NCBI RefSeq assembly: GCF_001436395.1
Contig: NZ_AZGJ01000013.1
Location: 1 to 47,377 of the forward strand
From: Secundilactobacillus malefermentans DSM 5705 = KCTC 3548
GTDB lineage: Bacteria > Bacillota > Bacilli > Lactobacillales > Lactobacillaceae
Length of the DNA: 47,377 nucleotides
Reading direction: 5' to 3'
Positions 1 through 47,377 of this stretch are shown here, piece after piece (the stretch's first letter is position 1; each line of letters opens with the position of its first letter). The notes under the pieces were generated by a model. It was given only the letters and a program-made list of their open reading frames with translations, was not told where the DNA came from and made no database searches. Position numbers and translations under genes: made by a program.

Positions 1-39
1 ACAGGAAAAAGTATAGAACCAAAGTAAATAGGGTCAAGC

Positions 40-78
40 AAAAAGGGAAGTGTCCAACTAGTGGGCGCTTCCCTTTTT
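40..78. terminator. Bidirectional intrinsic terminator
   Basis: A run of five A and GGGAAG at 40-50 pairs with CTTCCC and five T at 68-78. The stem continues inward (52-55 with 63-66) and leaves a 7-nt loop. It lies just beyond the stop of the CNNM-type gene at 84 and has T-runs on either strand, so it probably ends that gene and any gene entering from the left. Confidence 0.8.
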
Positions 79-83
79 AGTGA

Positions 84-1463
84 TTAATCATCATCTTCGT
101 CAGCATCATCTTCGGTAACGGGATCGACTGGTTTTTGGACCGTGACCTCAAACCAATTGATAAATGAGTTTTCATAATCTAAGACTTTAAAATCAAAGTT
201 GGCAATCTTGATGATGCTTCCCTTTTTCAAATTGGGCTCAAGATCGATAATATATCCAGCAATTGTGACGTTGTCCGCATCTTCAAATTCTTTGATGTCG
301 GTCTGGAAGTAACGCTCAAAGTCGTAAGTTGTCATCTTCCCATTTACTTGGAAAGAGCCGTTTGGTTGCTTGAAGATGTCTTCAGTAGAAGAATCATCAA
401 TTTCATCACGAACGGTGCCAAATAACTCTTCGTAAATATCCTTATCAGTAATGATTCCGGAAGTTCCACCGTATTCATCCACAACGACCACAATTGGTGT
501 TCGTTTCTTAATCATTTGCTGGAGAACTGTTGCGATTGGCGTTGTTTCGGGTGTCGTCGAAATATCACGTAAAAGGCGATCAATGTGCATCGTTGAATCG
601 ACCTGTGATTGACGAATTAAATCGTAGTTATAAACGTAACCTAAAATTTTATCTTTATCGCCATCGGCAACAACTGGCAAACGGCTGAATTTTTCCTGCA
701 GGTAAACGTTGATTGCTTCCTTAACGTTTGATGTAATATCTAGGACGATAAGCGCAGTTCGGTCAATCATGATGTCTTTGGCAACTTTATCGTTTAATTC
801 AAAGGCACGCTGCATGTAAACTAAATCATTTTGCTCAAGCTGGCCACCCTCAACGGCATTTTTAGAAAGGCTCAGGATTTCTGATTGTGAGAAAACCTCA
901 TCACTTTCATTTGCGACAGGTAGACCGATTAATTTAACAACGCCGTTTGAAGAAGCATTGAGTAACCAAACGAATGGGTAAAATAGGATATGGAAGAAGT
1001 GAAGCGGATTGGTAACAACTCTTAAAACCTTCATTGGCATATCAATCGAAATGTTTTTTGGAACAATTTCGGTGAAGACCACTTCTAAGTAAGTTAAGAC
1101 CAAAATACCGACAACGGCACTAACGGCGTGCATTGTGGCGCCACCCGGATTTAAGTGGGTGATGTTCAACAAGTCCACCAAAATAGCCACAACGGTGGAT
1201 TCACCTAACCAACCCATGATAATACCGGCAACCGAAACGCCGACTTGAGTTGTTGATAGGTATTCGTTCAAATTAGTAACCATCTTCAAAGATCGATTAA
1301 GACGTACAGATGGTTTGTCCAGCTGTTCCATTTTGTCTTGCAGTGCACTTGGCCGCGTTTGGACCAAGGCAAATTCGCACGCTACAAAGAACGCGGCAAA
1401 CAAGAATGTGATTAACAATATAATTAAATTAATAACTATGTGACCACTATCCAAAAAAATCAT
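84..1463 (-). CDS. CNNM/HlyC-CorC family membrane protein with CBS domains
   Basis: 459-residue protein of the DUF21-CBS-CorC family, often annotated as hemolysin or Mg2+/Co2+ efflux protein. Residues about 1-190 form the DUF21 membrane domain with hydrophobic segments near 8-30, 70-95 and 110-135. A CBS pair follows at about 220-350, containing the typical VVVDEYGGTSGI stretch, then a C-terminal CorC_HlyC domain and a very acidic tail. Length and domain order are normal for the family. Members are linked to magnesium homeostasis and membrane stress, but the substrate here is not visible. The ATG at 1463 has an AGGA directly next to it, tight spacing for a ribosome binding site. The gene stands alone and ends in the hairpin at 40-78. 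Confidence 0.88.
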   Translation of the reverse strand: MIFLDSGHIVINLIILLITFLFAAFFVACEFALVQTRPSALQDKMEQLDKPSVRLNRSLKMVTNLNEYLSTTQVGVSVAGIIMGWLGESTVVAILVDLLNITHLNPGGATMHAVSAVVGILVLTYLEVVFTEIVPKNISIDMPMKVLRVVTNPLHFFHILFYPFVWLLNASSNGVVKLIGLPVANESDEVFSQSEILSLSKNAVEGGQLEQNDLVYMQRAFELNDKVAKDIMIDRTALIVLDITSNVKEAINVYLQEKFSRLPVVADGDKDKILGYVYNYDLIRQSQVDSTMHIDRLLRDISTTPETTPIATVLQQMIKKRTPIVVVVDEYGGTSGIITDKDIYEELFGTVRDEIDDSSTEDIFKQPNGSFQVNGKMTTYDFERYFQTDIKEFEDADNVTIAGYIIDLEPNLKKGSIIKIANFDFKVLDYENSFINWFEVTVQKPVDPVTEDDADEDDD

Positions 1464-1643
1464 TCCTCATTTCTTATCTCGTCATTATTATGTTTATCCT
1501 TCATTATACTGCTGATGACCTAAGATATTAAGCAGTTAAGTGAAATCGGCAAAAATAATTAGGAAAAAGGTCGGAAAATTTAACGTTTGCAAAAATCAGT
1601 GCTATGTTTGAGATGGAGTTAAATTAATAAGGAGATCTTAGAC

Positions 1644-1973
1644 ATGGCAACAAAAGAAGCTGTAAAAAAAGAAGAAGTCACTTTTAAGTATGATGATGCG
1701 GATGTTGAAAAGGGTGCCAAGATAATTGACGACCGTGGCTACATCACGAAAAAAGACTTTCCAAAGATGGATAATGCACTTTGGTCAGCTGGTTTTGAAA
1801 AGAAGATTGACGAGTACTTGTTAAACAAGGACGAGAGCCACTACATGTACTTTGAGAAGTTCGATTTTGCAGGTGGCACTATCGAAAATATCATCTTCGA
1901 CATGGATAAGATTAAAACCCGTACCGCAGCGTTGAACCAATTGGGTGAGACACTGGATTTGAAAGTATTTTAA
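1644..1973 (+). CDS. Small hypothetical protein
   Basis: 109-residue protein that I do not recognise. It is highly charged (many Lys, Asp and Glu), with no signal peptide, membrane segment or cysteine, so it should be a soluble cytoplasmic protein. The first 12 residues are Lys/Glu-rich. Aromatic residues cluster in the middle (HYMYFEKFDF). A clean AAGGAGA about 9 nt before the ATG supports translation. It is monocistronic, lying between the divergent CNNM gene and the structured repeat at 2011-2247, which is oriented the other way. A DNA- or protein-binding accessory role is possible, but nothing in the sequence decides it. Confidence 0.7.
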   Translation: MATKEAVKKEEVTFKYDDADVEKGAKIIDDRGYITKKDFPKMDNALWSAGFEKKIDEYLLNKDESHYMYFEKFDFAGGTIENIIFDMDKIKTRTAALNQLGETLDLKVF

Positions 1974-2010
1974 AATAAAAATTGAAAGTAAGTTAAAAGA
2001 GTAAAAAAAA

Positions 2011-2247
2011 GGGCCGGGACAAAACAAATGTTTTGTCCCGGTCCCTTTACTATTTCCGAATATTCTTGCTTAGTCGGGTTCCAAAAGGCTGCTTTCTCCG
2101 CCTAGCTACGATCAACAAACAATCCCAAGTGCAGGATTATTCGTTAATCTAGGCTGCGACTTGGACTGTCGTATTTCGACATAGTCCAATCGACATCGTA
2201 GCGAAGCGTAGTATGCTCAAAAGCAAACCGCCTTTTGTCTCACCCTC
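2011..2247 (-). repeat. Structured intergenic repeat, copy 1 (long form)
   Basis: Read on the minus strand, it begins GAGGGTGAGACAAAAGGC right after the stop of the 91-residue gene (2260) and ends in a terminator hairpin (2045-2011) followed by a T-run (2010-2003). It matches copy 2 (31930-32110) almost base for base, except for an extra 57-nt block at 2155-2211. That block carries its own hairpin (TTGGACTGTCG at 2161-2171 against CGACATAGTCCAA at 2177-2189). A long nested hairpin is conserved in both copies. Similar GGGACAAAAC elements are common between genes in lactobacilli; their function is unknown to me. Confidence 0.85.
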
Positions 2248-2259
2248 ATTTTTTGCTTA

Positions 2260-2535
2260 TTAACCATCCTCAGCATCTTCTTTTGAATCAATCAGCTGAA
2301 TCTGAAATGTTTGACCATTTGCCTCAAAGGTTTCTGAAATCAAACTGTCCTTTTTAAATGGAACAATAATTCGGTCATAAATTTCATCGTCTTTATCTAG
2401 TAATTCCAAATGAATGCCGTACTGAATTTGGTAGAACGGACTAACGGCAACGTCATACTTAAAACTCGTGCCATCACGGTAACGGTAGGTTAGTAATTGA
2501 TCTAGGATTAAGGGTAATTTTACGAGATGCACCAT
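2260..2535 (-). CDS. Small hypothetical protein
   Basis: 91-residue protein, not recognised. It is beta-rich in appearance and acidic at the C-terminus (ending EDAEDG), with no signal peptide or membrane segment and no cysteines. AAAGGAG about 10 nt before the ATG at 2535 is a good ribosome binding site, so the start is secure. The stop is only 13 nt from structured repeat copy 1, which then serves as its 3' untranslated region and terminator. It is transcribed away from hsp20, with which it shares an intergenic region of about 160 bp that holds CIRCE. Confidence 0.68.
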   Translation of the reverse strand: MVHLVKLPLILDQLLTYRYRDGTSFKYDVAVSPFYQIQYGIHLELLDKDDEIYDRIIVPFKKDSLISETFEANGQTFQIQLIDSKEDAEDG

Positions 2536-2594
2536 TAGTTCGGACTCCTTTCAACTTTACTATTGCCATTATAGCAGGTATTTTTGGATTACTT

Positions 2595-2654
2595 TTAGCA
2601 CTCTTATATTTATAGTGCTAAATTCTTGCATATCTGACCAATACTGACTAATAT
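2595..2654 (+). promoter_or_regulatory. CIRCE operator and promoter of hsp20, weak CtsR-like box
   Basis: TTAGCACTC (2595-2603), nine spacer bases, then TAGTGCTAA (2613-2621). This is the HrcA-binding CIRCE inverted repeat with one mismatch (T for G at 2613). The promoter reads TTGCAT (2626-2631), 17 bp, TAATAT (2649-2654). Within the spacer, TCTGACC-AAT-ACTGACT (2633-2649) resembles the inverse of the CtsR heptad pair (TTTGACC, 3 nt, TTTGACC), with several mismatches. HrcA control is well supported; CtsR control is a guess. Confidence 0.82.
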
Positions 2655-2698
2655 AGAAAATGTAAAGAGATAAAAGAAATTGAAAGGGGTTTTTATTT

Positions 2699-3115
2699 AT
2701 GGCTAACAGTTTAATGAACAGAGATTTCGGAATGTTTGATCCAATGGATATTTTCAGTGACTTTGATCATGGGTTCATGAAGGAATCCCAAATGAAGACA
2801 GATGTTCGCGAAACCGACAAGACTTATGAGGTTGCATCCGAGTTACCTGGCTTCAAGAAGGAAGACATTCACTTGGATTACCGTGATAATACCTTGAGAA
2901 TTAGCGCGGTTAACAATTTGCAAAAGGATGAAAAGGACAAGAAGGGGCAGTTGCTTCGTCAAGAACGATCATCGAGTAACGTTGTGCGTTCCTTCTATCT
3001 TCCTGGCGTTGATAAAGACAATGTTTCCGCAAAGTATGATGGTGGAATTTTGACGATTTCCTTGCCAAAGGTAGATGGGCAAGTGGAAGATGATCACCAT
3101 ATTGAAATTAACTAG
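2699..3115 (+). CDS. Hsp20 family small heat-shock protein
   Basis: 138-residue cytoplasmic holdase chaperone of the alpha-crystallin/IbpA family. The alpha-crystallin domain spans about residues 32-130. It shows the usual ELPGFKKEDI early strand pair, the GQLLRQERSS region and the closing GILTISLPK motif. The N-terminal arm is short and rich in Met, Phe and Asp (FGMFDPMDIF), and the C-terminus ends near IEIN, close to the IxI tail used for oligomer contacts. AAAGGGG precedes the ATG. The gene is monocistronic, with CIRCE and a sigma-A type promoter upstream and a strong terminator at 3124-3160, so it should be heat-induced through HrcA. Confidence 0.95.
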   Translation: MANSLMNRDFGMFDPMDIFSDFDHGFMKESQMKTDVRETDKTYEVASELPGFKKEDIHLDYRDNTLRISAVNNLQKDEKDKKGQLLRQERSSSNVVRSFYLPGVDKDNVSAKYDGGILTISLPKVDGQVEDDHHIEIN

Positions 3116-3123
3116 TAAGTGAC

Positions 3124-3160
3124 AAAGAGCTGATCTGCAGATGCAGACCAGCTCTTTTTT
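3124..3160. terminator. Intrinsic terminator between convergent hsp20 and aldo/keto reductase
   Basis: AGAGCTG and TCTGC pair with GCAGA and CAGCTCT, with one internal mismatch, followed by six T. A run of A on the other side allows use from both strands. Confidence 0.85.
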
Positions 3161-3161
3161 G

Positions 3162-4004
3162 TTAATATTGCTTTCCTAATTCATAAACTAGTTCAGGTTC
3201 ATTTCCCGTTCGTTGGTTCTTATTCAAGAGGTCAATCATCGTCATTTCGTCTTCAGTCAATTCAAAATCAAAGATGTCGATGTTTTCTTTAATTCGTTCT
3301 GGGGTCTTTGACTTCGGAATGACGGCGACACCTTGTTGAATTTCCCAACGAAGAATAACTTGGGCAACGGACTTGCTGTGGTGGGCCGCAATTTTAGCAA
3401 TCATTGGGTTGTCGAGAACGGCACCACGGCCAAGCGGGCTCCACGCCTGCGTTGCAATTTTTTCTTGTTCATCAAATTTGACGAGTGGTTTGTTTGTCAA
3501 ATAGGGATGCAGTTCAACTTGGTTAACCGCTGGCATTTCCTCAGCTTTGGTGGCCAATAGTTGCAAATGAACTTGCTGGTAGTTGGAAACTCCGATGGAC
3601 TTGACTTTGCCATCTTTTTTCAACTGTTCCAGTGCTCGCCAAGTATCGAAAAATTGGGTCTGGATTGGCCAGTGAACCAGCAGTAAATCGAGGTGGTCAG
3701 TCTGTAGCCGTTTGAGCGAATCGTCAATACTGGCAATGGTTAAATCGTAGCCTTGGCTATATTCTGCAACCTTTGATGTGATAAAAATTTCATCGCGGGG
3801 AATCTGCAGATTAATGAATGATTGGCCTAAAAGGTCCTCATTTCGGTAAAGTTGAGCGGTATCAAATAGGCGATAACCAGCGTCGTACGCCGTTTTAATG
3901 GATTGATCCATTGTTTCTTGGTCAGTAAGAAGGTAAGTTCCGAAGCCAACGAGCGGCATCTTATTACCATCTTTTAGGGTGAGCGTCTTTTCAATTTCTG
4001 ACAT
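3162..4004 (-). CDS. Aldo/keto reductase (AKR5-like)
   Basis: 280-residue NADPH-dependent TIM-barrel oxidoreductase, usual length. The catalytic tetrad is visible as D48, Y53, K78 and H111. The cofactor phosphate-binding IPKS motif is near residue 230. It resembles YvgN/YtbE and 2,5-diketogluconate reductases, which reduce small aldehydes and dicarbonyls; the true substrate cannot be read from sequence. GGAGGAAG sits a few bases before the ATG. An extended -10 (TGTTATAAT, minus strand, 4034-4039) lies upstream, with a cre-like sequence between it and a weak -35. It shares a terminator with hsp20. Confidence 0.92.
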   Translation of the reverse strand: MSEIEKTLTLKDGNKMPLVGFGTYLLTDQETMDQSIKTAYDAGYRLFDTAQLYRNEDLLGQSFINLQIPRDEIFITSKVAEYSQGYDLTIASIDDSLKRLQTDHLDLLLVHWPIQTQFFDTWRALEQLKKDGKVKSIGVSNYQQVHLQLLATKAEEMPAVNQVELHPYLTNKPLVKFDEQEKIATQAWSPLGRGAVLDNPMIAKIAAHHSKSVAQVILRWEIQQGVAVIPKSKTPERIKENIDIFDFELTEDEMTMIDLLNKNQRTGNEPELVYELGKQY

Positions 4005-4033
4005 TATGCTTCCTCCAATAGTTGAATAGCACT

Positions 4034-4061
4034 ATTATAACATTGAAAGCGCATTAACTAA
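4034..4061 (-). promoter_or_regulatory. Promoter with possible cre site for aldo/keto reductase
   Basis: On the minus strand TTAGTT, 16 bp, TATAAT (with TG one base before it). TGAAAGCGCATTAA at 4044-4057 matches 12 of 14 positions of the CcpA cre consensus TGWAANCGNTNWCA and falls in the spacer. Two mismatches make this a weaker cre than those before adhE and lplA1. Confidence 0.45.
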
Positions 4062-4153
4062 GTTCCAAATTTTTGGTAAAACTAGGCGGAAATGGTGCGA
4101 AAACTTGTGATTATTGAGTACAATAATGGTAAAAGTAAACCGAGGTGACCTAG

Positions 4154-6520
4154 ATGACCGAAGCAAAAAGCTTATCCTTAACCAATTTAGATCAAGGATT
4201 AACCGCAGATGAAGTTCAGCGGGCGGTTCAATCTGGTCAAAAAAATGCGCCAACCAAGCCCCTGACAAAATCGATTCAACAAATTGTCAGCGGAAACTTT
4301 TTGACGTTATTCAATTTGATTAACATTGTGTTGGGGGTTCTGATTGCATATACCGGCAGTTATAAGAACCTGTTGTTTTTGGGAATCGCCATTGTCAACA
4401 CGGCGATTGGAACCTTCCAGGAAATCAGATCCAAGCGCCAAATTGATAAGATGACGATTCTGTCCGAAGGCAAAGTGAAGGTGCGACGAAACGGAGAAAT
4501 AGTTGAGTTGCGGCGAGAAGAACTTGTTTTAGGCGATTTGCTGATTGTTGCGCGAGGTGATCAAATACCGCTTGACGGAATCGTTCGCACAACGAAGGGA
4601 ATTGAACTCGACGAATCCCTCATTACTGGTGAACCTAATGCCATCAGTAAGCAAACTGGCGATCAAATGACATCTGGCAGCTTCATTGTTAGTGGGCAGG
4701 CGGTCGTTCAAGTAACGGCGATTGGTGAGAAAAGTTATGTTCATCAAATTACCGCGGCTGTCCAAACTGAAAAACCGCATGATAACAGCGTGTTACTCAC
4801 CATCATCAACCGAATCATTAAAATATTGACCATTGTGATTATTCCCCTAGGCGTTATTTTATTTATATCAAAACAAATGCATGGCAGCTCGTTTAACCAG
4901 GCAATTTTGGGGACGTCTGCCGCAATGATTGGGATGATTCCAGAAGGATTGGTATTGTTGACCTCCGTTGCGTTAGCGGTCTCTGCAAGAAAGCTGGCCA
5001 ACCGCAACGTGCTGGTGCGAGAATTGCCCGCTATCGAAAATTTGGCACGGGTGGATACGCTTTGTTTAGACAAAACGGGAACCATTACGAGTGGTAATTT
5101 AATTGTGGATCACATCATTCCTTTGGGAAGCGCTCATTCAGATACGGAAATTAAGACAATCATGGGCAGTTTTATTAATGGAATCGATGACCATAACGAG
5201 ACGGCTGAGGCACTTAAAAGAGTCCTACCAGGAAAAACGGGCCAAATTCAAACCGTTATTCCATTTTCTTCTGACCGGAAATGGAGTGGGGCTGCGGTCA
5301 ATAATCAGAATTACGTCTTGGGAGCACCTGAATTTATTCAGACTGATTTACCAAAAGAATTAGCAACGCGCATTATGAATTATTCCAAGGAAGGTTTCCG
5401 AGTTTTGTGTTTTGCCAGCACATCGGAATTAACCCCGACAAATTTAGGCAAAGTGATGCCGTTAGCGCTCATTTTGATTACGGACGAATTACGAGAAAAC
5501 GCCAAAAACACGTTTGAATACTTCAATAACCAAGACGTTGCGCTCAAAGTGGTTTCCGGTGATAACCCAGTTACCGTCAGTAAAATTGCCCAAAATGCAG
5601 GAATTAAGAACACGGATAAGTTCGTTGATATGAGCCAGTTGGGAGATCAACCGGATTATGGCACGTTGGTTGCAACCTACACCGTTTTTGGCCGAGTTAA
5701 GCCCGAACAAAAGCAACAATTAATTGCTGCTTGGCAGGATCAAGGCCACAAGGTTGCCATGACGGGTGACGGTGTGAATGATATTTTAGCTTTGCGTCAG
5801 GCCGACTGTGGTATCGCGATGGCGAGTGGAAGCGAAGCCGCAAAGAGTATTTCTGACTTTGTTCTCATTCACTCCAATTTTGATGCAATGATTGCCGTTC
5901 TAAATGAAGGGCGCCGGGTTATCAATAATATTGAGCAAGTTGCGTCGCTATATCTCATTAAAACGATGTACTCCGTTGCACTGAGCCTCTTATTTATCTT
6001 CTTAAAGAGTGGCTACCCGTTTCAGCCGATTCAATTGACGCCGATTTCAACGCTGATGGTTGGAATTCCGTCCTTCGTGTTGGCATTGGAACCGAATTAT
6101 GGCCGAATTACGGATCGATTTATGAAACAAGTAATGGAGGTCGCAGTTCCAGCGGCAATTTGCGTGGTTGGGTACATTTCAGTTATTTTCATCGTTGGTG
6201 GCGGGGTGTTTGGCTTGAAATATGCGCAAACCTCAACGTTGAGCGTCATTTTGACGGGGGCGGTTTGTCTCACTGCTCTGATCACGGTTTCAAGGCCACT
6301 CAATCGGCTAAAGGTTTTACTGCTGACGACGATGGCAACCCTCTTTATTATCACCGTTGTTTTCTTTAGTCACTTGTTCTCACTGGTCTCACTCTTCAAT
6401 TTGGGATTAGCGATGCTTTACATTCCATTGCTGGTAACCGTTTATCCGATTTACTTTGTGGTACAGGAACTCTTGGGAAAACGCGTATTTAGTAAAATCA
6501 AATGGAAGACCATTAAATAA
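4154..6520 (+). CDS. CtpE-like cation-transporting P-type ATPase
   Basis: 788-residue P-type ATPase. Motifs in order are TGEP (158-161, actuator), PEGLVLLTS in membrane segment 4 (263-271), the phosphorylated DKTGT (D306), the nucleotide-pocket KWSG (376-379) and TGDGVND (537-543). About ten membrane helices: two near 48-95, two near 215-275 and six after 580. The PEGL signature followed by LVRELPAIENLARVD resembles mycobacterial CtpE, reported as a calcium importer, rather than copper or zinc pumps, which carry CPC/CPH here. Heavy-metal-binding N-terminal domains are absent. Calcium is therefore the best guess for the substrate, but this is inference. AGGTGA precedes the ATG; the gene is probably monocistronic. 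Confidence 0.9.
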   Translation: MTEAKSLSLTNLDQGLTADEVQRAVQSGQKNAPTKPLTKSIQQIVSGNFLTLFNLINIVLGVLIAYTGSYKNLLFLGIAIVNTAIGTFQEIRSKRQIDKMTILSEGKVKVRRNGEIVELRREELVLGDLLIVARGDQIPLDGIVRTTKGIELDESLITGEPNAISKQTGDQMTSGSFIVSGQAVVQVTAIGEKSYVHQITAAVQTEKPHDNSVLLTIINRIIKILTIVIIPLGVILFISKQMHGSSFNQAILGTSAAMIGMIPEGLVLLTSVALAVSARKLANRNVLVRELPAIENLARVDTLCLDKTGTITSGNLIVDHIIPLGSAHSDTEIKTIMGSFINGIDDHNETAEALKRVLPGKTGQIQTVIPFSSDRKWSGAAVNNQNYVLGAPEFIQTDLPKELATRIMNYSKEGFRVLCFASTSELTPTNLGKVMPLALILITDELRENAKNTFEYFNNQDVALKVVSGDNPVTVSKIAQNAGIKNTDKFVDMSQLGDQPDYGTLVATYTVFGRVKPEQKQQLIAAWQDQGHKVAMTGDGVNDILALRQADCGIAMASGSEAAKSISDFVLIHSNFDAMIAVLNEGRRVINNIEQVASLYLIKTMYSVALSLLFIFLKSGYPFQPIQLTPISTLMVGIPSFVLALEPNYGRITDRFMKQVMEVAVPAAICVVGYISVIFIVGGGVFGLKYAQTSTLSVILTGAVCLTALITVSRPLNRLKVLLLTTMATLFIITVVFFSHLFSLVSLFNLGLAMLYIPLLVTVYPIYFVVQELLGKRVFSKIKWKTIK

Positions 6521-6526
6521 TCATAA

Positions 6527-6569
6527 AATAGCAGATTACCTAGTGTAATAAACTAGGTAATCTGCTATT
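6527..6569 (+). terminator. Perfect 18-bp hairpin downstream of the P-type ATPase
   Basis: AATAGCAGATTACCTAGT (6527-6544) pairs perfectly with 6552-6569 around a 7-nt loop. The following sequence (ATTATTTAGG) is a poor T-tract, so it may terminate only partly, or may protect the mRNA end. It lies just 31 bp before the next start codon. Confidence 0.65.
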
Positions 6570-6600
6570 ATTTAGGTAACAGCTAAAGGAGTGATTTTTT

Positions 6601-7131
6601 ATGAAGGGTTATGAAAAATACCAACAGTGGGAACGGCAAATTCGCCAAGTTTCCCTGCCACACTGGTCAGAATTACCAAAATTTGATTTGTACATGGATC
6701 AAGTACTGGCATTTTTGAATGGCACGTTGGGGGCGCTTGGGCTTGAAACTGTGACGGCTCCTATGGTAAATAACTACGTGAAGCATAAAATTATCATCGC
6801 GCCAGTCAAGAAGAAATACCAAACGATGCATTTAGTCGACTTGATTATGATTAGCCTCTTGAAGCCAATGTTTTCAATGGAAACTATTCGATCGGGGATG
6901 GATCAAGTCACTGCGGGCGATTTTCCAAAACAGGCCTACGATAACTTCATTGATGCACTGAACGATAGCCTCGCCCATTTGGGTGAAGATCAGAAAGAGC
7001 CTCAGTCGTCTAACTTAAATCAAAAATTGATGCAGGTGGCGGTGGATGCAGTTGTTGATAGTATCCAAGCAAAACAATTATTGTCATTAATTGAGCGACC
7101 CTTGAGAAAAATAGATAAGGCAAAAAAATAA
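6601..7131 (+). CDS. DUF1836 domain-containing protein
   Basis: 176-residue cytoplasmic protein. The LPxWxELPxxDLYMDQV start, the MVNNYVKHK stretch and the following KKKYQTMHL match the DUF1836 family of Firmicutes, which resembles MerR-type winged-helix DNA-binding folds. No role has been proven for the family to my knowledge. No membrane segments. AAAGGAG about 9 nt before the ATG fixes the start. It follows the P-type ATPase hairpin and ends in its own terminator (7143-7175), so it may be transcribed by readthrough or from an unseen promoter within 80 bp. Confidence 0.85.
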   Translation: MKGYEKYQQWERQIRQVSLPHWSELPKFDLYMDQVLAFLNGTLGALGLETVTAPMVNNYVKHKIIIAPVKKKYQTMHLVDLIMISLLKPMFSMETIRSGMDQVTAGDFPKQAYDNFIDALNDSLAHLGEDQKEPQSSNLNQKLMQVAVDAVVDSIQAKQLLSLIERPLRKIDKAKK

Positions 7132-7142
7132 AAAATTTTATG

Positions 7143-7175
7143 ATGAGTCCAACTTTATTGTTGGGCTCATTTTTT
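7143..7175 (+). terminator. Intrinsic terminator of the DUF1836 gene
   Basis: ATGAGTCCAAC (7143-7153) pairs with GTTGGGCTCAT (7160-7170), followed by a run of T. Confidence 0.85.
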
Positions 7176-7218
7176 GTGTCAAAAGCCAGACAACGTTCAA
7201 TCATTCACATAACAGCAA

Positions 7219-7351
7219 AGAAACCGCTTTCAAAAGTTATCACTTTTTATAAAGCGATACAAGTATTGATATAATAGTGTTAGATAGACAATAAAAAAAT
7301 AAAAAAATAGTTCATCAAATTGGTTTACATTTTAAAAAGGTGTGATAATAT
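7219..7351 (+). promoter_or_regulatory. cre site and two candidate promoters of adhE
   Basis: AGAAACCGCTTTCA (7219-7232) matches the cre consensus at 13 of 14 positions. Promoter P1 has an extended -10, TGATATAAT (TATAAT at 7270-7275). Promoter P2 reads TTTACA (7324-7329), 16 bp, TAATAT (7346-7351). CcpA repression of adhE is the likely consequence of the cre position, upstream of P1. I do not see a convincing Rex palindrome. Confidence 0.72.
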
Positions 7352-7406
7352 AGAGAATGTGAAAAACATAACAAGAGAGAAAACAATTTATTGGAGGTTA
7401 TTGATA

Positions 7407-10022
7407 ATGCTAAAAGAGATTAAGAAGACCACAATTAAAATAGATAAAAATGAATCAGTTGACCAAATGATTGACCGTTTAACAAAGAAAGCCCATGAAG
7501 CCCTTTGTGCCATGGATGATTTTACCCAAGAACAAGTTGACCACATCGTTCACCAGATGGCGATGGCCGGACTTGATAACCATATGAAGCTTGCTAAACT
7601 CGCATACGCTGAAACTGGCCGTGGTGTTGTTGAAGACAAAGCAATCAAGAACATTTTTGCAACAGAAGAAATTTGGAACAGTATTAAAAATGACAGAACC
7701 GTTGGGATCATTAATGATGATCGTGAACGTGAATTAATCACAGTTGCAGAACCACTCGGTATTTTAGCCGGTGTGACACCAGTTACCAACCCAACTTCAA
7801 CTACTTTATTTAAGGCATTAATTGCTGTTAAGACGCGTAACCCAATTATTTTCGCCTTTCACCCACAAGCTCAAAAATCTTCCGTTGAAGCTGCCCGAAT
7901 CGTTGCCGAAGCTGCTGTAAATGCTGGAGCACCTGAAGGCGTTGTTCAATGGATTGATAAGCCAAGTATTGAAGCAACTTCAGCTTTGATGAACCACCCA
8001 ATGGTTGCGTCAGTTCTTGCAACTGGTGGTCCTGGTATGGTTAAAGCAGCTTACTCAACTGGCAAGCCTGCTTTAGGGGTTGGTCCTGGTAATGGCCCAG
8101 CTTACATTGAAAAAACAGCCAAAATCAAGCGTGCTGTAAATGATATTGTACTTTCAAAAACGTTTGATAACGGAATGGTTTGTGCTTCTGAAAACAGTGC
8201 CATCATTGACGCGGACATCTACAAAGACGTTAAGGATGAAATGGAGAAACGGAAGGTTTACTTCATTAAAAAGGCAGACCACAAGAAATTAGCCGATGCA
8301 ATGTTTGATACAAAGCGCGGCGGTGTAAAGGGTCCAATCGCTGGTATGTCAGCTGTTAAGATTGCTGAACTTGCTGGAATTGATGTTCCAGAAGATACAA
8401 AGGTCTTGGCTGCAGAAATTACCAAAGTTGGTCCAGAAGACTGGTTATCAGCTGAAAAGCTTTCACCAGTGCTATCAATTTACAAATCAAAGGATCACAA
8501 AGATGCCTTTAGATTAGCTAACGACTTACTTCACTTTGGTGGACTCGGTCATACGGCAGCCATTCATACGGAAGATGACGATTTAGCAACTGAATTTGGC
8601 ATCAAGATGAAGGCAAGTCGAGTTCTTGTTAACACACCATCAGCAATTGGTGGGATTGGGAACATTTATAACGAAATGATTCCTTCATTAACACTTGGAA
8701 CTGGTTCATGGGGTAAGAACTCCGTATCACATAACGTTTCCTCATTTGACCTGCTTAATATCAAAACGATCGCAAAGAGGCGGAATAACATGCAATGGGT
8801 TAAGTTACCACGAGTTTACTTCGAAAAGACGTCAGTTCGTTACCTTAACTCTATGCCAGGCATCAGCAAAGTATTCATCGTCGCTTCTCCTTCAATGATT
8901 GAACACGGGTACGTTGACAAAGTGTTAGGTGAGCTCAAACGCCGTCCTAATGAAATCGAATACTCACTCTTTGCCGTAACGGAATCAGATCCAACAACGG
9001 ATACAGTAAATAAGGGAACTGAACAGATGCGGACTTTCCAACCAGACACGATTATCGCACTTGGTGGTGGTTCTCCAATGGATGCTGCCAAAGGAATGTG
9101 GTTATTCTACGAGCATCCAGATGCAAGTTTCTTCGGCGCAAAGCAGAAGTTCTTGGACATCCGTAAGCGAACTTACCAACTTGAAAAGCCTAACAAGGCC
9201 CAATTCGTTGCAATTCCAACGACATCAGGTACTGGTTCAGAAGTAACGCCATTTGCCGTCATTACTGACGCTAAGACCCACGTTAAGTACCCACTTGCTG
9301 ATTATGCATTAACACCAGATGTTGCCATCGTGGACTCTCAATTTGTTCAAACGGTGCCAAAGCGTACGGTTGCGTACTCAGGTTTAGATACTTTAACTCA
9401 TGCGATTGAATCATTTGTTGCCAACATGGCTTCAGATTACACGAGACCATTGTCACTACAAGCAATCAAATTAGTGATGGAAAACCTCACAGATTCATAC
9501 AATGGTGATGCCCAAGCTAGAGAAAAGATGCATAATGCGGCTACTTTAGCCGGAATGGCATTTGCCAACGCCTTCTTGGGAGTTGACCACTCAATCGCCC
9601 ACAAACTTGGTGGCGAGTTTGGCCTACCTCATGGTTTGGCAATCATCATCACCTTGCCACACGTTATTCGTTACAACTTCAAGGAACCTAAGAAGTTGAC
9701 GATGTGGCCTAAGTACGAGTACTTCCGTGCCGACGAAGACTACGCAGAAATTGCGCGTTACCTCGGCTTGAAGGGCAATACGAAGGAAGAACTCAAAGAA
9801 GCCTTAGTTAAAAAAGTTATCGATTTAGCACACTCAGTCGGCGTCACCCTTAGCTTAAAGGCTAACGGCGTTGACAAAGCCCACTTCGATGCAGAAGTTG
9901 ATCGTTTAGCTGAATTAGCTTACGAAGACCAATGCACGACTGCTAACCCTAAGGAGCCACTCATTTCAGAATTGAAACAAATTATGATTGATGAGTATGA
10001 CGGTAAGGGTGTCGAAAAGTAA
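7407..10022 (+). CDS. adhE: Bifunctional acetaldehyde-CoA/alcohol dehydrogenase
   Basis: 871 residues from the ATG at 7407, chosen because GGAGG lies 9 nt upstream; an in-frame extension to 7320 has no such site. The N-terminal half (about 1-430) is a CoA-acylating aldehyde dehydrogenase with catalytic C259 in DNGMVCASE and the GPGNGPAYIE loop. The C-terminal half (about 450-871) is an iron-dependent alcohol dehydrogenase with GGGSPMDAAKGMW and metal-binding histidines in HAIESF, DHSIAHKLGG and PHGLA. It reduces acetyl-CoA to ethanol with NADH, regenerating NAD+ in heterolactic fermentation downstream of phosphoketolase. It is monocistronic, with cre upstream and a terminator downstream. Confidence 0.97.
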   Translation: MLKEIKKTTIKIDKNESVDQMIDRLTKKAHEALCAMDDFTQEQVDHIVHQMAMAGLDNHMKLAKLAYAETGRGVVEDKAIKNIFATEEIWNSIKNDRTVGIINDDRERELITVAEPLGILAGVTPVTNPTSTTLFKALIAVKTRNPIIFAFHPQAQKSSVEAARIVAEAAVNAGAPEGVVQWIDKPSIEATSALMNHPMVASVLATGGPGMVKAAYSTGKPALGVGPGNGPAYIEKTAKIKRAVNDIVLSKTFDNGMVCASENSAIIDADIYKDVKDEMEKRKVYFIKKADHKKLADAMFDTKRGGVKGPIAGMSAVKIAELAGIDVPEDTKVLAAEITKVGPEDWLSAEKLSPVLSIYKSKDHKDAFRLANDLLHFGGLGHTAAIHTEDDDLATEFGIKMKASRVLVNTPSAIGGIGNIYNEMIPSLTLGTGSWGKNSVSHNVSSFDLLNIKTIAKRRNNMQWVKLPRVYFEKTSVRYLNSMPGISKVFIVASPSMIEHGYVDKVLGELKRRPNEIEYSLFAVTESDPTTDTVNKGTEQMRTFQPDTIIALGGGSPMDAAKGMWLFYEHPDASFFGAKQKFLDIRKRTYQLEKPNKAQFVAIPTTSGTGSEVTPFAVITDAKTHVKYPLADYALTPDVAIVDSQFVQTVPKRTVAYSGLDTLTHAIESFVANMASDYTRPLSLQAIKLVMENLTDSYNGDAQAREKMHNAATLAGMAFANAFLGVDHSIAHKLGGEFGLPHGLAIIITLPHVIRYNFKEPKKLTMWPKYEYFRADEDYAEIARYLGLKGNTKEELKEALVKKVIDLAHSVGVTLSLKANGVDKAHFDAEVDRLAELAYEDQCTTANPKEPLISELKQIMIDEYDGKGVEK

Positions 10023-10033
10023 ATTTTAAACAG

Positions 10034-10078
10034 AAAAAGCGTGCCATACTAGACGGGATCTAGTGTGGGACGCTTTTT
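10034..10078 (+). terminator. Intrinsic terminator of adhE
   Basis: AAAAAGCGT, CCA and ACTAGA pair with CTAGT, TGG and ACGCTTTTT. The A and T runs allow use from both strands against the convergent amidohydrolase gene. Confidence 0.85.
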
Positions 10079-10116
10079 GCGTACAATTTAAATTACGTTT
10101 GTGGGGTTGGTCTCTT

Positions 10117-11127
10117 TTATGATAATTTCAGTAATTTTTCTGCCGTTCCGTGAGCAATCTTTTCCCGGTCAGTTTCGCTGATTTTTGCGTTCATGATAAA
10201 CGGTTCAATTTGATCAGTTGGTTCAAACGGATAATCCGTTGAATACATGATGTGATCAGCGCCCATTTGTTCAATGGCCCAGTTCATCATGGATTCAGTG
10301 AATAACCCACTTGGTGTCACGTAGACATTGTCCTGAAAGTATTCGGAAATTTTCCGATCTAGATTTTTAGCAACCGGTAAGATAGTTTCATCTAATCGTT
10401 CTTGGTAAAAGGCAGTTAACTCGCCCCAGTGGCCCATAATGATTTTTAAATTTGGATGACGGTCAAAAACACCTGCCAACATCATACGAACCACTTGAAT
10501 GCCAGTTTCTGCATGCCAACCAAACCCTGGTGTGGCGAAGGCACCACCAGCTGCAAGGCTATACTGGTCGCTCAAGTATAGTGATTTGATAACGTCCGGT
10601 TTAGTAATTCCTGGATGAATATAAATTGGGACGTCTAACTTTTCTGCTGCTGCAAAAATTGGTTCAAAGAAAGGGTCATCTAGAAACTTGTTGAGTGTAC
10701 GACCGTGAATCATAGTGCCCTTCAAGCCCAATTCATTAACAGCACGCGTCAACTCTTCAGCCGAACCCTCGGGATCCTGAGTTGCAATAGACGCAAAAGC
10801 AGAATAACGATCAGGATGTTGTGCAATAAGTTTTGCAGTTTCATCATTAGCTTGTTTGGCTAATGGTAACGCAACTTCAGGCGTCATACCCTCAAATCCC
10901 TCGGCAGATAGAACTTGCATAGTAATCCCATGAGCATCCATAAATTTTAACCGTGCATCCATGTCTTCGAACTGCTCGTCGGTGGCATTGTATTGAGCGA
11001 GACCGCCACCAAGTGCTTTGCCAATTTCAGGGTCGCCACCTTGGTGAGGATGAGTTGCGTTATAAGCTGCTAATTCTTTTTCAACACTGGGAATGTTGAA
11101 GTGTTCTTCAGTTGTAATGATTTTCAA
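10117..11127 (-). CDS. Amidohydrolase_2 family protein, benzoate-decarboxylase-like (ExH type)
   Basis: 336-residue TIM-barrel metal enzyme of PF04909. The N-terminal EEH (E7, H9) replaces the HxH of other members. With H171 (IYIHPG), H233 (MGHWGE) and D298 (YSTDYPFE) this matches the metal ligands of gamma-resorcylate and 2,3-dihydroxybenzoate decarboxylases, which remove CO2 non-oxidatively from hydroxybenzoic acids. Length is typical. That the substrate is an aromatic acid is inference from the ligand pattern. It is the last gene of a three-gene minus-strand unit (TetR, MDR oxidoreductase, this gene) with an 18-nt gap to its neighbour. A related HxH enzyme lies in the opposite arm of the divergent cluster. 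Confidence 0.85.
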   Translation of the reverse strand: MKIITTEEHFNIPSVEKELAAYNATHPHQGGDPEIGKALGGGLAQYNATDEQFEDMDARLKFMDAHGITMQVLSAEGFEGMTPEVALPLAKQANDETAKLIAQHPDRYSAFASIATQDPEGSAEELTRAVNELGLKGTMIHGRTLNKFLDDPFFEPIFAAAEKLDVPIYIHPGITKPDVIKSLYLSDQYSLAAGGAFATPGFGWHAETGIQVVRMMLAGVFDRHPNLKIIMGHWGELTAFYQERLDETILPVAKNLDRKISEYFQDNVYVTPSGLFTESMMNWAIEQMGADHIMYSTDYPFEPTDQIEPFIMNAKISETDREKIAHGTAEKLLKLS

Positions 11128-11145
11128 AATTGTAAGCCTCCATTT

Positions 11146-12102
11146 TTACAGTAAAACGACCACTTTACCGAAACTGTCATGGCTATCCATAAATGCTTGG
11201 GCGTCACCGGTGTGTTCAAGATTGAACGTCTTAGTAGGTGTGACATCAATGTGATTATTTTCAATCAAGGCCAGTAAATCGTTAAATTTAGTTTCCGTTA
11301 TAGAATCGGAACTAAAAGCGGTCATATAGGCGCCAGAAGGGATGCTGCCAATTGGCGAGAAGTCTTTTACGTCCCATTGACCACCAAGCTGTCCGGTAGA
11401 ACACAGGATGCCATCCTCGTTGACCATGCGCATGGAATTTACGATGGTGAGGGCACCCACTAATTCCAGAATCTTATCGAAATGTTTATTGTCAGTTCGA
11501 AGCTCGTTGTCTCGATCCTCGATGACGTCATCAAAACCAACTGATTTTAGTTTGTCAGTTTTGGAAAGGTTACGGGTGGTTCCGATAATTTTAAGCGTGG
11601 GTTCCATTGCTTTAGCCAATTTAACGGCGGCAACACCAACACCGCTGGTTGCGCCACGGACCAACAAAGTTTCGTTCTTTTGTAGTTTTAGATTTAATAG
11701 AGAACCGTAAGCTGTGAAATAGGTTTCTGGCACTGCGGCGAAATCGGTCCAACTCAAATTAGTGGTCACTGGGTAAATATGGTCATTTGGTAGTAGGGCG
11801 TATTCTGCATAACTACCATCAAATGCACGGCCCATGCCACCCATGATTGAGGCAACTTTTTGCCCCTTAGGTAATCGATCGGGATCAGTTGTTTCAGCAA
11901 TTTCACCAACACCTTCAATCCCTAAAATGCGGGGTAATTTAACACTGGGTGACCAACCATTACGGGTGAAGATTTCTGAGCGGTTTAGGCCAAAGCCCTT
12001 AATCTTAACCAATGACCAACCAGGTTTAACTTCTGGTGTGTCGACCTCTTGATACTTTAAAACACTAGCATCTCCTGGGGTACTTAATACGATTGCTTTC
12101 AT
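11146..12102 (-). CDS. MDR-family zinc-independent oxidoreductase (quinone oxidoreductase-like)
   Basis: 318-residue medium-chain dehydrogenase/reductase of the zeta-crystallin/Qor type. The N-terminal GroES-like domain spans about 1-120 and the Rossmann domain about 125-260, with its cofactor-binding stretch at RGATSGVGVAAVKLA. Structural and catalytic zinc cysteines are lacking, so it should be an NADPH-dependent reductase of quinones or activated double bonds rather than a zinc alcohol dehydrogenase. It sits 24 nt after the TetR gene and 18 nt before the amidohydrolase on the minus strand and is clearly cotranscribed. Within the cluster it may reduce an enone or quinone intermediate, but the substrate is unknown. 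Confidence 0.9.
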   Translation of the reverse strand: MKAIVLSTPGDASVLKYQEVDTPEVKPGWSLVKIKGFGLNRSEIFTRNGWSPSVKLPRILGIEGVGEIAETTDPDRLPKGQKVASIMGGMGRAFDGSYAEYALLPNDHIYPVTTNLSWTDFAAVPETYFTAYGSLLNLKLQKNETLLVRGATSGVGVAAVKLAKAMEPTLKIIGTTRNLSKTDKLKSVGFDDVIEDRDNELRTDNKHFDKILELVGALTIVNSMRMVNEDGILCSTGQLGGQWDVKDFSPIGSIPSGAYMTAFSSDSITETKFNDLLALIENNHIDVTPTKTFNLEHTGDAQAFMDSHDSFGKVVVLL

Positions 12103-12125
12103 AACTAAAAACTTCCTATATTAAA

Positions 12126-12680
12126 TTAATTGATTAATGATAAAACCCGATCAATGTTCTGTTCAAAGACATCCTTGTCTCGAACGGCATTGGGTGCTCC
12201 CACGGTTACTAATGCTAAATTACCAATAATGAAGTTCAAAAAGAGTTGTTCATTTGCTTTAATCTGCGATTCATCAGTGGTGATGCTGCGAATGATGGTC
12301 GTCGATAGTTCTCGTAATTTGGTAATTTCAGCGACTAATTGAGGGGTGTGACCATAGGTGGTAAGACCGCTAATCATATCGGCAAATGGCATACTATTTT
12401 GCGTTGATGAAACAAAGTAAATCGCAAAACGCCGTAATGCATCTTTACCGGAATAGGGCACTAGTTCCTTGTACAACGATGTGGTGAGGCGTTGGACATA
12501 CTCAGCAACGACGCCACTTTTGACATCTGCAATATTTTCAACGTAACGATAGAGGGATTGTGGTTGCACGCTTAGTGAACGGGCCAATCCGTTGTAGGTT
12601 AATTTTTCTAAGCCTTTTTCGCTAGCCAGCGAAAGGGCCTGATTCAGTACAATCTCGCGGCTAAGGTTTCCTCGTTTCAA
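12126..12680 (-). CDS. TetR/AcrR family transcriptional regulator
   Basis: About 184 residues. The helix-turn-helix lies at about residues 25-45 (LTYNGLARSLSVQPQSLYRYV), followed by a helical TetR-type ligand domain. Start choice is uncertain. The TTG at 12680 has GGAG at 9-nt spacing and gives MKRGNLSREI. An ATG at 12689 has GGAG touching it, and a TTG at 12701 has no visible site. It is the first gene of the minus-strand arm of the 10-14.6 kb cluster. The palindrome 12716-12734 and its outlying half-site at 12747 in the shared promoter region are its likely operators, so it should control both arms and itself. Confidence 0.9.
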   Translation of the reverse strand: MKRGNLSREIVLNQALSLASEKGLEKLTYNGLARSLSVQPQSLYRYVENIADVKSGVVAEYVQRLTTSLYKELVPYSGKDALRRFAIYFVSSTQNSMPFADMISGLTTYGHTPQLVAEITKLRELSTTIIRSITTDESQIKANEQLFLNFIIGNLALVTVGAPNAVRDKDVFEQNIDRVLSLIN

Positions 12681-12708
12681 AAAAATCATCTCCAAAATCA
12701 AAGGTTAT

Positions 12709-12760
12709 TCTTGCTAAACTCATATCATGAGTTTATACTACATTTCATGAGTTAGCAAGA
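12709..12760. promoter_or_regulatory. Divergent promoters with TetR-type operator
   Basis: Plus promoter: TTGCTA (12711-12716), 17 bp, TATACT (12734-12739). Minus promoter: TTGCTA (12758-12753), 17 bp, TAAACT (12735-12730). A perfect 8-3-8 palindrome, AAACTCAT-ATC-ATGAGTTT (12716-12734), almost exactly fills the plus spacer. A further ATGAGTTAGCAAGA (12747-12760) is the inverse of TCTTGCTAAACTCAT (12709-12723) apart from one base, placing a half-site in the minus spacer too. A repressor bound here would block both promoters. Confidence 0.85.
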
Positions 12761-12798
12761 TTCATTTATTTAAATACAAACAGAAAGAAGTCATTTAT

Positions 12799-13644
12799 AT
12801 GAGTTATTTAAATCGTGATGGTGCCAAGTTATACTATGAAACGGTTGGAGAAGGTCCCGTGTTTATCTTTATTCCGGGCGCAAATGGAACAGGAAATATT
12901 TTTGCAGGTGCAGCTAAACTAATGCAGGAACACTTCAAAGTGGTCATGTTTGATCGCCGTGGATACGGTAAGAGTGAATTAACGAAGCCACTTCCTGACG
13001 AAGCCAGCGAAATCGATAGTACTTACCGGTTAAAAACGGATGCTTCTGACGTTGCTGCGCTCGCTAAGGAATTGAGTCCAGACGAACCAGTTTACATTAC
13101 CGGATCAAGTTCTGGTTCAATCGTTGCGATGGAGACGCTTCAAGATTATCCTGAAGTCGTTAAACAAATTGCTTTCCATGAGCCACCAATCAACAGTTTC
13201 TTACCTAACGCAAAGGAAGACCAAGCATCGAACAACGCAATCGTTAAGGCCGCTTTTGAACAAGACATGGGTGTTGCGATGAAGGAATTTGGGAAATTTA
13301 TGCGAATTTCACCAATTGATGCCAAAATGATGTCGAAGCCAGCTGCAAAACTTGAAGGAAATGACGACCCAGCCGTCAAAGGGATGAAATACTGGTTCCA
13401 ATACGAAATTCGTCAATACACCAGCCGCAAAATGGATATCGACAAATTAAAGCAGTATCGCGACCGCATTAGTTTGCTAAATGGAACGGATTCACGTGGC
13501 TCATACCCACAAGATGTTAATCAATTCCTAGCAAAGTACTGGGACGTGACAATTTATGATATTCCTGGTGCCCACCTTGGATACGCTCAGAAACCAGAAG
13601 GATTTGCGACAACCTTGGAAGCTATTTTCCGTTCAAAGAATTAG
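12799..13644 (+). CDS. Alpha/beta hydrolase
   Basis: 281-residue soluble alpha/beta-hydrolase fold protein. The nucleophile elbow GSSSG (S104) is clear, the oxyanion-hole region IPGANG lies near 25-30, and the likely catalytic His is in GAHLGY near residue 260. The acid is probably the Asp of NGTDSRG near 230. It fits carboxylesterases, enol-lactonases and related enzymes; the substrate is not predictable. It is the first gene of the plus-strand arm of the divergent cluster, 12 nt before the HxH amidohydrolase, with its promoter overlapped by the TetR palindrome. Ester or lactone opening followed by decarboxylation by the neighbours is a plausible order of events. Confidence 0.88.
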   Translation: MSYLNRDGAKLYYETVGEGPVFIFIPGANGTGNIFAGAAKLMQEHFKVVMFDRRGYGKSELTKPLPDEASEIDSTYRLKTDASDVAALAKELSPDEPVYITGSSSGSIVAMETLQDYPEVVKQIAFHEPPINSFLPNAKEDQASNNAIVKAAFEQDMGVAMKEFGKFMRISPIDAKMMSKPAAKLEGNDDPAVKGMKYWFQYEIRQYTSRKMDIDKLKQYRDRISLLNGTDSRGSYPQDVNQFLAKYWDVTIYDIPGAHLGYAQKPEGFATTLEAIFRSKN

Positions 13645-13656
13645 GAGGACAATTAT

Positions 13657-14604
13657 ATGACACATTCAAAAATCGATTTACACGCGCATTATCTATCCCC
13701 TGGATACAAAAAGTTTTTAAAAGAACAATTTAATGATATGGGGGATGGCGTCAAAACGCCAGACTATAGTATTGATACGACGCTAGAAATTATGGCGCAA
13801 ACCAATATTGACTATTCGGTCATTTCAATCTCATCACCTCACATCAATACTGGTGAAAAGGGCAGCACGATTGAATTAGCCGAAGAGGTTAACGAATACG
13901 CCGCAACGCAACATCAAAATTATGCCGATAAGATTGGGTTCTTTGCCTCATTGCCACTGCCATACGTGGATGAGAGTCTTAAGGCAATCGACAAGGCGTT
14001 GGACCAACAGGATGCCGCTGGATTTACATTACCAACAAATAGTCGCGGCACTTACCTGGGTGATCCTAAACTTGATCCCATCATGCAAAAATTGAACGAG
14101 CGTCACGCACTAGTGGCTTTGCACCCAAATGCACCAGGGACAATCGATCAAACGGTAACGTCACAGATACCCGCACCAATTATGGAATTCTTCTTTGATA
14201 CCACGCGGACTGTGTTGAACATGTTGCAAAATGGCATTTTCAAGCGTTATCCCAATATCAAATTCATCATTCCTCATGCCGGGGCCGTCCTACCCATTAT
14301 TGCAGGTCGGGTCAAACTGGCGCAATCGTTGAATCCCAATTTGACGGATGACCAGGTAGACATCAACTCCGTGCTCAGTCAGCAATACTTTGATGTTGCT
14401 GGTGCCGTATTACCCCAACAATTACCAGCCCTATTGGAATTAATTGATCCGGACAGATTGGTTTACGCGTCCGATACGCCTTATACACCAACTCCAGCAG
14501 TCAAGATTTTATCAAATCAGCTGGAGGAAACTGGCTTATTGTCAGATGCTATGAAGGACAAGATATTTAAGACAAATGCCCAAAAGCTACTAAATTTAAA
14601 ATAA
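13657..14604 (+). CDS. Amidohydrolase_2 family protein, ACMSD-like (HxH type)
   Basis: 315-residue TIM-barrel metal enzyme of PF04909, distinct from its ExH relative across the divergent promoter. HxH (H9, H11) in IDLHAHYLSP, a histidine in ALHPNAPG, one in IPHAGAVLP and the Asp of ASDTPYTP are the expected metal and catalytic ligands of the 2-amino-3-carboxymuconate semialdehyde decarboxylase family. Family members decarboxylate or hydrolyse aromatic ring-cleavage products and related acids. AGGAGG precedes the ATG. It follows the alpha/beta hydrolase by 12 nt in the same transcript and ends in a perfect 14-bp terminator, marking the cluster's right edge. Confidence 0.87.
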   Translation: MTHSKIDLHAHYLSPGYKKFLKEQFNDMGDGVKTPDYSIDTTLEIMAQTNIDYSVISISSPHINTGEKGSTIELAEEVNEYAATQHQNYADKIGFFASLPLPYVDESLKAIDKALDQQDAAGFTLPTNSRGTYLGDPKLDPIMQKLNERHALVALHPNAPGTIDQTVTSQIPAPIMEFFFDTTRTVLNMLQNGIFKRYPNIKFIIPHAGAVLPIIAGRVKLAQSLNPNLTDDQVDINSVLSQQYFDVAGAVLPQQLPALLELIDPDRLVYASDTPYTPTPAVKILSNQLEETGLLSDAMKDKIFKTNAQKLLNLK

Positions 14605-14609
14605 ATCTG

Positions 14610-14641
14610 AAAAGGACCTGACAGCGATGTCAGGTCCTTTT
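14610..14641. terminator. Perfect 14-bp intrinsic terminator
   Basis: AAAAGGACCTGACA (14610-14623), loop GCGA, TGTCAGGTCCTTTT (14628-14641). Symmetric A and T ends serve both the amidohydrolase and the convergent MATE gene. Confidence 0.9.
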
Positions 14642-14651
14642 GCATGTAATA

Positions 14652-15992
14652 CTACCAATTTCGAAACGCCTTTCCATTTCGACCAAAATCTTTGCGATAG
14701 AGGACAAAGCCAATTGCAGCAGTAATCACATCGGCAATGGGTTGGGCAACAATCACGCCCTGATAACCCATAATTGTGGCGACAATGAAGATGACGCTGA
14801 CAAACACAATTCCTTGGCGCGATATTGACATGATGAACGCATCAAGTGGCTGATTAACTGACTGGAACATGGTGGTGAACACGAGTGAAATTCCGATAAA
14901 AGGGGTTGTAATCAGGAACCAACGCAGCATATAACTGGCGGCGTGAACAACTTCCTGATCATTCATAAATAAGCCGCACAGCATTGGAGCAATGGCAATC
15001 AGAATGAGGGCGATGACAAAGGCAAAGCCGGCATTCACTAAAATATCAAATTGAATAATTTTATTGAGGCGTTCTTTATTTTTGGCGCCATAATTATACC
15101 CAATGAGTGCCTGAGAACCGAAACAAAATCCGACCAATACCATGGTCACAATTGTTTCGATTTTTGTGGTGATACCAAAACCAGCCACTTTGCTTGCTCC
15201 GTAAGCAATTAAGAAATTATTCATGATGGCCGTTCCGAGCATTGTCATGAAATTGGTGACGGATGCTGGAATGCCAATCATGAGGACGTCTTTAATTTCA
15301 ACAGATGGAATTCTCATTTTATGAATATTAATATGAATGTAGCGGGTTCGCCGGATGGTGTAGACAATTAAAATTGAATCGGTTACGAGATAGCCAACCA
15401 CTGTGGCAAGTGCTGCACCGGCGGCTCCTAGGTGAAAGGTAAAAATAAATAAGGGATCTAGGAATATTTTTAAAACGGTTCCCGAGGCAGTCCCAAGCAT
15501 GGATTCTTTGGCTAAGCCTTCCGTTCGCAGCGTATTGATTGGAACTAAGGAAATGATAATTAGGATTCCTGCTGCCGCCATGATTTCGTAGTAAATGGCC
15601 GCGTACTGATAGGTGGCTTGAGTGACACCTAACCAGCCTAAAACCTGCTGTTTAAAAATGAAGAGACAGATCGTCACAATGACGGCTAACACGGTAGCAC
15701 CATAGAAGCAGAAACTATTAACCTTACCCGCTAAATCATACTTTCGTTGGCCCAGTAGTCGCGAAATGGCCGAACTACCACCAAGACCAAACATGTCACC
15801 TAGCGCAATCATCATTGAAAATAGCGGCGTACAGAGTGTAATCCCGGCAACAAGGTTCGCATTTTGCGTTTGGGCAACGAAGAATGTATCGGTTAGGTTG
15901 TAAATCATCGAAACGACAGTTCCCAAAACAACTGGCAATGCCAATTTAAAGTAGGCCTTGGGGATGGGGGCCTTTTCAAATAATTCTAAAAT
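14652..15992 (-). CDS. MATE family multidrug/Na+ antiporter
   Basis: Twelve-helix MATE exporter, with typical features such as YNLTDTFFVA near the start, GLGGSSAISRLLGQ and a mid-protein ASVTNFMTMLG. It expels drugs or metabolites in exchange for Na+ or H+. The only standard start giving a long frame is TTG at 15944 (430 residues), but the frame stays open upstream and encodes LELFEKAPIPKAYFK, which resembles the normal MATE N-terminus. No ATG, GTG or TTG exists in that extension. An ATT at 15992, 8 nt after AGGTG, would give 446 residues. An ATG at 16000 is one frame off. The alternatives are therefore an ATT start, a one-base frameshift in the TTTT run near 15986-15989, or use of the truncated start. 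Confidence 0.85.
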   Translation of the reverse strand: MLELFEKAPIPKAYFKLALPVVLGTVVSMIYNLTDTFFVAQTQNANLVAGITLCTPLFSMMIALGDMFGLGGSSAISRLLGQRKYDLAGKVNSFCFYGATVLAVIVTICLFIFKQQVLGWLGVTQATYQYAAIYYEIMAAAGILIIISLVPINTLRTEGLAKESMLGTASGTVLKIFLDPLFIFTFHLGAAGAALATVVGYLVTDSILIVYTIRRTRYIHINIHKMRIPSVEIKDVLMIGIPASVTNFMTMLGTAIMNNFLIAYGASKVAGFGITTKIETIVTMVLVGFCFGSQALIGYNYGAKNKERLNKIIQFDILVNAGFAFVIALILIAIAPMLCGLFMNDQEVVHAASYMLRWFLITTPFIGISLVFTTMFQSVNQPLDAFIMSISRQGIVFVSVIFIVATIMGYQGVIVAQPIADVITAAIGFVLYRKDFGRNGKAFRNW

Positions 15993-16135
15993 GAGATCAT
16001 CACCTAACTTATTTCATAATAATTATTATCTTACCACTATTAGAAACGCTTGTTCAAAAGCGTTGGCGCCGTTTTTATTGGGTGATTATGCTATACTTTT
16101 CACCGATATAACTTGTACAGTCGGGGGACGTTATT

Positions 16136-17362
16136 ATGGAAACAGCACCACAATCAACCAACTGGAAGTCGAACGTCGGCTACTTCTTGGCCGCACAAAA
16201 CTTCTTTTTATTCGGATCATCATCCGTATACTTTGCAATTCTGTGGTATATCGCACTAAAGGCATCATCGGGGACTTGGATCATGCTCGCAACAATGGCA
16301 ACAACGCTCCCGCAAATCTTAATTTCGCTATGGGCGGGGATTTGGGCGGATCAATATAATCGAAGAAAACTAATTATCTTATCAAGTTCTTTCGTGACAA
16401 TTTTTACGATTGGGCTTGCGCTACTCTACTTTTTTGAGGTTCGAAGTCTGTGGTTGTTGCTTCTAATCGCGGCAATTCGGTCGTTGGGATCTGGGGTGCA
16501 AACCCCAGCCGGAAACGCACTACTGCCGGAGATCACACCCAAGGTTGAACTATCCCGTATGAACGGGCTGAATCAATTTATTAGTTCAATGCTCTTACTC
16601 ATTTCGCCGATATTAAGTGGACTCATTTTGGGCAAACTTGGCATCATGTTTGTTTTCGTCGTGGATTTAGTGACGGCGACGACTGGGATTATTTTGATGG
16701 CACTGGTTCGTTTACACAACCAAGATCGCAAAGTAGTGGGTCACAGTGCCGTTCTACCCGGAATCTGGGATGGTATCAAATACACCTTTTCCCGCCAATA
16801 CTTGCGAAACTTCATGCTGTTTACCGTTGTGGCATTTGCGCTCGTAGAACCGTCATCACAGCTATCCACGTTGTTTGTGAAACGGACCTTTGGCTCAGCC
16901 GTCTGGCGATTGACGCTCAACGAGTTGCTATGGACGATTGGGGCTTTGCTGGGAAGCCTGTACATCACCGCACACAAAAAATTACCAAATAAAATCCGAC
17001 TCATCACCATTGGGTTTATCGGATCAGGAATTAGTTTTGCCGTCATGGGAATACCGGAACCATTCTGGGTCTACCTGCTCTTCATGTTTTTCTCGGGAAT
17101 CTGCATGCCCATTATTCAAGCCTCATCCAATATTTTAATTCAAGAAAACGTGCCAAATGACAGACTAGGCCGGGTGTTCTCGATTCTCCAAATTTTGTCG
17201 ACGGGGATCTACCCGATTGCCATGCTGTTGTATGGTCCTTTGGCGGATCAAATTGCAATCAAGTACATCCTAATTGCTACGGGGCTCATTTTAATCGTGG
17301 TCGGGTTTATGTTTTACAAACGTCTCTCAGGATTGGCGGATAAACTAGACGAACTGAAGTAG
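16136..17362 (+). CDS. MFS transporter (macrolide-efflux/enterobactin-exporter type)
   Basis: 408-residue major facilitator protein with about 12 hydrophobic segments. The motif-A-like loop DQYNRRKLI lies after the second helix (near 73-81), and IRSLGSGVQTPAGNALLPEI in the fourth helix is typical of the MFS_3 branch (MefA, YfiS, EntS relatives). It probably exports a small hydrophobic compound; the substrate is unknown. GGGGGA precedes the ATG. It is divergent from the MATE gene, with about 140 bp between the two starts. No associated regulator or mef/mel ABC partner is present, so macrolide resistance should not be assumed. Confidence 0.88.
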   Translation: METAPQSTNWKSNVGYFLAAQNFFLFGSSSVYFAILWYIALKASSGTWIMLATMATTLPQILISLWAGIWADQYNRRKLIILSSSFVTIFTIGLALLYFFEVRSLWLLLLIAAIRSLGSGVQTPAGNALLPEITPKVELSRMNGLNQFISSMLLLISPILSGLILGKLGIMFVFVVDLVTATTGIILMALVRLHNQDRKVVGHSAVLPGIWDGIKYTFSRQYLRNFMLFTVVAFALVEPSSQLSTLFVKRTFGSAVWRLTLNELLWTIGALLGSLYITAHKKLPNKIRLITIGFIGSGISFAVMGIPEPFWVYLLFMFFSGICMPIIQASSNILIQENVPNDRLGRVFSILQILSTGIYPIAMLLYGPLADQIAIKYILIATGLILIVVGFMFYKRLSGLADKLDELK

Positions 17363-17422
17363 CTTTTCCTGATGATTTCTTAATGCTATCATTAGCTAAC
17401 TTATAGTGGGATGTGACTTTAT

Positions 17423-17518
17423 ATGGAGAAGACCACGCTTAAGCAGCAATTAACAACCACACTTAGCAGCGCGCACCGAATGGCCTCCAAATTTGGCGGG
17501 CAACACCGCTTAATCTGA
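17423..17518 (+). CDS. Possible 31-residue ORF, unclear
   Basis: ATG at 17423 to TGA at 17518 encodes a basic 31-residue peptide beginning MEKTTLKQQL and ending GGQHRLI. It lies in a 227-nt stretch otherwise empty between the MFS gene and the terminator at 17590. There is no convincing ribosome binding site within 10 nt (only GTGGGATG about 14 nt away). It could be the head of a decayed regulator or chance coding. Confidence 0.25.
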   Translation: MEKTTLKQQLTTTLSSAHRMASKFGGQHRLI

Positions 17519-17589
17519 CCCATAACCTCATTTATACGATTGATAGTGGTAAAATAACGAATATGATTTTTGTGCTGTTGTGGCATTAG

Positions 17590-17617
17590 AAAAGGCTCGC
17601 CAATTGGCGAGCCTTTT
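17590..17617. terminator. Palindromic 28-nt terminator
   Basis: AAAAGGCTCGCCAA and its exact inverse complement form a symmetric hairpin ending in T-runs on both strands. It lies at the end of the ABC permease gene. Confidence 0.85.
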
Positions 17618-17619
17618 GC

Positions 17620-19239
17620 TTACTTCAAATCCCGTCTACGATAACCATACAACCCAACAACTAGCAGTATTGCGGCGACAATTAACATCCAGCTAAATGT
17701 AACGCCATTGAAATCCTTAAGCGGAACTTTTGGCACCCATGCAAATGGGGTAAACTGCTTGGCCCAATTTGGCATGTCTACCAAATTGCCTAGGTACATG
17801 GCAACAACCGCATAGACAATGTAGAGCCACATTGCGCTGCCAAACCGAGGGATGAAGCCAACAATGACGGCAGTAATACCAATCATGATGAGTAGTGCGG
17901 GAATAAAGGCGGCGAAGCTTGACCACAAAAGATCATAGCTGAGCTGATTTGCGGAATCCAAAACCGAATTTCCAGTCACAATCAGACTGCCAATTCCGAC
18001 GAACCAAAGGAGAATGCCGCTAATAGCGCTAATGAGATAGTAGCTTAGGTACAAGCGGGTTCTGGATAGCGGCTTTGCGTGCAGCAACTCCAGCCACCCT
18101 TTGCCTTCGTCTGACTTCAATTTGAGCATGAGTTGAACACTCGGAATTGAAGAAACGATGACGATGATAATTGAAATAATAGCGATAAAATTGAGTAAAA
18201 TTTGATGGCTGGCAGCGTTAGAAGCTCCCTTGGTGAATACCTGCTGCATGGTCGAATTACTTTTCAAAATTTGGCCAATATTTTTGAAGATGGAGCCGTA
18301 AGACGCGCCCAATGCTGCCACGCCGATAAACCAGGAAATAATGATGGTGCGATTTAAGCGCCACCCTAAACTGATTGGGCCGCGGAGGAAGCGAGACGCT
18401 GTGCGGCGGCCAGAATGTGTCGCGACCAGGCCACTACCGGTGTCCCGATGCTGATTCAGAAAAAAGGCCAGAATGACCAACACCATCGATAAAATCAACA
18501 TGTAAATAAGCGGGAGCCAGTTATTATCCTGATAAGCGGACGTCTTTTCAATCCAGCCTAGTGGAGACCACCAAGTGTAGCTGGGGTTTTGAACGTCAGT
18601 CATCATTCTCACAATATAGAAAATGCCAAAAATAAGGTAAGACCACATCGTAGCCCCGCTTGAGTGATCAGAAATTTGAGCCATAACCATGGCAATGGCA
18701 CCAAACATGAAGCCAACGACACCAAGTGAGAGACCTAGCAGAAAGTCGCCGGTTAACTCACTACCGTTCATGTTTGCAAAATAAAGACCGAGGGATAGAA
18801 GAACCCCAATCACTAAGTTGTACAGGAAAATTTCCCAAGTCGATGCCGCCAATGAAGCCAGTTTTCCAGTTGATTTAGCCCTAAGTAGCTCCGTCAGGCC
18901 GCTATCTTCCTCGGACCGAGTGGCCTTAACCGTAATCGCAATATTTAAGACAATCATGACAATTGCCATGAAGAGGGTCATTTCGTTTGCAAAAACGTGG
19001 GCGGTATCAATTGAATTTAGCGGATAGCTAAAGGTTCCAAACATGGCGACCATGGATCCCTCACGCAAAGTGGGCATAATCGAGTTAATTTCTGCGGTGG
19101 TTCCATACATATCCGTAAATTTGTAAGCAATTGTGGTCATGAGAATGACGATAATCGCGAACCACAGACAAAGTTTCAACCAATCACGACGCAAACTTAC
19201 TCGGAACAAAAAGTTGGTTTTATTAAACAGATTCGACAT
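17620..19239 (-). CDS. ABC exporter permease (tetronasin/antibiotic-type)
   Basis: 539 residues from the ATG at 19239, which is preceded by AAGGAAG and gives MSNLFNKTNF; a longer frame to 19320 lies inside the ATPase gene. Two similar halves of about six membrane segments each, with soluble loops near 290-320, match the large single-chain permeases of the TnrB/tetronasin-resistance type. With the ATPase it should form an exporter of peptides or hydrophobic antibiotics. It overlaps the ATPase stop by 17 nt, so the two are translationally coupled. The substrate is not visible. Confidence 0.87.
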   Translation of the reverse strand: MSNLFNKTNFLFRVSLRRDWLKLCLWFAIIVILMTTIAYKFTDMYGTTAEINSIMPTLREGSMVAMFGTFSYPLNSIDTAHVFANEMTLFMAIVMIVLNIAITVKATRSEEDSGLTELLRAKSTGKLASLAASTWEIFLYNLVIGVLLSLGLYFANMNGSELTGDFLLGLSLGVVGFMFGAIAMVMAQISDHSSGATMWSYLIFGIFYIVRMMTDVQNPSYTWWSPLGWIEKTSAYQDNNWLPLIYMLILSMVLVILAFFLNQHRDTGSGLVATHSGRRTASRFLRGPISLGWRLNRTIIISWFIGVAALGASYGSIFKNIGQILKSNSTMQQVFTKGASNAASHQILLNFIAIISIIIVIVSSIPSVQLMLKLKSDEGKGWLELLHAKPLSRTRLYLSYYLISAISGILLWFVGIGSLIVTGNSVLDSANQLSYDLLWSSFAAFIPALLIMIGITAVIVGFIPRFGSAMWLYIVYAVVAMYLGNLVDMPNWAKQFTPFAWVPKVPLKDFNGVTFSWMLIVAAILLVVGLYGYRRRDLK

Positions 19240-20146
19240 TTTGCTCACTTCCTTCATCGTAGTAACGGAGGAACAAATCCTCAAGGGTGGGCGGTGTGCT
19301 TTGTAGGCTCGTAATGCCATGGCCTGAAAGGTAAGTCATAATGGTTTCCAACTGGTCGGAGTCAGCGGAGAAAGTGATTTTAGTACCTGTATCTGCTGAC
19401 TGCGGATTATGAACGCCGGGTTGTTGCGCCAGGTCACTCATTTCTTTTTTCGTTGAAACGGTGATGATTGTGCGAGTTAATTGTCTCATTTCATCTAAAC
19501 TGCCGGTTTCAATAATTTCTCCTTCACGAATAATCGCAATGCGGTCACACATTTTTTCGACCTCTGACAAAATGTGACTCGAAAGCAGAACTGATTTGCC
19601 AGCCTTCTTTAGGGCTAAAACGTGACGTTGAAAAATTTCTTCATTCAACGGATCTAGTCCAGAGGTTGGTTCGTCAAAAATGAAGAAGTCTGCATTGGTG
19701 GAAAGTGCAGCAATCAAAGCAACTTTTTGCCGATTTCCTTTTGAATAAGAACGGGCCTTCTTGGATGGGTCTAAGTTAAATTCTTTGATGAGTGCATCGG
19801 TTTTTGCTGAATGGGATTCATTGCCCAGTTTTAAGAATAAATCAATAATTTCGCCACCGGTCATGTTTGGCCAAAGATAGACATCACCAGGAACGTAAGC
19901 GAGCCGGTCGTGAATGGTGACACTATTTTTCCAAACATCGTCCCCAAAAATAGTTGCGGAACCGCCACTTGGTTTCAGAATTCCCAACAGAGTTCGAATC
20001 GTGGTCGACTTTCCCGCACCATTTGGGCCAATGAAGCCGAAGACCTCCCCAGGTTTCACTTCAAAACTAATATCCTTTAATGCGGTAAATTTACCGAATT
20101 TCTTTTGTAAATGGTCAATTTTTAATACTGACGATTGAATTGTCAT
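19223..20146 (-). CDS. ABC transporter ATP-binding protein
   Basis: 307-residue nucleotide-binding subunit with an extra C-terminal domain of about 80 residues, as in drug-exporter ATPases. Walker A GPNGAGKST is at 40-48, the signature YSKGNRQK at 134-141 (SKGNR replaces the usual SGGQ), Walker B FFIFDEP at about 154-160 and the H-loop in LLSSHILSE. GGAGGAGGGG stands before the ATG. Its promoter reads TTGACT (20205-20200), 17 bp, TATGAT (20182-20177) on the minus strand, bordered by operator O1 of the divergent TetR gene. Confidence 0.93.
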   Translation of the reverse strand: MTIQSSVLKIDHLQKKFGKFTALKDISFEVKPGEVFGFIGPNGAGKSTTIRTLLGILKPSGGSATIFGDDVWKNSVTIHDRLAYVPGDVYLWPNMTGGEIIDLFLKLGNESHSAKTDALIKEFNLDPSKKARSYSKGNRQKVALIAALSTNADFFIFDEPTSGLDPLNEEIFQRHVLALKKAGKSVLLSSHILSEVEKMCDRIAIIREGEIIETGSLDEMRQLTRTIITVSTKKEMSDLAQQPGVHNPQSADTGTKITFSADSDQLETIMTYLSGHGITSLQSTPPTLEDLFLRYYDEGSEQNVESV

Positions 20147-20212
20147 TGCAATCCCCCTCCTCCTAATTTCGCCATAATCATAAGTCTAGATTGTGGGGAA
20201 GTCAACAAAAAA

Positions 20213-20306
20213 GTGAAATATATTTTTAAAATATTTCACCCTTATAAATCCGATTAAATTAGGAACTTAAACTAAAAAGTGAAATATAAGTGTGCTATAA
20301 TTTCAC
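20213..20306. promoter_or_regulatory. Two operators between ABC exporter and TetR gene
   Basis: O1 (20213-20239): GTGAAATAT, 9 nt, ATATTTCAC, perfect arms, just upstream of the ABC -35. O2 (20279-20306): GTGAAAT, 14 nt, ATTTCAC, spanning the extended -10 (TGCTATAAT, 20293-20301) of the TetR gene. The shared arms and their placement point to autoregulation and control of the exporter by the adjacent TetR protein. Confidence 0.8.
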
Positions 20307-20334
20307 TGTATGGAATACGAAGGTGGCAATTGAA

Positions 20335-20955
20335 ATGGCAACACAACAAGAACGAAAAAAACAGCGACGAAATCAAATTAAAGCTGCCGCACAGAAATTA
20401 TTATTTGAAAAGGGATATCAGGCAACCAGCATTGCGGATATTGCGAAAGTTGCCGAGATATCTCCAGTGACCTTGTATAAATATTTCGAAAGCAAGGATC
20501 AAATTGGTGAGGAAATTGTTCTCAGCTTGATTAATGATGGCTATGCGGACTATCAAAAAATGATTGATAATGAGAAAATTTCGTTTGAAGATCTCATTAA
20601 AATGATGATGCGTGGCGGTGTGGGGATGACTTCAAACATGAGCGTTGGTTTCTACAAATTCATTGTTAAGGAACTGCGCGAAAACGAGACAGTGAAAGCA
20701 GCCTACAATGATCGAAAGGGTTACTTTTGGAATTCATTAATCAAACGGGGCAGGGATGCTGGCTTAATTAGTCCGACGATTTCTAACGCGGCCTTGATGG
20801 TTTATTTAGATATGTATATTCAATATGCACAGAATCCCATCAATAAGGACCAGTATGAAGCCCATTCAGAAGTGATGTTGTCGATGTCGGAGGAGTTAAA
20901 TTATTTGTTCTTTTACGGGTTTATGGGAGTGCCAAAGGAAGAAAATAAAGAATAG
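20335..20955 (+). CDS. TetR/AcrR family transcriptional regulator
   Basis: 206 residues from the ATG at 20335, with AAGGTGG 8 nt upstream; a longer frame from 20290 would begin within the -10 region and is rejected. The N-terminal TetR helix-turn-helix (about 25-50, SIADIAKVAEISPVTLYKYF) is typical. The C-terminal domain is Met-rich (KMMMRGGVGM) and probably binds the exporter's cargo. Divergent from the ABC exporter, with two GTGAAAT operators between them. It ends at a bidirectional terminator shared with aroD. Confidence 0.9.
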   Translation: MATQQERKKQRRNQIKAAAQKLLFEKGYQATSIADIAKVAEISPVTLYKYFESKDQIGEEIVLSLINDGYADYQKMIDNEKISFEDLIKMMMRGGVGMTSNMSVGFYKFIVKELRENETVKAAYNDRKGYFWNSLIKRGRDAGLISPTISNAALMVYLDMYIQYAQNPINKDQYEAHSEVMLSMSEELNYLFFYGFMGVPKEENKE

Positions 20956-20962
20956 CGTATAA

Positions 20963-21000
20963 AAAACGACTGAAACTCCGAAATGAGCTTCAGTCGTTTT
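20963..21000. terminator. Bidirectional terminator between TetR gene and aroD
   Basis: AAAACGACTGAA (20963-20974) pairs with TTCAGTCGTTTT (20989-21000). CTC/GAG can extend the stem inside. Confidence 0.85.
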
Positions 21001-21002
21001 AA

Positions 21003-21785
21003 TTATTCACCCACCTGTACCGAACTAATTCCGGTTTCATCCAAAGCGGTTAAGAATTGACGGGTTTCCTCGACACTTAGGTGACCAGGTAGCGACGATC
21101 GTTTTAAATCAGCGAACGTTGCCGCACTGTTGAATGATCGCCCCGATAGACGGGTAATCGTTCCCATTGGGCCTAGCGCAACCGATACTAACGGCTGATC
21201 AATCGTTTCACTCGCCGTTAGTGTGGCTTCCATTAGGTTTAGAATATCACGATGTTGATTTGGTTGAACGGCCAGTTTGATGAAGTCGACTTGTTCGTTT
21301 GCCATTTGACCCAACACGTCTTTCAAGTCGACCAAACTTGGCGTTTCTTTCATATTGTAGTAGCTTTCCAAAACGGGGACGTTATTAACCGTTGCCAAAT
21401 TGTGGAGCTGCTGGCGAATGCTAACGGGGCGTGACCAGTTTAGTTCAACGGCGTCCGTCACATGGTTGCTGATCAGTTGGCTGGTCAGTTGCTGATAAGT
21501 AAGATCATCGATGTGTGCATGACCGCCTTCGCTTTTATCCCGGAGCGAAATGACAAGCGGAAGATCTCCCAATATTTGCTGAAGTTTCTCGGCCGTTTCG
21601 CGGATTTTTTCTGAATCATTGACGTCATCGAAATAATCGAGTCGCCATTCGACTAAATCGGCACTAGTGGACAGGATTTGTCCAGCGAAGGCAATCACTT
21701 CACTAGCTGATCGTTCTGAGATTGGAACGCATATTTTTGGTAATCCCAGACCTAAGTATAATTTTTTTAACTTTGCAGGTTTCAT
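21003..21785 (-). CDS. aroD: Type I 3-dehydroquinate dehydratase, catalytic His replaced
   Basis: 260-residue AroD of the shikimate pathway, normally converting 3-dehydroquinate to 3-dehydroshikimate through a Schiff-base lysine. EWRLDY (46-51), LRDKSEGG (81-88) and Schiff-base K170 in FIKLAV are present. The usual SYHDF/SYHNF motif instead reads SYYNM, so residue 143, the general acid-base histidine, is tyrosine (codon TAC, one transition from CAC). In Salmonella AroD, loss of H143 cripples catalysis. The C-terminal region is also divergent (GPMGTITRLSG). It may be slow, may use another base, or may no longer be the working dehydratase. It faces away from the aro operon; GGAGG precedes the ATG. 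Confidence 0.88.
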   Translation of the reverse strand: MKPAKLKKLYLGLGLPKICVPISERSASEVIAFAGQILSTSADLVEWRLDYFDDVNDSEKIRETAEKLQQILGDLPLVISLRDKSEGGHAHIDDLTYQQLTSQLISNHVTDAVELNWSRPVSIRQQLHNLATVNNVPVLESYYNMKETPSLVDLKDVLGQMANEQVDFIKLAVQPNQHRDILNLMEATLTASETIDQPLVSVALGPMGTITRLSGRSFNSAATFADLKRSSLPGHLSVEETRQFLTALDETGISSVQVGE

Positions 21786-21963
21786 CGTGTTTCTTCCTCC
21801 ATCATATCAAAAAATGATATTGTTCTCATTTTTAAAACTAGCATTATTATTCTTATAACACAAGAATTATAGCTAGTTTCAGCAGTTAATTTTCAATAAG
21901 GGTTGACTATAAATGAGAATAGGGTTAAATTTAATCTAATCAATTTTAAAGGAGAACTTTCAA
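21786..21963. promoter_or_regulatory. aroD/aro operon divergent regulatory region
   Basis: Plus promoter TTGACT (21903-21908), 17 bp, TAAATT (21926-21931) for the aro leader. On the minus strand TATAAT (21871-21866), with TTGAAA 19 bp away, may serve aroD. Two inverted repeats lie on the aroD side: ATATCA-N5-TGATAT (21804-21820), and a longer one with outer arms AAACTAGC/GCTAGTTT and inner ATTCTT/AAGAAT (about 21835-21879). They could be operators or aroD leader hairpins. Confidence 0.6.
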
Positions 21964-22005
21964 ATGACTAAATCAACTCGCTATTATTACTATTGGTTTA
22001 TCTAG
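21964..22005 (+). CDS. Aromatic leader peptide
   Basis: 13-residue ORF MTKSTRYYYYWFI with AAAGGAG 9 nt before its ATG. Codons 7-12 are Tyr, Tyr, Tyr, Tyr, Trp, Phe, exactly the end products of the pathway encoded downstream. This is the hallmark of ribosome-mediated attenuation, in which starvation for charged tRNA stalls the ribosome and changes folding of the RNA ahead. It sits 197 nt upstream of aroC, in a transcript that ends in an intrinsic terminator (22148-22178) unless antitermination occurs. Confidence 0.85.
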   Translation: MTKSTRYYYYWFI

Positions 22006-22012
22006 TGTTTGT

Positions 22013-22178
22013 GCCGCGGAAGGTGCAGACACTTGTTTGCATCCGATGCGGCCAATAGTTGATTTGGAAAGATCTCTTGGTCTCGCAGACGATTTATGGA
22101 AAGAAAATCTGCAGGCCACACAGCCGTCTTTAATTTATAAATGTGTGAATCCCGCAGAATAATCTGCGGGATTTTTTT
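22013..22178 (+). promoter_or_regulatory. aro operon transcription attenuator
   Basis: Hairpin A: GCCGC (22013-22017) with GCGGC (22048-22052), and inside it GGTGCA (22022-22027) with TGCATC (22038-22043). Segment 1 GCAGA (22085-22089) can pair with segment 2 TCTGC (22108-22112). Segment 2 TCTGCAGG (22108-22115), plus CACAC (22117-22121), can instead pair with segment 3 CCCGCAGA (22151-22158), plus GTGTG (22143-22147). Segment 3 also forms the terminator with TCTGCGGGATT (22163-22173), followed by a T-run. The pairings are mutually exclusive, as in classical attenuators. Confidence 0.78.
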
Positions 22179-22201
22179 AATTCAAAATGGAGGGTTTCAA
22201 A

Positions 22202-23377
22202 ATGAGATATGTCACTGCGGGAGAATCCCACGGACCAGCGCTAACAGCCATCATCGAAGGGTTGCCAGCTGGATTAACAATTAGTGAAGCACAAATAAAC
22301 GAGGACTTACATCGACGTCAGCAAGGTTATGGGCGGGGAAATCGCCAAAAGATTGAGTCCGACCATGTTGAAATTTCATCCGGAGTTCGCCACCAGTTAA
22401 CCATTGGATCACCAGTAACACTCCGAGTTGTAAATGATGATTTTCGCCACTGGCAGGAAATTATGGATCCCAGCAGTGAAGCTACTGCAGAAAACTCAGT
22501 TCGTAAGGTTGAGCGGCCCCGTCCCGGTCACGCCGATTTAGTGGGCGGAATGAAGTATCGCCATCACGATTTACGAAACGTTTTGGAACGTTCGAGCGCC
22601 CGGGAAACAACCATGCGGGTGGCCGTTGGGAGCGTTGCAAAGCAATTATTAGCGCAAATTGGGGTTGAAGTTTTAGGATTTGTTCGCCAAATCGGACCAG
22701 TCAGCGCGGATCCCACCAAGCTAAATACATTTGCTGATTTAGCGGCTTTAAAGGTCGCCACTGATCAAAGTGAAACGCGCACATTCGATTCTGACGCAGA
22801 AACCAAGATGAAAGTTCTGATTGATGAGACCAAAAAAGCCGGCGATACGCTGGGCGGCATCGTTCAGGTCCTAGCAACTGGCTTACCAGTTGGGCTAGGA
22901 AGTTACGTTTCCGCAGAGACAAAAATGGACGGCAAATTAGCACAGGCAATCATCGGTATCAACGCGTTTAAGGGCGTGGAATTTGGTGAAGGATTCCAAT
23001 TTGCTAATCATCCAGGTAGCGAAGGAATGGACGAAATATTTTGGCAAAAGGATCAGGGCTTCTATCGGGAAACCGACCACCTTGGCGGATTTGAAGGTGG
23101 GATGACAAATGGCATGCCGGTTAACATTAAAGCGGTGATGAAGCCGATTCCGACTTTATACAAGCCGCTACGAAGCGTGGACATTAAGACGAAGGAAGCC
23201 TATAAGGCTAACGTTGAGCGTTCCGATACGACGGCGGTCACCGCGGCGGCGGTAGTTGCGGAAGCGATGACGGCAATCACATTGGCAGAAGCGGTCCTTG
23301 ATAAATTTGACGCCGATTCAATGGCACGATTACAGGAACAACTGACTAATTACAATGAAGAAATTAAGAATTTCTAG
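22202..23377 (+). CDS. aroC: Chorismate synthase
   Basis: 391 residues from the ATG at 22202, which has GGAGGG 8-9 nt upstream; a frame from 22187 would start inside that site. It catalyses the last common step, EPSP to chorismate, using reduced FMN. The GESHGPAL motif is at 7-14, then RRQQGYGRGNRQ and SSARETTMRVAVG, and a C-terminal RSDTTAVTAAAVVAEAM; family length is normal. It is the first structural gene of the aro operon, directly behind the attenuator, with 11 nt to aroA. Confidence 0.96.
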   Translation: MRYVTAGESHGPALTAIIEGLPAGLTISEAQINEDLHRRQQGYGRGNRQKIESDHVEISSGVRHQLTIGSPVTLRVVNDDFRHWQEIMDPSSEATAENSVRKVERPRPGHADLVGGMKYRHHDLRNVLERSSARETTMRVAVGSVAKQLLAQIGVEVLGFVRQIGPVSADPTKLNTFADLAALKVATDQSETRTFDSDAETKMKVLIDETKKAGDTLGGIVQVLATGLPVGLGSYVSAETKMDGKLAQAIIGINAFKGVEFGEGFQFANHPGSEGMDEIFWQKDQGFYRETDHLGGFEGGMTNGMPVNIKAVMKPIPTLYKPLRSVDIKTKEAYKANVERSDTTAVTAAAVVAEAMTAITLAEAVLDKFDADSMARLQEQLTNYNEEIKNF

Positions 23378-23388
23378 GAGGAATTTGA

Positions 23389-24696
23389 ATGGGACATACA
23401 CTGTTAACGAATCAGCGCAATTTGACTGGGACCATTCAGGTTCCTGGCGACAAAAGTATTTCTCACCGAAGCTTGATGTTTGGTGCAATCAGTGAAGGCA
23501 AAACGGTGGTTGATAATCTCCTGTTTTCGGAGGACTGCTTGCATACTTTGGCGGCATTACGACAACTTGGGGTTCCAATTCAGGTGGATGAAGCACATCA
23601 GCACGTGGAAGTAACCGGTGTTGGTCTTGACGGATTACAAGCCACAAATCAGCCACTAAATATGGGAAATTCGGGGACGTCAACCCGGCTATTGATGGGG
23701 CTACTAGTGAATCAACCATTTCCACTGACATTTGTCGGGGATGGGTCATTAAGTCAGCGTCCACTCAAACGGGTGACTGATCCCCTCCAACTGATGGGTG
23801 CAAAATTCGAGGAAAATGAGGGACATTTACCCATTACGATGGCCCCAAGTAAGGGACTAAGCGCCATTACTTACAAGCTCCCAGTCGCAAGTGCGCAGGT
23901 GAAAAGTGCCATTTTGCTGGCGGCAATTCAAGCGGATCAACCAAGTGTATTGGTCGAAAAGACAGTCACGCGGGATCACACGGAACGAATGCTTCAACGA
24001 TTTGGTGGCGAGATAAAGCGAGAAGGGTTAACCCTTACGGTGACGCCTAAACCTCATTTAACTGGGCAACACATCACGGTTCCGGGAGATTTCTCCTCAG
24101 CAGCATTTTTCCTCGTTGCTGGTCTGTTAGTTCCCGACAGTACCCTAGTTTTAAAAAACGTGGGGCTAAATCAAACGCGAACCGGGCTGCTCAAGTTATT
24201 AAAATGCATGGGTGCGGTTATCGAAATCTCGGAACGCGCCGATGATTCTGAACCAACAGCGACGCTAACCGTCCATCAGCAAGCCCTACACAGGATCACA
24301 GTTGATGCGAATGATGTGGCTCTAGCCATCGATGAGATTCCACTGGTTGCGCTGTTGGCAACCCAGGCAACGGGTCAAACGGTGATCACAGGTGCTGAGG
24401 AACTTCGATTTAAAGAAACCGACCGAATCAAAACGGTTTCTGAAGAGCTTAATAAATTAGGTGCACACATCGCACCGACAAAAGATGGCATGGTGATTGA
24501 AGGCCAGACACCGTTGAAAGTTATCGGTAAGCAAAACGTTGACAGCCATGGCGATCATCGGATTGCGATGATGCTGGCAGTGGCGGCACTCATCACTGAA
24601 GGTCAGGTCGACTTGCAGGATGCAGAAGCAGTTGCCGTTTCATACCCAACGTTTTTGACTGAATTGGAACGACTTTGTGGAGGTGTCATCGCATGA
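23389..24696 (+). CDS. aroA: EPSP synthase (3-phosphoshikimate 1-carboxyvinyltransferase)
   Basis: 435 residues. It joins shikimate-3-phosphate and phosphoenolpyruvate. Signature motifs are PGDKSISHRSL (19-29, with the conserved Lys, Ser and Arg), NMGNSGTSTRLLMG for the PEP site, QVKSAILLA, and EELRFKETDRI near 340. Two-domain length is standard. AGGAGG precedes the ATG by 7 nt. Its TGA overlaps the tyrA ATG (ATGA), indicating coupled translation. Second gene of the operon. Confidence 0.97.
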   Translation: MGHTLLTNQRNLTGTIQVPGDKSISHRSLMFGAISEGKTVVDNLLFSEDCLHTLAALRQLGVPIQVDEAHQHVEVTGVGLDGLQATNQPLNMGNSGTSTRLLMGLLVNQPFPLTFVGDGSLSQRPLKRVTDPLQLMGAKFEENEGHLPITMAPSKGLSAITYKLPVASAQVKSAILLAAIQADQPSVLVEKTVTRDHTERMLQRFGGEIKREGLTLTVTPKPHLTGQHITVPGDFSSAAFFLVAGLLVPDSTLVLKNVGLNQTRTGLLKLLKCMGAVIEISERADDSEPTATLTVHQQALHRITVDANDVALAIDEIPLVALLATQATGQTVITGAEELRFKETDRIKTVSEELNKLGAHIAPTKDGMVIEGQTPLKVIGKQNVDSHGDHRIAMMLAVAALITEGQVDLQDAEAVAVSYPTFLTELERLCGGVIA

Positions 24697-25529
24697 CACA
24701 ACTGATGATTGTTGGCCTGGGTGAAATGGGGGGCTCACTGGCTGCCAGCCTCAAGGCCAAAAAAGTGGCCGTCGACATTACGGGCGTTGATCAAAACCAG
24801 CAGTCACTCACGGTTGGCCTTTCGAAGGGCTGGATTGATCAGGCTGGAACGTTGGCTGACGCGAGTGAAATGGACTTCATTGTTTTGGCCACACCAGTTA
24901 CAATCATTCGCCAAACGTTAGCCCAACTCGCAAAGCAGCCACTTAAATCAACGGTAGTGGTAACTGATTTGGGAAGTACCAAGGGTCAAATCACCCAGAT
25001 TGGCGATCAATTGGGGGCACGTTTCATTGGTGGCCATCCGATGATTGGTAGCCAAAAGGCGGGAATTGAAGCGGCGGACGCAAAGTTGTTAGTCGGCTGC
25101 CAGTACTTTTTAACGCCGACCACGCCGACCGTCGCAATGGTCAAATGGCAAACGCTACTAACGCCACTGCAAATTAGCTGGCACATCATGAGCCCTGCTA
25201 ATCACGATCAAATGATGGCAACGCTGAGTGATTTGCCACACGTTGTCGCCGCGACTTTGGCAGTGACAGCCAGTGAGACCTTCCAGGATGATGCTAGTAA
25301 GTTCAAACTCGCTGCGGGTGGTTTCAAAGATACGACCCGAATTGGCGCAGCAGATCCAACCATGTGGCGCGATATTCTTTTATCAAATCAGGAGAGTACG
25401 TTAGCGGAGATTGACCATTTTCAAACTAAATTAGCAAAACTAAGGGAAGCAATTGCGGCAAATGATGGACAGGCAATCATGGACTATTTTAAACAGGGTC
25501 AGGCCGTCCACAACAAATTGAAGGAGTGA
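24693..25529 (+). CDS. tyrA: Prephenate dehydrogenase
   Basis: 278 residues from the ATG at 24693 (GGAGGTG 8 nt upstream); an earlier in-frame GTG at 24675 lies inside aroA and is not needed. NAD(P)-binding GLGEMGGS lies at 8-15. The TyrA-type GGHPMIGSQKAGIEAA and the ATLSDLPHVVAATLA helix follow, with FKDTTRIGAADPTMWRDI later. It oxidatively decarboxylates prephenate to 4-hydroxyphenylpyruvate for tyrosine. No ACT or fused chorismate mutase domain; a separate mutase is encoded two genes on. Five bases separate it from aroK. Confidence 0.93.
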   Translation: MTQLMIVGLGEMGGSLAASLKAKKVAVDITGVDQNQQSLTVGLSKGWIDQAGTLADASEMDFIVLATPVTIIRQTLAQLAKQPLKSTVVVTDLGSTKGQITQIGDQLGARFIGGHPMIGSQKAGIEAADAKLLVGCQYFLTPTTPTVAMVKWQTLLTPLQISWHIMSPANHDQMMATLSDLPHVVAATLAVTASETFQDDASKFKLAAGGFKDTTRIGAADPTMWRDILLSNQESTLAEIDHFQTKLAKLREAIAANDGQAIMDYFKQGQAVHNKLKE

Positions 25530-25534
25530 TTGAA

Positions 25535-26056
25535 ATGTCATTAATATTAGTCGGATTCATGGGAGCAGGAAAAACCACCATTGGGCAACAAATTTCACCA
25601 TTGATTCATTTACCTCAACAAGATTTAGATGATTTGATTATCAAAAAGGCTGGTAAGCCAATCCCCCAAATATTTGATGAAGTCGGTGAGGCTGGTTTCC
25701 GCCAATTGGAAACCCAAGTCCTGGAAAGCACGATTGATGATGCAGCCGTTATTTCGACCGGTGGGGGGGTAATTATGCAGACAATTAATCGACATTTATT
25801 GCAGGGAGCACTTGCACCGGTGGTATACTTAAAGACGAGTTTTGAAACTATTTTGGCCCGAATTCAAAATGACGACAACCGACCATTGGCAACCAACATT
25901 ACGGCCATGGCTAGACTATTCAACCAGCGTCAAAGCCTTTACGAGGAAGTGGCGGATATCGTGGTGGATACGGATGCAAAATCTCCCGCATTCATTTCGA
26001 CGGAGATTATGAATCAGTTGGCAAGCGTCAGCGAATTAAGGCACAGTGCAATGTAA
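25535..26056 (+). CDS. aroK: Shikimate kinase
   Basis: 173 residues from the ATG at 25535, with AAGGAG 8 nt upstream. The Walker A loop GFMGAGKTT is at 7-15, the shikimate-binding aspartate is in QQDLDD, GEAGFRQLE and STGGGVI are the usual substrate-contact motifs, and the lid arginine is in NRPLA. It phosphorylates shikimate with ATP. Fourth gene of the operon; 12 nt to the chorismate mutase. Confidence 0.95.
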   Translation: MSLILVGFMGAGKTTIGQQISPLIHLPQQDLDDLIIKKAGKPIPQIFDEVGEAGFRQLETQVLESTIDDAAVISTGGGVIMQTINRHLLQGALAPVVYLKTSFETILARIQNDDNRPLATNITAMARLFNQRQSLYEEVADIVVDTDAKSPAFISTEIMNQLASVSELRHSAM

Positions 26057-26068
26057 GGAGGCACCTTT

Positions 26069-26353
26069 GTGGCAGAGGATCTTGCACAATTAAGACAGCA
26101 GATTGATGATTTAGATGACCAAGTGCTCACGATTTTGGCAAAACGATTTGAAGTTGTTAAGCGAGTTGCGGCATACAAAAAGGAACACAAACTGCCTGTC
26201 GTTCAGGAAGATCGAATGGCGGGAGTCGTAACGCGTTTAGCGACGGTACATAAAAGTGCAGAAATGACGCCTGAATTCATTTCAAAACTGTATCGGTTGA
26301 TTATGAATCAGGCGGTAACGGCTGAGAATTCATGGGTTGATGAGTCAAATTAA
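26069..26353 (+). CDS. Chorismate mutase (AroQ class, monofunctional)
   Basis: 94-residue all-helical chorismate mutase type II. LRQQIDDLDDQVLTILAKRFEV is the typical first helix, K38-K39 follows, and the final helix contains the usual arginine and glutamine region. It converts chorismate to prephenate, feeding tyrA. The start is GTG at 26069 with AAGGAGG 9 nt upstream. It overlaps the next gene. No prephenate dehydratase (pheA) is seen in the window. Confidence 0.9.
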   Translation: MAEDLAQLRQQIDDLDDQVLTILAKRFEVVKRVAAYKKEHKLPVVQEDRMAGVVTRLATVHKSAEMTPEFISKLYRLIMNQAVTAENSWVDESN

Positions 26354-27044
26354 CAACAAATTAAGGAAACGGGTGGCTCTTTTGGAAACTGATACACAAT
26401 TAGCAGCGGTACAACAATTTACGAAAGCACGGATGGCTGATGACGAAACAGGTCACGGCTATGATCATATTCAGCGAGTCGTCAATAACGTTAAACAGCT
26501 ATTGGCAAAGGAAACTGGTGCAGACCAGTTAGTGACAATTAGCGCCGCCTATTTACACGACGTAACGGACGACAAGCTTGTCGAAGATGTTAACGCAGCG
26601 ACGGATGAGTTGACGAACTTTTTAAAGGAAACTCATTTTTCAGAGGACCAAGTTGCTGAAATTTTAGAAATTATTGCGAACATGTCGTTTAGTAAATCGC
26701 TAAATGGTCAGAATGCAAAGCCACTTCCCATCGAAGGGCAGTTAGTTCAGGATGCCGATCGATTAGATGCAATCGGGGCAATTGGCATTGCCCGCGCGAT
26801 TTATTTTGGCGGTCATTTTGGTGAAAAATTGTATGATCCCGAAATTGCACCTCGCGTAGAGATGACGAAGGCGGATTACCGCGACTTGTCGAACGAAACG
26901 ATTATTAATCACTTTTACGAGAAACTATTGAAACTTAAGGATCGAATGAATACCAACGCTGCAAAGGAAATTGCAACGGGACGTCAAAAAACGATGCTGG
27001 AATTCTTGGATAATTTTAAGGATGAATGGGACGGTATTCAGTAG
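26340..27044 (+). CDS. HD-domain phosphohydrolase
   Basis: About 234 residues of the YedJ/YpgQ HD superfamily. Metal ligands appear as H43 in GYDHIQRV, H73-D74 in YLHDVTDD and the aspartate in DADRLDAIG, followed by the IGIARAI turn. Such proteins hydrolyse nucleotides or related phosphates. The start is uncertain: ATG 26340 (overlapping the mutase by 14 nt, no good ribosome site) or GTG 26373 (AAGGA 5 nt upstream). It is last in the aro operon, apparently as a passenger, and ends in a terminator. Confidence 0.85.
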   Translation: MSQINNKLRKRVALLETDTQLAAVQQFTKARMADDETGHGYDHIQRVVNNVKQLLAKETGADQLVTISAAYLHDVTDDKLVEDVNAATDELTNFLKETHFSEDQVAEILEIIANMSFSKSLNGQNAKPLPIEGQLVQDADRLDAIGAIGIARAIYFGGHFGEKLYDPEIAPRVEMTKADYRDLSNETIINHFYEKLLKLKDRMNTNAAKEIATGRQKTMLEFLDNFKDEWDGIQ

Positions 27045-27050
27045 TATATT

Positions 27051-27086
27051 AAAGAAGCTTCCGACAAAAATGTCGGAAGCTTCTTT
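27051..27086. terminator. Perfect 16-bp bidirectional terminator
   Basis: AAAGAAGCTTCCGACA (27051-27066), AAAA loop, TGTCGGAAGCTTCTTT (27071-27086). It separates the aro operon from the convergent membrane protease gene. Confidence 0.9.
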
Positions 27087-27893
27087 TTATTTAATTTTAA
27101 AATAATAAACCAACCGCACCAGCCCATGCGCAATCAGCGAAATAACTAGTGAGTAGCCCAACACAATCAGGATAATGAGGCCAAACTGGGTAATTAGCTT
27201 AATCCACCAAGTCGAAACCCCAACAAATGTGAGGAGCAACGTCACAAGTACAATTAACACGGTGAAACTGATAAATCCTTGCCAGGAATTATTCAAATCG
27301 GCGCGACTTAGGTCGAAACCACCAATGCTGATATTTAGCGAAATAACGATGAATAGAAGCCACAACCAGAATGATTGATTTGAAACGGTTAGGTTCATAA
27401 AGAAGAGTGACCAATCTAAACTTGCGGGAGATTGAAGTAGGCTCGTCATCGCATTGAACAAACTGGGAACCAGTAGGCGAGCAAATCCAAGCAGTGCCAA
27501 GGTGCAGCCAAAAATAGGGGCAATCCCGATAAATAGATTTCCCAAAACTTGATAAATGTTTCGCTGGTTCCACGTGTGGTTCACGTAGCCCAAAGCGCGA
27601 TCCCGAGAATCGACTTCTGGTTGATAGGCCGTATGTTTTTCGGATTTGGGGAGTTTTAAAAATCGGACAGCCACGATTTTATGGCCAAATAATTTTGCAA
27701 CTAAGTAATGACTAAATTCGTGCAGAAAAATACCGATGAACCCAAAGTAAACCTGACTATTCATGCTAAAAGCCGTGGCCAAAAGTCGTTTGGTATTCCG
27801 GTTGACCAAGGTGAGGCCAAAGATAAGGGCAGCGGGGATGACAAATAGATACAGGCCGACTGCCATAAAGTTACTTATGAGTTCATGTCCCAT
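27087..27893 (-). CDS. Multi-pass membrane protein with HEXXH metalloprotease motif
   Basis: 268 residues with about six hydrophobic segments. HEFSH (58-62) lies in a membrane segment and is followed by YLVAKLFGHKI, recalling M50/site-2-protease and DUF3267-type families. A second-metal-ligand motif is not obvious: the Asp in SIGGFDLSRADL near 200 could serve. The function is therefore likely intramembrane proteolysis, but a degenerate member is possible. GAGG precedes the ATG. It follows the YbaK/EbsC gene by 13 nt on the same strand and is probably cotranscribed. Confidence 0.72.
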   Translation of the reverse strand: MGHELISNFMAVGLYLFVIPAALIFGLTLVNRNTKRLLATAFSMNSQVYFGFIGIFLHEFSHYLVAKLFGHKIVAVRFLKLPKSEKHTAYQPEVDSRDRALGYVNHTWNQRNIYQVLGNLFIGIAPIFGCTLALLGFARLLVPSLFNAMTSLLQSPASLDWSLFFMNLTVSNQSFWLWLLFIVISLNISIGGFDLSRADLNNSWQGFISFTVLIVLVTLLLTFVGVSTWWIKLITQFGLIILIVLGYSLVISLIAHGLVRLVYYFKIK

Positions 27894-27906
27894 GCGAACG
27901 CCTCGA

Positions 27907-28413
27907 TTAATCTTCTTTTATATCAACAAATTTTCCGTGAACGAGTTTCCGAATATCCTCAGCTTGGACGGCAACTGAGCGACCGACCTGGCCCGACGAA
28001 ACGATAATTTCACCCTGCTTTTTGGCAGTTTCATCGAAATAAATGGGATATTTAAATTTTTCCCAGATGCCAATGGGGGTGTTGGCGCCATGCTCGTAGC
28101 CAGTTGTGGCCAGGAGCTCTTTAAGTGGAACCATGCCCACTTTTTTGTTGCCGGAGACCTTTGCTAATTTTTTGTAGCTAAGGTGTTCGTCTAGCGGAAC
28201 AACGCCGACCAGTGGCCCCGTTTCCTTGCCAGTCAGGACCAACGTTTTATAAATTGTATGCTCATCAACGTCATCGTGATCAACATCAAGTTGTGCGACG
28301 TCGCCTTCTTCATGAGTTGGGAAGACGTGTTGTTTGTAGCTAATGTTGGCTTTGTCTAAAATTTGTTCAACCAACGTCTTATGAATTCGCGATTTTTTAT
28401 TCTTTTTTGACAT
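27907..28413 (-). CDS. YbaK/EbsC family (Cys-tRNA(Pro) deacylase-like)
   Basis: 168 residues from the ATG at 28413, with AAAGGTGGG upstream; the longer frame to 28455 lacks a site. The YbaK/ProXp fold is recognised by the TIYKTLVL strand with its conserved lysine, the SYKKLAKVSG segment and YEHGANTPIG. Members clear Cys-tRNA(Pro) or similar mischarged tRNAs; EbsC is a lactobacillal and enterococcal branch. A lysine-rich N-terminal extension (SKKNKKSRIHK) is present. First gene of a two-gene unit with the membrane protease. Confidence 0.88.
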   Translation of the reverse strand: MSKKNKKSRIHKTLVEQILDKANISYKQHVFPTHEEGDVAQLDVDHDDVDEHTIYKTLVLTGKETGPLVGVVPLDEHLSYKKLAKVSGNKKVGMVPLKELLATTGYEHGANTPIGIWEKFKYPIYFDETAKKQGEIIVSSGQVGRSVAVQAEDIRKLVHGKFVDIKED

Positions 28414-28468
28414 CTTAAGCCCACCTTTGACTATTTTGATGAGAATAAAAACCAACCAATTTTTAAAA

Positions 28469-28541
28469 TGGTCCGAATTATTCCCAAAATTGATTTAAAA
28501 CTGGTATACTCAATTAGATTAACATAATTTGGTACGAATTA
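28469..28541 (+). promoter_or_regulatory. Promoter and repeated boxes before the GntR gene
   Basis: An extended -10, TGGTATACT (TATACT 28505-28510). A 12-base direct repeat TGGT(C/A)CGAATTA occurs at 28469-28480 and 28530-28541, flanking the promoter. AACTGGTATACTCAATT (28499-28515) resembles AATTGGACCGTATCAATT before xfp (29387-29404): both start AAYTGG and end TCAATT. Likely GntR operators, unproven. Confidence 0.5.
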
Positions 28542-28557
28542 GTTTTGAGGAGATAGG

Positions 28558-29286
28558 ATGGCAGATCTAATTTATCGCAAGGTATTGCATGATTTGAAGG
28601 ATCGGATTCAAAATGATCAGTTCAAAAATCAGCGCCTTCCAGACGAGCGGAGTTTAAGTGAGCACTATGGCGTTAGTCGTAGTTCTATTAAACGTGCGCT
28701 TAGTGTGCTAGCAAACCAAGGAATTATATTTAAAAAACGGGGATCTGGAACCTTCATTAACCCATTATACAGGAAGAATGATTCAATTTTTCACTATGAG
28801 GGGTCGAATTTAGGAATTACGGATAGTTTCAAGAGTGATAATCAAACACCGAGTATTAAACTACTGAACTTTAGCGTTGTTCCGGCAACGGAAGAGTTGC
28901 AACAAGAGCTCTTTTTGGAACCGGGTGACTTTGTCTATGACATTAAAAGACTGCGGTTGTTTGACGACCAGCCGTTTATGATTGAACAGGGATATATTCC
29001 AATCAAAATTGCGCCAGAATTATCGGCAAAAATTGTGTCGGAATCCATTTTTAATTATCTTGAAGAACAACAGGGCAAAGTCGTTACGAAGTCCTTTATG
29101 TCAATACAGGCAGCACCATCAACGGACGAGGATCAGAAATTATTAAACCTCAAGCCCATTGAGCCGGTGGGCTTGATGGAAGGAATCTTCTTCCTTGATG
29201 ATGGGACGCCGTTTGAAGTATCGAATATGCGGCTGCACTACAAGTATCTTCAATATAATACGTTTGTGTCGCTGGATGAAGAATGA
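28558..29286 (+). CDS. GntR/HutC family transcriptional regulator
   Basis: 242 residues. A winged helix-turn-helix at about 1-70 (LPDERSLSEHYGVSRSSIKRALSVLANQGII, then FKKRGSGTFI) is followed by a UTRA effector domain at about 90-235, typical of HutC-type sugar-phosphate sensors. GAGGAG stands before the ATG. It lies 248 bp upstream of phosphoketolase in the same orientation, separated by a terminator, with a similar box before both genes. Local control of xfp in response to a phosphorylated sugar is plausible. Confidence 0.88.
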   Translation: MADLIYRKVLHDLKDRIQNDQFKNQRLPDERSLSEHYGVSRSSIKRALSVLANQGIIFKKRGSGTFINPLYRKNDSIFHYEGSNLGITDSFKSDNQTPSIKLLNFSVVPATEELQQELFLEPGDFVYDIKRLRLFDDQPFMIEQGYIPIKIAPELSAKIVSESIFNYLEEQQGKVVTKSFMSIQAAPSTDEDQKLLNLKPIEPVGLMEGIFFLDDGTPFEVSNMRLHYKYLQYNTFVSLDEE

Positions 29287-29331
29287 GCGTCACACAGCTG
29301 ACGAAGCCGTAACCAATAATAGGACTAATGA

Positions 29332-29358
29332 AACAGCACTTACGCAGTGCTGTTTTTT
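29332..29358 (+). terminator. Intrinsic terminator of the GntR gene
   Basis: AACAGCACT, loop TACGC, AGTGCTGTT with a T-run. Confidence 0.88.
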
Positions 29359-29386
29359 ATTTGTCTGCCCATTTTGAAGGGCCATT

Positions 29387-29439
29387 AATTGGACCGTATC
29401 AATTTTAATAAAAGTTGACTTTTGGCAAAATCAGACTAT
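29387..29439 (+). promoter_or_regulatory. xfp promoter with candidate GntR box
   Basis: AATTGGACCGTATCAATT (29387-29404) with AATTG/CAATT arms, then TTGACT (about 29415-29420), 16 bp, TATCAT. The box lies just upstream of the -35. Confidence 0.6.
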
Positions 29440-29534
29440 CATAATCACTGTAAATTGACCGTTGAGATAATTGGAAAATTTACTTTCGAAAGATGTCCTG
29501 ATAATAATTTATTTTCAGAAGGAGTGTTTATTTA

Positions 29535-31913
29535 ATGGCAGTAGATTTTGATTCTAAAGAATACCTAGAAGGCCTCGACAAGTACTGGCGTGCCGCTAAT
29601 TACTTATCAGTTGGGCAATTATTCTTGCGTGACAATCCATTGTTGAAACACGACTTAACCTCGGACGATGTAAAGATTAAGCCTATTGGTCACTGGGGAA
29701 CAATCGTTTCTCAAAACTTTATTTATGCGCACTTAAACCGTGCCATTTTAAAGTATGATTTGAACATGTTCTATATCGAAGGTTCAGGTCACGGTGGTCA
29801 AGTCATGGTCTCAAATTCATATCTTGACGGTAGTTATAGCGAAATTTATCCAAATATTTCTCAAGATGAAAAAGGGATGCAGAAGTTGTTCAAACAATTC
29901 TCGTTCCCAGGTGGTGTGGCATCTCATGCTGCCCCTGAAACACCAGGTTCAATCCACGAAGGTGGCGAGCTTGGCTACTCACTCTCTCATGGTACCGGTG
30001 CTATTTTAGATAACCCAGACGTTATCGCCGCCGTTGAAATTGGTGATGGTGAGTCAGAAACTGGTCCGTTGGCTGCTTCATGGTTCTCAGACAAGTTTAT
30101 TAACCCAATCAAAGATGGTGCGGTTTTACCAATCATCAACATGAACGGTTTTAAGATTTCAAACCCAACCATTTTATCTCGAATGAGTGACGAAGACTTA
30201 ACCAGCTATTTCAAGGGAATGGGCTGGAAGCCTTACTTTGTTGAAGTGGCCGATCCTGAGAAGCACATGCCAGTTCACGAAGACATGGCAAAGGTCATGG
30301 ACCAAGCAATCGAAGAAATCAAACGAATTCAAAAGAATGCCCGCGATAACAATGATGAAACGTTGCCAAATTGGCCAATGATCATCTTCCGTTCACCAAA
30401 GGGCTGGACCGGTCCTAAGCAGGATCTTGATGGAAACCCAATCGAAGGGTCATTCCGTGCTCACCAAGTACCAATTCCAGTTGATGCTGCTCATATGGAA
30501 CACGTTGATCAGCTCACAAATTGGTTAAAGGCGTACAAACCAGAAGAACTATTTGATGAAAATGGAACTTTGAAGTCAGAAGTCCGCGCCTTTGCACCTA
30601 AGGGCGAGCAACGAATGGCGATGAACCCAATCACAAATGGTGGGATTAAACCTGAACCATTGAAGTTGCCTGACTACAAAGACTTTGCCGTCGACGTTAG
30701 CGAACACGGTAAGACAACTGCCCAAGACATGATCATTTGGTCAAATTGGTTGGCAGCTGTTGTTAAAGAAAATCCAAACAACTTCCGAGCTTTCGGCCCT
30801 GATGAATCCAAGTCAAACAGACTCTACAGCTTGCTTGATGAAGGCAAACGTCAATGGATGGAAAACATTAAGGAACCTAATGACGAAAACATGGCGCACC
30901 AAGGTCGAGTCATCGACTCACAACTATCAGAGCATCAAGCTGAAGGTTGGCTTGAAGGATACGTTTTGACCGGTCGTCACGGTTTCTTCGCCACATACGA
31001 ATCATTTGGACGTGTGGTTGATTCAATGTTGACTCAACACATGAAGTGGTTGCGTAAGGCTTCAGAACAGTCATGGCGCAAGCAGTATCCATCATTGAAC
31101 TTCGTGGACACCTCAACTGTCTTCCAGCAAGATCACAACGGCTATACTCACCAAGATCCAGGTATGCTAACACATTTGGCTGAAAAGAAACCTGAATTAA
31201 TTCGTGAATATTTGCCAGCTGATGCGAATACATTGTTGGCTGTCGGGGATGTGGCTTTCCAAAGCAAAGAGAAGATTAATCTAATCGTTACTTCAAAGCA
31301 TCCACGTCCACAATGGTTCTCAATTGATGAAGCCACTAACTTAGTCCACAATGGCTTAGGCTACATTGACTGGGCATCAACTGATCAAGGTCAGGAACCT
31401 GATTTGGTATTCGCCGCCGCTGGTAGTGAACCAACTTGGGAATCATTGGCCGCAATATCATTATTGCATGATGAATTTCCTGATATGAAGCTTCGATTTA
31501 TTAACGTTGTTGATATTTTGAAACTTCGTTCACCAGAACGCGACCCTCGAGGCTTGACTGATGATGAATTTGACCGCTACTTTACAACTGACAAGCCAGT
31601 TATCTTTGCATTCCATGGCTACGAAGATTTAGTACGGGACATCTTCTTTGATCGTCATAACCGCAACGTTCACGTTCACGGCTATCGTGAAAATGGTGAT
31701 ATCACAACGCCATTTGATATGCGAGTCTTGAACGAACTTGACCGTTTCCACTTGGCTAAGGACGCTGTACTTTCAATCCCTCGATTCGCCGTTAAGGGTA
31801 GCTACTTTGCTCAACGGATGGACGATATGGTTGCTAAGCATACAGCTTACATTCGTGAAAATGGGACAGATATGCCAGAAATTAACGATTGGCAATGGAA
31901 ACCATTGAAATAA
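29535..31913 (+). CDS. xfp: Xylulose-5-phosphate/fructose-6-phosphate phosphoketolase
   Basis: 792-residue thiamine-diphosphate enzyme, full length. It splits xylulose 5-phosphate (and often fructose 6-phosphate) with phosphate to acetyl phosphate and a triose or tetrose phosphate, the key step of heterolactic fermentation. [16 protein letters not shown] (141-156) and the TPP/Mg motif GDGESETG (170-177) are intact. The transketolase-like middle domain and the XFP C-terminal domain with [11 protein letters not shown] follow. AGAAGGAG precedes the ATG. Codon choice is clean, as in highly expressed genes. Its 3' end runs into structured repeat copy 2. Confidence 0.97.
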
Positions 31914-31929
31914 AGTAAAGTAATCAAAA

Positions 31930-32110
31930 GAGGGTGAGACAAAAGGCGGTTTGCTTTTGAGCATAGCCTAGATTAACGAATAATCCTGAACTTGGGATTG
32001 TTCGTTGATCGTAGCTAGGCGGAGAAAGCAGCCTTTTGGAACCCGACTAAGCAAGAATATTCGGAAATAGCATAGGAGCCGGGACAAAACATTTGTTTTG
32101 TCCCGGCTCC
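31930..32110 (+). repeat. Structured intergenic repeat, copy 2 (short form)
   Basis: It starts 17 nt after the xfp stop. Nested pairing: GGGT (31932-31935) with ACCC (32041-32044); AAAAGGC (31941-31947) with GCCTTTT (32031-32037); GCTTT (31953-31957) with AAAGC (32025-32029); GCCTAG (31966-31971) with CTAGGC (32015-32020); and a 16-bp stem 31971-31986 with 31995-32010. Then comes a linker and a terminator hairpin. The first 17 bases resemble the inverse of the last 17, like short terminal inverted repeats. Same orientation relative to the upstream gene as copy 1. Confidence 0.88.
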
Positions 32111-32116
32111 TTTTTT
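32075..32116 (+). terminator. Terminator arm of repeat copy 2
   Basis: GGAGCCGGGACAAAAC pairs with GTTTTGTCCCGGCTCC around an ATTT loop, 16 bp, followed by six T. It ends xfp. Confidence 0.92.
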
Positions 32117-32132
32117 GTATCATTGGTTAATG

Positions 32133-33098
32133 TTAAGGGTTAACGACAAACTTAGCTGCTTGACCACCATCAACTAACGTAACGTTGTTGGCGACAATTG
32201 ACCCCATTGCGTCACGAGCTTCAACAGTTGCGTTACCAACGTGAGGCGTCAAAATGACGTTGTGGTAAAGTTCTTCGAATCCTGGGGTAAGTTTTGGTTC
32301 GTTCTCGTAAACATCAAGCGCAGCACCGCCAACTTCACCAGCCTTGAGGGCGGCAAGGAGGGCAACTTCATCTACGATTGGGCCACGACCAACGTTGACG
32401 ATTGAGGCAGTTGGCTTCATTTGCTTAAAGACATCGGCGTTGAATTGGTGATGATTGTCCTTAGTTTGAGGGGCATTAATACTGATGAAATCACTCGTTT
32501 TAACTAGCTCATCAAATGGAACATATTTGGCGCCAATGCTTCGGGTTTCAGGATCCGAAACAATGTGTGGCTGCCAGTACTGAACGTTCATCGATAAAGC
32601 ACGAGCCTTACGAGCAACGTCCCGGCCAATGTTACCAAAGCCGACAATTCCAAGGGTCTTGCCAGCGACCTCATTGCCTAAGAAGTAGAGGGGTGCCCAG
32701 CCTGGGAATCCAGTTGTCCGCATCTTATGGTCACCTTCCACAACTCGATGGCTAAGTGCTAAAATGAGACCAACAGTAACTTCAGCAACGGCATTTGTCG
32801 AAACGGCAGGTGTGTTGGTTACTGGAATGCCCTTGCTTTTGGCATAATCGGTGTCGATGTTGTTGAAGCCGGCACCAAAGTTGGCGATTAATTTGAGTTT
32901 AGGAGCGGCATCAATGATTTCTTGGTCAACCTTCGTTGAAAGCGGGGTGATCAAAAAGTCGACATCAGTAACGTTCTTAAGTAGTTCGTCGTGCGAAATA
33001 AGTCCTTCGCCGTCAAATGCTGAGACCGTTAATCCGGCATCCTTAAGAATTTTCACAGTTACATCTGGCAATTTTGCAGAAAGATAAACTTTACTCAT
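32133..33098 (-). CDS. D-2-hydroxyacid dehydrogenase (glyoxylate/hydroxypyruvate reductase-like)
   Basis: 321-residue NAD(P)-dependent enzyme. The Rossmann motif GFGNIG is at 153-158, catalytic R238 (NVGRGP), the glutamate of YENEP near 265-267 and H286 (LTPHVG). The N-terminal FGAGFNNIDTDYAKSKGIPVTNTP loop is typical of GyaR/GhrB branches rather than D-lactate dehydrogenase. It reduces a 2-keto acid to the D-hydroxy acid, consuming NAD(P)H. A cre site sits between the -35 and -10 of its promoter, so strong catabolite repression is expected. Divergent from the HxlR gene. Confidence 0.92.
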   Translation of the reverse strand: MSKVYLSAKLPDVTVKILKDAGLTVSAFDGEGLISHDELLKNVTDVDFLITPLSTKVDQEIIDAAPKLKLIANFGAGFNNIDTDYAKSKGIPVTNTPAVSTNAVAEVTVGLILALSHRVVEGDHKMRTTGFPGWAPLYFLGNEVAGKTLGIVGFGNIGRDVARKARALSMNVQYWQPHIVSDPETRSIGAKYVPFDELVKTSDFISINAPQTKDNHHQFNADVFKQMKPTASIVNVGRGPIVDEVALLAALKAGEVGGAALDVYENEPKLTPGFEELYHNVILTPHVGNATVEARDAMGSIVANNVTLVDGGQAAKFVVNP

Positions 33099-33140
33099 TA
33101 TAAAAAGCCTCCTAATTTGTTTGTATTACTGTACACTTAT

Positions 33141-33169
33141 ATTATCGGACGAAAGCGCTTACTATGCAA
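33141..33169 (-). promoter_or_regulatory. Promoter with cre in the spacer, D-hydroxyacid dehydrogenase
   Basis: Minus strand TTGCAT (33169-33164), 17 bp, GATAAT (33146-33141). CGAAAGCGCTTACT (33150-33163) fits the cre consensus at 12 of 14 positions and lies inside the spacer. Confidence 0.72.
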
Positions 33170-33206
33170 TAGCGCACTTTTTAGTAACCTGAAAGGAAGC
33201 TGACCT

Positions 33207-33605
33207 ATGACTGATCAAGTTAGAGAAGAAACGTTACAAAAACTGGTCAATGGGGAGTTTAACTGCCCCAAAGAATTGACGCTATCAATGTTTAGTGGCA
33301 AATGGAAAGTTAATATTATTTATCATTTGGGCCAGGAGGGTGCGTACTACTACAACGAACTCCTAACATTATTACCCCAGGCTTCCCATAAAATGATTTC
33401 GGAGAAGTTAAAGGAACTGATGGCGGATGATTTAATCGAAAGAACCGAAGAGGACGGTGGGCCACGAGTGAAGGTATCGTACTCACTTACGCCGCTTGGA
33501 AAATCATTGTTACCCATCATTAACGCAATGTATGATTGGGGCACGGCGCGGTTGAAGGAATTGCAAATGAACGATGTGCCGTTTAGTTTGGGAAAAGTGA
33601 AGTAA
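33207..33605 (+). CDS. HxlR family transcriptional regulator
   Basis: 132 residues with the HxlR winged helix: CPKELTLSMFSGKWKVNIIYHL, then MISEKLKELMADDLIER and VSYSLTPLG. A single cysteine near residue 20 occupies the position used for redox or aldehyde sensing in HypR/YodB/HxlR relatives. AAAGGAAG precedes the ATG. Divergent from the D-hydroxyacid dehydrogenase with about 108 bp between them, so it may regulate that gene. It ends in a perfect 18-bp terminator shared with the RluA gene. Confidence 0.9.
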   Translation: MTDQVREETLQKLVNGEFNCPKELTLSMFSGKWKVNIIYHLGQEGAYYYNELLTLLPQASHKMISEKLKELMADDLIERTEEDGGPRVKVSYSLTPLGKSLLPIINAMYDWGTARLKELQMNDVPFSLGKVK

Positions 33606-33632
33606 ACCTTGTGCTGCCTAGTAGTCAATGAA

Positions 33633-33675
33633 AAAATAGACCAAGATAAAATGTTAATTTATCTTGGTCTATTTT
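33633..33675. terminator. Perfect 18-bp bidirectional terminator
   Basis: AAAATAGACCAAGATAAA (33633-33650) pairs with 33658-33675. It overlaps the last bases of the RluA-type gene. Confidence 0.9.
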
Positions 33676-34565
33676 GTTTGTCTTTCAAACAGTTTAAAAT
33701 CATCAGGTTCGTTTGCCTCAATTTCAATGGGTTCAAAGGTAAACGGCAACAACAGCCCCATCTTCCACGAATGCAGCAACAATCGCTGCTTTCCGTCAGT
33801 TGCATATAAGGGATCACCAACAATTGGATGATTCAGGGATGATAGATGTACCCGAATTTGGTGGGTGCGGCCCGTTTCAAGCTGGACTTCCAGCAAACTG
33901 GCATCGTTAACCTGACGCAACACCCGATAATGAGTCACTGCATTTTGCGGGTTTAGACCGTTGACGAGCCGTTTACGTTTATCCTCGGGGTCTCGACCAA
34001 TCGGTGCATCAATGATTCCCTCGGCTTGGTCGAAGTGACCGTGAACCCACGTGAGGTAAGTACGCTTAATGCGCTTTGTTTTGATGAGTTCCGTCATGAT
34101 GGGGACGACAACTGGATTTTTAGCAATCAAAAGGGCGCCACTCGTCTCCTGATCGAGCCGATTCAAGATGTAAGGCTGTTCACCCTTGGGCTGGAGGTAG
34201 GCTGCAACGTGGTTTAAGGTCGTACCAGTTTCCTCGGGCTGATTCGGATGGGTTTTGCTTCCACGCGTTTTATTGACGACGAGTAGGTCATCATTTTCAA
34301 ATAGAACTTCGACTGTTGCAGCGCTATCTGGCGTTGTCTGCGGATTGGCGTGAGCGAAGTCACTGGGTTCAAAAGTTAGCTGAATTTGGTCACCGGCCTT
34401 CACCTCAAAATTAACTGGTAAATAACCGCCATTAACTAGCACCCGTTTGTCCTGCTTTAATGAAAAAATTAGGTGTTTTGGTAACAGCCATTCATTAATG
34501 AGTAATGAGCGCAGTGATTGCGTCACAAATTCAGTTGGCAGGATGAAATTAAATTGCCAAGTCAT
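33669..34565 (-). CDS. RluA family pseudouridine synthase
   Basis: 298 residues. An S4-like N-terminal region spans about 1-65 (VLVNGGYLPVNFEVKAGDQI). The catalytic domain has the active aspartate D138 in NRLDQETSG, KTYLTWVHG-type strands, and GRTHQIRVHLSSLNHPIVGDPLY as motif III. It converts uridine to pseudouridine in rRNA or tRNA; the exact site (RluD-, RluC- or YjbO-like) cannot be told. GGAGG precedes the ATG. It lies 60 nt downstream of the UspA gene, beyond a terminator. Confidence 0.93.
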   Translation of the reverse strand: MTWQFNFILPTEFVTQSLRSLLINEWLLPKHLIFSLKQDKRVLVNGGYLPVNFEVKAGDQIQLTFEPSDFAHANPQTTPDSAATVEVLFENDDLLVVNKTRGSKTHPNQPEETGTTLNHVAAYLQPKGEQPYILNRLDQETSGALLIAKNPVVVPIMTELIKTKRIKRTYLTWVHGHFDQAEGIIDAPIGRDPEDKRKRLVNGLNPQNAVTHYRVLRQVNDASLLEVQLETGRTHQIRVHLSSLNHPIVGDPLYATDGKQRLLLHSWKMGLLLPFTFEPIEIEANEPDDFKLFERQTK

Positions 34566-34581
34566 TTAAATCCTCCGTAGC

Positions 34582-34616
34582 AAAAAAAGCTGGAACAGTT
34601 CGTTCCAGCTTTTTTT
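34582..34616 (-). terminator. Terminator of the UspA gene
   Basis: AAAAAAAGCTGGAAC pairs with GTTCCAGCTTTTTTT around a short loop; long T-run on either strand. Confidence 0.88.
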
Positions 34617-34625
34617 GACTTTATT

Positions 34626-35096
34626 TTATTTTTTACTAAGCTTGGATAATTCTTTAGGCTTAACGATTAAAACATCGCAAATAGCTGAACGACTCACGTA
34701 GTTTGTTACGGAACCAACCATTAAACGTTCTACGGCTGAAAGGCCGGTTGAACCGATAACGATTAATTGCGTATTGTGATCAGCTGGGAATTCGCGCGCG
34801 ATAACGGGCTTTGGATTACCAAAACGAACGTGAATTGAAACTGAAGATAATCCGGCATCTTCTGCCTTCTTCTTCAACTTAATCAGCTGGTTTTGAACGT
34901 CCTCTGATAGTTTATAGATTACATCGCCACTAACAGCACCGCCATAAGTATCGCTAAATTGGTTAACTTCCAAAACGTTTAGGATATCCAAATGGGTATC
35001 GTTTAGCTTTGCAACTTCAATTGCTTTATCTAAAACTGGGTCGGTTGCTTTTGAACCATCAACTGGAGCCAAAATATTATCATATTGTTGTGCCAT
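34626..35096 (-). CDS. Universal stress protein (UspA family)
   Basis: 156 residues from the ATG at 35096 (GGTGG 8 nt upstream); a GTG at 35108 would lie within that site. The N-terminal ILAPVDGSKATD and the C-terminal GSTGLSAVERLMVGSVT give the G-2x-G-9x-G(S/T) ATP-binding pattern of the ATP-binding Usp branch. Cytoplasmic; a general stress role is assumed. Monocistronic and divergent from lplA1. Confidence 0.93.
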   Translation of the reverse strand: MAQQYDNILAPVDGSKATDPVLDKAIEVAKLNDTHLDILNVLEVNQFSDTYGGAVSGDVIYKLSEDVQNQLIKLKKKAEDAGLSSVSIHVRFGNPKPVIAREFPADHNTQLIVIGSTGLSAVERLMVGSVTNYVSRSAICDVLIVKPKELSKLSKK

Positions 35097-35193
35097 AGTG
35101 ATTGCCACCCCTCTTGTAGCTTTTACTTCTTATATGTTAACTATATCATGAAATCCATTTCATGTAAGTAATTTAATTTGAGAAAGTGGTAAA

Positions 35194-35234
35194 TGAAACC
35201 GTTTTCTTGTTAAACACCATAAAGAGGTTATAAT
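35194..35234 (+). promoter_or_regulatory. cre and promoter of the first lplA
   Basis: TGAAACCGTTTTCT (35194-35207) matches cre at 13 of 14 positions and abuts the -35. The promoter is TTGTTA (35207-35212), 16 bp, TATAAT (35229-35234). CcpA binding should block polymerase entry. Confidence 0.78.
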
Positions 35235-35240
35235 AAAGTT

Positions 35241-35308
35241 GGAACCGAATGGAGACCACGGCCTCCATTAATTGCCGCTTAACCGGGTACTCGGTTAGGT
35301 GGTTTTTT
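35241..35308 (+). promoter_or_regulatory. Structured leader with terminator and antiterminator options before lplA1
   Basis: AATGGAG and CTCCATT form a first hairpin (about 35248-35269). A terminator follows: TAACCG pairs with CGGTTA around GGTACT, extended by CCGC/GTGG, then seven T (35302-35308). AACCGA near the 5' end (about 35243-35248) can pair with TCGGTT of the terminator's 3' arm instead, and ACCAC in the first loop can pair with GTGGT. It does not fit a T-box (no typical GGTACCGCG bulge) or any riboswitch I can name. The ligand is unknown. Confidence 0.65.
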
Positions 35309-35333
35309 TGTACATAACAGGAGGGATAACTGA

Positions 35334-36341
35334 ATGATATTTTATCGTATGAAGTCGCATGATATTGGTCGTAACTTGGCAACCGAACAGTATCTCATGA
35401 ATCACTTGAACTTGACTGAACCACTCTTACTTTTTTATTATCAAACCCCATGTATCATCGTTGGTCGCAACCAAAACACGCTTGAAGAAGTGAATCAAGA
35501 TTACGTTGCGGAACATGATATTACCGTAACCCGGCGCTTATCTGGCGGGGGAGCAGTATTTGATGACTTGGGCAACTTGTCATTTAGTTTCGTGATTAAT
35601 AATCCGGATGAGTTTGGTGATTTCAAAACCTTTACCCAGCCAATTGTGGATGCCCTTCACGAAATGGGTGCAACCGGTGTTGAGGTGTCAGGACGGAACG
35701 ACTTACTTGTTGACGGCAAGAAGTTCTCCGGCAATGCGATGTACACTAAGAATGGCAAGATATTCTCGCATGGCACTTTAATGCTCGATGTCGATCTGGA
35801 CGTGGTCACCCATGCATTGAATGTTCCAGAAGATAAAATCAAATCAAAAGGAATTAAATCGGTTCGTTCGCGGGTCACTAATTTAAAGCCGTATTTATCA
35901 CCAGAATATCAAGATTTAGCAGTGCCAGAATTTCGCGATACCATTTTAAAGAAACTGTACGGTGTTGACGACGTTGCCCAAATTGCTGACAAAGAATATC
36001 AATTGACTCAAGAGGATGAAGCGGCCATTGAGGATTTAGTGACGAAGTATTATCACAACTGGGAGTGGGTCTACGGCTCATCGCCAGAGTTCACGGTCAA
36101 GAAGCGTCAACATTTTGATGCAGGAACGATTGATGCTCGAATTTTAGTGAAGTCCGGAAAAATTCAGCAGATTACGTTCTTTGGCGATTTTTTTGGAACC
36201 AAAGACGTGGCGGAACTCGCTCAGCAACTAGTGGGTGTTCGCTACGATGAAAAGACGTTGGCCAAAACATTACAAATGATCAATACGGATAATTATTTTG
36301 CTGAAATTCCAAAGCAGCAACTTTTGAAATTATTGGTTTAA
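35334..36341 (+). CDS. lplA: Lipoate-protein ligase A, copy 1
   Basis: 335 residues. It activates lipoate with ATP and attaches it to the lysine of E2 or GcvH domains. RRLSGGGAVF (67-76), GRNDLLVDGKKFSGNA with the catalytic lysine at about 130, and HGTLMLDVDL are intact. The C-terminal LplA-C domain (about 250-335) is complete, so it should perform both half reactions. AGGAGGG precedes the ATG. Preceded by cre and a structured leader. A full-length paralogue follows 124 bp on, in the same direction. Confidence 0.95.
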   Translation: MIFYRMKSHDIGRNLATEQYLMNHLNLTEPLLLFYYQTPCIIVGRNQNTLEEVNQDYVAEHDITVTRRLSGGGAVFDDLGNLSFSFVINNPDEFGDFKTFTQPIVDALHEMGATGVEVSGRNDLLVDGKKFSGNAMYTKNGKIFSHGTLMLDVDLDVVTHALNVPEDKIKSKGIKSVRSRVTNLKPYLSPEYQDLAVPEFRDTILKKLYGVDDVAQIADKEYQLTQEDEAAIEDLVTKYYHNWEWVYGSSPEFTVKKRQHFDAGTIDARILVKSGKIQQITFFGDFFGTKDVAELAQQLVGVRYDEKTLAKTLQMINTDNYFAEIPKQQLLKLLV

Positions 36342-36367
36342 CAAAATTTTTAGAATTTATGAAAACA

Positions 36368-36395
36368 TTTTCACGTAATCGCTTTCATTTATGCT
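36368..36395 (+). promoter_or_regulatory. cre and weak promoter of the second lplA
   Basis: CGTAATCGCTTTCA (36374-36387) matches cre at 13 of 14 positions. It lies between a weak -35 (TTTTCA, 36368-36373) and -10 (TATGCT, 36390-36395). No structured leader like that of copy 1 is seen. Confidence 0.65.
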
Positions 36396-36465
36396 AAACT
36401 GGAAATACAGGCGATTTTATGAAGGATCACCTCAAAATTGGGTATTAGCGAAAGGAGTCTGAGTC

Positions 36466-37476
36466 ATGTATTACATTTCAATGAAATCGCATGATATCGG
36501 TCGTAACTTGGCAACCGAACAGTATTTAATGAATAATAGGGAGTTTGATGAACCCTTATTACTCTTCTATTATGAAAAGCCCTGCATCATTGTTGGGCGA
36601 AATCAAAACACGCTGGAGGAAATCAACCAGAATTACGTGAAGGAACACGGTATTACCGTTACCCGTCGTCTTTCTGGCGGTGGCGCTGTTTACCAAGACC
36701 TAGGCAATCTTTGCTTTAGTTTCGTGGTCGATAGTGAATCTGAGCAGTTTGGTGATTTCAAATCCTTCGTTCAACCTGTTGTTGACGCACTTCATGCTAT
36801 GGGGGCAAAGAGTGCTGAGGTTTCAGGGAGAAATGATATTCTGGTTGATGGCAAAAAGTTCTCTGGAAACGCCATGTATTCACGAAACGGCAAGACGTTC
36901 TCACACGGAACGTTGATGCTTGATGTTGATTTGAACGTGGTTTCTGATGCGTTGAACGTACCAGCCGATAAGATGGCTTCAAAGGGAATTAAATCAGTTA
37001 AGTCACGAGTCACTAATTTGAAACCTTACCTGGCACCTGAATATCAAAATATTACTGTGCCTGAATTCCGTGACACCTTGCTGAAGGAATTATTCCATGT
37101 GGATAATCTGGATGACATCAAGGACAAGGAAGTCGTTGTGACCGATAAAGAACAAGCGGCCATCGACAAAATTTACGAAGACTATTACAACAACTGGGAC
37201 TGGGTTTACGGTAACTCACCAGAATTCACCGTTAAGAAGCGTCAACACTTTGATGCCGGTACGGTGGATGCCCGATTCTTGGTTGATCAAGGCAAAATTA
37301 AGAATGTTAAATTCTACGGTGATTTCTTTGGACCGGGGGATGCAACTGAGTTAGCTGACAAGATGGCTGGCGTCCGTTACGATCACGATACTTTGAAAGC
37401 ACTACTGGATCCAATTGATACAAATAAGTACTTCAATGGCATTCCCAAGGAAGAATTGTTGAACCTATTTGTTTAA
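36466..37476 (+). CDS. lplA: Lipoate-protein ligase A, copy 2
   Basis: 336-residue paralogue of the preceding gene, recognisably similar along its whole length. The same RRLSGGGAV, GRNDILVDGKKFSGNA and HGTLMLDVDL motifs are present, and the HFDAGT(V/I)DAR region is identical apart from one residue. Differences concentrate in the middle linker (about 205-235) and the C-terminal domain, so the duplication is old rather than an assembly artefact. AAAGGAG precedes the ATG. It may serve a different acceptor protein or lipoyl donor; no lipoyl acceptor gene lies in the window. Confidence 0.95.
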   Translation: MYYISMKSHDIGRNLATEQYLMNNREFDEPLLLFYYEKPCIIVGRNQNTLEEINQNYVKEHGITVTRRLSGGGAVYQDLGNLCFSFVVDSESEQFGDFKSFVQPVVDALHAMGAKSAEVSGRNDILVDGKKFSGNAMYSRNGKTFSHGTLMLDVDLNVVSDALNVPADKMASKGIKSVKSRVTNLKPYLAPEYQNITVPEFRDTLLKELFHVDNLDDIKDKEVVVTDKEQAAIDKIYEDYYNNWDWVYGNSPEFTVKKRQHFDAGTVDARFLVDQGKIKNVKFYGDFFGPGDATELADKMAGVRYDHDTLKALLDPIDTNKYFNGIPKEELLNLFV

Positions 37477-37510
37477 ACTTTTTGACAATTATCACTGAGT
37501 TATTTAGAGT

Positions 37511-37541
37511 AGGACTGTGGCAGTTATGTCACAGTCCTTAT
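37511..37541 (+). terminator. Probable terminator of the second lplA
   Basis: AGGACTGTG (37511-37519) pairs with CACAGTCCT (37530-37538), followed by TATT; a weak T-tract. Confidence 0.6.
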
Positions 37542-37573
37542 TCATACATATAAAAACGAGAAAGAGGTTCACT

Positions 37574-38023
37574 ATGAAAGATAAGCAAGTCATTACTTGG
37601 TCGTTTATCTCCATGTTCATCTTCATGATGATTAACTTTTTAATGTCAACACCGATAGTCAAAATAACCGACCGTAATCTCGCGTCAAGCGACATTTGGA
37701 AGTCGACGATCTTTGTTTTAATCCTATATTTGATTCCGATTATTCTGGCCGTTTTAAATTGGAAAGCCTCGTTCTACTTTCTGGGACTCGTGATTACAAT
37801 GTACTCGTTAGGTCTGCTGAACGTTATTTTAACAATGGCGACCAAGAGTGATGCCAGCTTGTTAATCAAGGTGCTAATGGATATTTTTAGTGCGGCTGCA
37901 ATTGTTGCGAATGCCTACTGGCTAGTGCTAGCATTGCGTTTACGAAAAGAACAAAAGGAAAAACGACGGGTGGAATTAGTCGCCCAATACCAAAAAGAGC
38001 ATGAACAGGAGACGTCAAAATGA
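37574..38023 (+). CDS. Four-helix membrane protein of unknown function
   Basis: 149 residues from the ATG at 37574 (AGAGG upstream); an earlier frame start at 37517 falls in the terminator hairpin and is rejected. Four hydrophobic segments at about 8-25, 45-62, 70-90 and 102-122, then a highly charged cytoplasmic tail (RLRKEQKEKRR...). I do not recognise the family. Its TGA overlaps the ATG of the next gene (ATGA), so the two unknown proteins are translationally coupled and probably work together. Confidence 0.78.
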   Translation: MKDKQVITWSFISMFIFMMINFLMSTPIVKITDRNLASSDIWKSTIFVLILYLIPIILAVLNWKASFYFLGLVITMYSLGLLNVILTMATKSDASLLIKVLMDIFSAAAIVANAYWLVLALRLRKEQKEKRRVELVAQYQKEHEQETSK

Positions 38024-38490
38024 AAATCCATGTAGCAGATCTTTTCAATACATTAAAGGAAGACGGCGTTACCTCACAAAGTAATGCGGTTAAGGCAAAG
38101 GACCTGAAGGGCGCTGCGCTGGAAAAAACGCTTCAGTCGCTAGTTGATTACATTGTTAAACAGGGCAAGGCAGAACAAATTAGCCAGGCTGAAGTGACCA
38201 TTGAAAAGGAAGAATTATCAATTCGTTTGGAAATGAATGTCATTAATTTGCCAGTTCGTTACGTTAGTCCGATGGAAAAAGTGTTAGATGCTGAAAGTGA
38301 TCAAGACGTGAATGTTTACATGATTGTTGAATCGCCCAAGGTTAATAAGTCAGGTTTACGGATTGATGAAATTGGCACAGTTGATTCAGTGATGGCTGAT
38401 CCAGCTGCTGCCTTAAAGCAATTTACGGACTTCGTCACTGAAAAGTTGGCGGATATTGCGGTAGCAGATGAGCCTGAACCAGAAAAGTAG
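38020..38490 (+). CDS. Soluble hypothetical protein
   Basis: 156 residues, acidic, with no signal peptide or membrane helix. It looks alpha/beta with a helical N-terminus and a strand-rich centre (AEVTIEKEELSIRLEMNVINLPVRYVS). Not recognised. Translational coupling to the upstream four-helix membrane protein suggests a membrane-associated partner. It is followed within about 40 nt by the start of the structured RNA at 38527. Confidence 0.75.
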   Translation: MKIHVADLFNTLKEDGVTSQSNAVKAKDLKGAALEKTLQSLVDYIVKQGKAEQISQAEVTIEKEELSIRLEMNVINLPVRYVSPMEKVLDAESDQDVNVYMIVESPKVNKSGLRIDEIGTVDSVMADPAAALKQFTDFVTEKLADIAVADEPEPEK

Positions 38491-38526
38491 CTTTCATTCT
38501 GATTGAATTTGTGGTAGAGTAGTTCT

Positions 38527-38739
38527 TATGCGATGAGTCGAAGAAATCACGCCGCATTTATGCGGTCCGCGCAAGCGGCTAGGTGATGTTTCGAATGCAG
38601 GGGCAAGGTAACACCCACCGGATATGCGGGAGCCTTGATTCCAACGGATTGTGGAGTTCAGTGAATCTATTTACATGCAAATGTAAGTACTGTAGATCAT
38701 AAAAGACCAACCAAATTAATTTTTGGTTGGTCTTTTTTT
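38527..38739 (+). ncRNA. Free-standing structured RNA, family not identified
   Basis: Promoter: TTTCAT (38492-38497), 17 bp, TAGAGT (38515-38520) with TG one base before it. The RNA contains two GC-rich hairpins in tandem, CCGCATTTATGCGG and CCGCGCAAGCGG. They are closed together by CGAAGAAATCAC/GTGATGTTTCG into a multi-way junction. Then come CAAGG/CCTTG around CACCGGATATGCGGG, a TTTACAT/ATGTAA hairpin, and ends that can pair (TTATG..AT/ATCATAA). A 15-bp terminator (38701-38736) with seven T ends it. It is not RNase P, SRP, tmRNA or a riboswitch I know. 6S-like or raiA-type RNAs should be tested. Confidence 0.65.
38701..38739 (+). terminator. Terminator of the structured RNA
   Basis: AAAAGACCAACCAAA (38701-38715) pairs with TTTGGTTGGTCTTTT (38722-38736); long T-run. 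Confidence 0.92.
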
Positions 38740-38888
38740 GCTTGAATTAATGAGAGCTCGACGTGACAAATATTAAGATTTTGAGTAGAAAGGTTGATAT
38801 AAAGGTTTTTTTCATTTTGCTGCCTTTGTTTTTGCTCATTATTTAGCTAAAGTATTATATAATTCTCTTAGAAAGAGGGATGGTAAAT
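38740..38888 (+). promoter_or_regulatory. AT-rich leader of the secreted protein gene
   Basis: 149 bp without coding. A -10 TATAAT (about 38855-38860) has TTGCTC roughly 19 bp upstream. AGAGGG lies 9 nt before the ATG at 38889. Confidence 0.5.
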
Positions 38889-39851
38889 ATGAATATTGCA
38901 AAAAAGTCATTATTAATCGGTACAGTAGTACTAAGTTTTGTCGGAATTATTGGTACAACAACTTCTAAAGCGTCGGCAGCCACAATTACGACAAGTTATA
39001 CTGCATTAAAAACTGCTGCAACAAAGCGAAATGTTGAAACGACTGGTAAGAATGCACTTTATTCAAAACCAGGCACAGTTAAAGGAGCAAAAGTAGTTGC
39101 TTCTAAAGCGAAGATGGCAACTTTTAAGACCTCTAGCAGTTCAGCATATTATTTTCGTGCTTATGGATATGCAAAGACCAACACCGGTTCAGTCTATTAC
39201 AAAGTGGTATCGATGAATGGTAAATATCGTGGGTATGTTTATGGTGGGAAGACACTCAATGCTTTTTCTGGAGGAGTGAAATCAGCCAAAACCACGCAAA
39301 GTGTTGATTTACCGACTGGAACGACCTTTTATTTCAATAAATTAGGTAAAGCATATGGTACTTGGACATCACCACAATATACACAGTATAAAGCCAAGAA
39401 GTTATTAAGTAATGTCAATCCAACTTCAGCTGCGGGTAAAAAATATGCTGCTGATCCACTTACAGTAACAAAGGCAGTTAAAAAAACTCGTGAAGGTTGG
39501 GTTTACTACTACATTGAGGATGCAAAGCACCCAGAAATTAACGGCTGGATTTATAGTAAGGCGGTGCTAAATTATCTTGATGAAGATTACTATGGTAGTT
39601 ATGGTATTTCAGTGAGTTATCAAGATTCAGAATCTGGTAAGTCAGTTGGGAATGCCTTTGTTGGACCATATGAAAAAGATAGTTCGACATCATATGACGA
39701 GTTGCTTAATCAAGTAAGTAGCACAAGTTATCTCCCATCTGGATACAAAGTAACCTCCATGAAGATTCAGGATGGCTCAAATACGACATTAAGCACAGGA
39801 GACACAATTGCTGTCGGAAGGTATCCAGTAATCGTTTCAGTAAGTAAGTAG
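38889..39851 (+). CDS. Secreted S-layer-like surface protein
   Basis: 320 residues from the ATG at 38889, which has AGAGGG at 9 nt; an ATG at 38880 abuts that site. A signal peptide covers about residues 1-30 (basic NIAKK, hydrophobic core, SKASA/AT cleavage). The mature N-terminus with GKNALYSKPGTVKGAKVVAS, YFRAYGYAKTNTGSVYYKV and GKYRGYVYGGK resembles the N-terminal wall-binding half of brevis/buchneri-type S-layer proteins. A second, shorter repeat (TREGWVYYYIEDA...GWIYSKA) follows. The last 75 residues form a separate beta-rich domain. No LPXTG. The mature protein is Lys/Tyr/Thr/Ser-rich and the DNA is more AT-rich than its neighbours. Confidence 0.83.
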   Translation: MNIAKKSLLIGTVVLSFVGIIGTTTSKASAATITTSYTALKTAATKRNVETTGKNALYSKPGTVKGAKVVASKAKMATFKTSSSSAYYFRAYGYAKTNTGSVYYKVVSMNGKYRGYVYGGKTLNAFSGGVKSAKTTQSVDLPTGTTFYFNKLGKAYGTWTSPQYTQYKAKKLLSNVNPTSAAGKKYAADPLTVTKAVKKTREGWVYYYIEDAKHPEINGWIYSKAVLNYLDEDYYGSYGISVSYQDSESGKSVGNAFVGPYEKDSSTSYDELLNQVSSTSYLPSGYKVTSMKIQDGSNTTLSTGDTIAVGRYPVIVSVSK

Positions 39852-39869
39852 ATTTGTTAAATTAAAGCC

Positions 39870-39914
39870 ATAATAAAAATGACGTATCCTTAAATTGAGG
39901 ATGCGTCATTTTTA
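39870..39914. terminator. Bidirectional terminator
   Basis: AATAAAAATGACG and ATCCT pair with AGGAT and CGTCATTTTTATT, one mismatch. It serves the secreted protein gene and mmuM. Confidence 0.88.
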
Positions 39915-40865
39915 TTACTTAGTATTAGTCAATACATCAGCTATATCATGAATATCTTTTGGCGTCGTTCGACAACAGCCACCAATCATTCTGGCACCGG
40001 CTTTTAGCCAAGCGGGCGTCAATTGTTCAAAGGAAGCTTCTTCTTCCTGTGACTGCCAGGTTTTGGTTTTTGGATCGTAGGTTTCACCAGTATTTGGATA
40101 AACGATGATTGGCTTATCCGTGACTGCTTTAATGGTTTGAATAGCCGCTGTGATGTTCGTCATGGCGGTGCAATTCACGCCAATCGCGATGATTTGGTCG
40201 TGGTCGTTGAAGTAGCTCACGGCCTTTGCGAGACTGGTGCCGTCGCACAGCGTCTTAGAATCGCGAATGCTAAACGAAATCCAGGCCGATTGTTGTGGAA
40301 ATTCACTTTCCAGCAAATTAGCTAGAGATTGAGCTTCCTTGAATTGTGGCTGGGTTTCGAAAGCAAACAGGTCAACACCGCTGTTGGCGAGTAACTGCAT
40401 ACGCGAACGGTGGAAATCTTTCAATTCATCCACGGATAAATTGTAGTCACCGGTGTACTCGGCACCATTTGCGAGAAAAGCGCCATAAGGTCCGACACTT
40501 CCAGCGGCAAAGAATCCGCCCTTTGCGGCTTGTTCTGCTGGCGTTAGGGCCGTCCACGCATCATCGCGGGCACGTTTGGCAATTTCAACCGCATTGGTAA
40601 TCATTTTCTGAGCATCGTCGGCTGGAACTCCCGCTTTGACAAACGCGTCGATGTTGGCCTGATAGGTGTTGGTGATGGCAACTTGGGCTCCGGCATCGAA
40701 GTAGCTTTTGTGAACATCGTAAATTGCTTCGGGTTGTTCAATTAGGGCCATGGCCGACCACAAGTCGTTATCAGTATCGATATCATGTTTTTCGAGTTCG
40801 GTTGCCATTGCGCCATCAACCACAACGGGCTGGTTTTTCAATATTTCTGGCAGTGATTTGGTCAT
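39915..40865 (-). CDS. mmuM: Homocysteine S-methyltransferase
   Basis: 316 residues from the ATG at 40865 (AGAAGG upstream). It transfers a methyl group from S-methylmethionine to homocysteine, giving methionine. The zinc cysteines are present: C232 (GVNCTAM) and C297-C298 (IGGCCRTTP). DGAMATELE at the start and TNTYQAN are typical. Single-domain length excludes MetH. It is divergent from a gene whose product matches the S-methylmethionine permease MmuP, supporting this substrate, but that permease gene is frameshifted. Confidence 0.93.
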   Translation of the reverse strand: MTKSLPEILKNQPVVVDGAMATELEKHDIDTDNDLWSAMALIEQPEAIYDVHKSYFDAGAQVAITNTYQANIDAFVKAGVPADDAQKMITNAVEIAKRARDDAWTALTPAEQAAKGGFFAAGSVGPYGAFLANGAEYTGDYNLSVDELKDFHRSRMQLLANSGVDLFAFETQPQFKEAQSLANLLESEFPQQSAWISFSIRDSKTLCDGTSLAKAVSYFNDHDQIIAIGVNCTAMTNITAAIQTIKAVTDKPIIVYPNTGETYDPKTKTWQSQEEEASFEQLTPAWLKAGARMIGGCCRTTPKDIHDIADVLTNTK

Positions 40866-40970
40866 TGACCGGGAACCTTCTTTCATTTACAGTAGTAAAG
40901 TTGAGTATTTTAATCATATTCTAATGTGAGCAACAAAGTCAATTATTGAATTGGAAATGAGGGAATTTTA

Positions 40971-42355
40971 TTGGAAGATAGTGAATCAACTGAGTTAGGC
41001 ACATTGGAACGCAAAATGTCCTCGCGCCATCTATTAATGATTTCATTAGGCGGTGTTATCGGAACTGGACTATTCTTGAGTTCTGGCTATACCATTCACC
41101 AAGCGGGTCCCATTGGTACAATTATTGCGTACCTCATTGGCGCGCTTTTGGTGTACGCGGTCATGCTGTGTCTGGGTGAATTATCCGTGGCGATGCCGGT
41201 AACTGGGTCGTTTCACGTGTACGCCACTAAGCTCATTGGACCAAGAACTGGGTTCACGGTGGCGGTCCTATATTGGTTAACCTGGACGGTGGCTTTAGGG
41301 TCGGAATTTACGGCGGCTGGGCTCATTATGCACCAGTGGTTTCAAAATACGCCGGAGTGGATTTGGAGTGCCCTATTTATGATAGTCATTTTTTTAACAA
41401 ACGCCTTTCGGTGCGGTTCTTTGCCGAAGCGGAGTTCTGGTTCTCTAGCATCAAAGTGGTGGCAATTGTCATCTTTATCATCATCGGAATTCTTGCCATT
41501 ACCGGAGTTATCCCGATTAAGGGTTATGCCCATGCACCAGGTTTACATAATTTAACCGCAAATGGCTGGTTCCCAACTGGATTCAAAGGGGTCTTTACCA
41601 CGATGCTGACTGTTAACTTTGCCTTTTCTGGGACGGAACTAATTGGCGTCACGGCGGGTGAAACTAAAGATCCCGGTAAGACACTGCCTAAAGCGATTCA
41701 TACAACCCTTTGGCGCTTAGTTCTATTCTTTGTTGGTAGTATTTTTGTCATGGCATGCTTGATTCCTTATCAGCAAGCAGGTGTGACTCAGAGTCCGTTT
41801 GCTCTGGTTTTGAACCATATCGGGTTGCCATTTGCCGGTGACTTGATGAACTTCGTCGTACTGACGGCAATTTTATCGGCTGCAAATTCTGGGCTGTATG
41901 CCTCAACCAGAATGCTATGGTCCGTGGCAAATGAGCACATGATGCCGCAAGCACTATCACGAACGACGCACCATGGTGTCCCGTTTATTGCGCTCGTCAT
42001 CAGTATGATTGGCGGTTTGCTAGCACTCTTTTCAAGTGTGATTGCTGCGTCAACCGTCTATTTGGTGCTTGTTTCCGTTTCGGGGTTGGCGGTTGTGTTC
42101 GTTTGGATGGCGATTGCCATTTGTCAGCTAATTTTTCGGAAGAAGTATGTGGCTTCCGGTAAAAAGGTTAGTGATCTGGTCTTCAAAACGCCGTGGTATC
42201 CATTTATTCCGTGGTTTGCGTTTATCGGCTCGCTGTTGTCATGCGTGTTGATTGTGTTTGATGATGCCCAGCGCCCAGCGTTATTTTACACGTTGCCGAT
42301 TGTGGTGGTTTGCTATGTCGGATATGGGCTTTATATGAAATTGAGTCGGAAATAG
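40971..42355 (+). pseudogene. mmuP: S-methylmethionine permease, frameshifted
   Basis: An APC-family amino-acid permease with about 12 helices, broken by one base. The first frame (TTG start at 40971, GAGGG 7 nt upstream) covers [29 protein letters not shown] and [12 protein letters not shown], then runs out of homology after FLTNAF at 41408. The next frame continues with [18 protein letters not shown] and goes on to [12 protein letters not shown] and the C-terminus. One missing T in the TTTCGG at 41406-41410 explains it. The wording closely follows E. coli MmuP as I recall it, and mmuM is adjacent. Either a recent pseudogene or a sequencing error; no slippery site suggests programmed frameshifting. 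Confidence 0.87.
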
Positions 42356-42356
42356 T

Positions 42357-42390
42357 AATAAGGAGCATTCCAGATGGAATGCTCCTTATT
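42357..42390. terminator. Perfect 15-bp bidirectional terminator
   Basis: AATAAGGAGCATTCC (42357-42371), loop AGAT, GGAATGCTCCTTATT (42376-42390). Confidence 0.88.
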
Positions 42391-43240
42391 CTACTCGGTA
42401 AACTTGATCGTGAATTAAATCAAAATGAGTGTAATTTTTATTGAGTTTCTGGGTCACATCATCATTGATGTAGTCCGCTTGTTCCCAAAAGGTTTTGGAT
42501 CCCGTAGCGCCATTCTTTTCGCCAATGACAATGAAGGCTGGTTGAGGATTGAGTGTTCGCAGCTTTTGAAGAACTTGCCAATCAATGTCCAACTTATCTG
42601 GTGACCAGGACATGATAACGACGTCGACTGGATACTTGTCGATAGCGGCGAGGGCGTCCAATTTTTCAACGGCTGTGACGGGGTGCTTACCCGTTTCGTT
42701 TTCTGCTACCCAGGCCTTATTGTCGGTTGTATAAACGGTCTTTTGGGCGTCACGCAATCCTTTTGAAATGTAGCCGTTCCCGGCCATGAGCTCGAGGACG
42801 GTTCGATTTTCAACAAAATCAGCTAAATCCCGCATGAAGGAAGCCGAGATGTAGGCCCACATTCCGTAATGTTCTTCCAGGTAGTCACGGAAGGAACGAA
42901 TTTGTTTATCCAAATCTGGTAGAGCCGCGGAAAGTTGATTCCAAAGGGTGTCGCCCCGTTTGTCGCCGGCAGGGTACTGTTGACCAATTTTAGTGAAGAT
43001 TTGATCCTGAATATCGTCAGGTAACAAAAGTTCAGGTAGGGACTGTGGCAGCAGGACAGCATTCAACAAACGGTCAGCCTCAACGATATTGTTGATGAGG
43101 AGTTTAACACTCGGATAGTCGGAGAAAAGCTGACGGTAAGAAATGAGTTTTTGGATATAACTGGATTGGGCAGGATTCTTTTCCGGTAGCTGCGAGGATT
43201 TTTTGTGTTTCAGTAATTTTTTTCGTTGTTTGGGGGTCAT
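42386..43240 (-). CDS. SAM-dependent methyltransferase-like protein
   Basis: 284 residues. A Lys-rich N-terminus (about 1-25) leads into a helical domain to about 120. A Rossmann-type methyltransferase domain then has motif I VLELMAGNGYISKGL (148-162), a YTTDN second strand and a VDVVIMSWSPDKLD stretch near the active site. Substrate unknown. GAAAGGAG precedes the ATG. It stands alone between the mmuP terminator and the XRE regulator, which is transcribed the same way. Confidence 0.8.
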   Translation of the reverse strand: MTPKQRKKLLKHKKSSQLPEKNPAQSSYIQKLISYRQLFSDYPSVKLLINNIVEADRLLNAVLLPQSLPELLLPDDIQDQIFTKIGQQYPAGDKRGDTLWNQLSAALPDLDKQIRSFRDYLEEHYGMWAYISASFMRDLADFVENRTVLELMAGNGYISKGLRDAQKTVYTTDNKAWVAENETGKHPVTAVEKLDALAAIDKYPVDVVIMSWSPDKLDIDWQVLQKLRTLNPQPAFIVIGEKNGATGSKTFWEQADYINDDVTQKLNKNYTHFDLIHDQVYRVE

Positions 43241-43328
43241 TTTGAGCTCCTTTCATTAAATAAAGAAGGGATCAGAACAGATTCGTCTAATCCCGGTAAC
43301 TAGTTGGGTTCCTAAAGGGGCCTCATTT

Positions 43329-43751
43329 TTAGTCTAAATGTAAATCTAAATCTAATTCTTCTGAATGATTCTTACGCGATGGTGTTGGCTTGCGTTGGCC
43401 TTTGCCATGTAAGTAGCCGTTGATTAGCTGGTAAATTTCGTAGCGATCTTGGGAACTAATGTTAAGTTCATTGAAGGTCAGTTGCTTACCAGATAAAAAG
43501 AGGCGTCCTAAGTCGTATTCATCTCGCTCGGTTTTGCCGGCCAAGTAATCCATCGTGACGTCGAAGTATTCGGCGAGTTTGCGAACTTCAACGAACGATG
43601 GGGTTCTTGCGCCACGTTCCCAGTTGCCAATTTGAGAAGCGGTATTTTCATGTTCTTTGTCTGGCTTGAATTGTTGGTTTAAGCCTTCAGCTAGTTTCTC
43701 TAGCGTAATGTTTTGGCCACGACGTAATGCGCGTAAACGTTCTGGAAACAT
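43329..43751 (-). CDS. XRE family HTH regulator
   Basis: 140 residues. An N-terminal Cro/C1-type helix-turn-helix (about 1-72) has ITLEKLAEGLNQ, ASQIGNWERGARTPSFVEVRKLAEYFDVTMDYLAGK. The C-terminal 65 residues are charged, with a short helical region and a tail of acidic residues, and no recognised effector domain. GAAAGGGG precedes the ATG. No phage genes surround it, so it is likely a chromosomal stress or cell-surface regulator; its target could be the divergent hydrolase. Confidence 0.87.
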   Translation of the reverse strand: MFPERLRALRRGQNITLEKLAEGLNQQFKPDKEHENTASQIGNWERGARTPSFVEVRKLAEYFDVTMDYLAGKTERDEYDLGRLFLSGKQLTFNELNISSQDRYEIYQLINGYLHGKGQRKPTPSRKNHSEELDLDLHLD

Positions 43752-43915
43752 GTCGTCTCACCCCTTTCCTACCATTATAGCGCTACTTTATGAAAGTTAC
43801 AGCTAAAAACCCGACGCTCTGGGAGATTGCGCAAATTAGAGTTGCAATTTATGGTGGTGATGCCTATCATAATCAGGTGATCAAAATCGGAAATCAAGGT
43901 ATTGGAGTGGAAACT

Positions 43916-44860
43916 GTGAAGAAACGGAACAAAATTATTTGGATTAGTCTAGCAAGCGTTGTGGCAGTCGTTCTGATTGGCATCTTTGTCGCAGGAATGT
44001 ATTTCTACAACGTTGCGGTCGCTCGGAACAAGAAGGACTTCATTAACAACAATACGACAATTTCAAAGACGGACCCGTTACGGAAACAAAAACTTTGGTA
44101 TCGGAACGTTAAAAAGCAAACGTGGACGGAAACGTCTGCGACTGATAATTTTAAATTGGACGCCAATTATATTAAGGCGGATAAGAAAACTAATAAAACC
44201 ATCGTGATTGCCCATGGATTTGGTGATGATAAGAGCCGAATGGGCGCATACGCTGGCATGTTTCACGAAATGGGCTATAATATTTTGGTACCTGATGATC
44301 GTGGTGCCGGTGATAGCCAAGGAAACTACATTGGGTTTGGCTGGCCGGATCGGCTGGACTATTTGAAGTGGATTAAGCAGGTCATCCGCAAAAATGGATC
44401 TAACTCCCAAATTGTGATGTTTGGTGTCAGCATGGGTGGGGCCACAACGATGATGGTCAGCGGTGAGAAAACTCCGAAGCAGGTGAAGGCCTTCATTGAG
44501 GATTGTGGGTATACCTCTGTATATGATGAGATAAGTTACCAAGCTAAGCAGATGTACAATTTGCCGACCCTGCCACTGGTTCCGGCTGTAAGTGCGATTA
44601 CGAAAGTTCGTGCTGGATACGGGTTTAAACAGGCGAGTGCACTCAAGCAAGTTAAGAAGAATAAGAAACCGATGTTGTTTATTCACGGAACAAATGATAA
44701 ATTTGTGCCAACACGCATGGTTTATCCTTTGTATAAGGCGGATAATGGGCCCAAGAAATTAGTTCTATTTAAGGGTGCAGCTCACGCAAAATCGTATCAA
44801 AGCAACCCGAAAAAGTACGAAAAAACGGTCAGCGATTTCTTGGCAGACTACTTTAACTAG
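43916..44860 (+). CDS. Membrane-anchored alpha/beta hydrolase (YqkD-like)
   Basis: 314 residues from the GTG at 43916, chosen for GGAG 8 nt upstream and a classical basic start (MKKRNK) before a membrane anchor at about 7-30. A frame open from 43790 adds 42 unlikely residues. The extracellular hydrolase domain has IAHGFGDDKSRMG (oxyanion loop), DDRGAGDSQG, nucleophile S172 in FGVSMGGA, and histidine in KGAAHAKSY. It resembles cell-surface serine hydrolases of lactobacilli with unknown esterase or peptidase substrates. Followed 17 nt later by the DUF1275 gene. Confidence 0.88.
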   Translation: MKKRNKIIWISLASVVAVVLIGIFVAGMYFYNVAVARNKKDFINNNTTISKTDPLRKQKLWYRNVKKQTWTETSATDNFKLDANYIKADKKTNKTIVIAHGFGDDKSRMGAYAGMFHEMGYNILVPDDRGAGDSQGNYIGFGWPDRLDYLKWIKQVIRKNGSNSQIVMFGVSMGGATTMMVSGEKTPKQVKAFIEDCGYTSVYDEISYQAKQMYNLPTLPLVPAVSAITKVRAGYGFKQASALKQVKKNKKPMLFIHGTNDKFVPTRMVYPLYKADNGPKKLVLFKGAAHAKSYQSNPKKYEKTVSDFLADYFN

Positions 44861-44877
44861 TCAATGAGGATAGGAAT

Positions 44878-45600
44878 TTGAAAAACAATCAATTAAGGCA
44901 GAAACTCAAACAAAATAAATTAAATCATGAATTAACCTGGTTGACGTTGCTGGCAACGTTTACGATGGGAATGATTGATGCTTACACGTTTATGGCTCAT
45001 GATCAGGTGTTTGCGAGCGCGCAGACCGGGAACATGGTCGTTTTTGCGGTCAAATTGTTTACGAAGGGCATTGGATCAGCTTGGGTCAATATTCCAGTTT
45101 GGATTGCTTTTGGGCTAGGTTGTTTTATTGCGCAAGAGATGCTGGAAATCCCAACGGAAAAGTTATCGCGTCATCACCAAAATCAAATATTTATGGTTGT
45201 GAACGTGAGCGTGCTATTAATTTTGGCAATTGTTCAAGAGTTTGATAGTGCGGACTATTTGGTATGGCCGCTTGGCTTTTTATCAGGTTATGAGTTAACA
45301 ACGTTTAGAACGGTTGGGAGCATCACGGCTAACAATGGCATCATGACGGGTAATTCAAAAAATATGATGAACAGTCTGTATCAATGGCTGATTGATCATG
45401 ATATGAAAGCTAAAACAAAGTTTAAAACCTTGTGCGCAATTGTGGTGGTCTTTGTCTTCGGCGTTGGGGCTGGGGCGCTTCTCTGCATGACAAATGCAAC
45501 TTGGCCACTATGGACGGGATTTGGTCTAAATTTGGTGGCGTTATTAACCCTATTTATTCATACAAATGGAAGCGTAGATTCATCCGATTTTGATGGGTGA
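44878..45600 (+). CDS. DUF1275 (YoaK) family membrane protein
   Basis: 240 residues with six hydrophobic segments. TMGMIDAYTFMAHDQVFASAQTGNMVVFAV is the typical DUF1275 opening and LSGYELTTFRTVGSITANNGIMTGN its mid-protein signature. The function of the family is unknown. TTG start at 44878 with AGGATAGGA upstream. It follows the membrane-anchored hydrolase by 17 nt, so the two are cotranscribed. Its last codons are part of the terminator stem. Confidence 0.9.
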   Translation: MKNNQLRQKLKQNKLNHELTWLTLLATFTMGMIDAYTFMAHDQVFASAQTGNMVVFAVKLFTKGIGSAWVNIPVWIAFGLGCFIAQEMLEIPTEKLSRHHQNQIFMVVNVSVLLILAIVQEFDSADYLVWPLGFLSGYELTTFRTVGSITANNGIMTGNSKNMMNSLYQWLIDHDMKAKTKFKTLCAIVVVFVFGVGAGALLCMTNATWPLWTGFGLNLVALLTLFIHTNGSVDSSDFDG

Positions 45601-45617
45601 GTGACGCTTCTTTTTTT
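45569..45617 (+). terminator. Terminator overlapping the DUF1275 stop
   Basis: GAAGCGT (45569-45575) pairs with ACGCTTC (45604-45610), with TCATCC/GGGTGA inside, then seven T. Confidence 0.8.
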
Positions 45618-45708
45618 GATTTTGGAATCGACCTCAAATGGCGTATAATGACGAGAGAAGTTCTATTTAATTTTCGTGGAATAAGAAGGGAGAGACGAGC
45701 CAATTTTA

Positions 45709-47295
45709 ATGATTATAACGAGTTTAATAATGCTGATTATCGGGCTCGTCTTGGGGGCTGTGTTGCGGAACTCAAAGCATCAGCACGAGTTGACGCAGGC
45801 CACACAACAAGCTGACCAGATTTTGGCTGATGCAAAAGCTGAGGCAGATCAAAAGGCTGCTGATGTTATCAACAGTGGAAAAGAACAAGCGCAGTCGTAC
45901 CAAGATAATAGTGAAGCGGAACTAACCTCTCAACGGGAAGATATCGAGGCCCGTGAAGTCCGAATTAAGCAACGTGAAAGTACGCAAACGTTGGTTGAAG
46001 CCCGCCTAGATGACCGGAATCATGATTTAGATGGCTTTAATACAGAATTGAACCAAAGCGAGCAGACTTTAAAGGACAAGCAGGCGCAGGCCAATGATTT
46101 GGACAAGAAGCGTAACGAAACGCTGAGTCAGGTTGCTGATTTGGACTATCTATCTGCTCAGCAAATGGTTCGAAACCGGACTGCTGGCGAATTAAAGGCC
46201 GAGCAAGATGTCGAAGTTCGAGAAATTGATGAAGATAGCTTGGCAACTGCCGATAAAAATGCACGAGATATCATGATTGAGGCGATTCAACGGGGTCCTA
46301 TCGATGAGGCGCGTGAGCATAATGAGCACACCGTGGTGATTCCAGATAACGATAGTCGCAGCAAGATTGTCGGGCATGAGGGTCAGCATATTCGGTTGAT
46401 TGAGACATTAACGGGAACTGATTTGGTATTTGATCCAGAGGATAAGACGATGCTGTACATTAGTACGCACGATCCAATCCGCCGGGAAACGGCTCGAGTT
46501 GCTATTGAAGCACTGATTGCGACACGTCGGGTTTCCGTTAACTCCATTGAAACACAAGTTAATAGTGCGTTACGCGATGTGATGCACGACCTTTGGGAAA
46601 CGGGTGAACGCGTTGTTAGCAAACTTCGCCTAGGCTTTATGCATCCGGATCTTATCAAATTAATTGGTCGAATGAAGTATCGAACGTCATATGGTCAAAA
46701 TGTGCTAGCCCATTCAGTAGAGGTTGCGCAATTAGCCGGCATCATGGCTTCCGAGTTGAATTTAGATGTTCGGGTTGCTAAGCGAAGTGGCCTTTTGCAT
46801 GATATTGGTAAGGCAATTGACCATGAAATCGAAGGCACCCACGTTGAAATTGGAACGGAATTAGCGAAGGCCTATAAGGAAGATCCAGTCGTGATAAACG
46901 CCATCGAGGCTTCCCATGGGGACGTTGAAAAGACGAGTCCAATCGCCGTCTTGATTGCTGCGGCAGATTCTATTTCTGGTGCGCGTCCTGGGGCCAGAAG
47001 TGAGTCCGCAGAAGACTACGTGAACCGGTTGCGTAGTTTGGAAAAGATTGCGAATGATCATGAAGGGGTCAGCGATAGTTATGCAATCCAGGCTGGCCGT
47101 GAAATTCGAATTGTGGTTAAACCGCAAATTCTTAATGACGACCAAAGCGTTGAGCTGACAAAGCAGGTTAGAGATCAAATCGAGGATGAGTTAACTTATC
47201 CAGGGAAGATTAAGGTCACGACCATTCGTCAGTATCAGGCTGTCCAACATGTTGGCGAAGAAGAAAAGAAGAAGAAACGAAAAAAGAGAGCGTGA
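45709..47295 (+). CDS. rny: RNase Y-like endoribonuclease
   Basis: 528 residues in RNase Y order. A membrane anchor (2-20) is followed by a long coiled coil rich in Glu, Gln, Lys and Ala (about 25-195), a KH domain (about 208-265), an HD domain with H364-D365 (LLHDIGKAID) and HVEIG, and a basic tail (EEEKKKKRKKRA). It should initiate mRNA decay at the membrane. The KH loop reads IVGHEGQHIR where the common form is IIGREGRNIR, and the catalytic region is otherwise complete. This divergence suggests a second, paralogous RNase Y. GGGAGAG lies about 12 nt before the ATG. Confidence 0.9.
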   Translation: MIITSLIMLIIGLVLGAVLRNSKHQHELTQATQQADQILADAKAEADQKAADVINSGKEQAQSYQDNSEAELTSQREDIEAREVRIKQRESTQTLVEARLDDRNHDLDGFNTELNQSEQTLKDKQAQANDLDKKRNETLSQVADLDYLSAQQMVRNRTAGELKAEQDVEVREIDEDSLATADKNARDIMIEAIQRGPIDEAREHNEHTVVIPDNDSRSKIVGHEGQHIRLIETLTGTDLVFDPEDKTMLYISTHDPIRRETARVAIEALIATRRVSVNSIETQVNSALRDVMHDLWETGERVVSKLRLGFMHPDLIKLIGRMKYRTSYGQNVLAHSVEVAQLAGIMASELNLDVRVAKRSGLLHDIGKAIDHEIEGTHVEIGTELAKAYKEDPVVINAIEASHGDVEKTSPIAVLIAAADSISGARPGARSESAEDYVNRLRSLEKIANDHEGVSDSYAIQAGREIRIVVKPQILNDDQSVELTKQVRDQIEDELTYPGKIKVTTIRQYQAVQHVGEEEKKKKRKKRA

Positions 47296-47377
47296 TACCT
47301 CACGGGTTTAATCGAGGATGATAGCACGTTTTCAAACGAACACTAACTAGATTATAAGGCTCTCTGTCAAATCCTGT
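47296..47377. other. Window end, nothing identified
   Basis: 82 bases after the RNase Y-like stop. No convincing hairpin, promoter or reading frame is visible. Confidence 0.5.

Follow-up and report, generated by a model that had tools for sequence, protein, structure and literature searches.

In proteobacteria, the trp, phe and his attenuators contain a short translated ORF with regulatory codons; the segment bearing these codons pairs with the one that follows it, and an antiterminator competes with a terminator. The lactic acid bacteria are heavy users of T-boxes.

According to the accessible portions of the respective reports, a leucine-rich attenuator peptide with genetic evidence has been described for ilvD of S. 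aureus (PMC5794164), and His leader peptides in place of T-boxes have been predicted for hisS and hisZ of bacilli (PMC2965389). A case with an aromatic amino acid is uORFC-13-1, upstream of aroF in Acholeplasma, where a terminator and a leader ORF containing one or more Phe codons have been predicted and the 24 representatives of which are given in the accessible part of the report as coming from Acholeplasma and environmental sequences only (PMC8632094). Among the titles and abstracts listed by the literature searches, none described the leader family presented here; an earlier description elsewhere is possible. A text search with five aromatic strings found no paper, and the accessible parts of PMC3166299, PMC7724050 and PMC7829361 yielded nothing helpful by term search.

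The window, that is, the whole stretch of 47,377 nucleotides analysed here, contains the region 21964-22178, which we propose, with a probability of roughly 85%, to be a ribosome-mediated transcription attenuator of the aroC operon; its parts were taken from sequence and comparison, and from these we infer its dynamics. It is most likely that translation of the leader decides between an early stop of transcription and its continuation. To the first-pass annotation of this locus are added a proposed chain of six segments, covariation in support of the codon pairing, a distribution throughout the order before genes of synthesis, aminotransferases and transport, and an overlap of part of the leader family with a small RNA family.

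Architecture of the leader and the proposed switch

The following features, all on the forward strand, were assigned in the window:

21903-21931 (+), sigma-70-like promoter candidate TTGACT-17-TAAATT, by consensus match only (9/12)
21950-21954 (+), Shine-Dalgarno sequence AGGAG of the leader ORF, from the sequence
21964-22005 (+), leader ORF MTKSTRYYYYWFI with its stop codon, from the sequence and from same-register aromatic ORFs in relatives
21970-21978 (+), codons 3-5, AAATCAACT, a window-specific pairing with 22057-22065, from complementarity and folding
21989-21996 (+), segment 1, ACTATTGG of the Tyr-Tyr-Trp codons, with its complement at 22052-22059, from covariation and swap tests
22004-22033 (+), hairpin alpha, arms 22004-22015 and 22022-22033, from codon-masked folds (transcript ends 22095 and 22160) and the swap test
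22013-22052 (+), hairpin beta, called hairpin A in the first-pass annotation, from folding, covariation and the swap test
22034-22059 (+), segment 2, from complementarity, folding and swap tests
22074-22091 (+), segment 3, partner of 2 or 4, from folding and swap tests
22108-22121 (+), segment 4, from folding and the swap test for 4:5
22143-22158 (+), segment 5, 5' arm of the terminator or 3' arm of the antiterminator, from folding
22163-22178 (+), segment 6, 3' arm of the terminator and U tract, from terminator prediction
22187-23377 (+), aroC, chorismate synthase, first gene of the likely operon (PF01264)
23389-27044 (+), remaining genes of this operon, coding for EPSP synthase, prephenate dehydrogenase, shikimate kinase, chorismate mutase and an HD-domain protein

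The leader ORF comprised 13 codons, from the ATG at 21964 to the TAG at 22003-22005, and its aromatic codons occupied 21982-21999 in the order of four Tyr, Trp and Phe. The AGGAG was spaced 9 nt from the ATG. Hence, a short ORF with a ribosome site and consecutive Tyr, Trp and Phe codons was present in the sequence as the first-pass annotation had claimed, and the codons for the regulated amino acids were clustered, as in attenuators. In the upstream regions of relatives that were displayed, a TTGAC was placed similarly to that of the promoter candidate.

The transcript 21945-22178 folded with a z-score of -6.28, and none of 200 shuffles folded as well. Hairpin alpha begins at the leader stop codon and is mutually exclusive with hairpin beta, which has a core of 22022-22030/22035-22043 and an extension of 22013-22018/22047-22052. 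Segment 2 may pair with the codons, through CCAATAGT at 22052-22059; alternatively, its parts 22034-22040 and 22052-22058 may pair with 22085-22091 and 22074-22080 of segment 3, respectively. Within segment 4, TCTGCAGGCC pairs with 22079-22089 (3:4; the second hairpin of the leader spans 22079-22117), and TCTGCAGG together with CACAC pairs with 22143-22158 to give the 4:5 antiterminator. An intrinsic terminator at 22148-22178 lies between the leader and the first gene, upstream of aroC; its arms, 22148-22158 and 22163-22173, form a perfect 11-bp helix, and the T tract runs to 22178. The mutually exclusive pairings and the aroC-proximal terminator described earlier were thus recovered by folding and terminator prediction.

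We propose that the six segments act as a row of dominoes, in which pairings 1:2, 3:4 and 5:6 would lead to termination, and pairings 2:3 and 4:5 would lead to read-through upon a ribosome stall. When charged aromatic tRNAs are plentiful, the ribosome would complete the leader peptide and reach the TAG at 22003. There it would cover the 5' arm of alpha and beta would form; since this arm begins with the stop codon, a terminating ribosome would favour beta. Once the ribosome had gone, segment 1, and in the window also codons 3-5, would pair with segment 2, with beta inside. Segment 2 being occupied, 3:4 would form, segment 4 would be unavailable to segment 5, and the terminator 5:6 would stop transcription. 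When Tyr, Trp or Phe was scarce, the ribosome would sit on the aromatic codons and segment 1 could not hold segment 2. Alpha would then replace beta, 2:3 would form, segment 4 would be freed for segment 5, and the RNA polymerase would enter aroC. In some relatives, a U run after 3:4 would give two tandem terminators, both cancelled by one antiterminator.

The extra relay through hairpin A that had been suggested earlier was largely supported, as the codons would act on the terminator via segments 2 (22034-22059) and 3 (22074-22091). The earlier placement of the codons at a distance from the pairing segments was right in that a relay is needed, but the codons themselves were found to pair with segment 2, in the helix that was best supported over the relatives.

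Folding of the window and support for the helices in relatives

With the codons masked and the transcript ended at 22095, the predicted fold consisted of alpha and of the pairing 22034-22040:22085-22091. At a transcript end of 22160, the probability of 4:5 was 0.77 in the ribosome-free RNA, 0.83 when a ribosome occupied the stop codon and 0.96 when the codons were masked. At a transcript end of 22125, the codon-masked RNA still favoured 3:4 (0.98), and when segment 6 was included, the terminator prevailed in all three ribosome states. The codon helix of the window, 21989-21996:22052-22059, had a probability of 0.0 in every fold state computed, because codons 3-5 (21970-21978) and the extension of beta occupied segment 2; in the unmasked RNA the pairing 21970-21978:22057-22065 held this segment with a probability of 0.94-0.98. 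The inner 2:3 pairing, 22052-22055:22077-22080, reached only 0-0.06. Folding with and without masked codons, which the first-pass annotation had put forward as a check, thus raised 4:5 to 0.96, but the states were only weakly separated and the terminator was always the final structure. Equilibrium folding appears to support the direction of the switch but not its size; in view of the weak separation, the switch would require co-transcriptional kinetics or the order of synthesis.

Further, the helices were evaluated over the relatives. In alignment A3 (102 rows, 100 of them distinct, two on the wrong strand, L110 + and L113 +), which was fitted by a model and as such is biased in favour of the structure underlying the fit, 95.4% of the cells of the codon:segment 2 helix were paired in the 100 distinct rows. 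All 8 pairs of this helix were changed on both sides, so the covariation that had been proposed for a search of homologous leaders was indeed found there, and the same was true of all 10 pairs of the beta core. The observed scores of these two helices together were attained by none of 500 shuffles. Swaps between Tyr and Phe at the second codon position were compensated by the partner base (A-U 51, U-A 34). The two wrong-strand rows were also contained in model R2, described below.

An alignment-independent comparison was made with 101 representatives of the 170 distinct leaders, picked with a rough cut-off of ungapped identity; relatedness therefore remains in these swap tests. In 101/101 representatives, the leader's own codon:segment 2 pairing surpassed the average obtained with 30 swapped partners. 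The mean of the swapped partners was also exceeded by beta in 89, by 2:3 in 86, by alpha in 85 and by 3:4 in 78 of the 101. For 4:5, examined in 156 leaders after 14 without a second-type terminator were left out, this was the case in 152, and only 41% exceeded at least 95% of the swaps. In 117 leaders, the mean energy of the codon duplex was -18.3, compared with -15.0 after synonymous recoding and -13.2 with swapped partners; at the 0.1 level, the duplex stood out from synonymous recoding in 49% of these leaders and from swaps in 52%. In at least 8 leaders of the FYFWYF type, the strongest complement of the codons was located about 100 nt downstream, outside segment 2.

A terminator-like hairpin was recorded in 167/170 leaders, and in 156/170 one started 118-215 nt past the stop codon; an additional, earlier one at the position of 3:4 was seen in 53/170. 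When the alignments were made class by class with the codons included, the codon:segment 2 helix was present in 9/9 classes. In class folds without the codons (L119, L130 and L148 were left out), 2:3 appeared in 5/9 classes and alpha in 4; the class nearest the window retained beta and was devoid of 2:3. Pairing of the codons with the next segment and a competing antiterminator, two further marks of an attenuator, were thus found computationally over the relatives, and the 4:5 shift of the window itself was weak.

Distribution of the leaders and the genes behind them

The codon string TAY4-TGG-TTY was found in 27/397 family genomes, and the reversed-pattern control, tallied by hand, gave 29 matches. 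Fifteen of the 27 occurrences were leader ORFs from genera g1, g3, g14, g33 and g38 (14 were recognised directly and one more, L014/L130, through the search with model R1); the remaining 12 were judged unrelated by eye. Since the reversed control turned up about equally often, the evidence rests on position and on conserved architecture.

Model R1 was built from ten leaders and searched against the family at E up to 0.01; it matched 109/397 genomes in 21/40 genera. It listed 125 places, of which 121 were inspected (under 122 locus ids, as one place was doubly numbered) and the other four, L008-L011, were seen separately. At 120/121 inspected places, a short in-register ORF had at least 4 aromatic residues among its last 14, a conservation that follows in part from the search model, which includes the codon columns; independent support for it is given by the reading frame, the ribosome site and the next gene. 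Relatives that keep the hairpins and lack the aromatic codons, which had been named as evidence against attenuation, were limited among these 121 places to L217, with the weak leader FNDGAFSLFG, which was kept in the counts. The genome of L032 (G019, genus g20) had no R1 match; at about 1186-1254 of this locus, the leader MQKMNINNMTINLNNWFYFYTV was observed upstream of aroC, with a codon-complementary sequence downstream as judged by eye. Hence, the family may exceed the count.

Model R2, built from a wider leader set and applied to the order Lactobacillales at E up to 0.001, matched 171/295 genomes in 55/75 genera. The order was named through L289, from a genome of the same order as the window, the DAHP synthase of which was 100% identical to that of Enterococcus mundtii Pe161, a member of this order. 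Upon examination, 52/55 order loci were judged true; L269, L274 and L275 were rejected as false matches and removed before the terminator, swap and peptide analyses, and L236 was not among the inspected order loci. Overall, 174 distinct places were inspected, with L238 and L239, which occurred in both the family and the order sets, counted once, and an aromatic-rich short ORF in register was present at 170. When 249 genomes sampled from the phylum were searched, matches were found only in the genome of the window and in one genome of the same order, and in 0/247 others. The genome of the window contained two further matches, MKLNEKTQLNNCRYYFWFFRV before an apparent aminotransferase (E 9e-4) and MKQAQLKLNNWYYNFYYFR before an apparent MFS transporter (E 0.014). 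An aromatic leader had been regarded as notable for a lactobacillus; the element is real, but it is not confined to a single lactobacillus and is widespread in the order.

The genes behind the leaders were assigned by a Pfam scan of the longest ORF starting within 900 nt, for which one in six of the 170 distinct leaders was taken at regular intervals. All 29 next genes sampled fell within five kinds: ABC substrate-binding protein PF04392 (10), transketolase (6), shikimate dehydrogenase (6), class I/II aminotransferase (5) and DAHP synthase (2). In family loci, chorismate mutase, MFS and NhaC-like genes also followed leaders, as judged by N-termini alone. PF04392 is a general family, and the proteins of this family behind the leaders are presumably TrpX-like. 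It was also observed that the leaders of L170, L186, L193, L203 and L256-L266, which precede ABC substrate-binding proteins (PF04392 was assigned in those scanned), carry Tyr and Phe codons and no Trp codons. This would predict the import of Tyr and Phe rather than of Trp, and leader codons before each transporter would in the same way predict its substrates. If attenuation resembling that of the E. coli trp operon is spread across the order and in the window reads Tyr, Trp and Phe together, it would alter the picture of how aromatic synthesis, transamination and import are controlled; it would also offer many natural variants for testing how long chains of alternative helices transmit the ribosome position.

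In the window, the HD-domain protein (26337-27044) is the last gene of the likely aro operon, and a type I 3-dehydroquinase is divergently oriented. The window AroC (22202-23374) was 80% identical to that of a genome from another genus (g3, G002) and only 59-63% identical to those of its own-genus mates, which may reflect horizontal transfer or a labelling problem. The leaders of the own-genus mates were mostly FSYYW, in one checked case (L142) before shikimate dehydrogenase. When used as a query against a collection of titled contigs, the window AroC found no relative.

Small RNA 2410, alternative readings and relation to known systems

At the gathering score, Rfam gave no match in the leader and one in the whole window, distant from the leader; on 21850-22250 at E up to 10, all 18 matches were below the cut-offs. 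The Trp_leader model RF00513 scored the window leader at 16.6 bits, short of its cut-off of 41. No NCBIfam model was found for the ten leader peptides tried. A match to RF02840 (Ref68; Enterococcus sRNA 68, Lacto-3 RNA) with 81.1 bits was recorded at 38529-38659 (+).

Some of the related leaders coincided with an Rfam small RNA family, RF02863 (Enterococcus sRNA 2410), which matched 4/20 leader loci, 10/11 Enterococcus DAHP synthase loci tested and 0/4 others. The window gave no match to RF02863, and its kinship with this family is through shared members only, such as L186, which matches both R1 and RF02863. Named DAHP synthase loci were collected with the DAHP synthase of L289 as the query: a QLN(N/T)YYFSYFR leader lay within 1.5 kb upstream in 23/24 Enterococcus loci, E. 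ratti (L313) having none in that range, and of the 42 non-Enterococcus loci one (L334), whose ORF was of a different type, was let through by a loose filter. In L186, L243, L253, L289 and L295, the RF02863 match started 14 nt before the leader stop codon. It extended through the second terminator in L289 and L295 (the terminators of L295 were taken from L289, of identical sequence), and ended inside a terminator in L243 and L253 and short of the terminator in L186. RF02863 had no match in the genome of the window, and among 14 control genomes it matched only Sulfolobus acidocaldarius, below the cut-off. The sRNA_2410 of E. faecium is 195 nt long and was confirmed by Northern blotting as two transcripts (PMC5593968); in the accessible text of that report, a term search found neither 'leader' nor 'attenuat'. 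Two terminated leaders would explain the two transcripts, as we infer from the loci examined, E. faecium itself being outside them. It is suggested that RF02863 is a set of terminated leaders.

The label of RF02863 raises another reading, in which the terminated transcript is itself the product and acts in trans as a small RNA. That RF02863 matches related leader loci and that sRNA_2410 transcripts were seen on Northern blots (PMC5593968, as far as its accessible text goes) speaks for it, but its matches in the five loci named above begin inside the leader ORF, the covarying codon pairing and the kind of the next gene favour control in cis, and the window has no such match. We consider a purely trans-acting product very unlikely; a cis leader product with an additional role in trans is possible. 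A tRNA-sensing T-box or a TRAP-type leader would have a negligible chance of being correct: T-boxes are plentiful in the genome of the window (31 matches, 13 above the cut-off), yet 0/31 were on the contig of the window, none was found in the window at the gathering score or in 21850-22250 at E up to 10, and the T-box covariance model RF00230 did not match the leader. A chance ORF beside an ordinary terminator is equally far-fetched. The frequency of the codon string, no higher than that of the reversed control, would agree with it, but same-register aromatic ORFs at 120/121 family places and 52/55 order loci already refute it.

The ribosome might also be stalled by the nascent peptide on free aromatic amino acids, with the same RNA dominoes following. 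Leu-Asn was found in 96/156 distinct leader ORFs (loci L106-L292), in 60 of these as Gln-Leu-Asn and in 65/96 at 10-12 residues from the leader end, with Leu spelled by six codons; Arg was the final residue in 73/156. Such conservation at the level of the peptide would be superfluous for mere codon counting. However, the leader of the window has neither Leu-Asn nor a terminal Arg, the conserved residues may stem from common descent, and the identity of the aromatic residues varies among leaders (YYYYWF, FSYYW, FYFWYF, YYYGYY), which fits codon reading better. An arrest peptide was therefore rated improbable. A combined reading, in which the dominoes, with tandem terminators in some members, form an order-wide class, Gln-Leu-Asn ahead of the aromatic residues and Arg at the peptide end help stalling, and free aromatic amino acids are sensed by the same leader along with charged tRNA, is doubtful as well, if slightly less so. 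The attenuator that reads aromatic codons through the ribosome position remains the preferred reading.

This attenuator resembles those of the proteobacterial trp, phe and his operons in its short translated ORF of regulatory codons, in the pairing of the codon segment and in the choice between antiterminator and terminator. It differs from them in having six segments with alpha and beta instead of four segments, and in that the window leader encodes all three aromatic amino acids. In related elements, among them those preceding Enterococcus DAHP synthase, RF02863 takes in the hairpins and the last part of the leader ORF; it is filed as an sRNA gene, and neither the window nor the majority of the 20 leader loci gave a match to it. 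As far as the accessible descriptions go, the ilvD leader of S. aureus is likewise a leader-peptide attenuator of a Firmicute, which differs in the branched-chain amino acids and in the group of organisms, and the His leaders of hisS and hisZ are likewise Firmicute leader peptides replacing T-boxes, which differ in sensing histidine and are predicted only. The uORFC-13-1 element, compared by its accessible description, shares a predicted leader ORF with at least one Phe codon and a terminator.
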